A DNA stretch of 64,000 nucleotides from Actinomycetes bacterium (GTDB taxonomy: Bacteria; Actinomycetota; Acidimicrobiia; Acidimicrobiales; RAAP-2): positions 25,018 to 89,017 of the forward strand of contig JAJYDR010000002.1 in assembly GCA_021777285.1 (NCBI GenBank), written 5' to 3'. Position 1 is the first letter of the stretch. Each line of letters opens with the position of its first letter. The translations under genes were made by a program, and so were the position numbers. The notes under the pieces are model-generated. The model did no database searches. It was not told the DNA's origin and saw only the letters and a list, made by a program, of their open reading frames with translations. Of this stretch, positions 1 through 64,000 are shown piece by piece.

Positions 1-1
1 G

Positions 2-1510
2 ATCGCCAAGGTCGAGGGCTTTGGCATCCGCGCCGACGTGCGCGGACGGCCGAAGCACCTCTGGAGCATCTACGAGAAGATGGTCGTCGGGGGCAAGGAG
101 TTCGACGAGATCTTCGACCTCGTCGGTCTGCGGGTCATCGTCGAGGAGGAACGCGACTGCTGGGCGGTGCTCGGCGCGATCCACGCCCTCTGGTCGCCGG
201 TCCAGGGCCGCTTCAAGGACTACATCAACTCGCCCAAGTTCAACCTGTACCAGTCCCTGCACACGACGGTGATCGGGCCGCGGGGCAAGTCCGTCGAGGT
301 GCAGGTGCGCACCCAGGAGATGCACCGGCGCGCCGAGTTCGGCATCGCGGCCCACTGGGGCTACAAGGAAGGCGCCTCCACCAAGGAGATCGCCTGGATG
401 CAGCGCCTGGCCGACGTCGAGCAGGAGGAGGACGACCCGATCGCCTTCCTCGAAGCACTGAAGCTCGACCTCGGCAACGACGAGGTCTACGTCTTCACCC
501 CCAAGGGGCGCGTCATCGCCCTCGTGGAGGGCGCCACCCCGATCGACTTCGCCTACGCGGTGCACACCGAGGTCGGCCACCACTGCGTTGGCGCCAAGGT
601 CAACGGCCGCCTGGTGCCCCTGGACACCGTGCTGCACTCGGCCGACGTCGTCGAGATCGTCACGAGCAAGCACCAGTCGGCGGGCCCCTCGCGCGACTGG
701 CTCAAGATCGCCAAGTCGTCGCGGGCCAAGTCCAAGATCCGCCAGTGGTTCCAGCGCGAGCGGCGCGAGGACGCCATCGAGGGCGGGCGCGAGGAGCTGA
801 TCAAGGCGCTGCGCCGCGAGGGGCTGCCGATCGCGACCTCGCTCGCCTCGAGCGCGCTCGACGCGGTGATCACCTCGCTCAACCTCGAGGACCTGGACGC
901 GCTCTTCATGTCCATCGACAGCGGGCAGATCTCGGCGCTCGCGGTCGTCCAGCGGCTCGTGCGCGAACTGCACGGCGGCGAGGCCGAGCAGCTGCCGACG
1001 ACGGTGACCAAGATGCCGCGCACCAACCGGTCGGCGCGGCGCACGGCGGGGGTCTACGTCGAGGGGCTCGACGACGTGATGGTCCACCTGGCGCGGTGCT
1101 GCTCGCCGGTGCCCGGGGATGCCATCATGGGCTTCATCACCCAGGGCCGCGGGGTCTCGGTGCACCGCGACGACTGCTCGAACGCGGTGGCGCTCGCGCA
1201 CCGGTTGGGCGAGCGGATCATCGACGTCGAGTGGGACGGCTCGGTCGGCGGGCAGTACCGCGCGGTCCTCGAGGTCCTCGCCTTTGACCGCTCGCGACTG
1301 CTGCTCGACGTGTCCAAGGTCGTCGCCGAGTACCACCTCAACATCATCTCGAGCAGCTCGACGACCTCGGGCTCGCGCATCGTGCGCATGGTCTTTGACG
1401 TCGAACTCGCCGATCCCACGCACCTGTCGAGCCTGCTCGGCGCCTTAAAGGCCGTCGACGGGGTCTTTGACGCCTTCCGCCAGATTCCCGGACAGAATAA
1501 AGGAACATGA
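2..1510 (+). CDS. relA: RelA/SpoT-family (p)ppGpp synthetase/hydrolase, 3' part
   Basis: Makes, and in the family usually also hydrolyses, the stringent-response alarmone (p)ppGpp. The frame is open from the left edge, so the start and the N-terminal HD hydrolase domain lie outside the window. Visible in order: the synthetase domain with GRPKHLWSIYEKM near its start and EVQVRTQEMHRRAEFGIAAHW near its end, a TGS domain (YVFTPKGRV to about VNGRLVPL), a helical linker, a zinc-finger-like stretch with LARCCSPVPGD, and a C-terminal ACT domain. This order is that of long bifunctional Rel proteins of Actinobacteria. It overlaps hisS by 4 bp, so the two are probably translationally coupled. Whether the hydrolase half is intact cannot be judged here. 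Confidence 0.95.
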   Translation: MAKVEGFGIRADVRGRPKHLWSIYEKMVVGGKEFDEIFDLVGLRVIVEEERDCWAVLGAIHALWSPVQGRFKDYINSPKFNLYQSLHTTVIGPRGKSVEVQVRTQEMHRRAEFGIAAHWGYKEGASTKEIAWMQRLADVEQEEDDPIAFLEALKLDLGNDEVYVFTPKGRVIALVEGATPIDFAYAVHTEVGHHCVGAKVNGRLVPLDTVLHSADVVEIVTSKHQSAGPSRDWLKIAKSSRAKSKIRQWFQRERREDAIEGGREELIKALRREGLPIATSLASSALDAVITSLNLEDLDALFMSIDSGQISALAVVQRLVRELHGGEAEQLPTTVTKMPRTNRSARRTAGVYVEGLDDVMVHLARCCSPVPGDAIMGFITQGRGVSVHRDDCSNAVALAHRLGERIIDVEWDGSVGGQYRAVLEVLAFDRSRLLLDVSKVVAEYHLNIISSSSTTSGSRIVRMVFDVELADPTHLSSLLGALKAVDGVFDAFRQIPGQNKGT

Positions 1511-2790
1511 ACGACTCGCCAGCGCAGTTCCGTGCCCCCGTGGGCACCCACGACGTCCTCGCCCCCGAGTCGGCAGTCTGGGAGGGCCTGATCGGGACCT
1601 TTTCGACCCTCGCCTATCGCTACGGCTTCTCGCTCGTGCTCACCCCGCTCTTCGAGGACGTCGGGGTCTTTAACCGCGGCATCGGCGAGACGAGCGAGGT
1701 GGCAACCAAGGAGATGTACGTCTTCACCGACCGGGGCAACCGGACCCTGGCGCTGCGCCCCGAGGGGACCGCGTCAGTGGTGCGCGCCTTCGTCCAACAC
1801 CAGCCGCCCACGCCCTGGAAGGCGTGGTACGTCACGCCGGCCTTCCGCTACGAGCGGCCCCAGGCCGGTCGGTACCGCCAGCACCACCAGCTCGGGGTCG
1901 AGGTGCTCGGCACCGAGGACCCGGCCGTGGACGTCGAGGTCATCGCGCTCGCGTGGCGGTTCTACGAGGCGCTCGGGCTTCGCCGGGTTCGCCTGCTGCT
2001 CAACTCGATGGGCCACGACGAGTGCCGGGGACGCTACGTGGAGCTCCTGCGGGCCCACCTGGCGGCGAACGCCTTGCAGCTCTGCGACGAGCACCGCGAG
2101 ACCTGGGCGACCAACCCGCTGCGCGTGCTCGACTGCAAGCGCGAGGCCTGCCGCGAGGTCACCGAGCGCGGGCCGATGCTGCCCGACCACCTCTGTGAGG
2201 ACTGCCGGGCGCACTTCGAGCGCGTCGTCGCGGGCCTGGGCCAGCTCGGGATCGAGTCGACCCTGTCGCCGCGCCTGGTGCGCGGCTTTGATTACTACAC
2301 CCGTACCACCTTCGAGTTCGCCGCCGAGGCCCTCGACGGCGCCCAGAACGCGATCGGCGGCGGCGGGCGCTACGACAAGCTGGCCGAGCAGCTCGGCGGC
2401 CGCGCGACGAGCGGCATCGGCTTTGGCAGCGGCATTGAGCGGCTCCTGCTCGCGCGCGAGGCCGAAGGGGTGACGACGCCCCTGCTCGACCGCACGCCGG
2501 ACGTCTTTGTGGTCGACACGACGCCCGAGGACGTCGCGACGCGCTACGCCGACGAGCTGCGCCGGGCCGGGCTCGCCGTGCAGCGGGCCTACGACCAGCG
2601 CTCGATGAAGGCCCAGATGAAGGCGGCCGACCGCTCGGGCGCGCGCTTCGCGGTGCTCGTGGGCCCCACGGAGCTCGCCGCGGGCCAGGTTACGATTAGG
2701 GACCTGCGAAGCGGGGACCATGACCAGACCCAGCGCAGCGTGGCGCACGACCAGCTCGTGGCGACGATGCTCGAACTAGTGAAGAAGTGA
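1507..2790 (+). CDS. hisS: Histidyl-tRNA synthetase
   Basis: Cytoplasmic class II aminoacyl-tRNA synthetase that charges tRNA-His. The 427-residue length is normal for the family. Class II motif 2 is visible as LRPEGTASVVRAF near residue 83, the HisRS-specific VRGFDYYTRTTFEF stretch near residue 257, GGGGRYDKL after it, and motif 3 GIGFGSGIERLLL near residue 300. The C-terminal anticodon-binding domain ends with a KAQMKAADRSGARFAVLVG-type stretch. The ATG overlaps the relA stop as ATGA, and the gene overlaps aspS by 4 bp, forming a relA-hisS-aspS-rarA run. Confidence 0.97.
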   Translation: MNDSPAQFRAPVGTHDVLAPESAVWEGLIGTFSTLAYRYGFSLVLTPLFEDVGVFNRGIGETSEVATKEMYVFTDRGNRTLALRPEGTASVVRAFVQHQPPTPWKAWYVTPAFRYERPQAGRYRQHHQLGVEVLGTEDPAVDVEVIALAWRFYEALGLRRVRLLLNSMGHDECRGRYVELLRAHLAANALQLCDEHRETWATNPLRVLDCKREACREVTERGPMLPDHLCEDCRAHFERVVAGLGQLGIESTLSPRLVRGFDYYTRTTFEFAAEALDGAQNAIGGGGRYDKLAEQLGGRATSGIGFGSGIERLLLAREAEGVTTPLLDRTPDVFVVDTTPEDVATRYADELRRAGLAVQRAYDQRSMKAQMKAADRSGARFAVLVGPTELAAGQVTIRDLRSGDHDQTQRSVAHDQLVATMLELVKK

Positions 2791-4538
2791 ACATGACTGT
2801 GACCGGTAGCGAAGCCACGAGTATGCGTGACGCCCTGTGCGCCTCGGTCAACGAAGCCATGATCGGCGAGCGTGTGACGGTGTGCGGCTGGGTCGCCAAG
2901 CGCCGCGAGCACGGCGAGCACCTGGCCTTCGTGGACGTGCGCGACCGCTCGGGCGTCCTGCAGGCCGTGGTCGAGGGATCGGTCGACGTGCGCAGCGAGT
3001 ACGTCGTGCGCGTCACGGGAACCGTGTCGCGACGCCCCGAGGGGACGGTCAACGTGCGCCTCGCCACCGGGCAGGTGGAGCTGAGCGACTGCGTCGTCGA
3101 GGTGCTGTCGGCCGCCGAGCCGCCGCCGTTCCAACTCGACGACCGCGCGAGCATCGACGAGCAGGTCCGCCTGCGGTTCCGCTTCCTCGACCTGCGCCGC
3201 GACGCGATGCAGCGCAACCTGCGCCTGCGCGCGAGCGTGAACCGCGCGCTGCGGCGCGCCATGGACGACCAGGACTTCTGCGAGGTCGAGACGCCGCTAC
3301 TCTGGGCGCCGACCCCCGAAGGCGCCCGGGAGTTCGTGGTGCCCTCGCGCCTGCACGACGGCGAGTTCTACGTGCTGCCCCAGAGCCCCCAGATCGCCAA
3401 GCAGCTCCTGATGGTGGGCGGCTTTGACCGCTACTACCAGATCGCGCGCTGCCTGCGCGACGAGGACCTGCGCGCGGACCGCCAGTTCGAGTTCACCCAG
3501 CTCGACATCGAGGCGAGCTTCGTGAGCCAAGAGGACATCATGGGCTTCGTCTCGCGCGCGGTGCTCGACGCGGCCGAGGTCGCCACCGGCGAGCGCCCGA
3601 CCACGATCGACACGATGACCTGGGCCGAGGCGCTCGAGCACTACGGCACCGACAAGCCCGACCTGCGTTTTGCCATGACCCTGCAGGACCTCTCGGCGGC
3701 CTTCGCGGGCACGTCGGTGAAGGCCTTCGCCGCCCCGACGGTGAAGGCGATCAGGGTCACCGACGGCGCCTCGTTCGCACGCAGCCGGCTCGACCAGCTC
3801 ACTGAGCAGGCGAAGTCACTGGGCGCCAAGGGCCTCGCCTGGTTCCGCGTGACCGCTGACGGGCTCGACTCGCCGCTCGACCGGTTCCTTGCTGACGAGG
3901 AGCGCCTCGCGATCAGGGCCGTCGACGGCGCGGGGGAGGGCGACCTCGTGCTCGTGGTCGCCGACGAGCACGACCTGGCCTGCCGGGTGCTCGGCGCGCT
4001 GCGCGTCGCCATCGGTGCGCCGCCGGTGAGCGAGGGACCCCACCGGTACCTGTGGGTGACGGAGTTCCCGATGTTCGAGGGCGTGGACGACGACGGCAAC
4101 CTGATGGCGGCCCACCACCCCTTCACGATGCCCCACCCCGACGACCTCGACCTGATCGAGACCGACCCATTACACGTTCGCTCCCAGGCCTACGACTTGG
4201 TGCTCAACGGTTGGGAGCTCGGCAGCGGTTCGGTACGTATCCACCGAGCCGACATCCAGTCACGGATCTTCACGGCGCTCGGCATCACCGACGAGGAGGC
4301 GGCGAGCCGCTTCGGGTTCCTGCTCGGGGCCTTCAAGTACGGTGCGCCGCCCCACGCGGGCTTCGCCTTCGGCATCGACCGGCTGGTGGCGATCTTTGCG
4401 GGCGAGGAGAACATCCGCGAGGTGATCGCCTACCCCAAGACCCAGTCGGGTGCGGACCTCATGACCGGCGCGCCCAAGGCGATCGGCGAGCGCCAGCTGC
4501 GCGAACTGCACCTGCGCCTGGCACCGAAGGGTTCGTGA
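2787..4538 (+). CDS. aspS: Aspartyl-tRNA synthetase
   Basis: Class II synthetase charging tRNA-Asp, possibly also tRNA-Asn; the sequence does not decide. An N-terminal OB-fold anticodon-binding domain (VCGWVAKRREHG) is followed by the catalytic core with LPQSPQIAKQLLM near residue 198, RDEDLRADRQFEFTQLDIE and motif 3 GFAFGIDRLVAIFAG near residue 525. A bacterial-type insertion (GAD domain) lies between them. At 583 residues it has the usual bacterial length. The GTG at 2787 overlaps hisS, but ATG codons at 2793 and 2823 are in frame and could be the true start. It overlaps rarA by 4 bp. Confidence 0.96.
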   Translation: MNMTVTGSEATSMRDALCASVNEAMIGERVTVCGWVAKRREHGEHLAFVDVRDRSGVLQAVVEGSVDVRSEYVVRVTGTVSRRPEGTVNVRLATGQVELSDCVVEVLSAAEPPPFQLDDRASIDEQVRLRFRFLDLRRDAMQRNLRLRASVNRALRRAMDDQDFCEVETPLLWAPTPEGAREFVVPSRLHDGEFYVLPQSPQIAKQLLMVGGFDRYYQIARCLRDEDLRADRQFEFTQLDIEASFVSQEDIMGFVSRAVLDAAEVATGERPTTIDTMTWAEALEHYGTDKPDLRFAMTLQDLSAAFAGTSVKAFAAPTVKAIRVTDGASFARSRLDQLTEQAKSLGAKGLAWFRVTADGLDSPLDRFLADEERLAIRAVDGAGEGDLVLVVADEHDLACRVLGALRVAIGAPPVSEGPHRYLWVTEFPMFEGVDDDGNLMAAHHPFTMPHPDDLDLIETDPLHVRSQAYDLVLNGWELGSGSVRIHRADIQSRIFTALGITDEEAASRFGFLLGAFKYGAPPHAGFAFGIDRLVAIFAGEENIREVIAYPKTQSGADLMTGAPKAIGERQLRELHLRLAPKGS

Positions 4539-5848
4539 CGTCGCTGTTCGACGACGCCGCAAACGAGCGCCGCAAGCAATCGGCGCCCCTCGCTGAACTT
4601 CTGCGGCCGAACTCGCTCGACGAGGTCGTGGGCCAGGCCCACCTGGTCGGCACCGACGGCCCGATCCGGGCCATGGTCGCCGCCAAGCGGTTGACCTCGA
4701 TGATCCTGTGGGGACCGGCCGGCACCGGCAAGACGACGATCGCGCGCCTGGTGGCCCGCGGCGCGGGCTACGAGATGGAGAGCCTGTCCGCGGTCTCCAG
4801 TGGCGTGCGCGACGTGCGCGAGGCCCTCGACCGGGCGCGAGCGCGCCTCGGCGAGCAGGGCCGCGCCACGGTCTTGTTCATCGACGAGGTGCACCGGTTC
4901 AACAAGGCCCAACAGGACCTGCTGTTGCCGGCGACCGAGGCCGGCGACGTCGTCTTGATCGGCGCGACGACGGAGAATCCCTACTTCGAGGTGAACGCCG
5001 CGCTGCTCAGCCGCTCGACGCTGTGGCGGCTCGTGCGCCTGGGTGAGGGTGACCTGCGGGCCCTCGTCGAGCGCGGGGCGCAGTTGCGCGCCGTGACGGT
5101 GAGCGAGGCCGCCGAGGAGGCCCTCGTCGAGTCGGGTGACGGCGACGCGCGCAGCGTGCTCACCACGCTCGACACCGCGGTCGTGCTCGCCGGCCCGGGC
5201 GGTGCCGTCGAAGTCGAACACGTGGTGCGCGCGCGCGACGGCCGGGTCTACCACCAGTCCCGCGATACCCACTACGACCAGGTGAGCGCCCTGATCAAGT
5301 CGATTCGCGGCTCGGACCCCGACGCCGCGCTCTACTGGCTCGTCACCCTGCTCGAGAGCGGCGAGAGCGCGCGGTTCATCGCGAGGCGCCTCGTGATCCT
5401 CGCGAGCGAGGACGTCGGGCTCGCCGATCCGCGCGCGCTGCTCACGGCCCAGGCCGGGGCGAGCGCGATCGAGCTCGTCGGCCTGCCCGAGGCGCGCCTC
5501 ACCCTCGCGCACGTCACGATTGCCCTCGCGCTGGCGCCCAAGAGCAACAGCGTGACCCGGGCGCTCGGCGAGGCGACCGCGGCGGTGCGCCGCGGCGGGG
5601 CTGACGTGCCCGACCACCTGCGCGACGCGCACTACGCGAGTGCCGCGAGCGAAGGGTTCGGCGTCGAGTACCGCTACCCCCACCACGATCCGATGAGCTG
5701 GGTCGACCAGCAGTACTTGCCGGACCACCTGGTCGGCACGGCCTTCTTCGAGCCGTCGGCCCATGGCGAGGAGTCGGCGACGGTGCGCGACTGGCGGGCG
5801 CGCACGCACCGTCGGGACCCGGGAACGACGGGGCCGCCAGTAGAGTAA
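4535..5848 (+). CDS. rarA: Replication-associated recombination protein A (AAA+ ATPase)
   Basis: RarA/MgsA-type clamp-loader-like ATPase that acts at stalled replication forks. The open frame extends further upstream inside aspS, but the GTG at 4535 overlaps the aspS stop as GTGA and is followed by a typical N-terminus (SLFDDAA, then LLRPNSLDEVVGQ). From there the protein has 437 residues, the normal family length. Walker A is GPAGTGKTTIARL near residue 58, Walker B LFIDEVHRF near 113, and a sensor 1-like IGATTENPYFEVN follows. The C-terminal part (RGSDPDAALYWLVTLLESGE) is the tetramerisation region of the family. Confidence 0.93.
   Translation: MTSLFDDAANERRKQSAPLAELLRPNSLDEVVGQAHLVGTDGPIRAMVAAKRLTSMILWGPAGTGKTTIARLVARGAGYEMESLSAVSSGVRDVREALDRARARLGEQGRATVLFIDEVHRFNKAQQDLLLPATEAGDVVLIGATTENPYFEVNAALLSRSTLWRLVRLGEGDLRALVERGAQLRAVTVSEAAEEALVESGDGDARSVLTTLDTAVVLAGPGGAVEVEHVVRARDGRVYHQSRDTHYDQVSALIKSIRGSDPDAALYWLVTLLESGESARFIARRLVILASEDVGLADPRALLTAQAGASAIELVGLPEARLTLAHVTIALALAPKSNSVTRALGEATAAVRRGGADVPDHLRDAHYASAASEGFGVEYRYPHHDPMSWVDQQYLPDHLVGTAFFEPSAHGEESATVRDWRARTHRRDPGTTGPPVE
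5841..5846 (+). promoter_or_regulatory. Probable leaderless promoter -10 box of alaS
   Basis: TAGAGT lies 7 nt before the alaS GTG start, so transcription would begin at or next to the start codon. The box overlaps the rarA stop codon. No clear -35 was seen. Confidence 0.5.
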
Positions 5849-5853
5849 AGGCC

Positions 5854-8400
<2,547 letters not shown>

Positions 8401-8404
8401 CACC

Positions 8405-8821
8405 GTGGGACGCATACTCGGACTCGATCCCGGATCCAAGCGGTGCGGCGTGGCCATCAGCGATTCGGCGCGCACGATGGCCTTCCCGCGTCCGGCGCTC
8501 AGCGTGGACGACTCGTTGCTCGTGCGCATCGGCCAGATGGTCGACGAGGAGTTCGTCGACCTCGTCGTCGTCGGCCGGCCGGTCGCCCTGTCGGGTCGCG
8601 AGACCTCGAGCACGCTCATGGCCGACGGCCTCTTTCACGAGCTGCGCGCGGCACTGCACCACTCGACGGTGATCCAGTGGGACGAACGGCTGACGACGCG
8701 CGAGGCGACCAGGGGACTGCACGCCGCGGGGCACCGTGCGGCCGACCACCGCGAGCGCATCGACAGCGCCGCCGCGGTGATCCTGCTCGAGCACTACCTC
8801 GACGGTCTCCGTGCGCCGTAA
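8405..8821 (+). CDS. ruvX: RuvX/YqgF-family Holliday junction resolvase-like nuclease
   Basis: Small RNase H-fold protein, 138 residues. The family is linked to resolution of Holliday junctions and to pre-16S rRNA processing. The N-terminal GLDPGSKRCGVAISD carries the first acidic metal ligand; DLVVVGRPVALSG and WDERLTTREA carry the middle ones; and a late Asp lies in RERIDSAAAVILLEHYL. It starts with GTG 4 nt after alaS and overlaps mltG by 11 bp. The alaS-ruvX-mltG-aroE order is a widely conserved bacterial cluster. Confidence 0.93.
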   Translation: MGRILGLDPGSKRCGVAISDSARTMAFPRPALSVDDSLLVRIGQMVDEEFVDLVVVGRPVALSGRETSSTLMADGLFHELRAALHHSTVIQWDERLTTREATRGLHAAGHRAADHRERIDSAAAVILLEHYLDGLRAP

Positions 8822-9797
8822 GACGCTGGGGTGGATCCTCGGCGGCGTCGTGGGCGTGGTACTGGTCGCCCTGGTGTGGTTCCTCCTGCAAGCCTACCCG
8901 CTCGGGGGTGAGGGCCGGCTGGTGCGTGTCACGGTGCACCCCGGCGACTCGCTCTCGGCGATCGCCGGTGAGCTGCACCACGCCGGGGTGATCGCGAGCC
9001 CGTTCGCCTTTCGACTCGACCTGCTGCTCGGCGCGCCCACGGTCTACCCGGGGACCTACCAGTTCCACCAGCGCTCGTCCTTCGCGGTGGTGAAGGGCGT
9101 CCTCGGCGCGCCGGTGATCACGATCACGCCCGGGCTCACCCTGCACGAGGTGGCCCTCCAGGTGGCCTCGCGCGAGGGCGCGACCTACGCCGACCACTTC
9201 GTCGCCGACGCGACGGCCCTCGCGGCGACGAGTCCCTTTCACCCGTCGGGATCCCTCGAAGGGCTGATCGGCGCCGGCCAGTACCGCATCACGCCCCAGT
9301 TGGGGCCGCGCCAGCTCCTCGCCGAGATGATCGCGGCGTTCAACGCCCAGGCCGCCGCCCTCGGGCTCGACTCGAGCACGACGCGCGCGGGTCTGGACGC
9401 GTATCAGCTGATCACCGCGGCGTCGATCGTCGACAAGGAGGGCTACTACCCTCGGAACATGCCCAAGGTCGCCCGGGTGATCTTCAACCGCCTCGCGCGA
9501 GGCGGCCCGCTGCAGATGGACGCGACGGTGCTCTACGCGCTCGGCATGGACGGCGGGACCGTCACCCACGCGATGCTCAAGACCAAGTCGCCCTACAACA
9601 CCTATCTGGTGAACGGTCTCACCCCGACGCCGATCTGCACGGTCTCGAGCGACGCGCTGCGCGCCGTGCTCGATCCGCCGCCCGGTCCGTGGCTCTACTT
9701 CACGGTCGTCAATCGCTCGGGCACCGAGGCCTTCGCGACGACCTTCGCCCAGCAGCTGGCCAACGAGCGCATCGCCGCGGCGAACGGGGTGCGATGA
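8811..9797 (+). CDS. mltG: Endolytic murein transglycosylase MltG (YceG-like)
   Basis: Membrane-anchored enzyme that cuts nascent peptidoglycan glycan strands and so sets their length. One N-terminal membrane segment (about residues 6-27) is followed by a LysM-like small domain (VHPGDSLSAIAGELHHAG) and the YceG catalytic domain. The catalytic motif region reads ASIVDKEGYYPRN, where most family members have IVEKE; the second Glu is kept, the first is Asp. QMDATVLYALG and SPYNTYLVNGLTPTPIC match the conserved C-terminal motifs. It has 328 residues, starts inside ruvX and shares an ATGA overlap with aroE. Confidence 0.92.
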   Translation: MRRKTLGWILGGVVGVVLVALVWFLLQAYPLGGEGRLVRVTVHPGDSLSAIAGELHHAGVIASPFAFRLDLLLGAPTVYPGTYQFHQRSSFAVVKGVLGAPVITITPGLTLHEVALQVASREGATYADHFVADATALAATSPFHPSGSLEGLIGAGQYRITPQLGPRQLLAEMIAAFNAQAAALGLDSSTTRAGLDAYQLITAASIVDKEGYYPRNMPKVARVIFNRLARGGPLQMDATVLYALGMDGGTVTHAMLKTKSPYNTYLVNGLTPTPICTVSSDALRAVLDPPPGPWLYFTVVNRSGTEAFATTFAQQLANERIAAANGVR

Positions 9798-10570
9798 ACT
9801 GGCGCGTCGGCGTCATCGGCTCGCCGATCGCCCACTCGCTGTCGCCCCAGCTGCACGAGGCCGGCATGGCGATCGCCGGGGTGACGGGAACCTCGACGCG
9901 CATCGAGGTGCGCAGCGGGGACGTGGCGCGAGTGGCCGAACTGCTCGCGGGACCCTTTGACGCCCTGTCGGTCACGATGCCGCTCAAGACCCAGGTGCTG
10001 GCGCTGTGTGACGAGCTCGACGACACGGCGCGCCGGATCGGAGCCGTCAACTCGCTGCTCGTGCGCGACGGGCGCATCGAAGGCGCGAACACCGACGGCG
10101 CGGGCTTCGTCGACGCCCTCGCGGGTGAGCTCGGGTTCTCGGTTGACAGCCGGTCGGTCGTCGTGCTCGGTGCCGGCGGCGCTGCGCGGTCGATCGTCGA
10201 CGCCCTCGCGGCGGCCGGCGCGACTCGGATCGGCCTGCTCGGGCGCAACCCGGAAACGGTGAAGGCACTGGCGGTGGCCTATGACGTCGTGCACGAGGGC
10301 GTCCTCGGTGATGAAGCGGCTGATCTCATTGTCAACACGACGCCCGTTGCCGGCCGGGTCGTGGCGCCGGCACTTCGCGCGAGGCCCGGCGCGGTGGCGG
10401 TCGATATAACGTATGAACCACGGGTATCGGCCTGGATGGCGCAGTACGAAGAGAGCGGTTGTCGAGTGGTGAATGGTCTTGCGATGCTGGCGTACCAGGC
10501 CGCTCGCCAGCTCTCGTGGTGGTTCGAGGTACCCGTTGACGGGGCCGCGCTGCTCGGAGCGATCCAGTGA
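9794..10570 (+). CDS. aroE: Shikimate dehydrogenase
   Basis: NADP-dependent reduction of 3-dehydroshikimate in the shikimate pathway. The ATG at 9794 overlaps the mltG stop (ATGA) and begins the family N-terminus (GVIGSPIAHSLSPQLHEAG), giving 258 residues, a normal length; the frame is open further upstream but that part lies inside mltG. The catalytic Lys is in VTMPLKTQV, the Asp in GANTDGAGF, and the nucleotide-binding loop is VLGAGGAARSIVDAL. The C-terminus has the usual NGLAMLAYQAARQLSWW. A 4-bp overlap joins it to the following SEDS gene. Confidence 0.95.
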   Translation: MNWRVGVIGSPIAHSLSPQLHEAGMAIAGVTGTSTRIEVRSGDVARVAELLAGPFDALSVTMPLKTQVLALCDELDDTARRIGAVNSLLVRDGRIEGANTDGAGFVDALAGELGFSVDSRSVVVLGAGGAARSIVDALAAAGATRIGLLGRNPETVKALAVAYDVVHEGVLGDEAADLIVNTTPVAGRVVAPALRARPGAVAVDITYEPRVSAWMAQYEESGCRVVNGLAMLAYQAARQLSWWFEVPVDGAALLGAIQ

Positions 10571-11709
10571 GTGACACCCTGAGCGCCATCACCTCGCGGA
10601 TTCGCGGGCGCGAATCGATGGACCGGAGCCTCTTCGCGGGGCTCGTGCTGCTGGGGCTGATCGGCGTGGTGATGATCTATTCGGCGACGCGCACCGCGCT
10701 CGTGAACGCCGGCTACAACCCGCACTACTACCTCGAGCGCCAGGGCATCTTCGTCTTGGCGGGCGTGCTACTCATGTACGGCATCTCGCGCGTGGACTAC
10801 CGGCGACTCGAGATCCTCGCGACGCCGCTGTACGTGATAGCGCTCTTCGCCCTGGCGGGGGTCTTCGTCGCCGGCCAGAGCGCACTCGGCGCGCAGCGCT
10901 GGTACAACCTGGGCTTCATCCAGGTCCAGCCGAGCGAGTTCACGGTGCTGGTGATCATCCTCGCGGTCTCGACCTACACCCAGCGCCGCGCCGACGGCCT
11001 GACGATGTATGACGTGCTGCGCATCCTCGTGATGGGCGGCACGCCGCTGCTCTTGATCGTGCTCCAGCCCGACCTCGGCACCGCGATCATCATCGTGCTC
11101 GTGGTCGCCGCGATGATGGTGATCGCCGGGGTGCCGCCGCGCTTCATGACCTTCCTCGCGATCATGGGCTCGGTCGGGGTCGCCGGGGCGATCTACTTCG
11201 ACCTGCTGCACAAGTACCAGGTGGACCGCTTCGTCTCGTTCCTCAACCAGAACTCGACCAACCCCGCGCTCGCGCCGCTGATCTACGAGGTCTCCAACGC
11301 CAAGAGCGCCATCGGCTCGGGCGGGCTGCACGGCGCGGGGCTCTTCCAGGGGCTCCAGACCGTGCTCGGCTACGTCCCCGAGCAGCGCACCGACTTCATC
11401 TTCACCGCCATCGGCGAGCAGCTCGGCTTCATCGGCTCGCTCCTGATCGTGCTGCTGCTCGCCTTCGTGGCCTTTCGCATGTTCCGGATCGGGCGCACCG
11501 CTAAGGACACCATGGGCCGAGTCCTCGGGCTCGGCGTGTTCATCTTCTTCGCCTTCAGCTGCTTCGAGAACATCGGGATGACCATGGGTATCATGCCGGT
11601 GACGGGGATCCCGCTGCCGCTGCTCAGCTACGGCGGGTCGGCGGTCCTGGTGTTCTACAGCGCGGGCGGGCTGGTCCTGTCGGTCTCGAGGCGAAGGGGA
11701 GGGTCGTGA
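10567..11709 (+). CDS. SEDS-family peptidoglycan glycosyltransferase (RodA-like), copy 1
   Basis: Polytopic SEDS protein (RodA/FtsW/SpoVE family) of 380 residues that polymerises lipid II into glycan strands with a partner class B PBP. About ten hydrophobic segments can be seen. The extracellular region around PEQRTDFIFTAIGEQLG keeps the Asp that is catalytic in RodA, and the C-terminus has the family signature GIPLPLLSYGGSAVL. It overlaps aroE (GTGA) and the next gene by 4 bp. Lack of a neighbouring penicillin-binding protein or ftsZ cluster leaves its specific role (elongation or other) open. Confidence 0.9.
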   Translation: MSDTLSAITSRIRGRESMDRSLFAGLVLLGLIGVVMIYSATRTALVNAGYNPHYYLERQGIFVLAGVLLMYGISRVDYRRLEILATPLYVIALFALAGVFVAGQSALGAQRWYNLGFIQVQPSEFTVLVIILAVSTYTQRRADGLTMYDVLRILVMGGTPLLLIVLQPDLGTAIIIVLVVAAMMVIAGVPPRFMTFLAIMGSVGVAGAIYFDLLHKYQVDRFVSFLNQNSTNPALAPLIYEVSNAKSAIGSGGLHGAGLFQGLQTVLGYVPEQRTDFIFTAIGEQLGFIGSLLIVLLLAFVAFRMFRIGRTAKDTMGRVLGLGVFIFFAFSCFENIGMTMGIMPVTGIPLPLLSYGGSAVLVFYSAGGLVLSVSRRRGGS

Positions 11710-12185
11710 GCGACGCAGTCGAAGAAGCCGGCGACGGCCCGGCCCCCTACGTGAAGCCCGCCGACCGGCTCGTGGAGACCTTCCGGGTCGTGTACGTCGA
11801 GTCGGTGCTCTTCGACTTCGCCGACGCCTCGCCGGTCGTGCACCTGATGGAGGCCGAGGCCCCCTACCGCAACGTGTCGATCCCGATGGCGCTCGCGGAC
11901 GCGACGGCGCTGCACGCGGCGCTCTTCAATCGGGCGGGACGCCGCCCGAGCACCCACGAGCTCTTCTCGGCGGTGCTGTCGCGCCTGCAGGCCGACGTGA
12001 TCGCCGCCAAGATCGTGCGCTACGAGTCCGGCATCTTCTACGGCGAGCTGGACCTGATGACCCCGCGCGGGCGCGAAGTGCTCGACTGTCGAACGAGTGA
12101 CGCCTTGATCCTCGCGCTGCGTCAGCCCGTCGTGGCGCCGATCCTCTGCCTCGAGAGCATCCTCGAGCCCTTTAGCGACGCTTGA
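11706..12185 (+). CDS. Bifunctional nuclease (BFN/DUF151) domain protein
   Basis: A 159-residue single-domain protein of the BFN (DUF151) family, whose plant member has DNase and RNase activity; bacterial roles are poorly defined. The typical stretches are HLMEAEAPYRNVSIPMALADA, then THELFSAVLSRLQADV, then RTSDALILALRQPVVAPI. It is the last gene of the alaS-ruvX-mltG-aroE-SEDS run, overlapping the SEDS gene by 4 bp. Its 3' end overlaps the convergent second SEDS gene by 14 bp. Confidence 0.88.
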   Translation: MSDAVEEAGDGPAPYVKPADRLVETFRVVYVESVLFDFADASPVVHLMEAEAPYRNVSIPMALADATALHAALFNRAGRRPSTHELFSAVLSRLQADVIAAKIVRYESGIFYGELDLMTPRGREVLDCRTSDALILALRQPVVAPILCLESILEPFSDA

Positions 12186-13542
12186 ACTCGACGCGGCGGA
12201 TCGCCCCGCCGCGCAGGTCGAGGCTGTTCTCGTGCGAGATCCGAAGCAGCAGCGCGACGATGATGTAGTTGGCCACGAGCGAGCTGCCGCCGTAGGCCAT
12301 GAAGGGCAACGTGATCCCGGTGAAGGGCAGCAGCCGCAACACGCCGGCCATGATGAAGAAGGCCTGGAGCCCGACGACGGCCGTGAGCGCCGTGCTCGCC
12401 AGGCGCACGTAGTCCGAGTGGGCGCGCTGGGCGATGCGAAAGCCCTCGCCGACGAAGAGCACGAAGAGGCTGAGCACGACGACGATCCCGAGCAGGCCGA
12501 GCTCCTCGCCGATCGCGGCGATGATCATGTCCGAAGTGATCTCGGGGATCGTCCCCGACTGGCCCAGTCCCAGCCCCGTGCCCGTGATGCCGCCGGCCGC
12601 CAGTGAGAACCAGCCGTAGGCGAGCTGGTGGGAGAAGGCGAAGTTCGTCGTCGACCACGGGTCGATCCAGAGGCTCACGCGCTGGTGGACCTGGCTGAAG
12701 AACTTGGCGGCGACGAGGGCCCCGCCCGCGAACAGCCCGACGCTGATCAAGACGTAGGTCTTGAGGCCCGTGGTCACCCAGAGCATCGCGACAAAGAGCG
12801 CGAAGAGCAGCATCGCGAAGCCGATGTCGTTCTCCGCGCCGAGGATGACCAGGGCGAAGCCCCACGCCGCGAGGATCGGCAGCAGGGTCCGCGGCGGGAC
12901 GATCTGGCGCCGCCCGATGCGCTGGGTCGGGGTGGAGAGCAGGTCCCGGTTGGCGGCGAAGTACGAGGCGAAGAAGAAGGCGAGGAGGATCTTGGCGACC
13001 TCGACGGGCTGGAAGGTGATCGGGCCGAGGCCGATCCACAGCCGCGCGCCGCCGACGCTGATGCCCAGTCCCGGCACCAGTGGCAAGAGCAGCAGGCCGA
13101 TCGCGCCGACCAGGGAGGTGTAGCGGTAGCGGTCGAGGTCGCGCACGTGGCGCACCAACGCGAGGGTGATGACGAGCCCGACGGCACTCACCAGGAACCA
13201 GAGCGACTGGAAGGCCGCCTGGTGGGGGTCCCAGCGCGCGATCTCCACGTAGCCGATCCCGTTGAGCAGGGTCGCGATCGGCAGCAGCACCTGGGAGGAC
13301 TGGGGCGCGTAGTGGCGGATTGCCACGTGCATCGAGAGCGAGATCACCACCATCGCCACGAGGAAGAGCCAGAGGTCGGGGGGCAGGTGCCCGACGGCGC
13401 CGAGCCAGGCGAGCACGTAGAAGGCCGAGGTGATGATCCACGCCAAGACCATCAGCGCGAGCTCGGTGGAGCGACGGGTCGACGGAGCCTCGTCAGCATC
13501 TGGAAGCGTCGGGGGCGCCAGAGCGCGCGAATGCTTCGCCAC
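12172..13542 (-). CDS. SEDS-family peptidoglycan glycosyltransferase (RodA/FtsW-like), copy 2
   Basis: Second SEDS protein, 456 residues, with an N-terminal cytoplasmic tail of about 30 residues and more membrane segments than copy 1, as in the mycobacterial RodA type. The Asp region is IPEITSDMIIAAIGEELG and the signature GITLPFMAYGGSSLVANY. It is transcribed toward the BFN gene and tail-overlaps it. The GTG start at 13542 is supported by TACTCT 6 nt upstream on the minus strand. In many Actinobacteria this type is paired with pbpA and protein kinase genes; none of these is next to it here. Confidence 0.9.
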   Translation of the reverse strand: MAKHSRALAPPTLPDADEAPSTRRSTELALMVLAWIITSAFYVLAWLGAVGHLPPDLWLFLVAMVVISLSMHVAIRHYAPQSSQVLLPIATLLNGIGYVEIARWDPHQAAFQSLWFLVSAVGLVITLALVRHVRDLDRYRYTSLVGAIGLLLLPLVPGLGISVGGARLWIGLGPITFQPVEVAKILLAFFFASYFAANRDLLSTPTQRIGRRQIVPPRTLLPILAAWGFALVILGAENDIGFAMLLFALFVAMLWVTTGLKTYVLISVGLFAGGALVAAKFFSQVHQRVSLWIDPWSTTNFAFSHQLAYGWFSLAAGGITGTGLGLGQSGTIPEITSDMIIAAIGEELGLLGIVVVLSLFVLFVGEGFRIAQRAHSDYVRLASTALTAVVGLQAFFIMAGVLRLLPFTGITLPFMAYGGSSLVANYIIVALLLRISHENSLDLRGGAIRRVEFKRR

Positions 13543-13548
13543 CCTCTT

Positions 13549-13554
13549 AGAGTA
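13549..13554 (-). promoter_or_regulatory. Probable leaderless -10 box of the second SEDS gene
   Basis: On the minus strand TACTCT lies 6 nt before the GTG start at 13542. It sits in the 47-bp divergent gap shared with ppk1. Confidence 0.45.
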
Positions 13555-13589
13555 GTCGTAGGGTTGGCGTTAGAACCGAGAGGGGTGAG

Positions 13590-15659
13590 GTGAGTTTCGA
13601 CGTTCAGGCCTTCGGCCCCGAACGCTTCTCCAGCCGCGAACTCTCGCGCCTCGAGTTCGGCGCGCGTCTGCTCGACCTCGCCGAAGAGCAGCGGCTGCCC
13701 ATCCTCGAGCGTTGCAAATTCGTGGCGATCTTCGCCGACATGATCGACGAGTTCTTCCAGGTCCGCGTGGTCAGCCTCCAGGACAAGGTCGCCGCGGGCG
13801 TCCAGACGCCCTCGGTCGACGGGGTGCGGCCGCGCCAGCAGCTCAACGCCATCCGCGAGCGCGTGCTGGCACTGATCGAACGCCAGGACCGCATCGTGCT
13901 CGACGAACTGCTGCCCGAGCTGACGCGAAGCGGCATCACCATCATTCGCTACGCCGACCTGGACGTCGAGGAGCACGCGCGGCTCAACCGGTACTTCGAA
14001 CAGAACGTCTACCCGGTCCTGACGCCCCTCGCCGTCGATCCCGGCCACCCGTTCCCGATGATCTCGAACCTGTCGCTCAACATCGCGGTCGCGGTGCGCG
14101 ACGCCGAGACGGGCGAGGAGCGCAGCGCCCGCGTGAAGGTCCCGAGCTCGCTGCCTCGCTTCTTGCCCGCCGGGCCGGGTCGCTGGTGCCTGCTCGAGGA
14201 ACTCATCGTCGCGAACCTCGGCCGGCTCTTCCCAGGTATGTCGATCGGACGGGCCGACCTGTTCCGGGTCACGCGCAACGCGGACCTCACGCTCGAAGAG
14301 GACGAGGCCGACGACCTGCTCGTCGCCCTCGAGGTGGAGCTGCGTCGGCGGCGCTTCGGCGAGGCGCTGCGGGTGGAGATCCTGCGCGGGATGTCAGCCG
14401 AGTTCCTCGACCTACTCGTCGAGCAGCTCGAGCTCAACCACGAGAACGTCTACGTCTCAGACGCCCCGCTCGGCCTGCACGACCTGTGGAGCCTCTACGA
14501 GTTCGACCGGCCCGACCTGAAGGGCGAGGGCTGGTCGCCGCTCACCCCGCCGCGCCTGCTCGCCGGGGACCACGTCGGGGACGTCTTCGCGGTCATCCGT
14601 GACGGGGACCTGCTCCTGCACCACCCCTACGAGTCCTTCAGCGACTCGGTCGAGATGTTCATCGCCCAGGCGGCCGACGACCCCAAGGTGGTCGCCATCA
14701 AGCAGACCCTCTATCGCACCTCGGGCGACTCGCCGGTCGTCGGCTCGCTCATCCGCGCGGCGGAGCGGGGCAAACAGGTCGTCGCGCTCGTCGAGCTGAA
14801 GGCGCGCTTTGACGAGGCGGCCAACATCGAGTGGGCCAAGGCCCTCGAGGACGCCGGCGTGCACGTCGTCTACGGCGTCGTCGGCCTGAAGACCCACTCC
14901 AAGACAGCCCTGGTGGTGCGCGCCGAGGGCGACCGGACGGTGCGCTACGCCCACGTCGCCACGGGCAACTACAACTCCAAGACCGCGCGCAACTACGAGG
15001 ACTTCGGGCTGCTCACCGCCGACCCCGCGATCACCCACGACGTCGGCGAGCTCTTCAACTTCCTCACGGGCTTCGCGCGAAACGCCGACTACGAGAAGAT
15101 CATCGTCAGCCCGACGATGACCCGAGCGCGGATCATCGAACTCATCAACGGTCAGCGCGACCGGGGCATGGCGGGCCGGATCGACATGAAGGTGAACGGA
15201 CTCACCGACCCCGCGATCATCGACGCGCTCTACGAGGCGAGCGACGCGCGCGTGCCGATCCGACTGGCGGTTCGCACGCTGTGCTGCCTGCGCCCGGGGG
15301 TCACCGGCCTGTCGAGCACGATCGTCGTGCGCAGCCTCGTGGGCGAGTTCCTCGAGCACTCGCGGGTCTTCATCTTCGGCAACCCGGGCGAGGAGGGCTC
15401 GTCGGTCTACATGGGCTCGGCGGACCTGATGGAGCGCAACCTGGACCGCCGCGTCGAGGTGCTGGTGCCGATCGAGGACGACGGGCTGCGCGAGGAACTG
15501 CGCGACGCCTTCGAGGTCACCTGGCGCGACGACGAGTTCACGTGGGTGCTCGGCACCGACCGGCGCTGGCGCCGGGTCCAGCCGGTGACCGAATTCTCGG
15601 CCCAGGCCGAGTTCAAGCGCCGGGCGTTGGCGCGGGCGCGGACCCTATCGACCCATTAG
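13590..15659 (+). CDS. ppk1: Polyphosphate kinase 1
   Basis: Reversible synthesis of inorganic polyphosphate from ATP, 689 residues, the usual PPK1 length. The N and H domains are followed by the two PLD-like C domains. The autophosphorylated His is in VVGLKTHSKTALVVR near residue 436; the conserved HVATGNYNSKTARNYEDFG follows, and the second His is in EFLEHSRVFIFGN. GTG start 4-8 nt after a purine-rich GAGAGGGG, so this gene looks leadered, unlike its divergent neighbour. Its 3' end overlaps the convergent flippase-like gene by 47 bp. Confidence 0.96.
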   Translation: MSFDVQAFGPERFSSRELSRLEFGARLLDLAEEQRLPILERCKFVAIFADMIDEFFQVRVVSLQDKVAAGVQTPSVDGVRPRQQLNAIRERVLALIERQDRIVLDELLPELTRSGITIIRYADLDVEEHARLNRYFEQNVYPVLTPLAVDPGHPFPMISNLSLNIAVAVRDAETGEERSARVKVPSSLPRFLPAGPGRWCLLEELIVANLGRLFPGMSIGRADLFRVTRNADLTLEEDEADDLLVALEVELRRRRFGEALRVEILRGMSAEFLDLLVEQLELNHENVYVSDAPLGLHDLWSLYEFDRPDLKGEGWSPLTPPRLLAGDHVGDVFAVIRDGDLLLHHPYESFSDSVEMFIAQAADDPKVVAIKQTLYRTSGDSPVVGSLIRAAERGKQVVALVELKARFDEAANIEWAKALEDAGVHVVYGVVGLKTHSKTALVVRAEGDRTVRYAHVATGNYNSKTARNYEDFGLLTADPAITHDVGELFNFLTGFARNADYEKIIVSPTMTRARIIELINGQRDRGMAGRIDMKVNGLTDPAIIDALYEASDARVPIRLAVRTLCCLRPGVTGLSSTIVVRSLVGEFLEHSRVFIFGNPGEEGSSVYMGSADLMERNLDRRVEVLVPIEDDGLREELRDAFEVTWRDDEFTWVLGTDRRWRRVQPVTEFSAQAEFKRRALARARTLSTH

Positions 15660-16671
15660 GGGGCGGCTTTCGCCACTCGAGACTGGCGTAGGCGGCACCG
15701 CCGATGGGGATCGGGATCCAGAAGTTGATCAAGCGGTAGGCGAGCACGGCGAGGATCGCCTGGCTGTGGGGCACGCCGAAGCCGACGAGGGTGGGGATGA
15801 GCACACCCTCCACGACGCCCAGGCCCGCCGGGGTGATCGGGATCGCCGCGAGCACGTTGGCGAGGCCGTAGGCGACGAGCAGGTCGATCGGCGAGATGAC
15901 GTGGCCGAAGGACCAGATGAACACCCAGAGACAGGCCGCGTCGAAGAGCCAGTTGAGCCCGGCCCAGGTGAAGGCCCACCACAGGGTGCGTCGGTTGTTG
16001 ATCAGGACGTTGATCCGGTCGGCGACCTTCCCGAGGAGGGCCGAGACCTTGTCGGGGTCGATCCGCGGGATGTGGGCGACGATCGCGCGCATCCAGTTGT
16101 CGGCGTGGCGCTGACCGCGCGTGAGCAGGATCAGCGTGCCAAAGAACGCCAGCAGCAAAAAGACCCCCGCGAGGGCGGCGAAGCCGTAGGCGGGGTTGAA
16201 GCCGCGCAGGGGGATCGAGACCACGAGCGCGCACCAGAAGATGATGTTGAGCACCACCGCCGAGCCGGTGCCCTGGGTCGCCAGGCCAAAGGCGTTGGTC
16301 TCCTTGGGCACGCCGAGCTGGTTGAAGATCCGGTAGGAGAGCGCGCCCGCCGGCGCGGTGCCGCCGGGGATGACGTGGCTGATCGCGAGGCCGGCCAGGT
16401 TGACCCGCAGCGTGTCGTAGCGGTGCGGGGAGTACGGGTAGAGCACCGTGCGGGTCAACTCGACGTAGGAGTAGATGGCCGCCATCTCGCACACGACCGC
16501 GACGGCGACAAGCACCGGGTTGATCGTGGCGAGCAGGTGCAGGGATTTGCGCCCCGAGGCGAACTGGGGCACCACGAAGTAGGCCAGGACAAAGATGATG
16601 AGGCCAAAGCTGACCGTAATGCGGATCTCGCGGGGAATGGCGAAGCGGGGTTTGGACGTTTCGGGCGACAT
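15613..16671 (-). CDS. Lysylphosphatidylglycerol synthase TM-region/flippase-like membrane protein
   Basis: Polytopic membrane protein of 352 residues of the UPF0104/AglD-MprF flippase-domain type (YbhN-like). The frame is open well upstream, but the ATG at 16671 starts a plausible cytoplasmic N-terminus (MSPETSKPRFAIPREIRI) before the first membrane segment. Family features are NLAGLAISHVIPGGTAPAG after the first segments and AIPITPAGLGVVEGVLIP near the end. The neighbouring divergent gene makes polyprenol-phosphate mannose, so a role in lipid-linked sugar or lipid handling is possible but unproven. The last 47 bp overlap ppk1 tail to tail. Confidence 0.82.
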   Translation of the reverse strand: MSPETSKPRFAIPREIRITVSFGLIIFVLAYFVVPQFASGRKSLHLLATINPVLVAVAVVCEMAAIYSYVELTRTVLYPYSPHRYDTLRVNLAGLAISHVIPGGTAPAGALSYRIFNQLGVPKETNAFGLATQGTGSAVVLNIIFWCALVVSIPLRGFNPAYGFAALAGVFLLLAFFGTLILLTRGQRHADNWMRAIVAHIPRIDPDKVSALLGKVADRINVLINNRRTLWWAFTWAGLNWLFDAACLWVFIWSFGHVISPIDLLVAYGLANVLAAIPITPAGLGVVEGVLIPTLVGFGVPHSQAILAVLAYRLINFWIPIPIGGAAYASLEWRKPPPNGSIGSAPAPTPGA

Positions 16672-16734
16672 CAGTACCAGCCTTACACGTCCGAGGCGGT
16701 TTTTTGGCCACTCCGGTGGCCCTGGACGGCCGAG

Positions 16735-16740
16735 TAGAAT
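16735..16740 (+). promoter_or_regulatory. Probable leaderless -10 box of the mannosyltransferase gene
   Basis: TAGAAT ends 6 nt before the GTG start at 16747; no Shine-Dalgarno is present. Confidence 0.5.
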
Positions 16741-16746
16741 CGATCG

Positions 16747-17478
16747 GTGCGCACGCTCGTCGTACTGCCGACATACAACGAAATCCTGAACATCGAGCCC
16801 ATGCTGCGCACGCTGCGCGACGTGGTGCCCGACGCGTCGATCCTGGTCGTGGATGACGGCAGCCCCGACGGCACCGCCGCGCGCGCCCGCCAGCTCGCCG
16901 ACGAGCTGGGCTCGGTCTCGATCCTGGAGCGTCCCGCCAAGAGCGGTCTCGGTGGGGCCTACCGGGCGGGCTTCGCCTGGGGCCTCGAGCGGGGCTTTGA
17001 CCACTTCGTCGAGATCGACTGCGACTTCTCCCACGACCCCCACGCCCTGCCGACCCTGCTCGCCGCGGCGAGCGGGCACGACGTCGTGATCGGTTCGCGC
17101 TACGTCCGCGGCGGCACGATTCCCAAGTGGTCGCTCGTGCGCCTGCTGCTCTCGCGCGGGGGGAACCAGTACGCCTCGCTGATGCTGGGCCTCGGGGTGA
17201 AGGACTCGACGGCCGGCTATCGCGTCTACTCGGACCGGGCGCTGCGCCTGATCGACTACCGCACCGTCACCGCCGACGGTTACGGCTTTCAGATCGAGAT
17301 GACCTTCCGGGCGCGCCGGGCCGGCGCCTCGATCGTCGAGGTGCCGATCTCCTTCACCGACCGCACCCGCGGCGAGTCCAAGATGTCCAGCGCCATCGTC
17401 GTCGAGGCCCTGCTGCTCGTCACCAAGTGGGCCGTCGAACGGCCCTTCGCGAAGGGCCGCTCACACCCGGTCGGCTAG
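16747..17478 (+). CDS. Polyprenol monophosphomannose synthase (GT2, dolichol-phosphate mannosyltransferase type)
   Basis: Family 2 glycosyltransferase, 243 residues, of the DPM1/Ppm1 catalytic type, transferring mannose from GDP-mannose to a polyprenyl phosphate. The N-terminus VVLPTYNEILNIEP and DDGSPDGT near residue 37 bind the nucleotide sugar; the DxD-like site is EIDCDFSHDP near residue 95. The C-terminal FTDRTRGESKMS is typical of DPM synthases. It has no membrane domain, unlike GtrB-type enzymes. Its 3' end overlaps menF by 18 bp, tail to tail. Confidence 0.9.
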   Translation: MRTLVVLPTYNEILNIEPMLRTLRDVVPDASILVVDDGSPDGTAARARQLADELGSVSILERPAKSGLGGAYRAGFAWGLERGFDHFVEIDCDFSHDPHALPTLLAAASGHDVVIGSRYVRGGTIPKWSLVRLLLSRGGNQYASLMLGLGVKDSTAGYRVYSDRALRLIDYRTVTADGYGFQIEMTFRARRAGASIVEVPISFTDRTRGESKMSSAIVVEALLLVTKWAVERPFAKGRSHPVG

Positions 17479-18699
17479 GACCGACGAGAGCACGCTCGCG
17501 AGCTTGTCGCGGGTCTCCTCGCGTTCGGCGATCGGGTCGGACTCGCTGACGATGCCCGCGCCGGCCCACGCCTCGAAGTTCGTGGCGCCGACCATGACGC
17601 CGCGGATCCCGATCCACCACTCCCCGTCGCCCTCGGCGTCGAGCCAGCCGACCGGACCGGCGTAGTGGCCGCGGGCGTGGGGCTCGAGACGGGCGATCAA
17701 TGCCGCCGCCGCCTCGCGCGGGATCCCGCCCACCGCGGCGGTCGGGTGCAACAGGCGAAGGATCGACAGGGCGTCGGGCGCGGCGCCGGGACCGTGGTGC
17801 TCGCCGTTGATCCACGTGCCCAGGTGCGCCACGGTGCGAAGTGCCACGATCGAGGGTGACCCGTCGGCGACGAGGTCCTCGTAGTCATCGTGGAGCCGGC
17901 TGACGAGGTCGTCCACGAGCAGTTCGTGCTCGCGCAGGTTCTTGGTGCTGCCGAGCAGCCAGTTCTCGTAGTCGTCGGGTGCGACGTTGGCCGGCAGGGC
18001 GATGGTGCCCGCCAGGGGGTGCAGCTGGATCGTGGCGCCCGTACGGCGCGCGAGCAGTTCGGGACTCGCCCCCACGAAGCGCCGACCGTCGGGCAGGGGG
18101 AGGCTGTAGATCGTGCAGTGCGGCTCGCGCACGCGCAGGCGCTGGGCGATGGCGGCGGGGTCGATGGGCTCGGGAACGCTGCCCGAGACCGCGCGGGCGA
18201 GCACGACCTTGTCGAGTTCCTTGCGGCGCAGGATCTCCACGGCGAGGGCGACCTGGTGGGCGTACTCCTCGGGGGTGGGCTGGTAGGCGACCGAGCGGAT
18301 GGACTGGAGCTCCTGGGTGGGCAGGGAGACCTCGTCGAGCAGGGGCGCCCAGGCGGGCGAGCCGACCCGCTCGGTCAGCCAGGCGGCGCCGGCGCGGTCT
18401 TGGGTGATGGTAAAGCGCGGCACGACGAGTTGGCCCGGCTCGTCGCGGTCAAAGGGCAGGCTCGCGAAGGCGACGACGCCCGATCCAACGGGACCGTCCT
18501 CGCCGGTGAGCTCGTGCTCGCCGAGCAGCGCGCCCACGTCGCGCCCGTCGATGCCCGCGTCCAGGGAGACCTCGTCAACGGCGCCCCCGAAGCCGCAGCG
18601 CAGGACGTCGGGCGACTCGACCAGCCAGCCGCTGCGAGCGCTCAGGGCGCGCAGCACCTGCGTGGGCTGGGCCGCGATCCGGGAGCGGTGGAACTTCAC
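17461..18699 (-). CDS. menF: Isochorismate synthase
   Basis: Chorismate-utilising enzyme of 412 residues converting chorismate to isochorismate, the first step of menaquinone synthesis. The C-terminal chorismate-binding domain shows the typical ELDKVVLARAV, FVGASPELLARR, LAGTIALPAN, LHPTAAVGGIPREAA and GPVGWLDAEGDGEWWIGIRG stretches. It could in principle serve a siderophore route, but the 4-bp overlap (GTGA) with the upstream menG gene and menC nearby favour menaquinone. Start is GTG. Confidence 0.92.
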   Translation of the reverse strand: MKFHRSRIAAQPTQVLRALSARSGWLVESPDVLRCGFGGAVDEVSLDAGIDGRDVGALLGEHELTGEDGPVGSGVVAFASLPFDRDEPGQLVVPRFTITQDRAGAAWLTERVGSPAWAPLLDEVSLPTQELQSIRSVAYQPTPEEYAHQVALAVEILRRKELDKVVLARAVSGSVPEPIDPAAIAQRLRVREPHCTIYSLPLPDGRRFVGASPELLARRTGATIQLHPLAGTIALPANVAPDDYENWLLGSTKNLREHELLVDDLVSRLHDDYEDLVADGSPSIVALRTVAHLGTWINGEHHGPGAAPDALSILRLLHPTAAVGGIPREAAAALIARLEPHARGHYAGPVGWLDAEGDGEWWIGIRGVMVGATNFEAWAGAGIVSESDPIAEREETRDKLASVLSSVLADRV

Positions 18700-19388
18700 G
18701 CCGACCTCGTGGCGAGGAACTGCTGACTCAATCCTCCCATCACGAACCAGTGGTTGACGGCGCTAAAGCCGGCGTCGCGCAGCATGGTGACGAGCTCGTC
18801 GGTGGGGGGCAGGTAGGCCGTCGACTTGGGCAGGTAGCGGTAGGCGTTGCGATCCGAGACGAGCGAGCCCACGAGGGGCACGACCCCGCGGAACCAGATG
18901 CGAAACCCGAGGCGCAGCAGCGCGCTCGTCGGTTCGGCGACCTCGAGCAGCGAGATGCGCCCGCCGGGACGGATGACCCGGCCCATCTCGACGAGCGTGG
19001 CGCGCAGGTCGGTGAAGTTGCGCAGCGCGTACCCGCACGTCACCCCATCAAAGGCACCCGTCGCGAAGGGCAGCTCGGCGGCGTTGGCCTGGACACGAGC
19101 GCGCATGCCGCTGCCCGCGTCGAGCATGCCGAAGCTGAGGTCCGTCGCGACGGCGCGATGGCCCTGGCGCTCGAGTTCGCGGGTGAAGTCACCCGTGCCG
19201 GCGGCGATGTCGAGGATGAGGCTGCCCGGGGGGAGGCGCAGGTCGCGCACGGCGCGTCGGCGCCAGCGCGCATCCAGGCCGAAGGTCATGAGGTGATTGA
19301 CGAGTTCGTAGCGTCCGGCGATCGCGTCGAACATCGCGCGAACCTGTCGCGTCTTCTCGGTGCCCTGGGGCAGCCGCTTGGGGTCCAC
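18696..19388 (-). CDS. menG: Demethylmenaquinone methyltransferase
   Basis: SAM-dependent C-methyltransferase (UbiE/MenG), last step of menaquinone synthesis. The GTG at 19388, directly after the stop of the upstream MaoC-like gene, begins VDPKRLPQGTEKTRQV and yields 230 residues, the usual size; the frame is open further upstream but overlaps that gene. Motif I is LDIAAGTGDFTRELE at about residues 59-72, followed by DLSFGMLDAG, and the family stretch FDGVTCGYALRNFTD. The C-terminus overlaps the menF start, so menG and menF are coupled. Confidence 0.93.
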   Translation of the reverse strand: MDPKRLPQGTEKTRQVRAMFDAIAGRYELVNHLMTFGLDARWRRRAVRDLRLPPGSLILDIAAGTGDFTRELERQGHRAVATDLSFGMLDAGSGMRARVQANAAELPFATGAFDGVTCGYALRNFTDLRATLVEMGRVIRPGGRISLLEVAEPTSALLRLGFRIWFRGVVPLVGSLVSDRNAYRYLPKSTAYLPPTDELVTMLRDAGFSAVNHWFVMGGLSQQFLATRSA

Positions 19389-19390
19389 GA

Positions 19391-19849
19391 TTAGTTGTAG
19401 TACCGGTAGATGACCTGCGCGACGCAGGCCGGCTTGTCCGAGCCCTCGATCTCGATCACGGTGTCCAGTGCCACCGTCGCACCGCCGTCGAAGGGCTCGA
19501 CCGAGGCGAGCGTGGCGCCCGCGCGAATCGCCGATCCGACCGGGACGGGCTTGGTGAAACGGACTTTGTTGGTGCCGTAGTTCACGCCCATCGCCACGCC
19601 GTCCACGCGCAGCACACCGCTCAGCAGCACCGGGAGCAGGGAGAGGGTGAGGTAGCCGTGGGCGATCGTCCCACCGAAGGGGCCCTTCTTCGCGCGCTCG
19701 ACGTCCTCGTGGATCCACTGGTGGTCGCCGGTCGCGGTGGCGAAGAGATTCACCTGCTCCTGGCTCACCGTCTGGTACTCGGAGTAGCCGAGGTGCTGGC
19801 CGACCATCGTGGCCAATTCCTCGATGCCCGAAACGCTCGTCGTCATCAT
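19391..19849 (-). CDS. MaoC-like (R)-hydratase family protein
   Basis: Hot-dog fold protein of 152 residues of the MaoC dehydratase/NodN group. The hydratase motif is visible as FATATGDHQWIHEDVERA followed by PFGGTIAHGYLTLSLLP, the D-x(4)-H pattern of (R)-specific enoyl-CoA hydratases. Start at the tandem ATG pair at 19849/19846, preceded by GGGAGG at a good distance. It directly precedes menG with 2 nt between stop and start, so it is in the menG-menF transcription unit, although a role in menaquinone synthesis is not known. Substrate unknown. Confidence 0.88.
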   Translation of the reverse strand: MMTTSVSGIEELATMVGQHLGYSEYQTVSQEQVNLFATATGDHQWIHEDVERAKKGPFGGTIAHGYLTLSLLPVLLSGVLRVDGVAMGVNYGTNKVRFTKPVPVGSAIRAGATLASVEPFDGGATVALDTVIEIEGSDKPACVAQVIYRYYN

Positions 19850-19908
19850 TACCTCCCGGCAAAGCCTATCCCCGGTGCCTTGGACACGAGCCGTTAACCG
19901 GGGACTCG

Positions 19909-19914
19909 TACACT
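19909..19914 (+). promoter_or_regulatory. Probable leaderless -10 box of the VIT-family gene
   Basis: TACACT ends 6 nt before the ATG at 19921. Confidence 0.45.
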
Positions 19915-19920
19915 GAGTGC

Positions 19921-20619
19921 ATGGAGCAAGGCGTACACGAAGAAGGGCATCGACAGATCTCGGGTGGCTGGGTTCGCGCCGGGATCTTTGGCGTGAGCGA
20001 TGGGCTCGTGACCAACGTGTCACTGATCCTCGGCTTCGCGGGCGCGAACCCCGGCCACGACGTTGTGCGCCTGGCGGGACTCGCCGGTCTGGTGGCCGGT
20101 GGGTTCTCCATGGCGACGGGGGAGTACCTCTCGATGCGCGCCCAGAAGGAATTGCTCGAGTACGAGATCGACGTGGAGCGGCGCTCGATCGAGTCGGCGC
20201 CCGCGGCTGAGCAGGCCGAACTGCGCGACATCTTCGTCGCTCGGGGCATCGAAGCGGAGCTCGCCGAGCGGCTGTCCATCGATCTCATGCGCGACCCCGA
20301 TCTCGCACTGCGCACCCACGCGCGCGAGGAGCTCGGCATCGATCCCTCGGCGACCGGTTCGCCGATCTCGGCGGCGGTCTCCTCGCTGTTCGCCTTCGCC
20401 ATTGGCGCCTTCGTCCCCCTGCTGCCGTGGCTCTGGTCGGCCCAGGGCAATGAGGTGCCCTGGTCGATCCTCTTTGGCGCCGTCGGGGCCGCCACGGTCG
20501 GCGGGTCCATTGGCTGGTTCACCCGCAACGGCGTCGTCTCCTGGGCCGTGCGCCAGCTCGGCGTCACCGCGATCGCGGCACTGGTCACCTTCGGCGTGGG
20601 CCGCCTCGTCGGCGGCTAG
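19921..20619 (+). CDS. VIT1/CCC1-family iron/manganese transporter
   Basis: Membrane protein of 232 residues of the vacuolar iron transporter type. The N-terminal GIFGVSDGLVTNVSLILGFAG is the signature of the first membrane segment, and GGFSMATGEYLSMRAQKEL that of the second. A charged cytoplasmic region (about residues 85-140) with many Glu residues, the metal-binding domain of the family, follows, and three hydrophobic segments end the protein. Probably moves Fe2+ or Mn2+ out of the cytoplasm. It faces mshD tail to tail with a 25-bp gap. Confidence 0.9.
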   Translation: MEQGVHEEGHRQISGGWVRAGIFGVSDGLVTNVSLILGFAGANPGHDVVRLAGLAGLVAGGFSMATGEYLSMRAQKELLEYEIDVERRSIESAPAAEQAELRDIFVARGIEAELAERLSIDLMRDPDLALRTHAREELGIDPSATGSPISAAVSSLFAFAIGAFVPLLPWLWSAQGNEVPWSILFGAVGAATVGGSIGWFTRNGVVSWAVRQLGVTAIAALVTFGVGRLVGG

Positions 20620-20644
20620 AGAAACGCCGCGCCGACCAGGCGTG

Positions 20645-21484
20645 TCACTCGGCGCTGAAGCGAATCAGGCTGTCGGCGCGCTCGAGGGTGAAGCCGAGGG
20701 ACTCATAGAGTGCCCGCGCGGGCGCATTGGACTCGTCGACGAAGAGTGTCGCGCTGGTGACGCCCTTGCGGCGCAGTGCGTCGAGTCCGTGCAGCACCAT
20801 CATGCGGCCCAGTCCGCGCCCGCGAAAGTCCGGGTGCACCGCGACCACGTAGATCTCGCCGAATCGGTCGGGGTGCAACTCGTGGACCTTGGTCCAGCAC
20901 GACGCCGCCAGGCGACCGTCCAGTTCGAGCAGGAAGAACCCGGACGGGTCGAACCAGGGCTCGCGCAAGCGCTCCTCGAGCTGGCGCTCGGTCCAGGCGC
21001 CCTGCTCGGGGTGGTCGGCGAAGGCGGCGTTGTTCTGGGCGAGCCACGCGAGCGCGTCAGTATCGGGGTCGAAGGTTCGCACGTCACCGATGGGCGCCAC
21101 GGTGTGCTCGAGCGTGACGGGCAGGGCGACGCGCAAGAGGTGCAGCGTCCGTACGACGGTGCCCCCGAGGGACTCGTGTTCGCCGCGGGTCCACCAGTCG
21201 ACGGTGTCGTGCCGGGCGAGGATCGCCGCGAGCAGGCTCGCGTCGACGCCGCCGCCGCACATCTCGACGCTCGCCGGCTCGCCCTCGTTGAGTAGCGCGT
21301 AGCGGCGTACGTGACCACCAGCAACGTCGAGCCAGTGCTCGCCGACGCCCCGGTGCACCACCGTGCGGCGCCGGCCCTCGTCGATGGCCTCGCGGGCGAG
21401 TTCGATCTCGGTGCGGTTGAACAGGTCGAGCACTTCGAGGCGTTCGTCAGGCGTCAGTGCGGGCGTCGAACACCACGAGGTCAT
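20645..21484 (-). CDS. mshD: Mycothiol synthase
   Basis: Tandem-GNAT acetyltransferase of 279 residues that acetylates cysteinyl-glucosaminyl-inositol to give mycothiol, the actinobacterial thiol. The C-terminal GNAT half carries VVAVHPDFRGRGLGRMMVLHGLDAL and LFVDESNAPARALYESLGF, typical of MshD; the N-terminal half is the degenerate GNAT domain. NNAAFADHPEQGAWT matches the substrate region. The presence of this gene is the best single support for an actinobacterial host. TAGCGT 6 nt upstream of the ATG suggests a leaderless message. Confidence 0.92.
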   Translation of the reverse strand: MTSWCSTPALTPDERLEVLDLFNRTEIELAREAIDEGRRRTVVHRGVGEHWLDVAGGHVRRYALLNEGEPASVEMCGGGVDASLLAAILARHDTVDWWTRGEHESLGGTVVRTLHLLRVALPVTLEHTVAPIGDVRTFDPDTDALAWLAQNNAAFADHPEQGAWTERQLEERLREPWFDPSGFFLLELDGRLAASCWTKVHELHPDRFGEIYVVAVHPDFRGRGLGRMMVLHGLDALRRKGVTSATLFVDESNAPARALYESLGFTLERADSLIRFSAE

Positions 21485-21490
21485 GGGGTA

Positions 21491-21496
21491 ACGCTA
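21491..21496 (-). promoter_or_regulatory. Probable leaderless -10 box of mshD
   Basis: On the minus strand TAGCGT ends 6 nt before the ATG at 21484; the same hexamer occurs at the same distance before fabD. Confidence 0.45.
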
Positions 21497-21505
21497 ACGG
21501 CGGCG

Positions 21506-21694
21506 TCAGCGGATGGCGCGCGATACGCGATTGAGCCGGCGCAGCAGCGTGGTCACCGCCCGCTCGGCGGCGACGAGCTCGGTGTAGACGTCGCCGTCGC
21601 CGGTCCCCTCATCGTGCTCGACGAGGGCGGTGAGACGTGTCGCCAGCTCCTCCAGCGTCGAGGTGATCGTGCTCAATTCGCTCTGTACGCTCAT
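21506..21694 (-). CDS. Small helical protein of unknown function
   Basis: A 62-residue reading frame with ATG start, acidic middle (EHDEGTGDGD) and two predicted amphipathic helices, ending in a basic RRLNRVSRAIR. No domain was recognised. It lies between mshD (same strand, 21 nt downstream) and ygfZ (divergent), and may be read together with mshD. The longer open frame upstream runs antisense to ygfZ and is not a likely extension. Coding status is supported mainly by position and composition. Confidence 0.5.
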   Translation of the reverse strand: MSVQSELSTITSTLEELATRLTALVEHDEGTGDGDVYTELVAAERAVTTLLRRLNRVSRAIR

Positions 21695-21729
21695 CGGTCC
21701 GTTTCGGTTCACTCGCGCGCTTCGGCGCA

Positions 21730-21735
21730 TACTGT
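21730..21735 (+). promoter_or_regulatory. Probable leaderless -10 box of ygfZ
   Basis: TACTGT ends 7 nt before the ATG at 21743; it decides this start over the long open frame upstream. Confidence 0.45.
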
Positions 21736-21742
21736 AGTGGCG

Positions 21743-22429
21743 ATGCAGGACGACCAAGCCCCCACGGCGGACGAGTTCGCCTGGCGCGCGCTCGACATCG
21801 TGGGTGATGACGCGGTGAGTTACCTGCAGACCCAAGTGAGCCAGGACCTCCTGGGCGATGGCGCGTGGCCGCGGTGGTCGGCGTTGCTCAACCCCGACGG
21901 GACGGTCCTCAGCGCCGGCACGCTCTCGCCGATCGAAGCCGGGCTCGAGTACGTCGTGCCCGCGGCAACCCTCGAGGCGGTGCGCGCGAGACTCAGTCGG
22001 TTCCGGCTCCGGTCGCGCTGTACGATCGGCGACGGGCGCATCGTGCCCGGTCCCTACGCGAGCACGCACGACGCGATCGAGGACGGTTGGCCCGGCCCCG
22101 CGGAGTTCGCCGCCCAGCTCGTCGCGCAGAGCTTCGGGTCACGCTTCGTGCAGCGCACCGTCTCGTTCACTAAGGGTTGCTTTACCGGCCAGGAGCTCGT
22201 CGGCCGGCTCGACGCGCGCGGCTCGAGCGTGCCGTGGCGCCTCGTGCGCGTCCGGGGCGACTTGCTCACTGACATGGACGCGTTCCTTCGCTCGGCCGGC
22301 CCGGCGGGACCGTCGGGGGTGAGCACGTCGGTGCACGACGGTCACGAGTACGTCGCGCTCGGCTTCGCGCATCGGACACTGCTCGACGTGGCACCGCCCG
22401 CGGGCGTCGTGCTCGAGGCACTGGCGTAG
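21743..22429 (+). CDS. ygfZ: YgfZ/GcvT-family folate-binding protein
   Basis: Tetrahydrofolate-dependent protein linked in other bacteria to repair or maturation of Fe-S enzymes. The key signature is SFTKGCFTGQELVGRLDARG near residue 145, matching the K-G-C-[FY]-x-G-Q-E motif with its redox Cys. At 228 residues it is shorter than the E. coli protein (326). The ATG at 21743 with a -10 box 7 nt upstream is preferred to starts further upstream, which would lie antisense to mshD. Confidence 0.88.
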   Translation: MQDDQAPTADEFAWRALDIVGDDAVSYLQTQVSQDLLGDGAWPRWSALLNPDGTVLSAGTLSPIEAGLEYVVPAATLEAVRARLSRFRLRSRCTIGDGRIVPGPYASTHDAIEDGWPGPAEFAAQLVAQSFGSRFVQRTVSFTKGCFTGQELVGRLDARGSSVPWRLVRVRGDLLTDMDAFLRSAGPAGPSGVSTSVHDGHEYVALGFAHRTLLDVAPPAGVVLEALA

Positions 22430-22442
22430 CGCGGTGGTGCGT

Positions 22443-22448
22443 TAGCGT
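22443..22448 (+). promoter_or_regulatory. Possible -10 box of the trpF-like gene (leadered)
   Basis: TAGCGT lies 17 nt before the GTG at 22466, leaving room for a strong AGGAGG at 22455-22460, 5 nt before the start. This gene thus looks leadered, in contrast to ygfZ just upstream. Confidence 0.35.
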
Positions 22449-22465
22449 TCGCCTAGGAGGTCGTC

Positions 22466-23119
22466 GTGCGCCTGTTCGTCGAAGAACTCTTCATCATGGT
22501 CTCGGGCGTGACGACCGAGCAGGACGCGCTGCTGTCGATCGGGCTCGGCGCGAACGCGGTGGCCTTTGACTTCGGCCCGACCCCCCAGCGCATCGGCACT
22601 GACGACGCGCGCGACATCATCCACCGCCTGCCGGCGGGCACCTTCACCGTGGGCACGTTCCGCAACGAGATGCCCCAGCGGATCGTCGACGTGACCAACC
22701 GGCTGGGCCTGCACGCGGCCCAGCTCACCGGCCGGATGACGACCGACGAGATCCGCTACGTCTCGGAGCGGGTCAACACGGTCATCCGCTCGGTGGGGCC
22801 CGGCGATTCGGTCCACAACGGCGTGGAGCACCTGGTGGACTACTTCGCCATGCCCGAGGCCGATGATCGTGACGCCCTGGTGGACTGCCTCGCCATCCTC
22901 GCCGACGACTCGGTGCCGCGTCCGATCATCGTCTCGGGTGGGCTGAGCGCGACCAACGTTGTCGAAGTCGTCCAGAACTACCCGGTCTGGGGCGTGGACG
23001 CGCGCTCGTGCGTCGAGTCCGATCCCGCGACCAAGGACCCGGCGCTGCTCGGCGAGTTCATCGCCAATGCGCGTTGGGCCGAGTCGAACGCCTACGTGAC
23101 GCGGCGCTTGGGTGACTGA
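22466..23119 (+). CDS. TrpF-like (phosphoribosylanthranilate isomerase family) protein without the catalytic Cys
   Basis: A (beta/alpha)8-barrel protein of 217 residues that aligns along its length with TrpF: DALLSIGLGANAVAFDFGPTPQRI, VGTFRNEMPQRIVDVTNRLGLHAAQLTG and the phosphate-binding IIVSGGLSATNV. However, the N-terminal K-I-C-G of true TrpF is here M-V-S-G, so the catalytic Cys is Ser, and the GG(S/T)G-x-F-x-W loop between the acid Asp and the end of the barrel is missing. No other trp gene is adjacent. The sequence suggests a relative with a changed activity rather than the tryptophan pathway enzyme. Its stop codon is directly followed by the end of fabF on the other strand. Confidence 0.75.
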   Translation: MRLFVEELFIMVSGVTTEQDALLSIGLGANAVAFDFGPTPQRIGTDDARDIIHRLPAGTFTVGTFRNEMPQRIVDVTNRLGLHAAQLTGRMTTDEIRYVSERVNTVIRSVGPGDSVHNGVEHLVDYFAMPEADDRDALVDCLAILADDSVPRPIIVSGGLSATNVVEVVQNYPVWGVDARSCVESDPATKDPALLGEFIANARWAESNAYVTRRLGD

Positions 23120-24319
23120 CTAGCCCTGGTAGCGGCGAAAGACCACGCTGCCGTTGTGTCCGCCGAAGCCGAAGGAGTTCGAGAGCACGACGTCGACGTG
23201 GGCGGGACGAGCCGCGCCGTGCACGACGTCGAGGCCGATCTCGGGGTCCACACTCGTGGTGCCGGCGGTGGGCGGGATGACCTGCTCGAGCAGGGTCTTC
23301 ACCGACGCGACGCCCTCGAGGGCGCCCGCGGCGGCGAGCGAATGGCCGAGGTGTCCCTTGATCGACGTCACCGGCGGGGCGTCATCGCCAAAGACGTGGC
23401 GCACGGCGAGGGCCTCGGCGAGGTCGTTCAGCGGCGTCGACGTGCCGTGGGCGTTGATGTGGGAGACCTCGCTCGGGGTGAGCCCCGCGTCGGCGAGGGC
23501 CATCTCCATGCAGCGGATCGCGCCCTGGCCACTCGGGTCAGGCGCGGTGATGTGGTGGGCGTCGGCCGTGGAGGCGGCGCCGACGACCTCGGCGAGGATG
23601 GTCGCGCCACGTTCGAGGGCGTGGTTCCACTCCTCGAGCACCAGGATCCCGGCGCCCTCGCCCATGACGAACCCGTTGCGAGTGACGTCAAAGGGCCGCG
23701 AGAAGTCGTCGTTGCTGAGCGCGGTCATGTTGCGAAAGCCGGCCTCGGCGATCTCGACGAGCACGGCCTCCGCGCCGCCGACGATTGCGATGGGCGACCG
23801 GCCGGTCGCGATCAGGCGCGCGCCGTTGCCGATGGCGTGGGTGCCGGCGGCACACGCCGTGGTGACGGTCTCACACGGGCCACCGAGGCCAAAGCGCATG
23901 GACACCGCGGCCGCGGCGGCGTTTGGCATCATCATGGGCACCATGAAGGGCGACACGCGGTCCGGACCCTTCTCGTTGAGCACGCGCACCTGTTCGAGCA
24001 CCGTCTGCAGGCCGCCGATGCCCGTGGTGACGATCGACCCCGCGTCAGTCAGCGGGCCGCTCAGGCCGCTCTGGCGCCACGCCTCGTCGGCGGCCATCAG
24101 GGCGTAGAGCGTGAAGGGGTCGAGGCGGCGCAGTTCCTTGGGTCCGCCGATGTGGGTCGCGTCGAACTCGCCGACGCGCTTGGACGCCGGTGCCGACGGG
24201 CGCAGGAGCGCCTCCCACAACGCGTCCACGCCCGTCCCGGCGCACGAGAGCGCGCCCAGGCCCGTGACCGCGACGCGGTAGCCCTCGATCGGACCGTTCG
24301 GTGTGACCGCGACGCGCAC
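23120..24319 (-). CDS. fabF: 3-oxoacyl-ACP synthase II
   Basis: Condensing enzyme of fatty-acid elongation, 399 residues. The active-site Cys is C156 in ETVTTACAAGTHAIG; the two His residues are in INAHGTSTPLND and KGHLGHSLAAAG. The C-terminus SNSFGFGGHNGSVVF is typical of KAS II. It follows acpP on the same strand, their ends sharing one base, at the end of the fabD-fabG-acpP-fabF operon. Confidence 0.96.
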   Translation of the reverse strand: MRVAVTPNGPIEGYRVAVTGLGALSCAGTGVDALWEALLRPSAPASKRVGEFDATHIGGPKELRRLDPFTLYALMAADEAWRQSGLSGPLTDAGSIVTTGIGGLQTVLEQVRVLNEKGPDRVSPFMVPMMMPNAAAAAVSMRFGLGGPCETVTTACAAGTHAIGNGARLIATGRSPIAIVGGAEAVLVEIAEAGFRNMTALSNDDFSRPFDVTRNGFVMGEGAGILVLEEWNHALERGATILAEVVGAASTADAHHITAPDPSGQGAIRCMEMALADAGLTPSEVSHINAHGTSTPLNDLAEALAVRHVFGDDAPPVTSIKGHLGHSLAAAGALEGVASVKTLLEQVIPPTAGTTSVDPEIGLDVVHGAARPAHVDVVLSNSFGFGGHNGSVVFRRYQG

Positions 24320-24558
24320 TACAGCTTCGCGTACACGAGTTCGAAGGCCTGACCCACGGTCGAAATGTCCTTCAGCTCGTCCTCGCCGACTTCGATGTCG
24401 AAGGTCTCCTCGAGGGCCATGACGAGTTCGACGAGGTCGAGGCTGTCCGCGCCGAGGTCGTCGGCGAAGGACGCGTCGGGGGTCACCTTGGACTCGTCTA
24501 CCGCCAGTACCTCGACGGCGTTGGCCGTGAACTTCTTAAATGCTTCGTCGCGATCCAT
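24319..24558 (-). CDS. acpP: Acyl carrier protein
   Basis: Acidic four-helix carrier of 79 residues. The phosphopantetheine site is Ser39 in LGADSLDLVELVMALEE. It lies between fabG and fabF. A GGGGTAAAG stretch just upstream of the ATG could serve as ribosome binding site, and TACGAT further upstream (about 24574-24579 on the plus coordinates) could be an internal promoter within the 63-bp gap after fabG. Confidence 0.97.
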   Translation of the reverse strand: MDRDEAFKKFTANAVEVLAVDESKVTPDASFADDLGADSLDLVELVMALEETFDIEVGEDELKDISTVGQAFELVYAKL

Positions 24559-24621
24559 TGTTCTTTACCCCTTGTTTGGTATCGCCGTATCGTACTAAAT
24601 CGAGTGCGCCACGCGAACCAC

Positions 24622-25326
24622 TCACAGCCCCATGGACAGGCCGCCGTCGACGGCCAGCACGGTCCCGGTGATGTAGCGGGCCTGGTTACTCGCGAGGAAC
24701 CCCACGGCGTCAGCGATTTCGCTCGGCGTGCCGACCCGGCCCATGGGAATGAGCGCGGTCAGCTGCTCGCCGCTCTCGCCGAGCGCCTGGGTCATGTCGG
24801 TGTCGATGAAGCCCGGCGCGACGACGTTGACCGTGATGGCGCGGCTGGCGACTTCTTTGGCGAGCGAGCGCGCCAGGCCGACGAGGCCGGCCTTGGCGGC
24901 GGCGTAGTTGGCCTGGCCGGGCACGCCGAGGAACGGGCTGACCGAGCCCATGAAGATGATCGAGCCGCCGCGTGCGCGCACCATCGAGGCGAGCACCGCG
25001 CGGGCGGTGTAGAAGGCGCCGTCGAGGTTGGTGGCGAGCACCTCGCGCCACTGCTCGTCGGTCATGCGAAGCGCGAGCCCGTCGCGGGTGATGCCCGCGT
25101 TGGCGACGGCCACGCTCACCGGACCGAAGCGCCCGATGGCGTCCTTCACCGCCGCGGCCACCGCCGCAGCGTCCGAGACGTCGACGGCCATCGCCGCGGC
25201 GCAGCCCTCGGGCGCGTCACCCGAACGCGAGAAGGCGACGACCGTGTCGCCGAGGTCGGTGAAGTGGCGCGCGACGGCGGCGCCGATGCCCCGGCTCGCA
25301 CCGGTCACGATCACGTGACGACTCAT
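24622..25326 (-). CDS. fabG: 3-oxoacyl-ACP reductase
   Basis: SDR-family NADPH-dependent reductase of the fatty-acid elongation cycle, 234 residues. The nucleotide-binding loop VTGASRGIGAAVA starts at residue 7; catalytic residues are Ser128 or Ser130 in FMGSVSPFLG, Tyr141 and Lys145 in YAAAKAGL. The ATG at 25326 overlaps the fabD stop (ATGA), which fixes the start although the frame is open further upstream. Confidence 0.95.
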   Translation of the reverse strand: MSRHVIVTGASRGIGAAVARHFTDLGDTVVAFSRSGDAPEGCAAAMAVDVSDAAAVAAAVKDAIGRFGPVSVAVANAGITRDGLALRMTDEQWREVLATNLDGAFYTARAVLASMVRARGGSIIFMGSVSPFLGVPGQANYAAAKAGLVGLARSLAKEVASRAITVNVVAPGFIDTDMTQALGESGEQLTALIPMGRVGTPSEIADAVGFLASNQARYITGTVLAVDGGLSMGL

Positions 25327-26246
25327 AGGGCTCCTTCCACGGCCTCGGGATCGGCCAGCACGACCTGGGCCTCGAACGCGCGGATCCGCTTGCACAGGCC
25401 CGTCAGTACCGCGCCCGGGGCCATCTCGACCGAGGTGTCGACGCCAGCGGGCAGGGCGAGCGTCGCGCCGAGGAAGTCGACCGGTTCGGTCAGCTGACGC
25501 GAGAGCAACGCCGACCACTCGGCCGCGCGGTGCGCGGACGCGTCGACGTTGGCGATCACGACGACGTCCGACTCGTGCCAGGTGACCCGGGCGAGCGCCT
25601 CGTCGAGGTCGCGCTGCGCGCTCGCCATCAGGGGCGAGTGAAAGGCGCCGCCCACGGGCAGGGGGGTCGCGCGCCGCCACCCGAGTTCACGGTGGCGCTC
25701 GAGCAGGCCGTCGAGGGCGGCGCGGGTGCCGCTGACGACGATTTGGCCGGTGCCGTTGATGTTGGCGACCCACAGGTCGGCGAGGTCCCCGAGGGCGCGG
25801 CGCGCGTCGTCATCGCCACCCATCAGCGCGACCATCGAGCCGGCCTGCTCCGTGGCGGCGCGGGCCATGGCGGCGCCACGCGCGGCGATCAGTCTGGCCC
25901 CGTCCTCGAGCTCGAGGATGCCGGCCGCGGTGAGGGCCGTGAACTCGCCGAGGCTGTGACCGAGGTGCACGCTGGGCCGGATGCCCCGTTCGGCGAGGGA
26001 ATAGAAGGCGACGAGCGAGAGCGCGAAAGTGGCCAGCTGGGCGTTGTCGGTGCGGATGACCTCGGCCTCGTCGGCGTCCAGCAGCAGGTGCCCGACGTCC
26101 ACGCCGGACGCCTCGCTGATGCGCGCGACGAGTGGCCAGTGCGGTGATTCGCGCCACGGCGCGCCCGCGGCGGGGGCGATGGATCCCTGGCCGGGGAAGA
26201 GCCCGACGAGGTTCGAGCGCAGTGCGGTGAGGTCAGCGTCAGCCAT
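25323..26246 (-). CDS. fabD: Malonyl-CoA:ACP transacylase
   Basis: Loads malonyl groups onto acyl carrier protein, 307 residues. The GxSxG nucleophile is Ser98 in HLGHSLGEFTALTAAG; the oxyanion-loop LFPGQGS is at residues 16-22; the catalytic His is in VGGAFHSPLM. First gene of the leftward fab operon. TAGCGT lies 6 nt before the ATG, so the operon message seems leaderless, and two tandem 23-bp repeats sit just upstream of the expected -35 region. Confidence 0.95.
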   Translation of the reverse strand: MADADLTALRSNLVGLFPGQGSIAPAAGAPWRESPHWPLVARISEASGVDVGHLLLDADEAEVIRTDNAQLATFALSLVAFYSLAERGIRPSVHLGHSLGEFTALTAAGILELEDGARLIAARGAAMARAATEQAGSMVALMGGDDDARRALGDLADLWVANINGTGQIVVSGTRAALDGLLERHRELGWRRATPLPVGGAFHSPLMASAQRDLDEALARVTWHESDVVVIANVDASAHRAAEWSALLSRQLTEPVDFLGATLALPAGVDTSVEMAPGAVLTGLCKRIRAFEAQVVLADPEAVEGAL

Positions 26247-26252
26247 GCGCCA

Positions 26253-26258
26253 ACGCTA
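26253..26258 (-). promoter_or_regulatory. Probable leaderless -10 box of the fab operon
   Basis: On the minus strand TAGCGT ends 6 nt before the fabD ATG. A -35 box would fall near 26276-26281, directly beside the tandem repeat at 26283-26328; its sequence there is not a consensus -35, which would fit a promoter needing an activator. Confidence 0.45.
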
Positions 26259-26282
26259 ACAGCGGGCCACAGCGAGTACCGG

Positions 26283-26328
26283 TGTCCGCGATGTCGTGAC
26301 ACATCTGTCCGCGATGTCGTGACACATG
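26283..26328. repeat. Two tandem 23-bp repeats upstream of fabD
   Basis: Copies at 26283-26305 and 26306-26328 are identical except for the last base. Each contains TGTCCGCGATG followed by the small inverted repeat TGTC-GT-GACA. They lie upstream of the fabD promoter and downstream of the tRNA-Leu(CAA) 3' end, so they could be operator sites or a relic of insertion-sequence ends (TGT...ACA). Confidence 0.85.
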
Positions 26329-26360
26329 CTGGCTGCAGTGCTCAGTACGTCAAAAAAACG

Positions 26361-26444
26361 TGCCCGGAGTGGGACTTGAACCCACACACCCTTTCGAGTA
26401 AAGGCTTTTGAGGCCTCCGCGTCTGCCGATTCCGCCATCCGGGC
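26361..26444 (-). tRNA. tRNA-Leu (anticodon CAA)
   Basis: Class II tRNA of 84 nt with acceptor stem GCCCGGA/TCCGGGC, D-arm TGGCGGAATCGGCAGACGC, anticodon loop CTCAAAA (CAA, reading UUG), a long variable arm and T-arm GGGTTCAAGTCCC. CCA is not encoded. On the minus strand the 3' end is followed after two bases by a run of seven T, which may serve termination. Confidence 0.95.
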
Positions 26445-26471
26445 TTGCGGGGAACACGGTAGCAGCAACCG

Positions 26472-26477
26472 TAGTGT
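26472..26477 (+). promoter_or_regulatory. Probable leaderless -10 box of menC
   Basis: TAGTGT ends 7 nt before the ATG at 26485 and overlaps the alternative GTG at 26476, which argues for the ATG as start. Confidence 0.5.
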
Positions 26478-26484
26478 GGCGGGG

Positions 26485-27528
26485 ATGGAGATAACGATCT
26501 GGCGGTCGTCGACGACCATGGCGTCGCCGATACAGGGCGCCGCGCAGCGCCATGACGTTCGTGACCATCTCTTCGCGGCCCTCGAGGTCGACGGCGTCGT
26601 CGGCTACGGCGAGGTGTCGCCCCAACCGGAGTCGCTCAACGGCGACCCGAGTGCTGCGTCGGTAGTCGAGGCGGCGCGCGAGGAGCTCCCGGTCCACCTT
26701 GATCGGATCGCCAACGCGGCGCGCGACGACGACGGCTGGGCGCGTATCCACCAGCTGGCCGGGCCGCGGGGTCCGAGCAAGGTCGCCTGGGCGCTCGTGG
26801 AGATGGCCCTGCTCGACCTCGAGCTGCGGCGCACCGCGGCGTCCCTCGCCGATCGATGGCCGCAGCGACACGAGCCGCGGTTCATGGCGACGATGTCGCT
26901 GCTCGATGCCGTCGTGCCCGCTGTTTCGAGTGACGTCGAGCGCCTGCGGCTAAAGGTCGGGCCCGGCGTGCGGCCGGGGCGGCTGCTCGATGCGGTGCAC
27001 GACCTCGGTCGACCCGTCATCGCCGACTACAACTGCGCCGCGCGCGACGTCGACCAGGTGCTCGAGGACCTCACGGTGCTTGGTTCGTCGCTGGTCGTCG
27101 CCGCCGTCGAGCAGCCCTTCGCGCCGGGCAACCTCATCGAGCACGCCCGCCTCGCCGCGGCGAGTTCGGTTCCCGTCAGCCTCGATGAGGGCGTTCGTTC
27201 GGTGGCGGACCTGCGCCACATCGCCCGGTACCGCGCCGGGGCGCTCGTGTGCATCAAGCCCGCGCGCGTGGGCGGTCTCGCCGTGGCGCGCACAATGATC
27301 ATCGAGGCGCTGGAACTGGGACTGCGGCCCTACGTGGGGGGCTTTTTCGAATCACCCCTCGCGCGCTCGGTCCACCGCCAGCTGGTCGCGGCGATGGTGG
27401 ACGAACCCAGCGACGTCGCGCCGGTCGCTGGTTTGGAAGGCGCCGCGGTGCTCGAGGTCGCCGACGGCGTGGGCTGGACGCCGGTGCGTGCTGAGACCGA
27501 CGAGGTGCTCGTGCGCCTCGCACACTGA
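26485..27528 (+). CDS. menC: o-Succinylbenzoate synthase (enolase superfamily)
   Basis: Dehydratase step of menaquinone synthesis, 347 residues from the ATG. Enolase-superfamily residues are visible in order: a Lys in RLRLKVGPG, metal ligands Asp in VIADYNC, Glu in AVEQPFAPG and Asp in SLDEGVRS, and the second catalytic Lys in CIKPARVGGLAVAR. The KPxRVGG motif is typical of MenC. Some relatives are N-acylamino-acid racemases or epimerases, but menF and menG 8 kb away support MenC. A GTG nine bases upstream is a less likely start. Confidence 0.82.
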   Translation: MEITIWRSSTTMASPIQGAAQRHDVRDHLFAALEVDGVVGYGEVSPQPESLNGDPSAASVVEAAREELPVHLDRIANAARDDDGWARIHQLAGPRGPSKVAWALVEMALLDLELRRTAASLADRWPQRHEPRFMATMSLLDAVVPAVSSDVERLRLKVGPGVRPGRLLDAVHDLGRPVIADYNCAARDVDQVLEDLTVLGSSLVVAAVEQPFAPGNLIEHARLAAASSVPVSLDEGVRSVADLRHIARYRAGALVCIKPARVGGLAVARTMIIEALELGLRPYVGGFFESPLARSVHRQLVAAMVDEPSDVAPVAGLEGAAVLEVADGVGWTPVRAETDEVLVRLAH

Positions 27529-27612
27529 TCGGGGTGGCTGACCGCGATTGGGGTGGGCCTGGGGCGCCGTTCGCCCGGTACGGAGCGGCAAAATCCGGTG
27601 GGGCCAACGCCT

Positions 27613-27618
27613 TACACT
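27613..27618 (+). promoter_or_regulatory. Probable leaderless -10 box of the coiled-coil gene
   Basis: TACACT ends 7 nt before the GTG at 27626; this is the main reason for choosing that start. Confidence 0.45.
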
Positions 27619-27625
27619 GCTACTC

Positions 27626-27916
27626 GTGGGGACGCGTTTGGTTCGTCGGCGACTGGAGGACATGCAGCGGCGGCTGCTCGCCGCGCGCGAGAGCGTGCAC
27701 GTGCTCGAAGAGCAGGTCGCGGTGTGGAACGACGCCCTCGAAGAGTCGAGGATTCGTGCGCTGGTCTCAGAGACCCCGCTGCAGGCGCAAGAATATGGCG
27801 AGCTCTCGCGGCACGTCGCCGCGGCGAATGCGGAATTGGCTCGGCGACGTCACGAGGTTGAGGACCTGGTGAATGAACGAGACGACTTGTTGCGAAGCTG
27901 GACACCGAAGGACTGA
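27626..27916 (+). CDS. Small coiled-coil protein upstream of an ANTAR regulator
   Basis: A 96-residue, strongly helical, charged protein, rich in Arg, Glu and Leu (RRRLEDMQRRLLAARESV, then EQVAVWNDALEESR, then VEDLVNERDDLL), with heptad spacing that suggests a coiled coil along most of its length. No known domain recognised. It ends 2 nt before the response regulator gene, so the two are probably co-transcribed and may be functionally linked. An internal ATG at 27662 preceded by GGAGGA is an alternative start. Confidence 0.7.
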   Translation: MGTRLVRRRLEDMQRRLLAARESVHVLEEQVAVWNDALEESRIRALVSETPLQAQEYGELSRHVAAANAELARRRHEVEDLVNERDDLLRSWTPKD

Positions 27917-27918
27917 CT

Positions 27919-28491
27919 ATGGAAAAGCGCGTGGTAATCGCCGATGACGAATCGATAATTCGTCTCGACCTCAAGGAGATCCTCGAGAGCGACGGCTACC
28001 TGGTAGTGGGCGAGGCGGCCCGGGGCGACGACGCGCTGGCCCTGATCCAAGAGCACCGGCCCGACCTCGCGCTGCTCGACGTGAAGATGCCGGGACTCGA
28101 CGGCATCGAGGTCTCGCGCGCGGTGAAGGACTCCTCGACCATCGTGGTGCTGCTGACGGCCTTCAGCCAACGCTCACTGATCGAGAACGCGCGAGACGCC
28201 GGCGTCGCCGCCTACCTCGTCAAGCCGTTCCGCTCGAGTGAGCTGCTGCCCAAACTCGCGGCGATCCTGAACCCCACCGCCGACGAGGACGTGATCGGCA
28301 CCGACGCCCACCACGTCGAGGACAAGATCGAGACCCGCGAGATCGTCCAGCGGGCGAAGGAACACCTCATGGCCGAGCGGGGACTCGACGAGCCGTCGGC
28401 CTTCGAGATCATCCAGCAGTCCGCCATGCGCGGTCGGACGCGCATGCGCGACGTCGCCCAGCAGATCCTGCGCGGTGAATTTGGTGGCTGA
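27919..28491 (+). CDS. pdtaR: Response regulator with ANTAR RNA-binding domain (PdtaR-like)
   Basis: 190 residues. The N-terminal receiver has acidic residues D9/D10, the phosphoacceptor Asp54 in LALLDVKMPGLDG, and the conserved Thr/Lys (LLTAFSQ, YLVKPF). A linker leads to a C-terminal ANTAR domain (about residues 130-187: KEHLMAERGLDEPSAF and RTRMRDVAQQIL), which binds RNA hairpin pairs to cause antitermination. Actinobacterial PdtaR, partner of the kinase PdtaS, has the same layout and often lies next to polA. No kinase gene is in the window. It overlaps polA by 17 bp. Confidence 0.9.
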   Translation: MEKRVVIADDESIIRLDLKEILESDGYLVVGEAARGDDALALIQEHRPDLALLDVKMPGLDGIEVSRAVKDSSTIVVLLTAFSQRSLIENARDAGVAAYLVKPFRSSELLPKLAAILNPTADEDVIGTDAHHVEDKIETREIVQRAKEHLMAERGLDEPSAFEIIQQSAMRGRTRMRDVAQQILRGEFGG

Positions 28492-31090
28492 CCAGCCCAC
28501 TGACGCGCCACTGGTCGTCCTGGACGGGATGTCACTGGCGTTCCGGGCGTTCTTCGCCCTCTCGCCCGAGATCGCGACCTCCAACGGCGTCGTGACCAAC
28601 GCGCTGCACGGCTTTGCGGCCATGCTGCACTCACTCGTGCGCAGCCAGCGTCCCCGGGCCCTTGCGGTCGCCTTCGACCTGCCCGGGGGCACGTTCCGCG
28701 ACGCGATGAGCGAGGACTACAAGGGCGGCCGCGCGGCGACGCCCCCGGAACTCGAGCCGCAGTTCGGCTTCATCCGCTCGCTCTGTGAGGCCCTGCACAT
28801 CCCCGTGCTCGCCGTGCCGGGCTTCGAGGCCGACGACGTGCTCGCGACACTGGCGACCTGGGGTCGCGAGCAGTGCATCGCCGTCACCGTGGTCACGGGC
28901 GATCGCGACACCTTCCAGCTGGTGGAGGACCCCTTCATCAAGGTGCTCTACAACCGGCGCGGGGTCTCGGACTACTCGCTCTATGACGAGGCGGGCATCG
29001 TCGAGCGCTGCGGCGTCGAGCCGGCGCGCTACCCACTCCTCGCCGCGCTGCGCGGGGACCCCTCGGACAACCTGCCCGGCGTGCCCGGGGTGGGCGAGAA
29101 GACCGCCGCGAAGTTGCTCGCGCAGTACCGCGACTTCGACGAGCTCTACCAGCACCTCGACGAGCTGACCCCCAAATTGCGCGAGAACCTGGGCGCCTTC
29201 GAGGAGCGGGCGCGCAACAACGAGCGGGTGATGCGCCTCGTGCGCGACGTGCCGATCGAGATCGTGCTCGACGAGCTCACCCTGGGGGGCTGGAACCACG
29301 CCGACGCACTGGCCTTCTTCGACCGCTTCGAGATGAAGGCGATGCGCAACCGCTTCGACCAACTGATGTCCGAGGGACTGCTCGGCGAGGGCGACGAGGC
29401 GCCGTCGGTCGCCCCGCCCCACGTGCCCGCGGCGATGGCCTGGACCGACGCGGCCACCGCCGAGGTCATGGCCGCCGCGTCGCTGCTGGTGGCCTTTGAC
29501 GACCAGTTCGTGGCGGTGGGCGACCACCATCGGGGCCTCGTCGCGGTGGCGACCTGGGACGAGTTCTTCGAGCACTACCGCGGCCAGTACGTCGCGGGCC
29601 ACGACGTGAAGTCCCTGCTGCGCCGGGCCGTCGACCGGGGGATCGCGATCGCCAGTCCGATCGACGACACGGCGATCATGGCCTTCCTCGTGGACTCGGT
29701 GAGCGGCCGCTACGCGTTCGACGACCTGACGCTCAAGTACCTGGGCGTCGCGAGCGCACCGGCGGCGCCGACCCTCTTTGGCGCGATCGACGGCGCGCAC
29801 CTGCGCGGCGACCTCGCGCGCGTCGCCCAGCTCATCGAGGTGCTGCGCGAAGAGATCGTCACCTGGGAGCTCGGCTACGTCTACGAGTCGATCGAGCTGC
29901 CCCTGGTGGCGGTGCTCGCGCGGATGGAGTCGCGCGGGGTGCGCGTGGACGTGGAGCTGCTGCGCACGATCTTCCAGGAGTTCAGTGCCGAGGCGCAGCT
30001 GCTCGACGCGTCCATTCAAGACGTCGTGGGCCACCCGTTCAAGCTCAACTCGCCCCAGCAACTCCAGACGGTTCTCTTTGACGAGCTGGGCCTCACCGCG
30101 GTCAAGAAGATCAAGTCGGGCTACTCGACCGACGCCGCCAGTCTCGAGGCGATCGTGGACGAGCACCGGGTCGTGCCCATGATCCTGCGCTACCGCGAGG
30201 TGGAGAAGTTGCGCAGCACCTACGGCGCGCCGCTCATCGACAGCGTCGGGGCCGACGGGCGGATCCACGCGGTCTTCCAGCAGACCGTCGCGAGGACCGG
30301 CCGACTGTCCTCGGAGAACCCGAACCTGCACAACATCCCCGTGCGAAGCGACGAGGGCCGGCGCCTGCGCTACGCCTTCGTGCCCGCCGCGGGCTGGCAG
30401 CTCGCGGTCGCTGACTACAACCAGATCGAGCTGCGCATCCTCGCGCACCTCTCCCAGGACGAGGGATTGCTCGGCGCCTTCGCGGCTGGCGAGGACGTCC
30501 ACCGCGCGATCGCGAGCTCGGTCTTTGGCGTCGAGCCGGCTGCGGTGACCCACGAGCAGCGCGAGCAGGCCAAGGCCGTCTCTTACGGCCTCGCCTACGG
30601 CATGGAGGCCTTCGGGCTCAGCCAGCGGCTCGGTCTCACGGTCGCCAACGCACGCGCGATCATGGACCGGTACTTCGAGGGATTCCCGACCCTGCGCCAC
30701 TACATGGACGAGACGGTGCGCGAGATCCGCGACCGGGGCTACTCGCGCACCGAACTGGGCCGGATCCGGCCGTTCCCCGACCTCGCGACCGCGACCGGGC
30801 CCCAGCGCCAGGCGGCCGAGCGCCAGGCAATGAACGCGGGCATCCAGGGCCTGGCGGCCGACGTCTTCAAGTCCGCGCTCGTGCGCCTCGACGAGTTCTT
30901 GCGCGACGGCGCCCACGAGGCCCGACTCATCCTGCAGGTCCACGACGAGGTCCTGGTCGAGGCGCCGCCCGAGGAGCGCGACGAGGTCGGTGCGGTCATT
31001 CTCGACGCCCTGATCAACGCGGCCGCGCTGACGGTGCCGCTTGACGTCTCCCTGCACTGGGGCGAGAACTGGGCGCAGGCCAAGGGCTAG
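28475..31090 (+). CDS. polA: DNA polymerase I
   Basis: 871 residues. N-terminal 5'-3' exonuclease domain (VLDGMSLAFRAFFAL, VTGDRDTFQLV, GDPSDNLPGVPGVGEKTA) to about residue 300; a degenerate 3'-5' exonuclease-like region from about 320 to 460, in which the DxE metal motif is absent (VAFDDQFVAVG); and the polymerase domain with motif A DYNQIELRILAHL, O-helix RQAKAVSYGLAYG-like (here EQAKAVSYGLAYGMEAFGL) and motif C QVHDEVLVEAP. It should therefore lack proofreading, as in mycobacteria and Taq. GTG start at 28475 or 28484, both inside the regulator gene. Confidence 0.95.
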   Translation: MNLVADQPTDAPLVVLDGMSLAFRAFFALSPEIATSNGVVTNALHGFAAMLHSLVRSQRPRALAVAFDLPGGTFRDAMSEDYKGGRAATPPELEPQFGFIRSLCEALHIPVLAVPGFEADDVLATLATWGREQCIAVTVVTGDRDTFQLVEDPFIKVLYNRRGVSDYSLYDEAGIVERCGVEPARYPLLAALRGDPSDNLPGVPGVGEKTAAKLLAQYRDFDELYQHLDELTPKLRENLGAFEERARNNERVMRLVRDVPIEIVLDELTLGGWNHADALAFFDRFEMKAMRNRFDQLMSEGLLGEGDEAPSVAPPHVPAAMAWTDAATAEVMAAASLLVAFDDQFVAVGDHHRGLVAVATWDEFFEHYRGQYVAGHDVKSLLRRAVDRGIAIASPIDDTAIMAFLVDSVSGRYAFDDLTLKYLGVASAPAAPTLFGAIDGAHLRGDLARVAQLIEVLREEIVTWELGYVYESIELPLVAVLARMESRGVRVDVELLRTIFQEFSAEAQLLDASIQDVVGHPFKLNSPQQLQTVLFDELGLTAVKKIKSGYSTDAASLEAIVDEHRVVPMILRYREVEKLRSTYGAPLIDSVGADGRIHAVFQQTVARTGRLSSENPNLHNIPVRSDEGRRLRYAFVPAAGWQLAVADYNQIELRILAHLSQDEGLLGAFAAGEDVHRAIASSVFGVEPAAVTHEQREQAKAVSYGLAYGMEAFGLSQRLGLTVANARAIMDRYFEGFPTLRHYMDETVREIRDRGYSRTELGRIRPFPDLATATGPQRQAAERQAMNAGIQGLAADVFKSALVRLDEFLRDGAHEARLILQVHDEVLVEAPPEERDEVGAVILDALINAAALTVPLDVSLHWGENWAQAKG

Positions 31091-31183
31091 CCCTCTGCTA
31101 GGATTGCGCGTCGGGTTAACGCCGGTAGTCCGACCCTCGTCGCCTAGTCAGGCCCCGGCGTGGCCATCGAAAAGGTAGTACCA

Positions 31184-32521
31184 ATGTCGGAAGGCTCCAG
31201 CCTCCTTTCCTCCCAGCCCATGGGAACCTTCGACGCCGAGGGAAACTACATTCCCCGCGTCATCACCGAAGACAACCTGGTCGGCACTGACCTGACGACC
31301 CTCGTCGGCAACAGCGTCCTCGAGTTCGACGACGGCGACCTCGTGAGTGGCATCGTCGTCAAGATCGACCACGACGAGGTGCTCCTGGACATCGGCTTCA
31401 AGTCCGAGGGCGTCATCCCCGCGCGCGAGCTCTCCATCCGCAACGACGCCGACCCCGCGGACATCGTGTCCCTGGGCGAGCGCATCGAGTGCCTCGTCCT
31501 GCAGAAAGAGGACAAGGAGGGTCGCCTCGTCCTGTCCAAGAAGCGGGCCCAGTACGAGAAGGCCTGGGCGAATATCGAAGAGCTCAAGACCCGCGACGAG
31601 ATCGTCAAGGGTGTCGTCATCGAGGTCGTCAAGGGCGGTCTCATCGTGGACATCGGCCTGCGCGGCTTCCTGCCCGCCTCGCTCGTCGAACTGCGCCGCG
31701 TGCGCGAGCTCCAGCCCTACATCGGCAAGACGGTCGAGGCCAAGATCATCGAGCTCGACCGCAACCGCAACAACGTCGTGCTGTCGCGGCGCGCGTGGCT
31801 CGAGGAGACCCAGAAGGAACAGCGCGGCGACTTCCTCAACAACCTCAAGCCGGGCGAGCGTCGCCACGGTGTCATCTCCTCGGTGGTCAACTTCGGTGCC
31901 TTCGTCGACCTCGGCGGCATGGATGGACTCATCCACGTCTCGGAGCTCTCCTGGAAGCACATCGACCACCCGAGCCAGGTCGTCGCGGTCGGCGACGAGG
32001 TCGACGTCGAGGTTTTGGACGTCGACTTCTCCAAGGAGCGCATCTCCCTGTCGCTCAAGGCGACCCAGTCCGACCCGTGGCAGGTCTTCGCCGACGGCCA
32101 CGCCGTCGACCAGCTGGTCTACGGCCGGGTCACCAAGCTCGTGCCCTTCGGCGCTTTCATCCAGGTCGGCGACGGCATCGAGGGCCTCGTGCACATCTCG
32201 GAGATGGCCGCGCACCACGTGGACTCGCCCGACCAGGTCGTCACCGCCGGTGAGGAGCTCTGGGTCAAGATCATCGAGCTCGACACCGCGCGCCGTCGCA
32301 TCAGCCTGTCGATCAAGCAGGCGGCGGAAGGCGGCGAGGTCTCCGAGGAGTACCGCGAGGCCTTCGGCAGCCACGCCTACGACAGCGAGGGCAACTACAT
32401 CGGCGGCATCGAGTACGGCGAGTTCACGCCCGAGACCGAGGCGCAGGCCGCGTGGGCCGAGTACGCCACCGAGGCCACCCCGCGCGACGCGGCAGCCGGC
32501 GAGGCGCTCGCTGACGAGTAG
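31184..32521 (+). CDS. rpsA: 30S ribosomal protein S1
   Basis: 445 residues from the ATG at 31184, with four S1 RNA-binding domains (beginning near DGDLVSGIVVKIDHDEVLLDI, RDEIVKGVVIEVVKGGLIVDI, PGERRHGVISSVVNFGAFVDL and VDQLVYGRVTKLVPFGAFIQV), the actinobacterial arrangement. AAAAGG lies just upstream of this ATG; a GTG at 31160 in frame is less likely. TAGGAT at 31099-31104 could be the -10 box, giving a leader of roughly 70 nt. The gene ends before a strong hairpin shared with the convergent transporter operon. Confidence 0.95.
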   Translation: MSEGSSLLSSQPMGTFDAEGNYIPRVITEDNLVGTDLTTLVGNSVLEFDDGDLVSGIVVKIDHDEVLLDIGFKSEGVIPARELSIRNDADPADIVSLGERIECLVLQKEDKEGRLVLSKKRAQYEKAWANIEELKTRDEIVKGVVIEVVKGGLIVDIGLRGFLPASLVELRRVRELQPYIGKTVEAKIIELDRNRNNVVLSRRAWLEETQKEQRGDFLNNLKPGERRHGVISSVVNFGAFVDLGGMDGLIHVSELSWKHIDHPSQVVAVGDEVDVEVLDVDFSKERISLSLKATQSDPWQVFADGHAVDQLVYGRVTKLVPFGAFIQVGDGIEGLVHISEMAAHHVDSPDQVVTAGEELWVKIIELDTARRRISLSIKQAAEGGEVSEEYREAFGSHAYDSEGNYIGGIEYGEFTPETEAQAAWAEYATEATPRDAAAGEALADE

Positions 32522-32538
32522 TCCGTTCTAGGAACGAC

Positions 32539-32573
32539 AACGAGGCGCCTGGGGAATCCCCAGGCGCCTCGTT
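32539..32573. terminator. Bidirectional terminator between rpsA and the peptide ABC operon
   Basis: A perfect 16-bp inverted repeat (32539-32554 with 32558-32573) around a 3-nt loop, 17 nt after the rpsA stop and 3 nt after the stop of the convergent ATPase gene. There is no long T-run on either side, as is common in high-GC actinobacteria. Confidence 0.8.
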
Positions 32574-32576
32574 GCG

Positions 32577-33545
32577 TTACTGGGCGACGAAGGGGAAGTG
32601 GCAGGCGACCTGGTGGCCCGGCGCCACCTCGGTCAGCTCGGGTTCCTCGACCGCGCAGCGCTCGGTGGCGTAGGGGCAGCGCGTGCGGAACCGGCACCCG
32701 CTCGGCGGGTTGAGCGGGCTCGGCGGCTCGCCCTCGAGCGCGGCGCCCGCGACGGCGCTGTCGGGATCGGCTTCGAGCGCGGCCCCGAGGAGGAACTTCG
32801 TGTAGGGGTGCGCGGGCGCCTCGTAGAGCACGTCCGAGGGCCCGATCTCACAGATCCGTCCGAGGTACATCACGGCCACGCGGTCGCTGATGTTCTTCAC
32901 GACCGCGAGGTCGTGGGCGATGAAGAGCAGGGTGAGGCCGTAGTCGTCCTTCAGGTCTTCGAGCAGGTTCAGGATCTGGGCCTGGACCGAGACGTCGAGG
33001 GCCGAGACCACCTCGTCACAGATCAGCAGCTTCGGACGCATGGCGAGGGCCCGGGCGATGGAGATGCGCTGGCACTGGCCGCCCGAGAACTGGCGCGCGT
33101 AGCGGTCGCCGTAGACCTCGGGGTCGATGCCGACCTGGTTCAACAGGTCCGTCACGAGCTCGTGGCGCTCGGCGCCCTTCACTGACTTCCAGGCGTCGAG
33201 GGGCTCGGCGACGATGTCGCGTACGCGCCGGCGGGGGTTGAGCGAGCTGATGGGGTCCTGGAAGATCATCTGCATGCGGGTGCGCGCGCGGCGAAGCGCG
33301 CGGCCCCGCTGGTGGGTGACGTCGATCCCGTCGAGCTCGACCGTGCCCGACGACGGGGTGACTATCTTCATGAGCGCCTTGCCGGTCGTGGACTTGCCAC
33401 AGCCCGACTCGCCGACGAGGCCGAGGGTCTCGCCCTCGTAGACGTCAAAGCTCACCCCCGCGACGGCCGAGACGGCGTGGGCCCCCTTGCCGAAGGTGAC
33501 CTCGAGGTCGGTGACCTTGAGCAGGGGCTGGCGCTCGTCGCTCAT
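32577..33545 (-). CDS. Peptide/oligopeptide ABC transporter ATP-binding protein (OppF/DppF-like)
   Basis: 322 residues. Walker A GESGCGKSTTGKAL, ABC signature FSGGQCQRISIARALA, Walker B LLICDEVVSALDVSVQ and switch His in FIAHDLAVV are all present. The C-terminal oligopeptide-transporter extension with four Cys (CRFRTRCPYATERCAVEEPEL) likely binds an Fe-S cluster or zinc as in this subfamily. ATG at 33545 overlaps the stop of the preceding ATPase gene (ATGA). Last gene of the four-gene leftward operon. Confidence 0.92.
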   Translation of the reverse strand: MSDERQPLLKVTDLEVTFGKGAHAVSAVAGVSFDVYEGETLGLVGESGCGKSTTGKALMKIVTPSSGTVELDGIDVTHQRGRALRRARTRMQMIFQDPISSLNPRRRVRDIVAEPLDAWKSVKGAERHELVTDLLNQVGIDPEVYGDRYARQFSGGQCQRISIARALAMRPKLLICDEVVSALDVSVQAQILNLLEDLKDDYGLTLLFIAHDLAVVKNISDRVAVMYLGRICEIGPSDVLYEAPAHPYTKFLLGAALEADPDSAVAGAALEGEPPSPLNPPSGCRFRTRCPYATERCAVEEPELTEVAPGHQVACHFPFVAQ

Positions 33546-34537
33546 CGCAGCGCCTCGGCGACCTCGGGCAACGGGTTCCAGCAGGCGAAGCGGTGGCCGG
33601 GCGCCGCCGCCTCGACCAGCACGGGCCGCTCGGTGTGGCACTGCTCGGTCGCGTAGGCACAGCGCGGCGCGAACGCGCAGCCCACCTGGGCCGTCGCGAG
33701 GTTCGGCGGCCGGCCCGGGATGACCGCGAGGCGCGTGTGGGGGGCGTTTGACACCTTGGGCGAGCTCTGCAGCAGCGCGCGGGTGTAGGGCATGCGGTGG
33801 TGGTAAAAGACGTCGCGGGTGTCGCCCATCTCCACGATCCGCCCGGCGTACATGACGATGATGCGCGACGCGCGCGTCGCCACCACGCCGAGGTCGTGGG
33901 TGATCAGGATCACCGACATGGCGAGCTGCTGCTTGAGCGAGTCGAGCAGGTTGAGGATCTGGGCCTGGATCGTCACGTCGAGCCCGGTCGTCGGCTCGTC
34001 GGCGATCAGCAGCTTGGGCGAGCACGCGAGGGCCGCCGCGATCACGACGCGCTGGCGCATCCCGCCCGAGAACTCGGTGGGGTAGGCCCGGTAGCGCGAT
34101 TCGGCCGACGGGATCCCCACCATGGTCAAGAGCTCGATCGCACGGGCCCGCGCGGCGTGGCGGTCCATGCCCAGGCGCACCCGCAGCGTCTCGTCGATCT
34201 GCTTGCCGATGCGCATGACCGGGTTGAGCGAGGTCATCGGGTCCTGAAAGACCATGGCGACCTCGGTCGCCCACAGTGCGCGCATCGCGCGCTCGCTGGC
34301 GCCGACCACCTCGTGGCCGTTGAGCAGGACCGATCCCGTGACCTCGACGTTGGTGCGCGGCTGCAGGCCCATGATCGTGCGCGCGAGGACGGTCTTGCCC
34401 GAGCCGGACTCGCCCACGATGCCCAAAGTCTCGTTGGCCCCGAGGTCGAAGCTGACCCCGCCGACGGCCTGCACCGCGCCGGCCACGGTGCGAAAAGTCG
34501 TGCGCAGGTCGCGCACCTCGAGCAGGCGGTCGCTCAC
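33542..34537 (-). CDS. Peptide/oligopeptide ABC transporter ATP-binding protein (OppD/DppD-like)
   Basis: 331 residues from the GTG at 34537, which overlaps the upstream permease stop as GTGA. Walker [17 protein letters not shown], signature [16 protein letters not shown], Walker [17 protein letters not shown] and switch His in LITHDLGVV are intact. The C-terminal extension has [19 protein letters not shown]. Forms the ATPase dimer with the OppF-like subunit. Confidence 0.92.
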
Positions 34538-35397
34538 AGCTTCACCTCGGTGACGTCGAAGTAGGTACGCAGGCGGTCGCCGATGAAGTTGAGACAGAGT
34601 AGGAACAGGCACAGTGCCAGCGAGGGGAAGATGACGAGCCACGGGTTCTGGGCCATGACGGTGCGCGCTTCGTTGATCATGTTGCCCCAGGACGGGGTCG
34701 GCGGGTTCACCGAGAGCCCGAGGAAGGCGAGTGCCCCCTCGAGGGTCACCACCGTCGCGACGCCGATGAGCAAGAACGACACCGCGATCGGGGCGATGTT
34801 GGGCAGGAGCTCGCGAAAGAGGATGCGCCGGTCGGTGGATCCCTGGACCTTGGCGGCGATCACGTAGTCCTTGGAGGCGATGGCGAGAGTCGCGCTGCGG
34901 ATGACCCGGTACACCAGGGGCACCGAGGCGAGCCCGATGACGACGATGATCTTGAGCAGGGTCCGCGGCGTCCAGAAGGAGATCACCGCGATCACCGCGA
35001 TGATCGCGGGGAAGGCGAGCAGGACGTACATCACGGCAGTGAGGATCCCGTCGAGGCGGCCGCGCCGATAGGCGGCGAGCATGCCGAGCGGCATCCCGAT
35101 GCCAAAGCCGATGACCATAGCGCCGCTGCCGACTGCGAGGGAGACCCGCGACCCGAAGACGACGCGCGAGAGGATGTCCCGGCCAAGGTCGTCGGTGCCG
35201 AGCAGGTGCTGCAGCGACGGACCGGCGTTGATGACGTTGTAGTTCTGATACAGCGGGTTCACGAGCGGCAGGAGGTTGGCGAAGATCGCCGCCAGCACGT
35301 TGATCGCGAGCCAGCCCACGCAGATCCAGAAGAGCGGCCCGAGGCGCTGCGCGCGAAGCGGCTCGAGGTCCGTCGCCTCGTCGAGTCGGTCACTCAC
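34534..35397 (-). CDS. Peptide ABC transporter permease (OppC/DppC-like)
   Basis: 287 residues with an N-terminal membrane segment, an extracellular loop containing HLLGTDDLGRDILSRVVFG, the OppC_N signature, and five further membrane segments. The EAA loop that docks the ATPases is around AAKVQGSTDRRILFRELLPNIAP. GTG start, overlapping the OppB-like gene by 8 bp. Confidence 0.92.
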   Translation of the reverse strand: MSDRLDEATDLEPLRAQRLGPLFWICVGWLAINVLAAIFANLLPLVNPLYQNYNVINAGPSLQHLLGTDDLGRDILSRVVFGSRVSLAVGSGAMVIGFGIGMPLGMLAAYRRGRLDGILTAVMYVLLAFPAIIAVIAVISFWTPRTLLKIIVVIGLASVPLVYRVIRSATLAIASKDYVIAAKVQGSTDRRILFRELLPNIAPIAVSFLLIGVATVVTLEGALAFLGLSVNPPTPSWGNMINEARTVMAQNPWLVIFPSLALCLFLLCLNFIGDRLRTYFDVTEVKL

Positions 35398-36340
35398 GGC
35401 TGATCCTCGGGTCCACGACGCTCGTGAGGAAGTCGAAGAAGAAGTTGATCACCACGACGCCCACCGACACGACGAGCACGATGCCCTGGACGAGCAGGTA
35501 GTCGCTGCTCGCGATCGCCGAGATCAGGGTGTAGCCGAGACCCGGAATCCCGAGCAGGTACTGCACGACGAAGCCCCCGGCGAGCAGGCCGCCGATGTTC
35601 ACCCCGGCGGTGCCGAGCAGCGCGACCGACGACGGGCGAAAGGCGTGGCGCCACATGATGCGCCGCTGGCTGAGGCCCTTGGAGCGGGCCATCGTGATGA
35701 ACTCCTCCTGGAGCGTCGCGATCATGTCACTGCGCAGCACGCGAAAGTAGAGCACGAAGCTCGCCGTCGCGAGCGTGATCGAGGGCAGCGCCATGCTGGT
35801 GAGGTTGACCCGCCAGTTGGACAGCAGGGGCACGAAGGACGAGGGCCCGGTGTTGGCCACGCCCAGCTTGATCGAGACGACGAGAACGAGCACCACGATG
35901 ATGATGAACGGGGGGATCGACAGCAGGGTGAAGCTGCCGGCGCTGAGGAACCGGTCGAGCAGGCCGTTGGGCTTGCGCGCCGAGCGCATCGCCAGGGGGA
36001 TCGCGGCGGCGAAGGCGAGGATCTGGCTGAGCACGATCAGCTCGAGGTCGATGGGGTAGGCGGCGCGAATCGTGGACGCCACCGAGGTCTGGGAGATGAA
36101 CGACGTGCCGAGGTTGCCATGCAGCACGTGGCCGATCCAGACGAAATACTGCTCGATGATGGGCTTGTTGAGCCCCAGCTGCTTGTAGAGGGCGGCGCGG
36201 TTGGCCGGGCTCGCACCGGTGCCCAGGATGACCGTCGCGGGGTCCCCGGGGAGCAAGTGGATCAGGTAAAAGCTGCCGACCGAGATGATGAAGACGATGC
36301 CGACGAGCGTGACGAGTCGCCGCAACACGTACTTCAGCAC
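35390..36340 (-). CDS. Peptide ABC transporter permease (OppB/DppB-like)
   Basis: 316 residues from GTG at 36340 (MLKYVLRRLVTLVGIVF-type N-terminus), preceded by a G-rich AGAAGGGGGG. Six membrane segments; FYLIHLLPGDPATVILG is the N-terminal family motif and MARSKGLSQRRIMWRHAFRPS the EAA loop. First gene of the operon, divergent from coaE with a 95-bp gap. A start at 36400 is possible but would add an unusual basic extension. No periplasmic-type binding protein gene belongs to this operon. Confidence 0.9.
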   Translation of the reverse strand: MLKYVLRRLVTLVGIVFIISVGSFYLIHLLPGDPATVILGTGASPANRAALYKQLGLNKPIIEQYFVWIGHVLHGNLGTSFISQTSVASTIRAAYPIDLELIVLSQILAFAAAIPLAMRSARKPNGLLDRFLSAGSFTLLSIPPFIIIVVLVLVVSIKLGVANTGPSSFVPLLSNWRVNLTSMALPSITLATASFVLYFRVLRSDMIATLQEEFITMARSKGLSQRRIMWRHAFRPSSVALLGTAGVNIGGLLAGGFVVQYLLGIPGLGYTLISAIASSDYLLVQGIVLVVSVGVVVINFFFDFLTSVVDPRISRE

Positions 36341-36423
36341 GCCGGTCCCCCCTTCTGCTTGGTAGGACAATAGCGAACGCCGTGACGGGCCTGGCGGCAC
36401 GCGCCGGTGTCACACCCGGTGAC

Positions 36424-36429
36424 TACCGT
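36424..36429 (+). promoter_or_regulatory. Probable leaderless -10 box of coaE
   Basis: TACCGT ends 6 nt before the GTG at 36436, supporting that start rather than the upstream in-frame one at 36382. Confidence 0.45.
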
Positions 36430-36435
36430 GGAGCG

Positions 36436-37026
36436 GTGGAGATTATCGGCGTCGCCGGCGGCATCGGCGCGGGCAAGAGTACGGTCACGGAGTACCTGGA
36501 ACGCCGTGGATTTCCGGTGATCGACGCCGACGACGTGGCCCGCCACGTCGTCGAACCCAACCGCCCGGCGTGGCGCGCGCTGCGCGACGCCTTGGGCGAC
36601 GCCGTGCTCGCTCCCGACGGGCGCATCGACCGAGCGTTCCTCGCCGAGGTGGTCTTTCACGACCGCAGCGCCCTGGAACGGCTAAATCGGATCACTCACG
36701 GCCAGATCGGCGCCGAGATCCGAGACCGGCTCGACCACGTGTCGGGCCCGGCGGTCTTCGTGGCGCTGCCACTCTTTCGGCCCGAGCACCGGGCGATCTT
36801 TGCCATGACGCGGGTGTGGGGGGTGTTCGCGTCCTTCGAGGTCGCGCTGGCCCGACTGGTCGGCTCACGGGGCCTCGACGAGCGCGACGCGCGGGCCCGG
36901 CTCGAGGCCCAGCCGTCCAACGACGAACGCCTCGCCGACGTGGATGACGCCATCTGGAACGAGGGCACCAAGGCCGAGCTCTACGCACGCGTCGACGAGT
37001 TGCTCGCCGCTCGGGGGCTCGCGTGA
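36436..37026 (+). CDS. coaE: Dephospho-CoA kinase
   Basis: Last step of coenzyme A synthesis, 196 residues. P-loop [17 protein letters not shown] at the N-terminus, [17 protein letters not shown] after it, and LPLFRP in the lid region, all typical. Overlaps uvrB by 4 bp (GTGA), starting the run coaE-uvrB-uvrA-uvrC-rapZ-yvcK. Confidence 0.93.
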
Positions 37027-39038
37027 ACGAGTTCGTCGTCGAGTCCCCGTTCAGCCCGTCGGGGGATCAGCCGCGGGCCATCGAGACCCTCGCGCGCGGG
37101 GTCACCGATGGGCTGCGCTACCAGACCCTCGAGGGGATCACCGGCAGCGGCAAGACCGCGACCATCGCCTGGCTCGTCGAGCGGGTGCAGCGCCCCACGC
37201 TCATCCTCGAGCCCAATAAGTCCCTCGCCGCCCAGCTCGCCGCCGAGCTGCGCGAGATGATGCCCCAGAACCGGGTCGAGTTCTTCGTCTCGTACTACGA
37301 CTACTACCAGCCCGAGGCCTACATCCCGCGCACCGACACCTTCATCGAAAAAGACAGCTCGATCAACGAGGAGATCGACCGGCTGCGCCACGCGGCGACG
37401 TCCTCGCTGCTCACGCACCGCGACACCATCGTCGTCGCCTCGGTGTCGTGCATCTACGGCCTGGGCAGCCCGCTCGAGTACCGCGAGCGGATGCTGCCCC
37501 TCGCGCGCGGTGAGGCCGTCGAGCAGCGCCAGCTGCTGCGCCGGCTCGTGGAGATGCAGTACCACCGCAACGAGACCGTCCTCGAGCGCGGCACGTTCCG
37601 CATGAAGGGCGACACCCTCGAGATCCAGCCCGCCTACGCCAACGAGGCGATTCGGGTGTCCTTCTTCTTCGACGAGATCGAGGCGATCACCTTCTTCAAC
37701 CCGCTCACCCAGGAGACCAACGGCACAGTCGACGAGATCACGCTGTTCGCGGCGACCCACTACGCCACGAGCTCGGCGACCCTGCACCGTGCCTGTCGAT
37801 CGATCGAAGAGGAGCTCCAGGTCCGACTCGCGACGTTCGAGGCCGAGGGCAAGCTCCTCGAAGCCCAGCGGCTGCGCTCGCGCACCGAGCACGACCTGGA
37901 GATGCTCGAGCAGACCGGGGTCTGTGCGGGCATCGAGAACTACTCGGCCCACCTCGACGGGCGAAGCCCCGGCGAGCGCCCCTACACCCTGCTCGACTAC
38001 TTCCCCGACGACTACCTGGTGGTGATCGACGAGTCCCACGTGGCGGTGCCCCAGGTGCGCGGCCAGTACGCGGGGGACCGGTCGCGCAAGGAGACCCTGG
38101 TCGAGCACGGCTTCCGCCTGCCGAGCGCGCTCGACAACCGGCCGCTCAACTTCGACGAGTTCATCGACCTGGTGCCCCAGATCGTGTTCGTCTCGGCGAC
38201 GCCCGGACCCTACGAGCTCGAGGTGAGCGACCAGGTCGCCGAGCAGGTGATCCGCCCGACCGGCCTCGTCGACCCGGTCGTGTACGTGATGCCCACGAAG
38301 AACCAGATCGACGACCTGCGCACGCGCCTCGATGAGGTCATCGAGCGCGGCGAGCGGGCGCTGGTGACGACCCTCACCAAGCGCATGGCCGAGGACCTCA
38401 CGGACTTCCTCACCCGGGCCGGCTACCGCGTCCAGTACCTGCACAGCGACATCGACACCATCCAGCGCATCGAGATTCTGCGATCACTGCGCCTCGGCGA
38501 GTTCGACATCCTCGTCGGGATCAACCTCTTGCGCGAGGGCCTCGACCTGCCCGAGGTCTCCCTCGTGGCGATACTTGACGCCGACAAGGAGGGCTTCTTG
38601 CGCTCGCGTAGTGCGCTGATCCAGACGATCGGTCGGGCGGCGCGCAACGCCAACGGCGCCGCGGTGCTCTACGCCGACCGCTACACCGATTCGATGCGCG
38701 ACGCGATCGGGCTCACCGAGCGGCGCCGCCAGCGCCAGATCGAGTACAACCTCGAGCACGGGATCGAGCCGCGCACCGTCACCAAGAACGTGGCCGACAT
38801 CCTCAACCGGCTGCGCAGCGACGCCGGGCCGTCGCGCCCGGGCCCCGGGGCGGTCACGGGCCTCGAGGGCGCGCTGCCCGACGACCTGTCGCGCGAGATT
38901 GCCCGGGTGGAGGACGCCATGCTCGAAGCGGCGCGTGACCTGCGATTCGAGGAGGCGGCGACGCTGCGCGACCTCCTGCACACCCTGCAGCGCCAGGGGG
39001 TCGACCAGGGCGTCTTCGGCGGGTCGGCCGAGGCCTAA
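37023..39038 (+). CDS. uvrB: Excinuclease ABC subunit B
   Basis: Damage-verification helicase of nucleotide excision repair, 671 residues. Walker [18 protein letters not shown], the beta-hairpin region [21 protein letters not shown] (tyrosine-rich), [21 protein letters not shown], motif VI region QTIGRAARN and the C-terminal UVR motif ([20 protein letters not shown]) are present. Starts with GTG overlapping coaE. Confidence 0.97.
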
Positions 39039-39042
39039 CCGG

Positions 39043-39048
39043 TAGATT
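39043..39048 (+). promoter_or_regulatory. Probable leaderless -10 box of uvrA
   Basis: TAGATT ends 6 nt before the ATG at 39055, in the 16-bp gap after uvrB; uvrA may thus have its own start of transcription besides reading from coaE-uvrB. A LexA box was not evident. Confidence 0.45.
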
Positions 39049-39054
39049 CACCTC

Positions 39055-41891
<2,837 letters not shown>

Positions 41892-41892
<1 letters not shown>

Positions 41893-43751
41893 TGTTCCCC
41901 AAGCCCGGCGCCATCCCGCGCTCGAGCGGCTGTTATCTCTTCAAGAACGAGCGCGGTACCGTCATCTACGTCGGCAAGGCCCGCTCGCTCGCCCAGCGGC
42001 TCGGTAGCTACTTCCAGCGTCTCGACACCCTGGCGCCCAAGACCCGCGCACTGATGGAGGAGGCGACCTCGGTCGAGTGGATCGTCACCCCGAGCGAGGT
42101 CGACGCGCTGATCCTGGAGAACGAGCTCATCAAGGCGAACCAGCCGCACTACAACGTGCGCCTGAAGGACGACAAGACCTACCCCTACGTGGCGATCGAC
42201 AGTCGCGCGCCCTTCCCCGTGCCCTACGTGACGCGGGCCCAGCACGTCGGCTCCGTGCGCTACTTCGGACCCTTCGTCGACGTGCGGGCGCTTCGCGCGA
42301 CGATGGACGAGCTCTTGCAGGTCTTCCCGCTGCGCACCTGCACGCGCCACAAGTACGACTACCAGCGCCGGATCCAGCGCCCGTGCCTGCTCTATGACAT
42401 CGGCAAGTGTTCGGGCCCGTGCGTGGGCGCGATCGACACCGCCGGGTACGCCGCGCTCGTGGAGTCCTGGGCGTCGTTCTTCGAGGGCGACGTGAAGCCC
42501 CTGCGCCGGTCGCTCGAGGCGCGCATGGCCGAGGCCGCGTCCAACCAGCACTACGAGGCGGCCGCGCGGTTCCGCGACGGCCTGGCCGCGCTCGCGCGCG
42601 CCTCGAACGACCAGATCATCGTGCTCGACGACCACACGAACCTCGACGCCGTCGCGGTGCGCACGGCGGGCAACCGCGCGGGCGTCGTGCGCTTCCGCGT
42701 CCGCCACGGGCGCATCATCGGGCGACAGGTGCACTTCGTGGACCGGGCCCTCGACGAGGAGCCGGTCGAGGTGCTCGAGTCGGTGCTCGCGTCGCTGTTC
42801 GTCGACCCGCTGGACGTGCCGCGCGAGGTGATCACCAACGTCGAGGGCGACGCGACCCTGGTGGCCGGATTCCTCGCCGAACGGCGCGGTTCCTCGGTCA
42901 CGGTCGCGCGACCGCAGCGGGGCCGGCGCCGGCGCATCCTCGCCATGGCCGAAGCCGACGCGGACGCCGTGATGCAACGCGACTCGCATCGTCGCGAGTA
43001 CGACTACAACGTGCGCTCCCGGGCACTCCAGGAGATCGGCACGGCGCTCGGGCTCGCACGGCCCCCGTTTCGCATCGAGTGCTTCGACATGAGCCACCTG
43101 CAGGGGACGAACTACGTCGGCTCGATGGTCGTCTTCGAGGACGGCGTCGCGAAGAAGTCCGACTACCGGCGTTTCCACGTGCGCGAGACCGTCGGCAACG
43201 ACGACGTGGGCGCGATGTTCGAGGTCGTTCGCCGGCGGCTCAGCCACTGGGACGACGAGGACGGCGGGACCTTCCGCAAGCCCGATCTCATCGTGATCGA
43301 CGGGGGCCTGCCCCAGCTGCACGCCGCGATGCACGCCGCGCAGGTCGCGGGCCTCGAGGGGCGCGTGGAGTTCACGGCGCTCGCCAAGCGCGAGGAACTC
43401 CTCTACCGACCCGACACGGCGACCCCGATCATGCTCGAGCGCGGCTCGGAGGCGCTCTATCTCGTCCAGCGCCTGCGCGACGAGGCGCACCGCTTCGCCA
43501 TCACCTTTCATCGCTCCAAGCGGGGCCGGGCGATGGTGGCGAGCTCGCTCGAGGGGGTGGCCGGTCTCGGGCCCCGGCGCCGCAGCCGCCTCCTGCTCGA
43601 GTGCGGCTCGCTCGACAACCTGCGCGCCCTGACCCTCGAGGAGCTGCTCGCGTTTCCCTGGCTGCCCGACGAGGTGGCGCGGAACCTCTACGATCACCTA
43701 CGAGCGCCGACGGTGCGGCGGCCGTCCAAGGAGACGACTGAGGATGGGTGA
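41892..43751 (+). CDS. uvrC: Excinuclease ABC subunit C
   Basis: Makes both incisions in nucleotide excision repair, 619 residues. N-terminal GIY-YIG nuclease (GCYLFKNERGTVIYVGKARSL), Cys-rich CTRHKYDYQRRIQRPCLLY, UVR motif (AEAASNQHYEAAARFRDGL), RNase H-like C-terminal nuclease (ECFDMSHLQGTNYVGSMVVFED, LIVIDGGLPQL) and helix-hairpin-helix end (LEGVAGLGPRRRSRLL). Overlaps rapZ by 8 bp. Confidence 0.97.
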
Positions 43752-44586
43752 GATTCTGCTGGTGACCGGGATGTCCGGGGCGGGGCGGTCGACGGTGTCG
43801 GCGGCCCTCGAGGACATCGGCTGGTTCGTGATCGACAACCTGCCCCTCGAGCTGGTGCTGCGCGTGGGTGAGCTGGCGACGGCGGGGAACCTCGACTACG
43901 CGGGCGTCGCCTTCGTGGTCGGGCGCAGCGGCCGGGTCGAGCCCATGGCCCTGATCGAGGTGGAACAGGAGCTCCGGCTCAAGCACGGCGGGGCGAAGAT
44001 CCTGTTCCTCGACGCCCCCGATGACGTGCTGATCCACCGCTACGAGGGCAACCGGCGCCGCCACCCCTACCCGGCGCCCACGCTCGCTGACTCCATCGCG
44101 GCCGAGCGGACCCTCCTGCAGCCGCTGCGCGACGCGGCTGACCTGGTGATCGACACCGGCTCGATCAACACCAACCAGTTGCGCACGCGCATCGTGGAGA
44201 ACTTCGCGCCCGTGGGCGACGAGTCGCTTCGCATCTCGCTCGTGACCTTCGGTTACGCGAACGGGATCCCGCGCGACGTGGACCTCGTCTTTGACTGCCG
44301 GTTCCTGCCCAACCCCCACTGGGTCGAGGCGCTGCGCCCGATGAGCGGGCTCGACGAGCCCGTGGCGAGCTACGTGCTCGGCCAGGAGCCGGCCCAGCAC
44401 CTGGTCGACGACGTGGTCTCGATGCTCGAGTGGCAGATCCCGGCCTTCGCCAAGGAGGGCAAGTCGTATCTGTCGGTGGCCTTCGGCTGCACCGGGGGGC
44501 GACACCGCTCGGTCGCGATCGCTGAGGAGATCCGGCGTCGGCTCAACATCACCAACGCCGTCTACCACCGCGACATCAACCAATGA
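43744..44586 (+). CDS. rapZ: RapZ/YvcJ-family nucleotide-binding protein
   Basis: P-loop protein of 280 residues: TGMSGAGRSTVSAALEDIG at the N-terminus, FLDAPDDVLIHRYEGNRRRHP, and the C-terminal VAFGCTGGRHRSVAIAEEI typical of the family. In enterobacteria RapZ controls glucosamine-6-phosphate synthase mRNA decay; in Gram-positives the role is less clear. It overlaps uvrC and yvcK, the conserved arrangement. Confidence 0.93.
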   Translation: MGEILLVTGMSGAGRSTVSAALEDIGWFVIDNLPLELVLRVGELATAGNLDYAGVAFVVGRSGRVEPMALIEVEQELRLKHGGAKILFLDAPDDVLIHRYEGNRRRHPYPAPTLADSIAAERTLLQPLRDAADLVIDTGSINTNQLRTRIVENFAPVGDESLRISLVTFGYANGIPRDVDLVFDCRFLPNPHWVEALRPMSGLDEPVASYVLGQEPAQHLVDDVVSMLEWQIPAFAKEGKSYLSVAFGCTGGRHRSVAIAEEIRRRLNITNAVYHRDINQ

Positions 44587-45440
44587 GGGCGGTAGCGGTC
44601 GGGGGAGGCCACGGCACGGCCGTCTCGCTGCGCGCGCTGAAGCTCCTGACGACCGAGGTGACCGGCGTCGTCTCGGTGGCCGACGACGGCGGCTCAACGG
44701 GGCGCCTGCGCGCGATGCTGAACGTCGCCGCCGTCGGAGACCTGCGCAAGTGCCTCGGCGCCCTCGCGGACCCCGAGAACCCGCTCACGCGGTCCTTCGA
44801 GCACCGCTTCGGGGTCGGCGAGCTGGCGGGCCACGCCGTGGGCAACCTCCTGCTCGTGGGCCTCGTGGACGCGACCGGCGACCTCGAGGAGTCCGTGCTC
44901 GCGCTCGCCGAGGTGATGGGGGTGAGCGGCTCGATCGTGCCCGCGAGTACGACCGGGGTGGTGCTCTGTGCGAGCACCGAGGACGGCGACACCCGCGGCC
45001 AGAGCGCCATCGCCGGCTGTGCGACGATCCGGCGCATAAGCTTCGAGCCGCCGAACGCGGCGGCCCCGATACGCGCGGTCGAGGCCATCGAGCGCGCCGA
45101 CGTGGTCGTCGTCGGGCCTGGCTCGCTCTACACGAGCGTCATCGCGGCCGCGGCCATCCCGGGGATCACCCAGGCGATCGCGGGCACGCGCGCGCGGGTC
45201 GTGTACGTCGCGAACCTGCACCCCGAGATCCCCGAGACGACGGGCTACAGCCTGCAGGACCACGTGGACGCGCTGGCGCGTCACGGGGTCGTGCCCGACG
45301 TGGTGCTGGTCGACGGGCTGGGGGAGTTCGCCTCGTCGCCGTGCACGATTGCGACCCACGTGTCGGCGCTGTCGGGGGGCGGGGGGCTCGTGCACGATGT
45401 GCAACACTTGTCTGACGCCATCCGCGCCGCCACCGAGTGA
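44583..45440 (+). CDS. yvcK: YvcK/GlmR-like factor (CofD-like fold)
   Basis: 285 residues, short for the family (about 310-330). N-terminal AVGGGHGTAVSLRALK, VSVADDGGSTGRLR, then LGALADPENPLTRSFEHRF and VVVGPGSLYTSVIAAA are YvcK signatures. The family binds UDP-GlcNAc and links carbon metabolism to cell-wall synthesis in Bacillus and mycobacteria (CuvA). In most Actinobacteria and Firmicutes whiA follows; here gap follows after 26 bp. Confidence 0.9.
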   Translation: MRAVAVGGGHGTAVSLRALKLLTTEVTGVVSVADDGGSTGRLRAMLNVAAVGDLRKCLGALADPENPLTRSFEHRFGVGELAGHAVGNLLLVGLVDATGDLEESVLALAEVMGVSGSIVPASTTGVVLCASTEDGDTRGQSAIAGCATIRRISFEPPNAAAPIRAVEAIERADVVVVGPGSLYTSVIAAAAIPGITQAIAGTRARVVYVANLHPEIPETTGYSLQDHVDALARHGVVPDVVLVDGLGEFASSPCTIATHVSALSGGGGLVHDVQHLSDAIRAATE

Positions 45441-45466
45441 CCACGGGCGTCTAGGAGGAGAACGAC

Positions 45467-46474
45467 ATGACTATTCGCGTTGCGATCAACGGCTTCGGCC
45501 GCATCGGGCGGAGCTTCCTGCGAGCATCCCTCGCGAATCCGAACATCGAGGTCGTGGCGGTCAACGACTTGACGCCGCCCGAGACCAACGCCCACCTGCT
45601 CAAGTACGACTCGACCCAGGGCCGGCTCGGCCTGGACGTCAGCGTCACCGAGGGCGGGATGACGGTGGGGGACCGGTTCATCCGGGTCCTCGCCGAGCGC
45701 GAGCCGTCCCTGCTGCCCTGGCGCGAGCTCAACGTCGACGTCGTGATCGAGTCGACGGGCCGCTTCACGAGCCGCGAGTCGGCCGCGGTGCACCTGACGG
45801 CGGGCGCGCGCAAGGTCATCATCTCCGCGCCCGCGACTGACGTCGACGCGACCTTCGTCATGGGCGTGAACGAGGGCACCTACGACGCGGCGAACCACCA
45901 CGTGGTCTCCAACGCCTCGTGCACCACGAACTGCTTCGTGCCGATGGTGAAGGTCCTCGACGACGCCGTCGGGGTCAAGTCGGGCCTCATGACGACGGTG
46001 CACGCCTACACCAACGACCAGAACCTGCTCGACCTCGCGCACAAGGACATGCGCCGCGCCCGCGCCGCGGCGGTCAACATCGTGCCCTCCTCGACCGGTG
46101 CCGCGCGCGCCACGAGCCTCGTGCTCGAGGCGATGAAGGGCCGCCTGGACGGCACCTCACTGCGCGTGCCGATCCCCGACGGCAGCATCACCGACTTCAC
46201 CGCGGTCGTCCGCTCGACCACGGTCGAGGAGATCAACGCCGCCTACCGGGCCGCCGCGCAGGGTGCCCTACAGGGCGTGCTCGTCTACACCGAGGACCCG
46301 ATCGTCTCCTCGGACATCGTGGGCTCGCCGGCGTCGTGCACCTTCGACTCGAAGATGACCATGGTCCAGCGGATCGACGACGAGACGAGCCTCGTGAAGG
46401 TCTTTGGCTGGTACGACAACGAGTGGGGCTACTCGAACCGCCTGGTCGACCTCGCGAACCACGTCGGGCGCTAA
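45467..46474 (+). CDS. gap: Glyceraldehyde-3-phosphate dehydrogenase
   Basis: 335 residues. NAD-binding NGFGRIGRSFLRA, catalytic Cys near residue 151 in SNASCTTNCFVP, and WYDNEWGYSNRLVDL at the end. A strong AGGAGG lies 8 nt before the ATG. First of the glycolytic block gap-pgk-tpiA, followed by secG. Confidence 0.97.
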   Translation: MTIRVAINGFGRIGRSFLRASLANPNIEVVAVNDLTPPETNAHLLKYDSTQGRLGLDVSVTEGGMTVGDRFIRVLAEREPSLLPWRELNVDVVIESTGRFTSRESAAVHLTAGARKVIISAPATDVDATFVMGVNEGTYDAANHHVVSNASCTTNCFVPMVKVLDDAVGVKSGLMTTVHAYTNDQNLLDLAHKDMRRARAAAVNIVPSSTGAARATSLVLEAMKGRLDGTSLRVPIPDGSITDFTAVVRSTTVEEINAAYRAAAQGALQGVLVYTEDPIVSSDIVGSPASCTFDSKMTMVQRIDDETSLVKVFGWYDNEWGYSNRLVDLANHVGR

Positions 46475-46476
46475 TC

Positions 46477-47613
46477 GTGGACCGGTCGCTGCCGTCCTCG
46501 GACGACTGGGACGTAGCCGGTAAGCGGGTCCTGGTCCGGGTGGACTTCAACACGCCCTTCGACGAGGTCGACGGCGAACTCGTGATCACCGACGACTTCC
46601 GGATCCGCGCCGCGGTCCCGCTGTTCGAGGACCTGCTCGCGCGCGGCGCGTCGGTCGTCGCCTGCACACACTTCGGGCGCCCGAAGGGTCGCGTCGACGA
46701 GCGCTTCCGCGTCGGGCCGATCCGTCGGCGTCTCGACGAGCTCTGCCCCGGGGTGGAGCTGCTCGAGAACCTGCGCTTCAACCCCGGCGAGGAGGCGAAT
46801 GACGCCGCCTTCGGCGCCTCGCTCGTCGAGGGCGTCGACTTCTACATCAACGAGGCCTTCGGGGCCTCGCACCGCGCGCACGCCTCGATCATGGTGCCCC
46901 CGACCCTCGTGCCGAGCGCGGCCGGGCCGAACCTGCGCCGCGAGGTGAGCTACCTGCTCGACCTGCTGGATGAACCAGCGCGGCCCTTCGTCGCGATCGT
47001 GGGCGGCGCCAAGGTCGCCGACAAGCTCGGCATCGTGAAGGTCCTCGCCGAGCGGGCCGACGTCGTGCTCGTGGGCGGCGGCATGGCTTACACCTTCGAG
47101 GCGGCCGAGGGCCGCACCATCGGCTCCTCGCTCTTCAACGAGTCCTTCGCCGAGGAGTGCGGCGCGCTGCTGCGCGCCGGTAAGGTCCGCATCCCGGTTG
47201 ACACCCGCGGGCTCGCCACGGGCGCCGCGTTCGGCAGCGGCGCCGGACCCGACGAGGTGATCGACTTCGGGGCGAACATCCCCGACGGCTTCGAGGGCTT
47301 TGACATCGGTTCGGCGTCGATCGACGCGTTCACCGCGGTGATCGCGACGGCGAAGACCATCCTGTGGAACGGCCCGATGGGGGTCTTCGAGGACCCGCGA
47401 TTCGGCCGGGGCACCGAGGCGGTCGCGCGCGCAGTCGCTGCGTCGCCCGCGCTGTCGGTGATCGGCGGGGGCGACTCGGTCGCCGCCCTGCAGCAGTTCG
47501 GGCTCGAGAGCGAGGTGAGCTTCGTCTCGACGGGCGGGGGAGCGTCGCTCGAGCTCGTGGAGTTCGGCGACCTACCGGGACTGCGCGCACTGCGCGAGGG
47601 GGTTCGATCGTGA
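46477..47613 (+). CDS. pgk: Phosphoglycerate kinase
   Basis: 378 residues from GTG at 46477, 2 nt after the gap stop. RVLVRVDFNTPFD near the N-terminus, THFGRPKG, and ILWNGPMGVFEDPRFGRGT with the C-terminal GGGDSVAALQQFG are diagnostic. The frame is open far into gap but the family N-terminus sets the start. Overlaps tpiA by 4 bp. Confidence 0.96.
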   Translation: MDRSLPSSDDWDVAGKRVLVRVDFNTPFDEVDGELVITDDFRIRAAVPLFEDLLARGASVVACTHFGRPKGRVDERFRVGPIRRRLDELCPGVELLENLRFNPGEEANDAAFGASLVEGVDFYINEAFGASHRAHASIMVPPTLVPSAAGPNLRREVSYLLDLLDEPARPFVAIVGGAKVADKLGIVKVLAERADVVLVGGGMAYTFEAAEGRTIGSSLFNESFAEECGALLRAGKVRIPVDTRGLATGAAFGSGAGPDEVIDFGANIPDGFEGFDIGSASIDAFTAVIATAKTILWNGPMGVFEDPRFGRGTEAVARAVAASPALSVIGGGDSVAALQQFGLESEVSFVSTGGGASLELVEFGDLPGLRALREGVRS

Positions 47614-48383
47614 CCAAGGCGCTCGTTATCGGCAACTGGAAGATGAACCTCGACTACGTCGAGGCGGTGCACCTCACGCGCCAGGTCGCGACCCTGCTCG
47701 CCAGCCGGCCCGCGGAGCGCGTCGACGTCGTGGTGGCGCCGCCCTTCGTGGACCTGCGCAGCGTCACATCGGTGCTCGAGGCCGAGCACGCGAGCATCGG
47801 CGTCGCGGCCCAGCACGTGAGCGACCGCGACAACGGCGCCTTCACCGGCGAGGTGAGCGTCGCCATGCTCAAGCGCCTCGCGGTGGCCTCGGTCATCATC
47901 GGGCACTCCGAGCGGCGCACGCTGTTCCACATGGACGACGCGATCGTCGCGAGCACGGTGCGCGCGGTCCTGCGCGGTGGGCTCGCCGCGGTGGTGTGCG
48001 TGGGCGAGGACCTCGCGACGCGCGAAGCCGGCGAGCACGACGCCTTCGTGAGCGACCAGCTCGGCAAGGCCCTCGCGGGCCTCGAGGAGGCAGCTCCGCG
48101 CGTGACCGTCGCCTACGAGCCCATCTGGGCGATCGGCACCGGCAAGACCGCGACCTCGGCCGAGATCCAGGCGATGATGACGACGATCCGCACCCGCCTC
48201 GGCCTCCTGGGACTGGGCGCGAGCCGCGTGCTCTACGGCGGCTCGGTGAACGCCGACAACGCGGCCGAGATCGTCACCGAGGGCGACGTCGACGGCTTCC
48301 TCGTGGGCGGGGCGAGCCTGAAGACGGAGTCCTTCGGGGCCATCGTGCATGCGTGCAACGACTGCTACGCTGAAAGGCGCTAA
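47610..48383 (+). CDS. tpiA: Triosephosphate isomerase
   Basis: 257 residues from the GTG at 47610 (GTGA overlap with pgk). N-terminal VIGNWKMNLDYVEAVHL, catalytic His in IIGHSERRTLF, catalytic Glu in AYEPIWAIGTGKTA, and phosphate loop YGGSVNADNAAEI. Normal length. Confidence 0.97.
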   Translation: MTKALVIGNWKMNLDYVEAVHLTRQVATLLASRPAERVDVVVAPPFVDLRSVTSVLEAEHASIGVAAQHVSDRDNGAFTGEVSVAMLKRLAVASVIIGHSERRTLFHMDDAIVASTVRAVLRGGLAAVVCVGEDLATREAGEHDAFVSDQLGKALAGLEEAAPRVTVAYEPIWAIGTGKTATSAEIQAMMTTIRTRLGLLGLGASRVLYGGSVNADNAAEIVTEGDVDGFLVGGASLKTESFGAIVHACNDCYAERR

Positions 48384-48395
48384 TCGGAGGTCGCG

Positions 48396-48626
48396 GTGTT
48401 CACCTGGTCGTTCATTGTTATTGAGGCGTTGTCGGCCATTGGCCTGATCTTTCTCGTGCTCTTGCACTCGGGGCGCGGCGGCGGCATCTCGGACCTGATG
48501 GGTGGCAGCCTCGGGGCGGCGGCGTCGGGCTCGACCGTGGTCGAGAAGAACTTGGACCGCATCACCGTGGCGGTCGCGCTGATCTTCACCTTTGCGACCC
48601 TGACCCTCGACCTGCGCCTGCAGTAA
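48396..48626 (+). CDS. secG: Protein translocase subunit SecG
   Basis: 76 residues with two membrane segments flanking the conserved LLHSGRGGGISDLMGG loop, the SecG pattern. GTG start preceded by CGGAGG. Following tpiA is the usual place for secG in Actinobacteria. Confidence 0.92.
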   Translation: MFTWSFIVIEALSAIGLIFLVLLHSGRGGGISDLMGGSLGAAASGSTVVEKNLDRITVAVALIFTFATLTLDLRLQ

Positions 48627-48630
48627 CCCG

Positions 48631-50295
48631 ATGTCCTGGCGCGGTTCGCGGTGGCGCGCCGTCGGCGTCGCCGTCGCGGCGGTGCTCGTGGCCGGTTCGG
48701 GCACCCTGACCAGTGCCACGACGCCCGTGGGCGACAACGGCCGCACGCTCCTGCTCTCCCTGCCGGGCCCCTTCAACGGCTGCACGTTCCTCGGTCCCGA
48801 CGCCAACCCCACCAGTGACGCGATCCTGGACCTCGTGCGCCCATCGGCCTTTGAGAGCACGATCAGCGGCGCACTCGTGGGCGCGCAGGGCTCGATCGCC
48901 TCGGCCGAGCTGACCTCGCTCAGCCCCGAGACGGTCGTCTACTCCATCGCCGCCAAGCAGCGCTGGAGCAACGGCCAGCGCTTCGACGGGCGCGATCTGG
49001 TCGCCTGGTGGCGCCGGGCCCGCTCGATCCCGAGCGTGCGCAGCGACGGCTACCGCGCGATCAAGTCGATGACGCTCTCCAACCGAGCCCTCACGGTCAC
49101 GGCCACCTTCGCCCACCCCTACGCCGACTGGAACCTGCTCTTTCGCGACGTGGAGAGCCGCTTCGCGGTGGGCGGCTGCACGTTCGCCGACCTGCTGAGC
49201 CGCCCGTCGCTCGGGCCGTACCGGCTGATCTCAGCCAACGCCGCACAGATGGTGCTCGTGATGAACCGCGCGTGGCCGTCGTCGATCGACCGGTTCGGGC
49301 GCATCATCATCCGTGCCGACGCGGCCATGCCGGCCAACGTGAATGCATCCTTTGCGCGCTACACCCTGACGGTCAACCGCGCCCAGGTCGACGCGCTGAG
49401 CGCCCACCCGTCGGTCTTGAGTCACATCGGATCGGCGAGCTCGCTCGAGGAACTGCTCTTCAATGCCCATCGGCCCCTCACGAGCGCGCTCGCGGTGCGC
49501 GAAGCGCTCAGCTGGTCGCTCAACCGGCTCGCCATGATCAGCAGCCTGTGGGGCCAGGTGACGTTCTCGCCATCACCGGGCGCCTCCATCCTCTTCTCCC
49601 AGGGTTCGCCGTTCTACCCGGGCTCGCAGGGCTCGGCACCGAGCGAGTCCTCGACGACTTCGACCACCACCCCGACCACGCCATCGGGGAGTGTGAACCT
49701 CAACGACTGTCAGGCGTGCGCCGTGCGAGCGCTGCGAAGTGCCGGCTACGTACACGGCCCGCTCGGGTGGTTGACACCTAAGGGCCAGCCGCTGTCGATC
49801 CGACTGGTGCGCGGACCGTCGGCCCTTGACGCCGCGACCGCGGCCGCCATCGTGCACTCCTGGGCGGCCCTCGGCGTCTCCACCTACGTCGTGACGGCCT
49901 CGAGCGAGGCCGCGGCGGCGATGAGCCTCGCCTATAACGACGCCGACGTGGCGCTATTCAATCGCCCGATGGACTCGGCCCCGTCGGACAGCGCGAGTTC
50001 CTGGTCGGGCCCTCTGTACTCGGACTCCTATCCGTCGGGCCTGCGCCTATCAGCGCTCAACCAGCTCTATTCGACGGCGATGAACACCTTCAATCCGGTG
50101 ACTGCGCGCAGCACGTGGTCGACGTATGACAAGACGCTTCTTGACGCCTTCTGGGCCCGTCCGCTCTTCACGCCGCCGTCGCTCGTCGAGTGGTCTCCGT
50201 TGTTGCAAGGTGTATTCGGTGCCGCGTCAATTCCTGGATTCGTCGACGAGGTGCCCACCTGGAACACGATGCCACCGGTGACTCCATCGTCGTAG
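48631..50295 (+). CDS. Divergent family 5 extracellular solute-binding protein
   Basis: 554 residues with a signal peptide (basic start, hydrophobic AVGVAVAAVLVAGSGTLTSA; no lipobox Cys seen). The body resembles SBP_bac_5 (peptide/nickel binding) proteins: WSNGQRFDGRDLVAWWRRA corresponds to their W-x-D/N-G-x-P-x-T/D-A-x-D-V stretch, VREALSWSLNRLAMI to the RqAL-x-YAIDR region. A Ser/Thr/Pro-rich linker (around residues 332-352) interrupts the protein. It is 4 nt downstream of secG and 12-16 kb from a peptide ABC transporter that lacks a binding protein, which it may serve. Confidence 0.7.
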   Translation: MSWRGSRWRAVGVAVAAVLVAGSGTLTSATTPVGDNGRTLLLSLPGPFNGCTFLGPDANPTSDAILDLVRPSAFESTISGALVGAQGSIASAELTSLSPETVVYSIAAKQRWSNGQRFDGRDLVAWWRRARSIPSVRSDGYRAIKSMTLSNRALTVTATFAHPYADWNLLFRDVESRFAVGGCTFADLLSRPSLGPYRLISANAAQMVLVMNRAWPSSIDRFGRIIIRADAAMPANVNASFARYTLTVNRAQVDALSAHPSVLSHIGSASSLEELLFNAHRPLTSALAVREALSWSLNRLAMISSLWGQVTFSPSPGASILFSQGSPFYPGSQGSAPSESSTTSTTTPTTPSGSVNLNDCQACAVRALRSAGYVHGPLGWLTPKGQPLSIRLVRGPSALDAATAAAIVHSWAALGVSTYVVTASSEAAAAMSLAYNDADVALFNRPMDSAPSDSASSWSGPLYSDSYPSGLRLSALNQLYSTAMNTFNPVTARSTWSTYDKTLLDAFWARPLFTPPSLVEWSPLLQGVFGAASIPGFVDEVPTWNTMPPVTPSS

Positions 50296-50329
50296 CGACG
50301 GTTTGGAATCGGTTAGACTAAGTCGCCGG

Positions 50330-50416
50330 GTCGGAGTGGCGGAATAGGCAGACGCGCCAGCTTGAGGGGCTGGTGCCCTCAGGGGCGTGCGGGTTCAAGT
50401 CCCGCCTCCGACACCA
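50330..50416 (+). tRNA. tRNA-Leu (anticodon GAG), with integration site at its 3' end
   Basis: Class II tRNA with acceptor stem GTCGGAG/CTCCGAC, anticodon stem CCAGC/GCTGG around loop TTGAGGG (GAG, reading CUC/CUU), long variable arm, T-arm GGGTTCAAGTCCC and encoded CCA (50414-50416). The last bases are the attL of an integrated element, which leaves the tRNA sequence intact. A TAGACT at 50314-50319 could be its -10 box. Confidence 0.96.
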
Positions 50417-51834
50417 ACATTCTCCGGTACTTTGAGACCAACCTCGTCGAACGTGACGTTGATTTGTGGACTTCCTGCCACTTTCACCTCGAGATGATCG
50501 GGAAAGACCTTGATCCACTCCACGAGGTTCTCGACGAGGATGCGCCGCTCGCGTTCGTTGGCTTCCGCCCACAGTTCCTCGATGTCGAGTTCGGCAAGGA
50601 TTCGCGCTACCTCCTCGAATCGCATCTCTATGTCGCTCTTGAGGCGTTCCTCTTGGCCTTCCTGGGCCAACTGCTGACGTACGGTTTCAATCGATGCAGC
50701 GATGCGCGATTCCTCATCCCGGAACCCGTCTGCACTGATCTTGCCTGCGTAGTACAGGTCGAGGAGTTTTCGCCGTTCGTCAGTGAGGGACTTCAAAACC
50801 TTCGCCGGTGCCGCCCGTCGGGCCCGGCGCGGCGTCGCCGCGCCCGGGTCCCCACCGGCCAACCGCCGGCGAATTGCCTCTCGAAGACTCTCGTCATGGC
50901 CGACCAGCCGAAGACCCACCACGGCGGCTCTGGACAGGCCACGGGTGCTTCTTGCCGGTTGCGTGCAACCCTGACCTCGGTGGCGGCACTTGTAGGTCAC
51001 GTTGCCCTTGCCGTTCTGGGCCACGACCATGCGCCGATCACACAGCCCGCAGATCACCCGGCCCGACAGGGGATCGTGAGATTGGCGCACTCCCTTGGCG
51101 CTGCCCCGGTGGGCGCATTTCCACTCCTCTTCGCTCACCAGTGCCTCGTGAAGGCCATGCTGCCATTCCTTCTGTCGGTTCAAAACTTCGCCTCGGTAGA
51201 TGCGCGAGTCCAAGATCGCCTTGACGGTGGAGTACTTGATGCCTGTTCGGTCCTCAATGGTGCGATACGAGTGACCCTCGCCGCGAAGGTGGAAGCACTC
51301 CACTACGCGCGGTGCGTCGGCGTTCGCTACGAGCAGACCGCCAACGAGGTCGTAGCCGGTCTTGGGTCGGTTGGTCCATCGACCCTCCTTGATCGCTCGA
51401 TCGAGGCCCATGCGGACGTTCTCGGCCAGTGCGTCGCGGTAGTACTCGGCCTGGCCACCCATCATCGAGAAGAACCATCGCCCGGCAGGCGAGGACAGGT
51501 CGAGATTCTCACTGACCGAATGCAGGGTCACGGCGTGCCGTTCAAAGGTGTCGCGTAATTCCATCAAGTCGCGCAGGTTGCGCGAGAGCCGGTCGAGTTT
51601 CCAGACAATGACGTGGGTCGCGTGTCCCGCCTCGACGGCCGCCAGCATCTGCTGTAAGCCCGGTCGCGACATGTTCTTGCCCGAGATGCCCGGATCGGTG
51701 ATAACGGTGATCTCGCCGAGGTCGTGCAAGTCCGCGTATGCACGTAGCTTGTCAGTCTGACCCTCGATCGAGAATCCCTCCTCCGCTTGTTCCTCCGTCG
51801 ACACGCGGCAGTAGGCCAGAGTCAGCACGCACAC
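50395..51834 (-). CDS. Large serine recombinase (integrase)
   Basis: 479 residues. N-terminal resolvase domain with nucleophile Ser12 in AYCRVSTEEQAEEGFS and WKLDRLSRNLRDLMEL near residue 78; recombinase domain (PKTGYDLVGGLLVANA, SRIYRGEVLNRQ); zinc ribbon with CGLCDRRM and YKCRHRGQGC; long helical C-terminal region. Its 3' end lies inside tRNA-Leu: the last codons and the TGA are antisense to the T-arm. Translation could also begin at the GTG two codons later. It is the only recombinase in the element and so should catalyse its integration, probably at this tRNA. Confidence 0.93.
   Translation of the reverse strand: MCVLTLAYCRVSTEEQAEEGFSIEGQTDKLRAYADLHDLGEITVITDPGISGKNMSRPGLQQMLAAVEAGHATHVIVWKLDRLSRNLRDLMELRDTFERHAVTLHSVSENLDLSSPAGRWFFSMMGGQAEYYRDALAENVRMGLDRAIKEGRWTNRPKTGYDLVGGLLVANADAPRVVECFHLRGEGHSYRTIEDRTGIKYSTVKAILDSRIYRGEVLNRQKEWQHGLHEALVSEEEWKCAHRGSAKGVRQSHDPLSGRVICGLCDRRMVVAQNGKGNVTYKCRHRGQGCTQPARSTRGLSRAAVVGLRLVGHDESLREAIRRRLAGGDPGAATPRRARRAAPAKVLKSLTDERRKLLDLYYAGKISADGFRDEESRIAASIETVRQQLAQEGQEERLKSDIEMRFEEVARILAELDIEELWAEANERERRILVENLVEWIKVFPDHLEVKVAGSPQINVTFDEVGLKVPENVGVGGGT
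50405..50418. repeat. attL of the integrative element
   Basis: CCTCCGACACCAAC: last nine bases of the tRNA including A73, the CCA and two following bases. The same 14 bp recur at 54460-54473. Confidence 0.85.
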
Positions 51835-51921
51835 CCCCTTTCGCTCCGCTCTTCTTGGCCACGATACGCAACGCGATGGTGACGAGCGCGGACGCGACGG
51901 TGTCGTAATCGGCGGGCATCA

Positions 51922-52980
51922 TCACGGCAGCCCGTACTTCTGCCGCTTTTCAACGATGCGGGTCATCATCGATCGTCCCGTGGCGCGTGAGTACAGATGC
52001 AGTTGACGTTCCAGATTGGGTATCAGGTCGATGAGCGACTCTGAATTCGTGAGTGCGCCGAAGTTCGCCAGTTGGCCCACGAGAGACGGCATCAAGTTCG
52101 CCAGGATCCCCTCGCGCTTGGCTCCGTACGCGCGATCGATCCCGATAGCGCCGCCCGCGATGCGTGCGCGTTGTACGGCCTGCCACTGCTCTGACAGGGG
52201 CCAACGGGACTTGGTCTCGTCACTGGTCGGCACTCGATGGGTGAGCCACTCGTGGGTCAGGTAATGCCACATGGATCCAGACGCACCGAGAACCTCGTCG
52301 GGTGTCGACACCCCAAACTGGCGGAGAACTTCTCTGTGGAGTTCGAATTCGACTCGCAACACGGGCAGTGTTGGGTCATAGGACTCGCCCCACAGCTCTT
52401 TCCAGTAGGCGGTACCGTTCTTCGCGGACTGGATGGTCTTGTCGTACAGCCGCGCTGAGATCGTGCCCGATTCGCGCTTGCCGATCTTTAGACCATTGAA
52501 CTCCTGGGCGGTCTCAAAGAGGTTTCTTGCATCGGCGCGACTAACAAATTCGTGGCGATCGTCACCACTGATGTTCCAACCCTGAAAATCAGCGAAGAGG
52601 TCTATGCGGCTCACCTCGAGCAGGACCGGGCCGCATTCCGCTTCGAGAAGGCGACGCGCCCACTCGACCACCGCCGAGACGCCAGCACCGTGAAGGAATT
52701 CGGCGCGCGGCTGCACACGGACCGCCGGAATCTTGTCCGTGGGTGTGAATCCGATACGCGCGTAAGGGTGGTCAATGCAGTAGCGATAGAGGCCCCACTT
52801 ACGCGGCTGCATCTGCATATCGAGCCCACCAAGGACGATGTTCACTGGCCCTTCTTCTTCGTCAGCGATGTGCCGAAGGGCATCCAGTCGGGCGAGGAAG
52901 TCAGCGGGCAGGGCGGCGCGACCCGACAAGTAGAGCGCGTCTACCCCGGACGTCAACTCAGCCACTCGTGCTACTTGCAT
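51922..52980 (-). CDS. Rolling-circle replication initiation factor (Rep_trans-like)
   Basis: 352 residues. The pattern LLEVSRIDLFADFQGW, then GTISARLYDKTIQ, then VLRVEFELHREVLRQFG matches the replication initiation factor family (PF02486 type), found in rolling-circle plasmids, phages and integrative elements. The family nicks its origin with a Tyr; the candidate Tyr in the RLYDK motif is present, but I cannot prove it is catalytic. ATG start without clear Shine-Dalgarno. Between the recombinase and the HTH-like gene, all on the minus strand. Implies an excised replicating form. Confidence 0.72.
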   Translation of the reverse strand: MQVARVAELTSGVDALYLSGRAALPADFLARLDALRHIADEEEGPVNIVLGGLDMQMQPRKWGLYRYCIDHPYARIGFTPTDKIPAVRVQPRAEFLHGAGVSAVVEWARRLLEAECGPVLLEVSRIDLFADFQGWNISGDDRHEFVSRADARNLFETAQEFNGLKIGKRESGTISARLYDKTIQSAKNGTAYWKELWGESYDPTLPVLRVEFELHREVLRQFGVSTPDEVLGASGSMWHYLTHEWLTHRVPTSDETKSRWPLSEQWQAVQRARIAGGAIGIDRAYGAKREGILANLMPSLVGQLANFGALTNSESLIDLIPNLERQLHLYSRATGRSMMTRIVEKRQKYGLP

Positions 52981-53040
52981 AGTTACGAGTGTAATTACAT
53001 CGATGTGACACTCGCAACAATACGACTAGGAAATCCCGAT

Positions 53041-53424
53041 CTACTTTTTGGGATGGCGACCCACTTTCCGCGTCTCCGACGCCCAGTAAGCCCTGGGATC
53101 GATGGTGATGCCCGGCATAACGAAGACGTCAGGGTGTTCTCCGGTGACCCTGCGGAACCGAGCGATCTTGCGCCAAATCGTGGATTTGTGCATTCCGAAT
53201 TCTTGGAGACCTTCGAAGCCACCGTAGAGGTGCCACATCACCCAGAAGCCGATCAAGTCCTCAACGACTTGAGTGCCGAGTGGCTCCAGGACGGTGATCA
53301 TTCGCGCTTTGAGAAATGGGGGAGTGCGCCGGTCTACTGCCTTCACGTAGGCCTTCCACGCCTTCTTGGCGATTCCTTCGCCTTCGGGGGTGTCCATTGG
53401 ATCAGAGCGAAAGTCTGAGGTCAT
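53041..53424 (-). CDS. Small helix-turn-helix-like protein
   Basis: 127 residues with a basic C-terminal half. The stretch EFGMHKSTIWRKIARFRRV looks like a recognition helix with STIWRKIARF, as in small DNA-binding proteins of actinobacterial elements. A second in-frame ATG ten codons on is an alternative start. Placed upstream of the replication gene in the same direction, 60 bp apart, it could regulate replication or excision. No named family was recognised. Confidence 0.6.
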   Translation of the reverse strand: MTSDFRSDPMDTPEGEGIAKKAWKAYVKAVDRRTPPFLKARMITVLEPLGTQVVEDLIGFWVMWHLYGGFEGLQEFGMHKSTIWRKIARFRRVTGEHPDVFVMPGITIDPRAYWASETRKVGRHPKK

Positions 53425-53557
53425 AGTCGCATCCTAGCGACTGGCTCGGAAACGTACGGACTGACATGGCGAGATCACCTGTGCAGTTTGCGGGTGCTGT
53501 TATACAGGGAGCGCACCCGAGTCTGGTCAGTGGAACCTGTGAAGCACAACTGCAACC

Positions 53558-54307
53558 ATGAATAGAGTGACGAATGTGATTGTGCCAGTACCTTCCGCAT
53601 CTTCTGCCCTCATCGAAGTTCTGGCAAACGGTCTACAGGTCGGCACAGCAACCGGATTTTTCGTGCGCAAGGATGACGTCACGTACCTCGTCACGAACCG
53701 TCATGTTGTTCGCGGCCGTCATCAGGCCGACGACGTTCCATTGCACACTTCAGGCGCTTATCCTGACTCGCTTCATGTCTACTATCACACCGCAACACAA
53801 TTGGTGATTTGGAACGAGGTGAAGGTGGAACTCTACGACTCCGCTGGTGATCCTCTCTGGCTCGAACATCCTCGCTTTGAAGGCGCCGTTGACGTGGCTC
53901 TTTTGGCTCTGCCACAGTTAGATCCGGGAAATGCCATCAGTTACGACCCGTGGGAAACTTCAAAGGTTCTCGCCATGCCTTCCGAACGCTTGAGCATTGT
54001 CGGCTTCCCGTTTGGGATTGTCAACGCTGGAATACTCGCCATCTGGGTGCAAGGCTTTATCGCAACAGAACCTATGCTCGACCACGACGGCCTTCCTTGC
54101 TTCCTTGTCGACAGTAGGACGCGGGCCGGTCAATCTGGCTCACCTGTCATCTTCTTCGGTGCTGACTACAGAACTCCAGAAGGTGGCAGGGTGATTGCCG
54201 GGACGCAACTGGTTCAACTCATGGGAATCTACTCCGGTCGAATCAATAGTGAATCGGACTTGGGTATTGTGTGGAAGCCCTCTGTCATCCAGGAGATCTT
54301 GCAGTAG
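53558..54307 (+). CDS. Trypsin-like serine peptidase (element cargo)
   Basis: 249 residues, without signal peptide or membrane segment, so probably cytoplasmic. Chymotrypsin-fold catalytic triad is visible: His49 in YLVTNRHVVRG, Asp112 in FEGAVDVALLALP and Ser193 in TRAGQSGSPVIFF. Divergent from the element's replication genes over a 133-bp gap. GC content is visibly lower than in the chromosome. No partner domain, zymogen region or immunity protein seen. Could be a stress or defence effector, or act on host proteins; nothing in the sequence decides this. Confidence 0.8.
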   Translation: MNRVTNVIVPVPSASSALIEVLANGLQVGTATGFFVRKDDVTYLVTNRHVVRGRHQADDVPLHTSGAYPDSLHVYYHTATQLVIWNEVKVELYDSAGDPLWLEHPRFEGAVDVALLALPQLDPGNAISYDPWETSKVLAMPSERLSIVGFPFGIVNAGILAIWVQGFIATEPMLDHDGLPCFLVDSRTRAGQSGSPVIFFGADYRTPEGGRVIAGTQLVQLMGIYSGRINSESDLGIVWKPSVIQEILQ

Positions 54308-54691
54308 CGCCCCGTAAGTCCCGGGCGCGAGGGACGGTTCGTCGAGACCTTGGTCATCACAAACCCGTGCTTTAGAACAATCAGTCTTGAGTTATCGAGC
54401 CGGGCCCCACGTCCTGTCTCCACGCAATGAGACGCCAGTCGGAGAATGTCCCGGTCGGCCCTCCGACACCAACGGAATCGAAGACGCGACGAAATCGTGG
54501 CGCGTAGAACGCGGCCGAGCAAAACTTGATCTGTCCGATCTTGTTTCACTGATCCAAGCCGCCGTGGTACGGGCGGCAACTTTTTGGACATCGCATTCCA
54601 TATCGAAACGCATCGCTGGGAAGATCTGCGCGACCGCCCTCTGACGAGCAAACTCAGTGCCTGAAGTGAACCTCGAGTTCCAGGTGATTCG
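54308..54691. other. Gene-poor right end of the element and pre-insertion flank
   Basis: 384 bp without a convincing gene. 54308-54459 is the right arm of the integrative element; it would encode the alternative 3' end of the recombinase in the circular form (stop at 54381). 54460-54473 is attR. 54474-54691 is the sequence that originally followed tRNA-Leu; short open frames there have no recognisable features. Confidence 0.6.
54460..54473. repeat. attR of the integrative element
   Basis: Exact copy of the 14 bp at 50405-50418. The 10-bp arm CGGAGAATGT at 54440-54449 is the inverse of 50417-50426 next to attL, so both arms would flank the core in the circular attP. Confidence 0.85.
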
Positions 54692-55033
54692 CTAGGCGAG
54701 CGCACTCGCCAAGTTTGCGTACCGAGCGAGATACGCGTCAGAGGCGTCATCTACCGTGAAGAAATCGAGACTGAAGTTGCTCATCAGAAGTTGGCCCCTT
54801 GTGGTTAGGGCTTGGGCCTCCTCGGTGTCATGGATCGACATCAGAGTTCCGCGATCGCCCTTGACGATCCACATCCCGTTTCCGTGCTCGGAGAACAGCA
54901 TCTCGGGCTTGCTGCACTTTCCCGCCTCGGCCTGCTTGGTCCAGAATGCGGTTACGTCAACCCCGTACTCCAGTGCCTTCATTTCGCGTCCCGGCACCGG
55001 CTCTGTCCACGTGACAACCATCGCTGCTTTCAT
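54692..55033 (-). CDS. Conserved-looking protein of unknown function
   Basis: 113 residues, start ATG preceded by GGGAG at a suitable distance. Soluble, no signal peptide. Trp- and Met-containing stretches (VVTWTEPVPGREMKALEYG, GNGMWIVKGDRGTLMSIHD) and a compact alpha/beta pattern suggest a folded small domain of the ferredoxin-like or ABM-like kind, but no family is assigned. It stands alone between the element's attR and decayed insertion sequences. Confidence 0.65.
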   Translation of the reverse strand: MKAAMVVTWTEPVPGREMKALEYGVDVTAFWTKQAEAGKCSKPEMLFSEHGNGMWIVKGDRGTLMSIHDTEEAQALTTRGQLLMSNFSLDFFTVDDASDAYLARYANLASALA

Positions 55034-55298
55034 CGCGACTCCCTTCGCCGTTGGGTGTCAACCACCCAATTTGAGGCATAGCGTCGGTACGGGCATGGAG
55101 CCAGGGTCGAAAGTCACACGTTGGCGGATTCAATTGCGACCCCAAATTGGGTATTCGAGCAGGGACGAACGGTCCTCTGGGTAACTGACGATAACTTCGC
55201 GCCGGGGTTAGTACAGGGACTCAAGAATTGCCTCGAGGTCGTTGACGGCGGCAGCTCTCGGTATCACAGACAGCGCCCTCGACCACAGGATGAAATAG

Positions 55299-55831
55299 GA
55301 CAAGATCGATCGAGGGCTGATCCCCGGGCAATCGAGTGTCGGGTCGATGGAACTACTTCAGGAACGCAGGAGGATCCGCGAGCTCGAAACCGATGATGGG
55401 ATCCTGCGTTGAGGCAAAGAACTGCTGCGATCAAACACCAATCGCTCAAAAGGAACCACCTGGTGATCGACGTGCTCGTCGGCATCGGGTTTAGCATCCA
55501 ACGGCGCACTCGAGTTCTCGACGTCTCATCCCAGCACTACTGCGCCTATCGCCGACGGACGATGTTGCCCACGATCATGCGCTGCGAGTGGCTGAAAGCA
55601 CTCATCAAAGAGGCCTACGTCGCATCACTCAGCACCTACGGCGCACGGCGGGTGCGCGCCGAACAGACCAAGGGCCGAGGAATCCACGTGAATGTGAACC
55701 TCGTCACGGCCTTCCCGCACAACGCCGGCATGGCTGGACCTCCGAGACTCGCCAAGGTCAAACGAATCAAGCGTGTGTCCAACGGCGATGAACTCGTCGA
55801 GCGCGAGTTCCCCCGCAACGACCTCGACGAA
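55299..55831 (+). pseudogene. Decayed IS3-family transposase (orfA end plus orfB start)
   Basis: From 55299 a frame reads like the C-terminal leucine-zipper part of an IS3 OrfA (KIDRGLIPGQSSV, RRRIRELETDDGILR, then a stop). From about 55409 another frame reads like the N-terminal HTH part of OrfB (VLDVSSQHYCAYRRR, STYGARRVRAEQTKGRGIHV, ELVEREFPRND) and breaks off before the DDE catalytic domain. Stops, frame changes and the lost 3' half mark it as dead. It abuts a second remnant in opposite orientation. Confidence 0.75.
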
Positions 55832-55842
55832 AGTCCTAACAT

Positions 55843-56103
55843 CTATTTAGCAGCCCAACTTCGTACGCGGCACTCCAGACGCAACTGCCTCTTCGCTCGC
55901 TGCGGCCCGGCGATCCCGGCCCGATCGGTGCTCGAGAAACCTTCCTTGTCGCAGCGGCAAATACGCGCTTGGCACACCCAGTTGCCCACGGTCTGCTCGA
56001 CGAATCCCAGTTCTTTGGCCACGCCAACGATCGTGCGGTGCTAATGAGTGACGAGGGTGGCCATGTCTCGACGGAACTCCTTCAGATATTGACGGCGGCG
56101 GCT
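55843..56103 (-). pseudogene. Decayed IS3-family orfA remnant
   Basis: On the minus strand the frame reads YLKEFRRDMATLVTH, stop, then VGVAKELGFVEQTVGNWVCQAR, matching the HTH region of IS3 OrfA proteins, and continues to a stop at 55843. An in-frame stop near 56041 and loss of the following orfB show decay. It differs from the orfA part of the neighbouring remnant, so two different IS3 elements were involved. Confidence 0.72.
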
Positions 56104-56534
56104 AGGGAAATAATCGTCCTATGTATTGATGACTGCCACGACTACCTCCTATGTGAGGTGTCCGGCAAGTGGGGGAAGGTCAGACATCTACGCCGAAGTT
56201 TCAACTAGGGCCGTGACGCGAAGTAATCGAGAAGGCACCCGTGAACCAAAATCTCCGTCGACCCATTGACTGCCTCAAGTCACTGCTAGATAGTGGAAGA
56301 ACCCCTAAGTTCGCACTCTTATTTAGAAGCAATACTCAGTTCGGTCAGGTACCGACATTTATCAGGAGAAGCGGACACTTAACGGCCCTATCTTGTCCAT
56401 GAATTATCCGATGAGCCTTCACTCGAATGACACAACAGTGACACTCCGGGTTGACAACCCCGTCCCTTCGTCTTACCGTCAAACCAGCGAGGGCATAGAA
56501 CTTGTCCCAGAACAGGGACATGATGGGAGGAAGG
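56104..56534. other. Intergenic region upstream of the secreted protein gene
   Basis: 431 bp of comparatively AT-rich DNA. No gene or RNA recognised. It presumably carries the promoter of the following secreted protein gene; the end holds GGGAGGAAGG as a ribosome binding site directly before the chosen ATG. Confidence 0.5.
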
Positions 56535-58319
56535 ATGAAGAATACCTTCATCAAGGTGCTGGCGGGTTTGAGTTTGATCTCGGTTACCGCTGTCGGCGCC
56601 GGGTCGGCCGGGGCCGTGACGAATTCGATTCTTTTGAACGGCTCCTTCGAGTACGGGAGTTATCCAGTTCCGGCCCCCTCGTGGACTGATCTGACTGCGT
56701 CAAATCCATGTTCGGGGATTTGCATTGACAATTGGACCGTCACGAGTGGCTCCGTTGACTGGGTCGGCTCGTACTGGACTGCGGAGGATGGGAATTACAG
56801 CATTGACCTCAATGGAACGTCACAAGGGTCAATTTCGCAAACCTTGACTACTGTGCCAGGAGCAACATACGACGTGAACTTCCACCTGTCCGGCAATTTT
56901 GACAATATTCTTTACGCCAACGATTCGTGGGTTGTTGGGCATACCGGGGCGAATCAAATGACGAAGACAACGACCGTCTCCGCTAGCGGCGATATGGCGT
57001 ATCCGTATACAGCTACCTACAACAGTTCGTGGAGTCACTCCAACATGGAATGGGCTCCGGAACTTTATCAATTCACCGCGACGTCCAATTCGACAACGTT
57101 GATGTTCACTGGTGATCCCACTGCTGGTGGTTGGGGGCCGGTGATCGACAACGTGTCAGTAACTCGGATTGGACTTGGCGGTGGCAACTCGCCGTCGTAT
57201 GATCCTGCGACGAATGTTGTCGACACGTACAACAACTTCGCAGTTGTCGACACCAACCGTCCGATTACCAGCGCGGGCGACTTGACAAGTTGGTCGTACT
57301 ACGCCGCCCAGACCAACGGCTCGGTGGCGCTCATCGTAACTAGTCCGGTGACGAGTGTCGGCAGCGGCGCGAACGTTTTGTACGTCAGCCCGCTTTCGAC
57401 GCCTAGCAGCACTGGTCTCAATACTGTGTCACTACCAACGTTGGTGCCCGTTGCGCCGGGCGACAACGTGGGTCTCTACTTTCAGGGAACTCCGGTGGTC
57501 GTGGATTATACTTATACGACCAATCCTGCAGTTAATGCAGGCTGCACTCAGTCCTGTGTGTACTACACATCAAATGGTGTCTACCCGTCGGAACCATCTC
57601 TTGGCTCAATGGGCTTGCAAGGCGCCACAAGTCGGATTTACTCATTCTCCGTGGACGGGATTACAGCTCCTGACGCACCGGCGGTGGCGCTTGTGGCGGC
57701 CAATGGCCCGCAACAATTGACCGTTGCCTGGACCGGTCCATCGTGGTGGGGCGGCACGGATCCGGGGACGTACGACGTCTACATCGGCACGTCTGCTGGT
57801 GGAGAAGACTACGGCAACCCGGTATGCACGACGAGTTCCACCTCCTGCACCATCAATGGCCTTGCCGATGCCACCACCTACTACGTCACCGTCGAAGCGG
57901 TGAACGTAGCGGGTAACTCCCTGCGCTCCAACGAGGTTTCGGCCATGACGTGGTATAACTTCAGCGGTTTCTATTCGCCGATCAAGTTCAGTGGAAGTTC
58001 GTCTGATCTGAACATGGCCAAAGCTGGCTCTGCCGTACCGGTTCAATTCAGCCTCGGTGGAAATGCCGGACTTGACATCTTCGTTGCGGGCACACCGACA
58101 GTTGCCATTTCGGGGACTTGTACCGCTCAGGCATCAACAGTGTCCACCGCGACGGCCGGAGGCAGTACTTTGTCCTTCGACTCGACGACGGACTCCTACA
58201 CATACCCTTGGAAGACGTCAAAGAGTTGGGCGGGATGTACGGGCGAGTTGACCGTTCAATTCGTCACATCACTGACGATGCAAAGTTATATCGAGACCGC
58301 TTATTTCAGTTTCCATTAG
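56535..58319 (+). CDS. Secreted multi-domain protein with choice-of-anchor C, fibronectin III and PxKF-like domains
   Basis: 594 residues from ATG 56535, chosen because GGAGG lies 4 nt upstream and a clean signal peptide follows (KNTFIKVLAGLSLISVTAVG, cleavage near AGA). Residues about 32-212 resemble DUF642/choice-of-anchor C domains (LLNGSFEYG, SVDWVGSYWTAEDGNYSIDL, TYDVNFHLSGNFD). About 215-377 is an unassigned beta-rich stretch with a Cys pair. About 378-473 is a fibronectin III domain (LTVAWTG, TTYYVTVEAVN). About 476-594 matches PxKF-type C-terminal domains (KAGSAVPVQFSLGGNAGLDIF, KTSKSWAGCTGELTVQF). No LPxTG or C-terminal membrane anchor. Low GC, lying between mobile remnants. Confidence 0.75.
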   Translation: MKNTFIKVLAGLSLISVTAVGAGSAGAVTNSILLNGSFEYGSYPVPAPSWTDLTASNPCSGICIDNWTVTSGSVDWVGSYWTAEDGNYSIDLNGTSQGSISQTLTTVPGATYDVNFHLSGNFDNILYANDSWVVGHTGANQMTKTTTVSASGDMAYPYTATYNSSWSHSNMEWAPELYQFTATSNSTTLMFTGDPTAGGWGPVIDNVSVTRIGLGGGNSPSYDPATNVVDTYNNFAVVDTNRPITSAGDLTSWSYYAAQTNGSVALIVTSPVTSVGSGANVLYVSPLSTPSSTGLNTVSLPTLVPVAPGDNVGLYFQGTPVVVDYTYTTNPAVNAGCTQSCVYYTSNGVYPSEPSLGSMGLQGATSRIYSFSVDGITAPDAPAVALVAANGPQQLTVAWTGPSWWGGTDPGTYDVYIGTSAGGEDYGNPVCTTSSTSCTINGLADATTYYVTVEAVNVAGNSLRSNEVSAMTWYNFSGFYSPIKFSGSSSDLNMAKAGSAVPVQFSLGGNAGLDIFVAGTPTVAISGTCTAQASTVSTATAGGSTLSFDSTTDSYTYPWKTSKSWAGCTGELTVQFVTSLTMQSYIETAYFSFH

Positions 58320-58330
58320 CGAATAGGGAC

Positions 58331-58377
58331 CCACCCACGCCGCTGAGTTGCAAGAGGCGACGCAGCGGCGTGGGTGG
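58331..58377. terminator. Hairpin terminator after the secreted protein gene
   Basis: Perfect 15-bp inverted repeat (58331-58345 with 58363-58377) around a 17-nt loop, 11 nt after the stop codon. No T-run follows. Confidence 0.7.
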
Positions 58378-58474
58378 ATAGTCAGTGCACAATGACAAAT
58401 CTTCCACTTAGACCGCCGATACCTAGGTGAATTCAATCGGTTGTCGCAACACCCCGTGACAACGGAGGTGTTCG

Positions 58475-59398
58475 GTGGTTCGTCGACAGCAAGCAGCGGA
58501 TCGGGCAGAGCGGCCAAGGATGAGATCGCCCGGACACCCACCGTTCCCGCGCGAAGTCGAACGGCTGTTTTGGATTGAGACCGCCAAGGGCCTCATGCCG
58601 GCCGAAGCGGCTGCGGCCGTCGGTGCATCGCAACCCGTTGGGCAACGCCGGTTCCACAATGCTGGCGGCATGCCACCTTTCAGTCTTGAGCCCTTGTCGG
58701 GGCGCTACCTGTCGTTCCACGAACGCGAGGAGATCGCGTTGCTGAATGCGCAGGGAAAAGGTGTGCGTCAGATTGCGCGAGCGATTGGTCGAGATCCCTC
58801 GACAATCTCCCGAGAGCTGCGCCGCAACGCGGCGACTCGCGTTGGGAACGCTGGCTATCGCGCGTCGGTGGCCCAGTGGAAGGCCGAATTGGCGGCGAAG
58901 CGTCCCAAGCCGGCCAAATTGGTGACGAATCCGAAGCTGCGCGCTTACGTCGAAGAGCGGCTCTCGGGCCAGATCAGTCGGCCCGACGGAACGATTGTCA
59001 CGGGACCACCGCACCCCCGCTTCACCGGCAACGGCAAGCCGCACCGCAAACACCGGGCCTGGACCCGGGCCTGGAGCCCCGAGCAGATCGCCCAGCGCCT
59101 CAAGCTGGACTTCCCCCATGATGAAAGCATGCGCATTAGCCACGAGGCCATCTACCAGGCCCTCTACATCGAGGGCCGCGGGGCGCTCAAACGAGAGTTG
59201 GTCTGGTGTCTTCGAACGGGACGTGCGCTTCGCGCTCCGCGTGAGCGCTCCCGGCGAGTGACGTGGGCTCACGTCACGCCCGAGACGTTGATCAGCGAAC
59301 GTCCGGCCGAGGTCGAGGATCGGGCGGTGCCCGGCCACTGGGAGGGCGACTTACTCATTGGACTTGAGCGCTCTGCCGTTGGCACGGTCGTCGAGCGC
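58475..59398 (+). pseudogene. IS30-family transposase, 5' part
   Basis: First 308 residues of an actinobacterial IS30-type transposase with the long N-terminal extension: HTH region VERLFWIETAKGLMPAEAAA, the IS30 motif LSFHEREEIALLNAQGKGVRQIARAIGRDPSTISRELRRN, and the start of the DDE domain with the first Asp in GHWEGDLLIGLE. The frame is cut after VVER by the inner element; its missing part resumes at 61683. GTG start; ATG at 58520 is an alternative. Confidence 0.88.
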
Positions 59399-59530
59399 TG
59401 TCCGCGTACACCCTGATATGTCGCTCCGCGTACGGGCTGATATGTAGGTCGCCATTGTTCAATTGATGTCGTTGAAGTGCCATCCTCCTTGGAGTTAGGA
59501 CCAACCAACACCAAGGAGGATGACCCTTCC

Positions 59531-60850
59531 ATGTTGCTCTCTCAGGAGGAATGGATGAACCTGCGCTCACTGCGGTCGTTGAAGGCGGCCGGCGCGAACT
59601 GGGCGGAAAGCGCCCGCGAGGCGGGCTGTGACTACCGCACCGCGAAGAAATACCTGACCACCATGCCCTCGACATCGCCGCCGGCGGTGCACGCTCGCAC
59701 CCACCCTCCTAAGGTGATCGAGCCCTACGCCGAGCTCATCGATCGCTGGCTGGAGAAAGAGCCGCGCCTCGCGGGCACGACGATTCACCAGCGCCTGGTC
59801 ACCGAACACGGCTTTTGCTACAGCTACCAGCGCGTGAAGATGTATCTCGCCGAAGCCCGCCCGCGGGTCTGTCCCGAAAGGCCCGACCTGCACCGGCGCT
59901 TTGAGGTCTTACCCGGCGCCCAGGCCCAGGTCGACTGGGGCGACGAGGGGGTGATCGAAACCGCGCACGGCCCGTTGCACGTCTACAGATTCCACATGAC
60001 GCTCTCGTACTCGCGCGACCCGTTCTGCTGCTTCGTCGCCAGTCAGGACCTCGTGACGTTCTGGGCGTGCCACGTGGCGGCCTTCCACCACTTCGGTGGC
60101 GTGCCGGCGTCGATTCTCTACGACCGCACCAAGACCGTGGTGAAGCGTCACGTGAGCCGCAACATGGACGTACCACTGCACCCCGAGGCGATCGCCACGG
60201 CCGCGCACTACGGCTTTGCGATTATCGTCGCCGCCCCCTACCGGCCCCAGACCAAGGGACGCGTCGAACGCCAGGTGCGCATCGTGCGCGAGGGGGTCCT
60301 CGTCGGGCGCGTGTTTACCAGCCTCGAAGAAATGAACGCCGCGTTCATGCAGTGGCTGCCGTGGCGGCGCGCCCAGGTGCATCGCACCCACGGCGAGGTG
60401 ATCGCTGGCAGCCGAAGTGGACCGTGCCGCCCTCGGCGCACTGCCACCAAGTGACTACGTGGTCACCGAGCGGCACCTGCGCAGCGTCGGCAAGGACTGC
60501 CTGGTCAGCTTCGAGGCCTCGCTCTACTCGCTGCCCTGGCGCGAGGTGCGTCGTCCGATGCGCGTGGAGTTGCGCGTGACGAGGGGCACCGTGGCGATCC
60601 ATCGCCTGGGCGGGACCGGCGAGCTGCTCGCCCTCCACGAGAGGGCCATCTCTCGTGGGCCTGGATGGTCGACGAGGCCCACTGGGCGGGACTGCCCGAC
60701 GGGCGACGCGAGAGCGTCGCGTCCCCGGTCACCGATCTCGCCGCGCCGGACCACGAGGACGTGACCTTCCTCGCCTCGCGTTCCTCGCACGTCGCGGTCA
60801 TCGTGCACCGGCGCGATCTCTCCTTCTACGACGCGGTGGGTGTGGCATGA
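59531..60850 (+). pseudogene. istA: IstA transposase with two compensating frameshifts
   Basis: IS21-family DDE transposase: N-terminal HTH (SLRSLKAAGANWAESAREAG), Asp in AQVDWGDEGVIE, Asp in SILYDRTKT and Glu in QTKGRVERQVRIVRE. The frame shifts near 60407 (one extra base after GEVIA) and again near 60655 (one base short before WMVDEAHW), so the C-terminal beta-barrel part (VTERHLRSVGKDCLVSFEAS) is out of frame. Without the two changes it would have about 440 residues and overlap istB as ATGA. Start ATG 59531 follows GGAGGATG. Confidence 0.82.
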
Positions 60851-61614
60851 GCGAGCTGGTGACCACCCGCATCAAGGAGGCGGCCTCGCGCCTGCACCTG
60901 GCGAACCTCGAAGACAACCTCGGCGCGCTCTGTGAGCGAGCCGACGAGGGTCAGCTCGGCTACCTCGAGTTCTTGGACCTCGTGCTCGAAGAAGAGACCG
61001 GGGTGCGCGACGGGCGACGCTTCCGCAACGCCCTCAAGCTCTCGGGCCTGCCGCACCACAAGACCCTCGACGAGTTCGACTTCGCCTTCCAGCCCGATCT
61101 CGACCGGCGCAAGGTTCGCGACCTCGCGGCCCTCGAGTTCGTCGAGACCAGGTCCAACGTGGCCTTCCTCGGGCCACCCGGGGTGGGCAAGACCATGCTC
61201 GCGGTCGCCCTCGCGGTCGCGGCCTGCCAGGCAGGGTTCTCGATCTACTTCACGAACCTCGACGACCTCGTGCGCAACCTGCGCGAGGCCGAGGGATCGG
61301 GACGCTTTGCCAAGAAACTTCAGACCTACTTGAAGCCCTCGGTCCTCGTAGTTGACGAAGTGGGGTATTTGCCATTGAACAGGGCCGACGCCAACATGGT
61401 CTTCCAACTTGTGTCGCGCCGCTACGAGAAGGGCTCGATCGTGGTCACCTCGAATAAGAGCTTTTCGGAGTGGGGCCAGGTGTTCGGCGACGACGTACTC
61501 GCTTCGGCAATTCTCGACCGACTGCTTCACCATTGCGAGGTCGTCTCAATCAACGGTCCCAGCTACCGCTTGAAGGATCACGTTAACCCGAAGGGAGGTG
61601 ACCAGAACCGCTAA
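60847..61614 (+). CDS. istB: IstB transposition helper ATPase
   Basis: 255 residues, AAA+ ATPase that assists IstA. Walker [18 protein letters not shown] near residue 108, Walker [14 protein letters not shown], sensor region [15 protein letters not shown] and the C-terminal [19 protein letters not shown] are typical. Intact, in contrast to istA. The ATG overlaps the istA stop. Confidence 0.93.
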
Positions 61615-61682
61615 CCTGCAGTTCGGCTGGCCTACATATCAGCCTGTACTTGTTGCTACACGTCAGCATGTACGCCGACACG

Positions 61683-62156
61683 TGCACCACTCGCTTCACG
61701 ATGCTCGTGCACCTACCGCGTGAAGAGGGCTACCGCCACAAGGAGACGCCGAAGAACGGCCCCGCCCTTGGCGGCTACGGCGCGCTCTCGATGAAGAACG
61801 CACTCGCCAACGCCATGTCGGCGCTGCCCACGCAGTTGGTTCGTTCACTGACCTGGGACCGTGGCAAGGAGATGTCCGCCCACGCCCAGTTCAAAGTCGA
61901 GACCGGCATACCGGTGTTCTTCGCTGATCCCAGCAGTCCCTGGCAGCGCGGCACGAACGAAAACACCAACGGACTCCTGCGTCAATACTTCCCCAAGGGC
62001 ACGGACCTCTCGTGTTGGTCCGCAGAAGACCTAGAAGCCGTCGCACATTCCCTCAACACGCGCCCCCGAAAGACTCTCGGTTGGAAGACGCCAGCAGAAG
62101 CCTTCGACGAGCATCTACGATCGCTTCAACAAGCAGGTGTTGCTTCCGCCGGTTGA
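61683..62156 (+). pseudogene. IS30-family transposase, 3' part
   Basis: Continues the split transposase: [15 protein letters not shown], second Asp in [16 protein letters not shown], catalytic Glu in [20 protein letters not shown], and the C-terminal [19 protein letters not shown]. Joining VVER (59398) to TTRFT restores the normal family sequence. Two bases (61681-61682) remain from the insertion event. Confidence 0.88.
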
Positions 62157-62320
62157 ACCTAGTCTATGAACGTCGACCATGTGTCGCTCGATGCCCGGCG
62201 TAAATCCTCGAGCCAAACTGTTACGGGCACGTCTGCGGACTTCGTACTTCAGAGATCATGTCTGTTAGACCCTCGGTCCACACTAGATATGGAGAAGGTT
62301 GCCCTTTACAATCCGAAGTC

Positions 62321-62731
62321 ATGACAGCGCTTACCCCCTATATCCATTTTCCAGGCAATGCCCGTGAAGCACTGACCTTTTACGGCGACGTCTTCGGTTG
62401 CGTCGTTCAGCTTCACACGTTTCAGGAATTCCGGCGAACTGATGGTCCGCCCGATGCCATTGCGCACGGCCACCTGACGAATGGCCCGGTGTCTCTCTTT
62501 GGCTCCGACGTGTCCGGCGATGAACGACCGATTCGCACTGAAGGGATGATGTTTTCGCTGCTGGGTACCGCAGATCCAACAGTGCTAACGCAATGGTTCT
62601 CACGACTTTCGGAAGGTGGTCAGATCATTGATGACCTGCAGGTTCGACCCTGGGGAGATTCAGACGGGCAGGTGGTTGACAAATACGGCTTGCATTGGCT
62701 TATCGGCTTCGAGAACAACTCTGAGGTCTGA
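62321..62731 (+). CDS. VOC-family (PhnB/glyoxalase-like) protein
   Basis: 136 residues of the PhnB-type vicinal oxygen chelate fold: PYIHFPGNAREALTFYGDVFG at the start, then HGHLTNGPVSLFGSDV, WFSRLSEGGQI and a final DKYGLHWLIGFEN. The reaction is unknown; many family members are metal-dependent or simply ligand-binding. ATG at 62321 begins the domain exactly, so upstream in-frame codons are not needed. GC lower than the core. Confidence 0.85.
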   Translation: MTALTPYIHFPGNAREALTFYGDVFGCVVQLHTFQEFRRTDGPPDAIAHGHLTNGPVSLFGSDVSGDERPIRTEGMMFSLLGTADPTVLTQWFSRLSEGGQIIDDLQVRPWGDSDGQVVDKYGLHWLIGFENNSEV

Positions 62732-63211
62732 AACCGCTTCATCCGATGTCTAGCAAGCGATCGCGGCGAGAGTAAAGAGTGATCGGCCCACTGATCGAAG
62801 ATTGTCGTCGTCACTGTTTCGACACGAACCGGTCGAATCTTGGAAATGGCGCTCGCAGTTCTGATGTGTGCAAAAGAAGAACCGAAAGGCCGTTGTCTAC
62901 GTGAGGACTACCGCCCCGTGCACTGAAGTTCGACAGCGCCATTGGGAAACGTTGTACCGCAATACCTCGATTTGACTGGCCCGCTCAGGGTTGTTGGAAC
63001 AGATCCTTGGCACCGCGAGTTCAACTGCCGTAGGGAATCAAGGCTCCAATGTTTTACTCATAATTGGCAGAATCTTCGACGTCTCGCCTGATAGCCAACG
63101 TTTAATGCGGTGGAACCTCACGGCACCATTATCGAACTCGTCAACTTGCTTGCTTTCGTTGCGAATTTCACAGTGCCTATGTACCATTGGTTCGATGTAG
63201 TGGAGGTCGTC
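62732..63211. other. Intergenic stretch without a recognisable gene
   Basis: 480 bp between the VOC and PPOX genes. Short open frames (for example 62991-63200) have no start signal or domain pattern. GGAGG at 63202-63206 belongs to the next gene. Confidence 0.5.
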
Positions 63212-63697
63212 ATGATGACCGTTCAAGAAATGCTTAGCGACCCCGTTGCCCAAGAGATGCTCACCTCGACAGAGCCTGCGAGGTTTGCCTACACGTGGAC
63301 AGACGGATCGCCTCGAGTGATTCCGATTTGGTTCCACTGGACAGGCAGCGAGGTGGTGCTGGCATCGCCGGTGGATTCTCCAAAGTTCAAAACGCTTTCT
63401 AATGGTTCGCCAGTGGCTCTCACCATCGACAGTTCGACGTGGCCCCACCACGTCCTACTGATCCGAGGCACGGCAACGATCGAGCCCACTGACGGCATCG
63501 TTCCCGAGTACGCCGCCGCGGCCGAGCGCTACTTCGGCCCAGAGCAGGGTCGAGTCTGGGTCGACCAACTTCGCAGCGCCGGGGCGAAGACCGCGCGAAT
63601 AGGAATCACCCCCCTCGAGGTTCGGATCATCGATTTCGAGACGCGATTCCCGAGTGCAGTGGCGTCGATCCTTAGTTCGGGTTCGTCTCAGGCGTAG
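63212..63697 (+). CDS. Pyridoxamine 5'-phosphate oxidase-family protein
   Basis: 161 residues of the split beta-barrel flavin/F420-binding family. Visible elements: RFAYTWTDGSPRVIPIWFHW, the core strand VALTIDSSTWPHHVLLIRGTATIEP, and a C-terminal PLEVRIIDFETRF. In Actinobacteria many such proteins bind F420 or FMN; substrate unknown. ATG at 63212 is chosen because GGAGG lies 5 nt upstream; a second ATG follows directly. Confidence 0.82.
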   Translation: MMTVQEMLSDPVAQEMLTSTEPARFAYTWTDGSPRVIPIWFHWTGSEVVLASPVDSPKFKTLSNGSPVALTIDSSTWPHHVLLIRGTATIEPTDGIVPEYAAAAERYFGPEQGRVWVDQLRSAGAKTARIGITPLEVRIIDFETRFPSAVASILSSGSSQA

Positions 63698-63927
63698 CAA
63701 AACTCACGCACTGCGGTTACGGACCAAACAGTAACTACTTTCGGCCTTGTGGTCCGTTGGCGCCAACTAGCGCCACAACGTCCTTGGATTTGTAGTTGCG
63801 GCGCGCAAGTGATCATCGGGCACCCTGCCGTCTCGGGCAATGGATTAACAAATGTCGCGCCGGCGCATTCGATTGAATCGCCCTGGGTTGGTTGGATGCT
63901 CCAGACTTTGGAAACAAGGATGGAGTT

Positions 63928-64000
63928 ATGGCAATCAAGAACCAACGAACCCTGCCCAAGGGACGGCGTTACAGCGCTGAGGAGAAGGCGCAAGCCGTCC
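63928..64000 (+). CDS. Start of a probable IS3-type transposase orfA, partial
   Basis: 24 codons to the window edge: MAIKNQRTLPKGRRYSAEEK and on to KAQAV. The RRYSAEEKAQAV stretch resembles the N-terminus of IS3-family OrfA proteins. AAGGATGGAG lies just upstream. Too short for certainty. Confidence 0.45.
   Translation, partial: MAIKNQRTLPKGRRYSAEEKAQAV

Follow-up and report, generated by a model that had tools for sequence, protein, structure and literature searches.

A small serine-recombinase element at a tRNA-Leu(GAG) gene and the tRNA-anchored cassette arrays of its genus

The 64,000-nucleotide stretch of DNA that was analysed, here called the window, carries a 4,055-bp element that begins exactly at the 3' end of a tRNA-Leu(GAG) gene. 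We regard it as probably an autonomous integrative element, driven by a large serine recombinase (LSR), that is part of a tRNA-anchored cassette-accretion system. The new part is what surrounds the element, namely a system of cassette arrays that has a tRNA as its anchor and belongs to one actinobacterial genus; the window itself holds one unit only. In the mechanism that we propose, the recombinase would join the attP dyad of a circular form to the 3' end of tRNA-Leu(GAG), with the exchange at the dyad centre (54460/54461), a Rep_trans-like protein would probably nick the circle and thus start rolling-circle replication, and the same nicking would perhaps also start transfer. The tRNA would work like the attI site of an integron, with cassettes of about 1 kb accumulating behind it, each of which would end with the left arm of the element side and the core.

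The target tRNA and the ends of the element

The target gene, predicted by ARAGORN and matched by the Rfam tRNA model with 53.7 bits, occupies positions 50330-50416 of the forward strand. A 14-bp repeat, CCTCCGACACCAAC, has its left copy (the attL core, 50405-50418, forward strand) on the 3' end of this tRNA and its right copy (the attR core, 54460-54473, forward strand, with the crossover predicted at its left edge) 4,055 bp further on, start to start, and it was the sole family with 100% identical copies in the direct-repeat search. An earlier sequence-only reading had placed an exact direct repeat of this length around a block of about 4.06 kb, with one copy on the tRNA end, and these boundaries were reproduced. 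Joining the ends of the element creates a 42-bp site with the arms CGGAGAATG (left, 54440-54458, forward strand, where it is followed by GTCGG at 54454-54458) and CATTCTCCG (right, 50418-50426, forward strand) and an inner pair GTCGG/CCGAC; the left arm defines class B of the array sites described below. In this circle junction 15 of 21 pairs are complementary around a centre at 54460.5, which is the left edge of the repeat. This is beyond chance: when some 64,000 centres of the window were scored in a comparable way, 9 reached 15. Since attL, attR and the restored target reach at most 9/21 at the dyad centre, the full dyad is present on the circle only. To judge from the letters, the joined ends are what the attP of a serine integrase should look like. 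On the bacterial side, GTGCGGGTTCA in the T-arm of the tRNA (50387-50397, forward strand) is proposed as the B half-site; it recurs, with its register kept, at secondary sites scattered elsewhere, some of them (several) occupied by related LSR elements, and may be what the recombinase recognises.

Related recombinases (E ≤1e-30) were found in 21 of the 99 genomes of the genus, with 27 matches in all. The 3' ends of 23 of these genes, some of them partial, were placed by eye: 11 lie at tRNA-Leu(GAG), 8 at a tRNA-like site, GTGCGGGTTCACGTCGG, and 4 at an array-type junction. The four unplaced matches are those of G010 (contig end) and G138 (a 36-nt tRNA fragment) and one each in G030 and G049. 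We measured the elements at the same tRNA that have both ends on the contig. Three of them, of class B like the window's, are 4,554 bp (G026, recombinase and Rep), 6,339 bp (G031, of the three genes discussed below the recombinase only) and 4,581 bp long (G114, all three genes), and their joined ends score 16, 17 and 16 of 25 as dyads, respectively. By the same scoring, a decayed element (G012) reaches 11, and elements of a second recombinase class, class A, reach 12 (G022) and 15 (G035).

The closest species with an assembled locus (G043) matches the window at 89-91% identity as far as the end of the tRNA, beyond which its DNA is different, and neither the recombinase nor the Rep-like protein had a match in its genome. 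The exact empty tRNA-Leu(GAG) site named as a check by the sequence-only reading was not found: in the fetched loci the DNA that follows the element (window positions 54474-60000) gave a single 92-bp match. G001 is 100% identical upstream, but its contig stops short of the tRNA. Seven short contigs tested for a circular form showed no overlap of their ends. Seven close loci are all of metagenome origin. The exact empty site that is missing from the fetched loci is the point in favour of a coincidental repeat around four ordinary chromosomal genes. We give this reading practically no credence; it is contradicted by the dyad at the repeat edge, by relatives of the element that sit at this tRNA in other species and whose ends correspond, and by G043, where nothing of the element stands behind the tRNA. 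Excision and reintegration by the serine recombinase, as had been proposed, are supported by the attP dyad, the dyads of the three class-B relatives and the element-free locus of G043, and appear likely on these grounds.

The genes of the element and the Rep_trans-like protein

The recombinase gene (50395-51834, reverse strand) encodes 479 aa as integrated and matches PF00239 (1e-40), PF13408 (3e-7) and the integrase family phrog_95 (4e-89). Its match to PF07508 (20.2 bits) is slightly below the cut-off of 21.1, and both the resolvase N-terminal domain and the recombinase/zinc-ribbon C-terminal part are present. The reading frame crosses the core into the tRNA gene and has its stop codon at 50395-50397; read over the circle junction it is 502 aa long. 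This overlap with the tRNA gene, like the cassette arrays of the genus, is context that goes beyond the sequence-only reading. An assignment to the SCC cassette chromosomes was rejected, the CcrB model giving the recombinase 119.6 bits against a cut-off of 900. Upstream of the recombinase gene and on the same strand lie the genes for a Rep_trans-like protein of 352 aa (51922-52980) and for a helical, HTH-like protein of 127 aa (53041-53424), which is possibly a regulator or a directionality factor. The 127-aa gene adjoins Rep and LSR in several relatives, and the order of the three genes is conserved in G030 (two copies), G048, G059, G114 and G138. The fourth gene (53558-54307, forward strand) encodes a trypsin-like peptidase of 249 aa (Trypsin_2 in Pfam), which we take as cargo; none of the related loci with which the peptidase was compared gave a match. 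The serine recombinase, the small HTH-like gene and the single cargo peptidase of the sequence-only reading are therefore in place, the first and the last with profile matches.

Its further identification of a Rep_trans-like initiator holds weakly. The 352-aa protein itself has no Pfam match at E 0.1, and 14 of its 49 homologues match PF02486 (Rep_trans) at E ≤0.1, the best at 3.5e-4. Tyr179 and Lys181 are invariant. Sequence search returned no credible solved structure, and the structure model has a pLDDT of 91.7. Among 100 relatives searched, 15 contain a match to the protein, several of these being short pieces; a pattern scan of viral contigs returned no relative. Plasmid records gave five matches. 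The best comes from Mesotoga, from a plasmid of 1,724 bp for which two genes are annotated, and 97% of the length aligns at 24.5% identity (E 2e-13); partial homologues (28-52% of the length) occur in four 1.8-kb Synechococcus plasmids, and all five plasmids are typed as non-mobilizable. Phage records added homologues in two small phages of Thermus, in which the gene carries the label endonuclease. The identities of these matches are 24-32% only. The simplest reading of these sequence matches is that the protein is probably a rolling-circle initiator, and the near-full-length homologue in the 1,724-bp plasmid and the partial ones in the 1.8-kb plasmids lend support to the earlier suggestion that the element could replicate as a circle.

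The protein is also a possible relaxase. Rep_trans proteins can act as relaxases, and MobT relaxases overlap with Rep_trans initiators, as set out in PMC5704250. This overlap, together with the Rep_trans affinity of the homologues, would fit a protein that is mainly a MobT-type relaxase, in which case the element would not be a replicon but an integrative mobilizable element dependent on a borrowed conjugation system. We hold this to be rather unlikely, as homologues occur in very small plasmids that are all typed as non-mobilizable and in the two small Thermus phages. Relaxase and replication roles of the protein can coexist. With respect to transfer, the four proteins gave no Pfam match to FtsK/SpoIIIE, RepAM or Prim-Pol. 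The earlier statement that the element has no transfer gene is uncertain, because Rep_trans proteins, according to PMC5704250, can double as relaxases.

Cassette arrays in the genus and the enzyme that may have built them

The sequence-only reading had presented the element as an unusual combination of genes. It is not a lone oddity, as it has a family and its site organises cassette arrays in the genus. The strict site pattern TCGGNYCTCCGACACCA, which comprises the left half of the element site and the core, was found in 43 of the 99 genomes of the genus, with 0 for the reversed control; outside the genus, in a sample of the order, 4 of 242 genomes contained it in one or two copies each, with 2 genomes for the reversed control. 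With a weight matrix built from 74 seeds, 53 fetched loci yielded 156 sites and their reversed sequences yielded none, and the addition of 20 further loci brought the count to 196; these site statistics describe arrays and not the average genome, because the loci were chosen for holding hits. Neighbouring sites no more than 5 kb apart were on the same strand in all 151 pairs (this limit excludes locus L079 of G029, in which two neighbouring sites at a distance of 5.2 kb lie on opposite strands), and in the 35 loci containing a tRNA end all 67 downstream sites were oriented as the tRNA. Many arrays follow immediately on tRNA-Leu(GAG); they share a contig with it in G013, G024, G107, G109 and G102, among others, and for further arrays the contig does not include the tRNA. 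The densest fetched piece, from G040, holds 20 scored sites within 19.7 kb; it may be the continuation of another contig, whose end lies shortly after the tRNA. Site-to-site intervals have a median of 990 bp, room for one gene, and 13 of 136 intervals measure 59-78 bp and contain no gene. In 13 arrays, site scores neither rose nor fell as the sites lay farther from the tRNA side (mean rho -0.03, p 0.79), and cassette genes showed no bias in orientation (52 same, 45 opposite).

The longest reading frames of the cassettes (n=97) include acetyltransferases, methyltransferases, glyoxalases and toxin-antitoxin proteins, with many singletons, among the 25 of 66 Pfam families listed, and PADLOC recognised six defence models. 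We compared 161 cassettes of 200-6000 bp and found 35 homologous pairs between different genomes, defined by homology over at least half of the shorter cassette; these pairs are not independent, as one 630-bp family supplies several. For 20 of these pairs, 4 of them LSR elements, the start of the homology lies no more than 60 nt from the core on both sides. These units bear on the proposal that the arrays are fossils, in which complete LSR elements were inserted serially at the tRNA and lost their interiors and lone cassettes never moved by themselves. Remnants of the LSR 3' end in G012, G040, G030 and G048, the degenerate sites and the gene-free 59-78-bp units would suit such a history. The cassettes shared across genomes and homologous from the core argue against it: a G105/G052 cassette is 98.7-99.1% identical over two aligned pieces, a G018/G040 cassette is 86% identical from its first base, and a G040/G051 cassette is 85% identical with homology starting at the core. 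We consider a purely fossil origin improbable.

The left arms of the cassettes fall mainly into two classes, set by text rules that leave 55 of 136 rows unclassified: class B resembles the arm of the window element, and class A that of the second LSR class, whose recombinase is 41-46%, or about 44%, identical to the class-B recombinase of the window and which uses the same core. The base before the core follows the host tRNA. In a count that omits 20 sites, genomes whose tRNA has T carry 105 sites with T and 9 with C, and those whose tRNA has C carry 59 with C and 3 with T. A hand count among the site-pattern matches listed, confined to genomes with a located tRNA and with G104, G105, G061 and G016 dropped, gave 68 T and 6 C against 3 T and 61 C (Fisher's test, p 4e-28). 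These are not 176 independent events, because the T- and C-genomes are lineages. Homologous cassette pairs between T- and C-genomes give a mixed picture: 7 of 9 differ as their hosts do, but in only 5 of the 9 does the alignment reach to about 320 nt or less from both ends, and among those 5 there are 3 that differ, all involving G051, and 2 that do not. A serine recombinase requires matching central bases, and the agreement of the base before the core with the host tRNA points to an exchange at the dyad centre.

The arrays may instead have been made by another enzyme, for example a tyrosine recombinase acting at the tRNA-Leu(GAG) end, with LSR elements as mere visitors to a shared hotspot. 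In 12 array carriers, which were chosen and have incomplete assemblies, we found no LSR of the window's family in any and no serine recombinase (PF00239) at all in 7, and tyrosine recombinases (PF00589) in all 12, although the best matches among the latter resemble the XerC/D pair. G052 and G030 contain islands that carry 63-68 nt of the tRNA end, in G052 beside a tyrosine recombinase, and most cassettes have a single arm, which also speaks for such an enzyme. Against it, the left arms of the cassettes resemble those of delimited class A and B LSR elements, a serine crossover over two bases would agree with the conserved centre and with the base rule, and in four loci an array-type junction has an LSR gene beside it, partial in two cases. 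We judge the involvement of another enzyme unlikely. An LSR of the window's family and the site pattern do occur together in other genomes (e.g. G030, G059 and G009); the pattern is present in 12 of the 21 LSR genomes and 31 of the 78 others, a loose tracking in which an LSR element brings its own site.

A right arm could not be recognised in most of the cassettes that fall outside class B. In 98 such cassettes the match between a cassette's own start and end averaged 3.89 of 14 positions, as against 3.95 for shuffled pairs; the 25 class-B cassettes showed a modest excess, 7.00 against 6.13 (sd 0.36; best of 2,000 shuffles 7.40). Within the accretion system built on LSR sites, the cassettes would most likely be passengers: an LSR element standing by the tRNA would exit together with the units behind it, by recombination of attL with a distal site. 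In the same model the LSR element could also exit alone and strand the cassettes. Accretion of this kind was put forward earlier for Dehalococcoides ssrA islands that lack an integrase (PMC3146451) and for CIMEs (PMC5704250). The passenger model is favoured because the array carriers examined were without the LSR family and because most cassettes outside class B are without a right arm. We advance only tentatively, as a fairly doubtful variant, that the LSR moves one-armed single-gene cassettes in trans into the tRNA entry site and so forms genus-wide ordered arrays without an integron integrase.

Comparison with known systems

Ordered collections of single genes are known mainly from integrons and their tyrosine integrase. 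An array system with the sites of serine-recombinase elements, if true, would be a second route to such a collection, could explain some of the accessory genes found in an uncultured actinobacterial genus, and would provide compact recombinases that are directed to a defined tRNA target and follow a two-base rule of compatibility that can be tested. Within the literature covered, judged by title and abstract opening and with preprints and most subscription papers outside its scope, no serine-recombinase single-gene cassette arrays are described. Integrons hold small gene units with one recombination site each, in tandem behind an anchor site, and the arrays described here share this tandem single-gene layout, with cargo that includes acetyltransferase and toxin-antitoxin genes. 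Unlike in integrons, the core and arms resemble those of LSR elements, gene orientation is unbiased (52 vs 45), and the window has only the element's own recombinase gene beside the anchor.

With the AICEs of actinobacteria, as characterised in PMC3218068, the element shares the pairing of an integrase with a probable replication initiator, and it differs from them in that a Pfam search of its proteins gave no match to an FtsK/SpoIIIE-type Tra. The same search gave no RepAM or Prim-Pol match. Accretion of CIMEs, in which non-autonomous att-bearing units are mobilised in cis by a neighbouring element (PMC5704250), resembles the present arrays in placing non-autonomous units with att sites next to a mobile element; in that paper it is described for integrated conjugative or mobilizable elements and their remnants, whereas the units here are small cassettes in long rows.

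Together with CIME accretion, the closest parallel is offered by the ssrA islands of Dehalococcoides, where islands without an integrase have been proposed to be cis-mobilizable and moved by accretion (McMurdie et al. 2011, PMC3146451). As far as the description of the islands in that paper extends, both systems have a serine recombinase that adjoins attL with a reading frame overlapping it, tandem units behind a small RNA gene with short direct repeats (here in the arrays of relatives), and a conserved motif just upstream of the repeats. Measured against the same description, integration here is at the acceptor end of tRNA-Leu(GAG) instead of in ssrA, one LSR takes the place of DsiB and DsiA, a Rep_trans-like protein is present, and the units are of about 1 kb, with up to 20 scored sites in 19.7 kb and two LSR classes using one core. 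The arrays and the element are a variant of the Dehalococcoides ssrA tandem serine-recombinase islands, shrunk to integron-like units.

Gene-less units and dispersed attachment sites

Among the arrays, the same-strand rows of attachment sites in genus relatives, units without any gene are recurrent. The 13 gene-less units lie at loci L074, L077, L078, L086, L088, L089, L095, L098 and L100; in them a variable stretch of about 20 bases precedes a conserved arm, and 11 of the 13 have a length of 63-69 bp. Such units may represent the minimal unit of recombination. The sequence GTGCGGGTTCACGTCGG duplicates the tRNA T-arm, keeping its register relative to the 14-bp core, and is dispersed in 47 of the 99 genomes of the genus (at most one mismatch; for example, L082:6697, L086:5897 and L026:7119); several related recombinase elements are located at these dispersed sites.

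Other occupants of tRNA-Leu(GAG) and neighboring sequence

Islands of 9-10 kb at tRNA-Leu(GAG) terminate in a 63-68-nt segment from the tRNA 3' end (L102:10351 and L103:10099, tRNA-oriented coordinates); in the related genome G052, such an island lies next to a tyrosine recombinase. A further recurrent element start is similar to NTCAGTGGGAGGGTTCCCAC. In G080, from another family of the order (C1, 64810-69348), a core site is located 4.4 kb downstream of a tRNA-Leu match, hinting that single elements like that of the window are present outside the genus. Beyond the element, a 211-aa frame (55409-56044) scores 26.2 bits against HTH_21, slightly under the family cut-off of 28.1, and is possibly a transposase remnant.

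Cargo peptidase and recombinase reading frame

The trypsin-like peptidase (53558-54307, forward strand) matches the PADLOC candidate PDC-S45 (2e-19) and phrog_7688, an unknown phage family, and therefore may be a defence gene.

The recombinase gene (50395-51834, reverse strand) has no stop codon within the element, its frame running on through 50395-50418. In the integrated state its frame terminates in the tRNA, and in the circle 23 residues further on. The same frame behaviour is reported for DsiB, a recombinase of the Dehalococcoides ssrA-specific genomic islands (PMC3146451).
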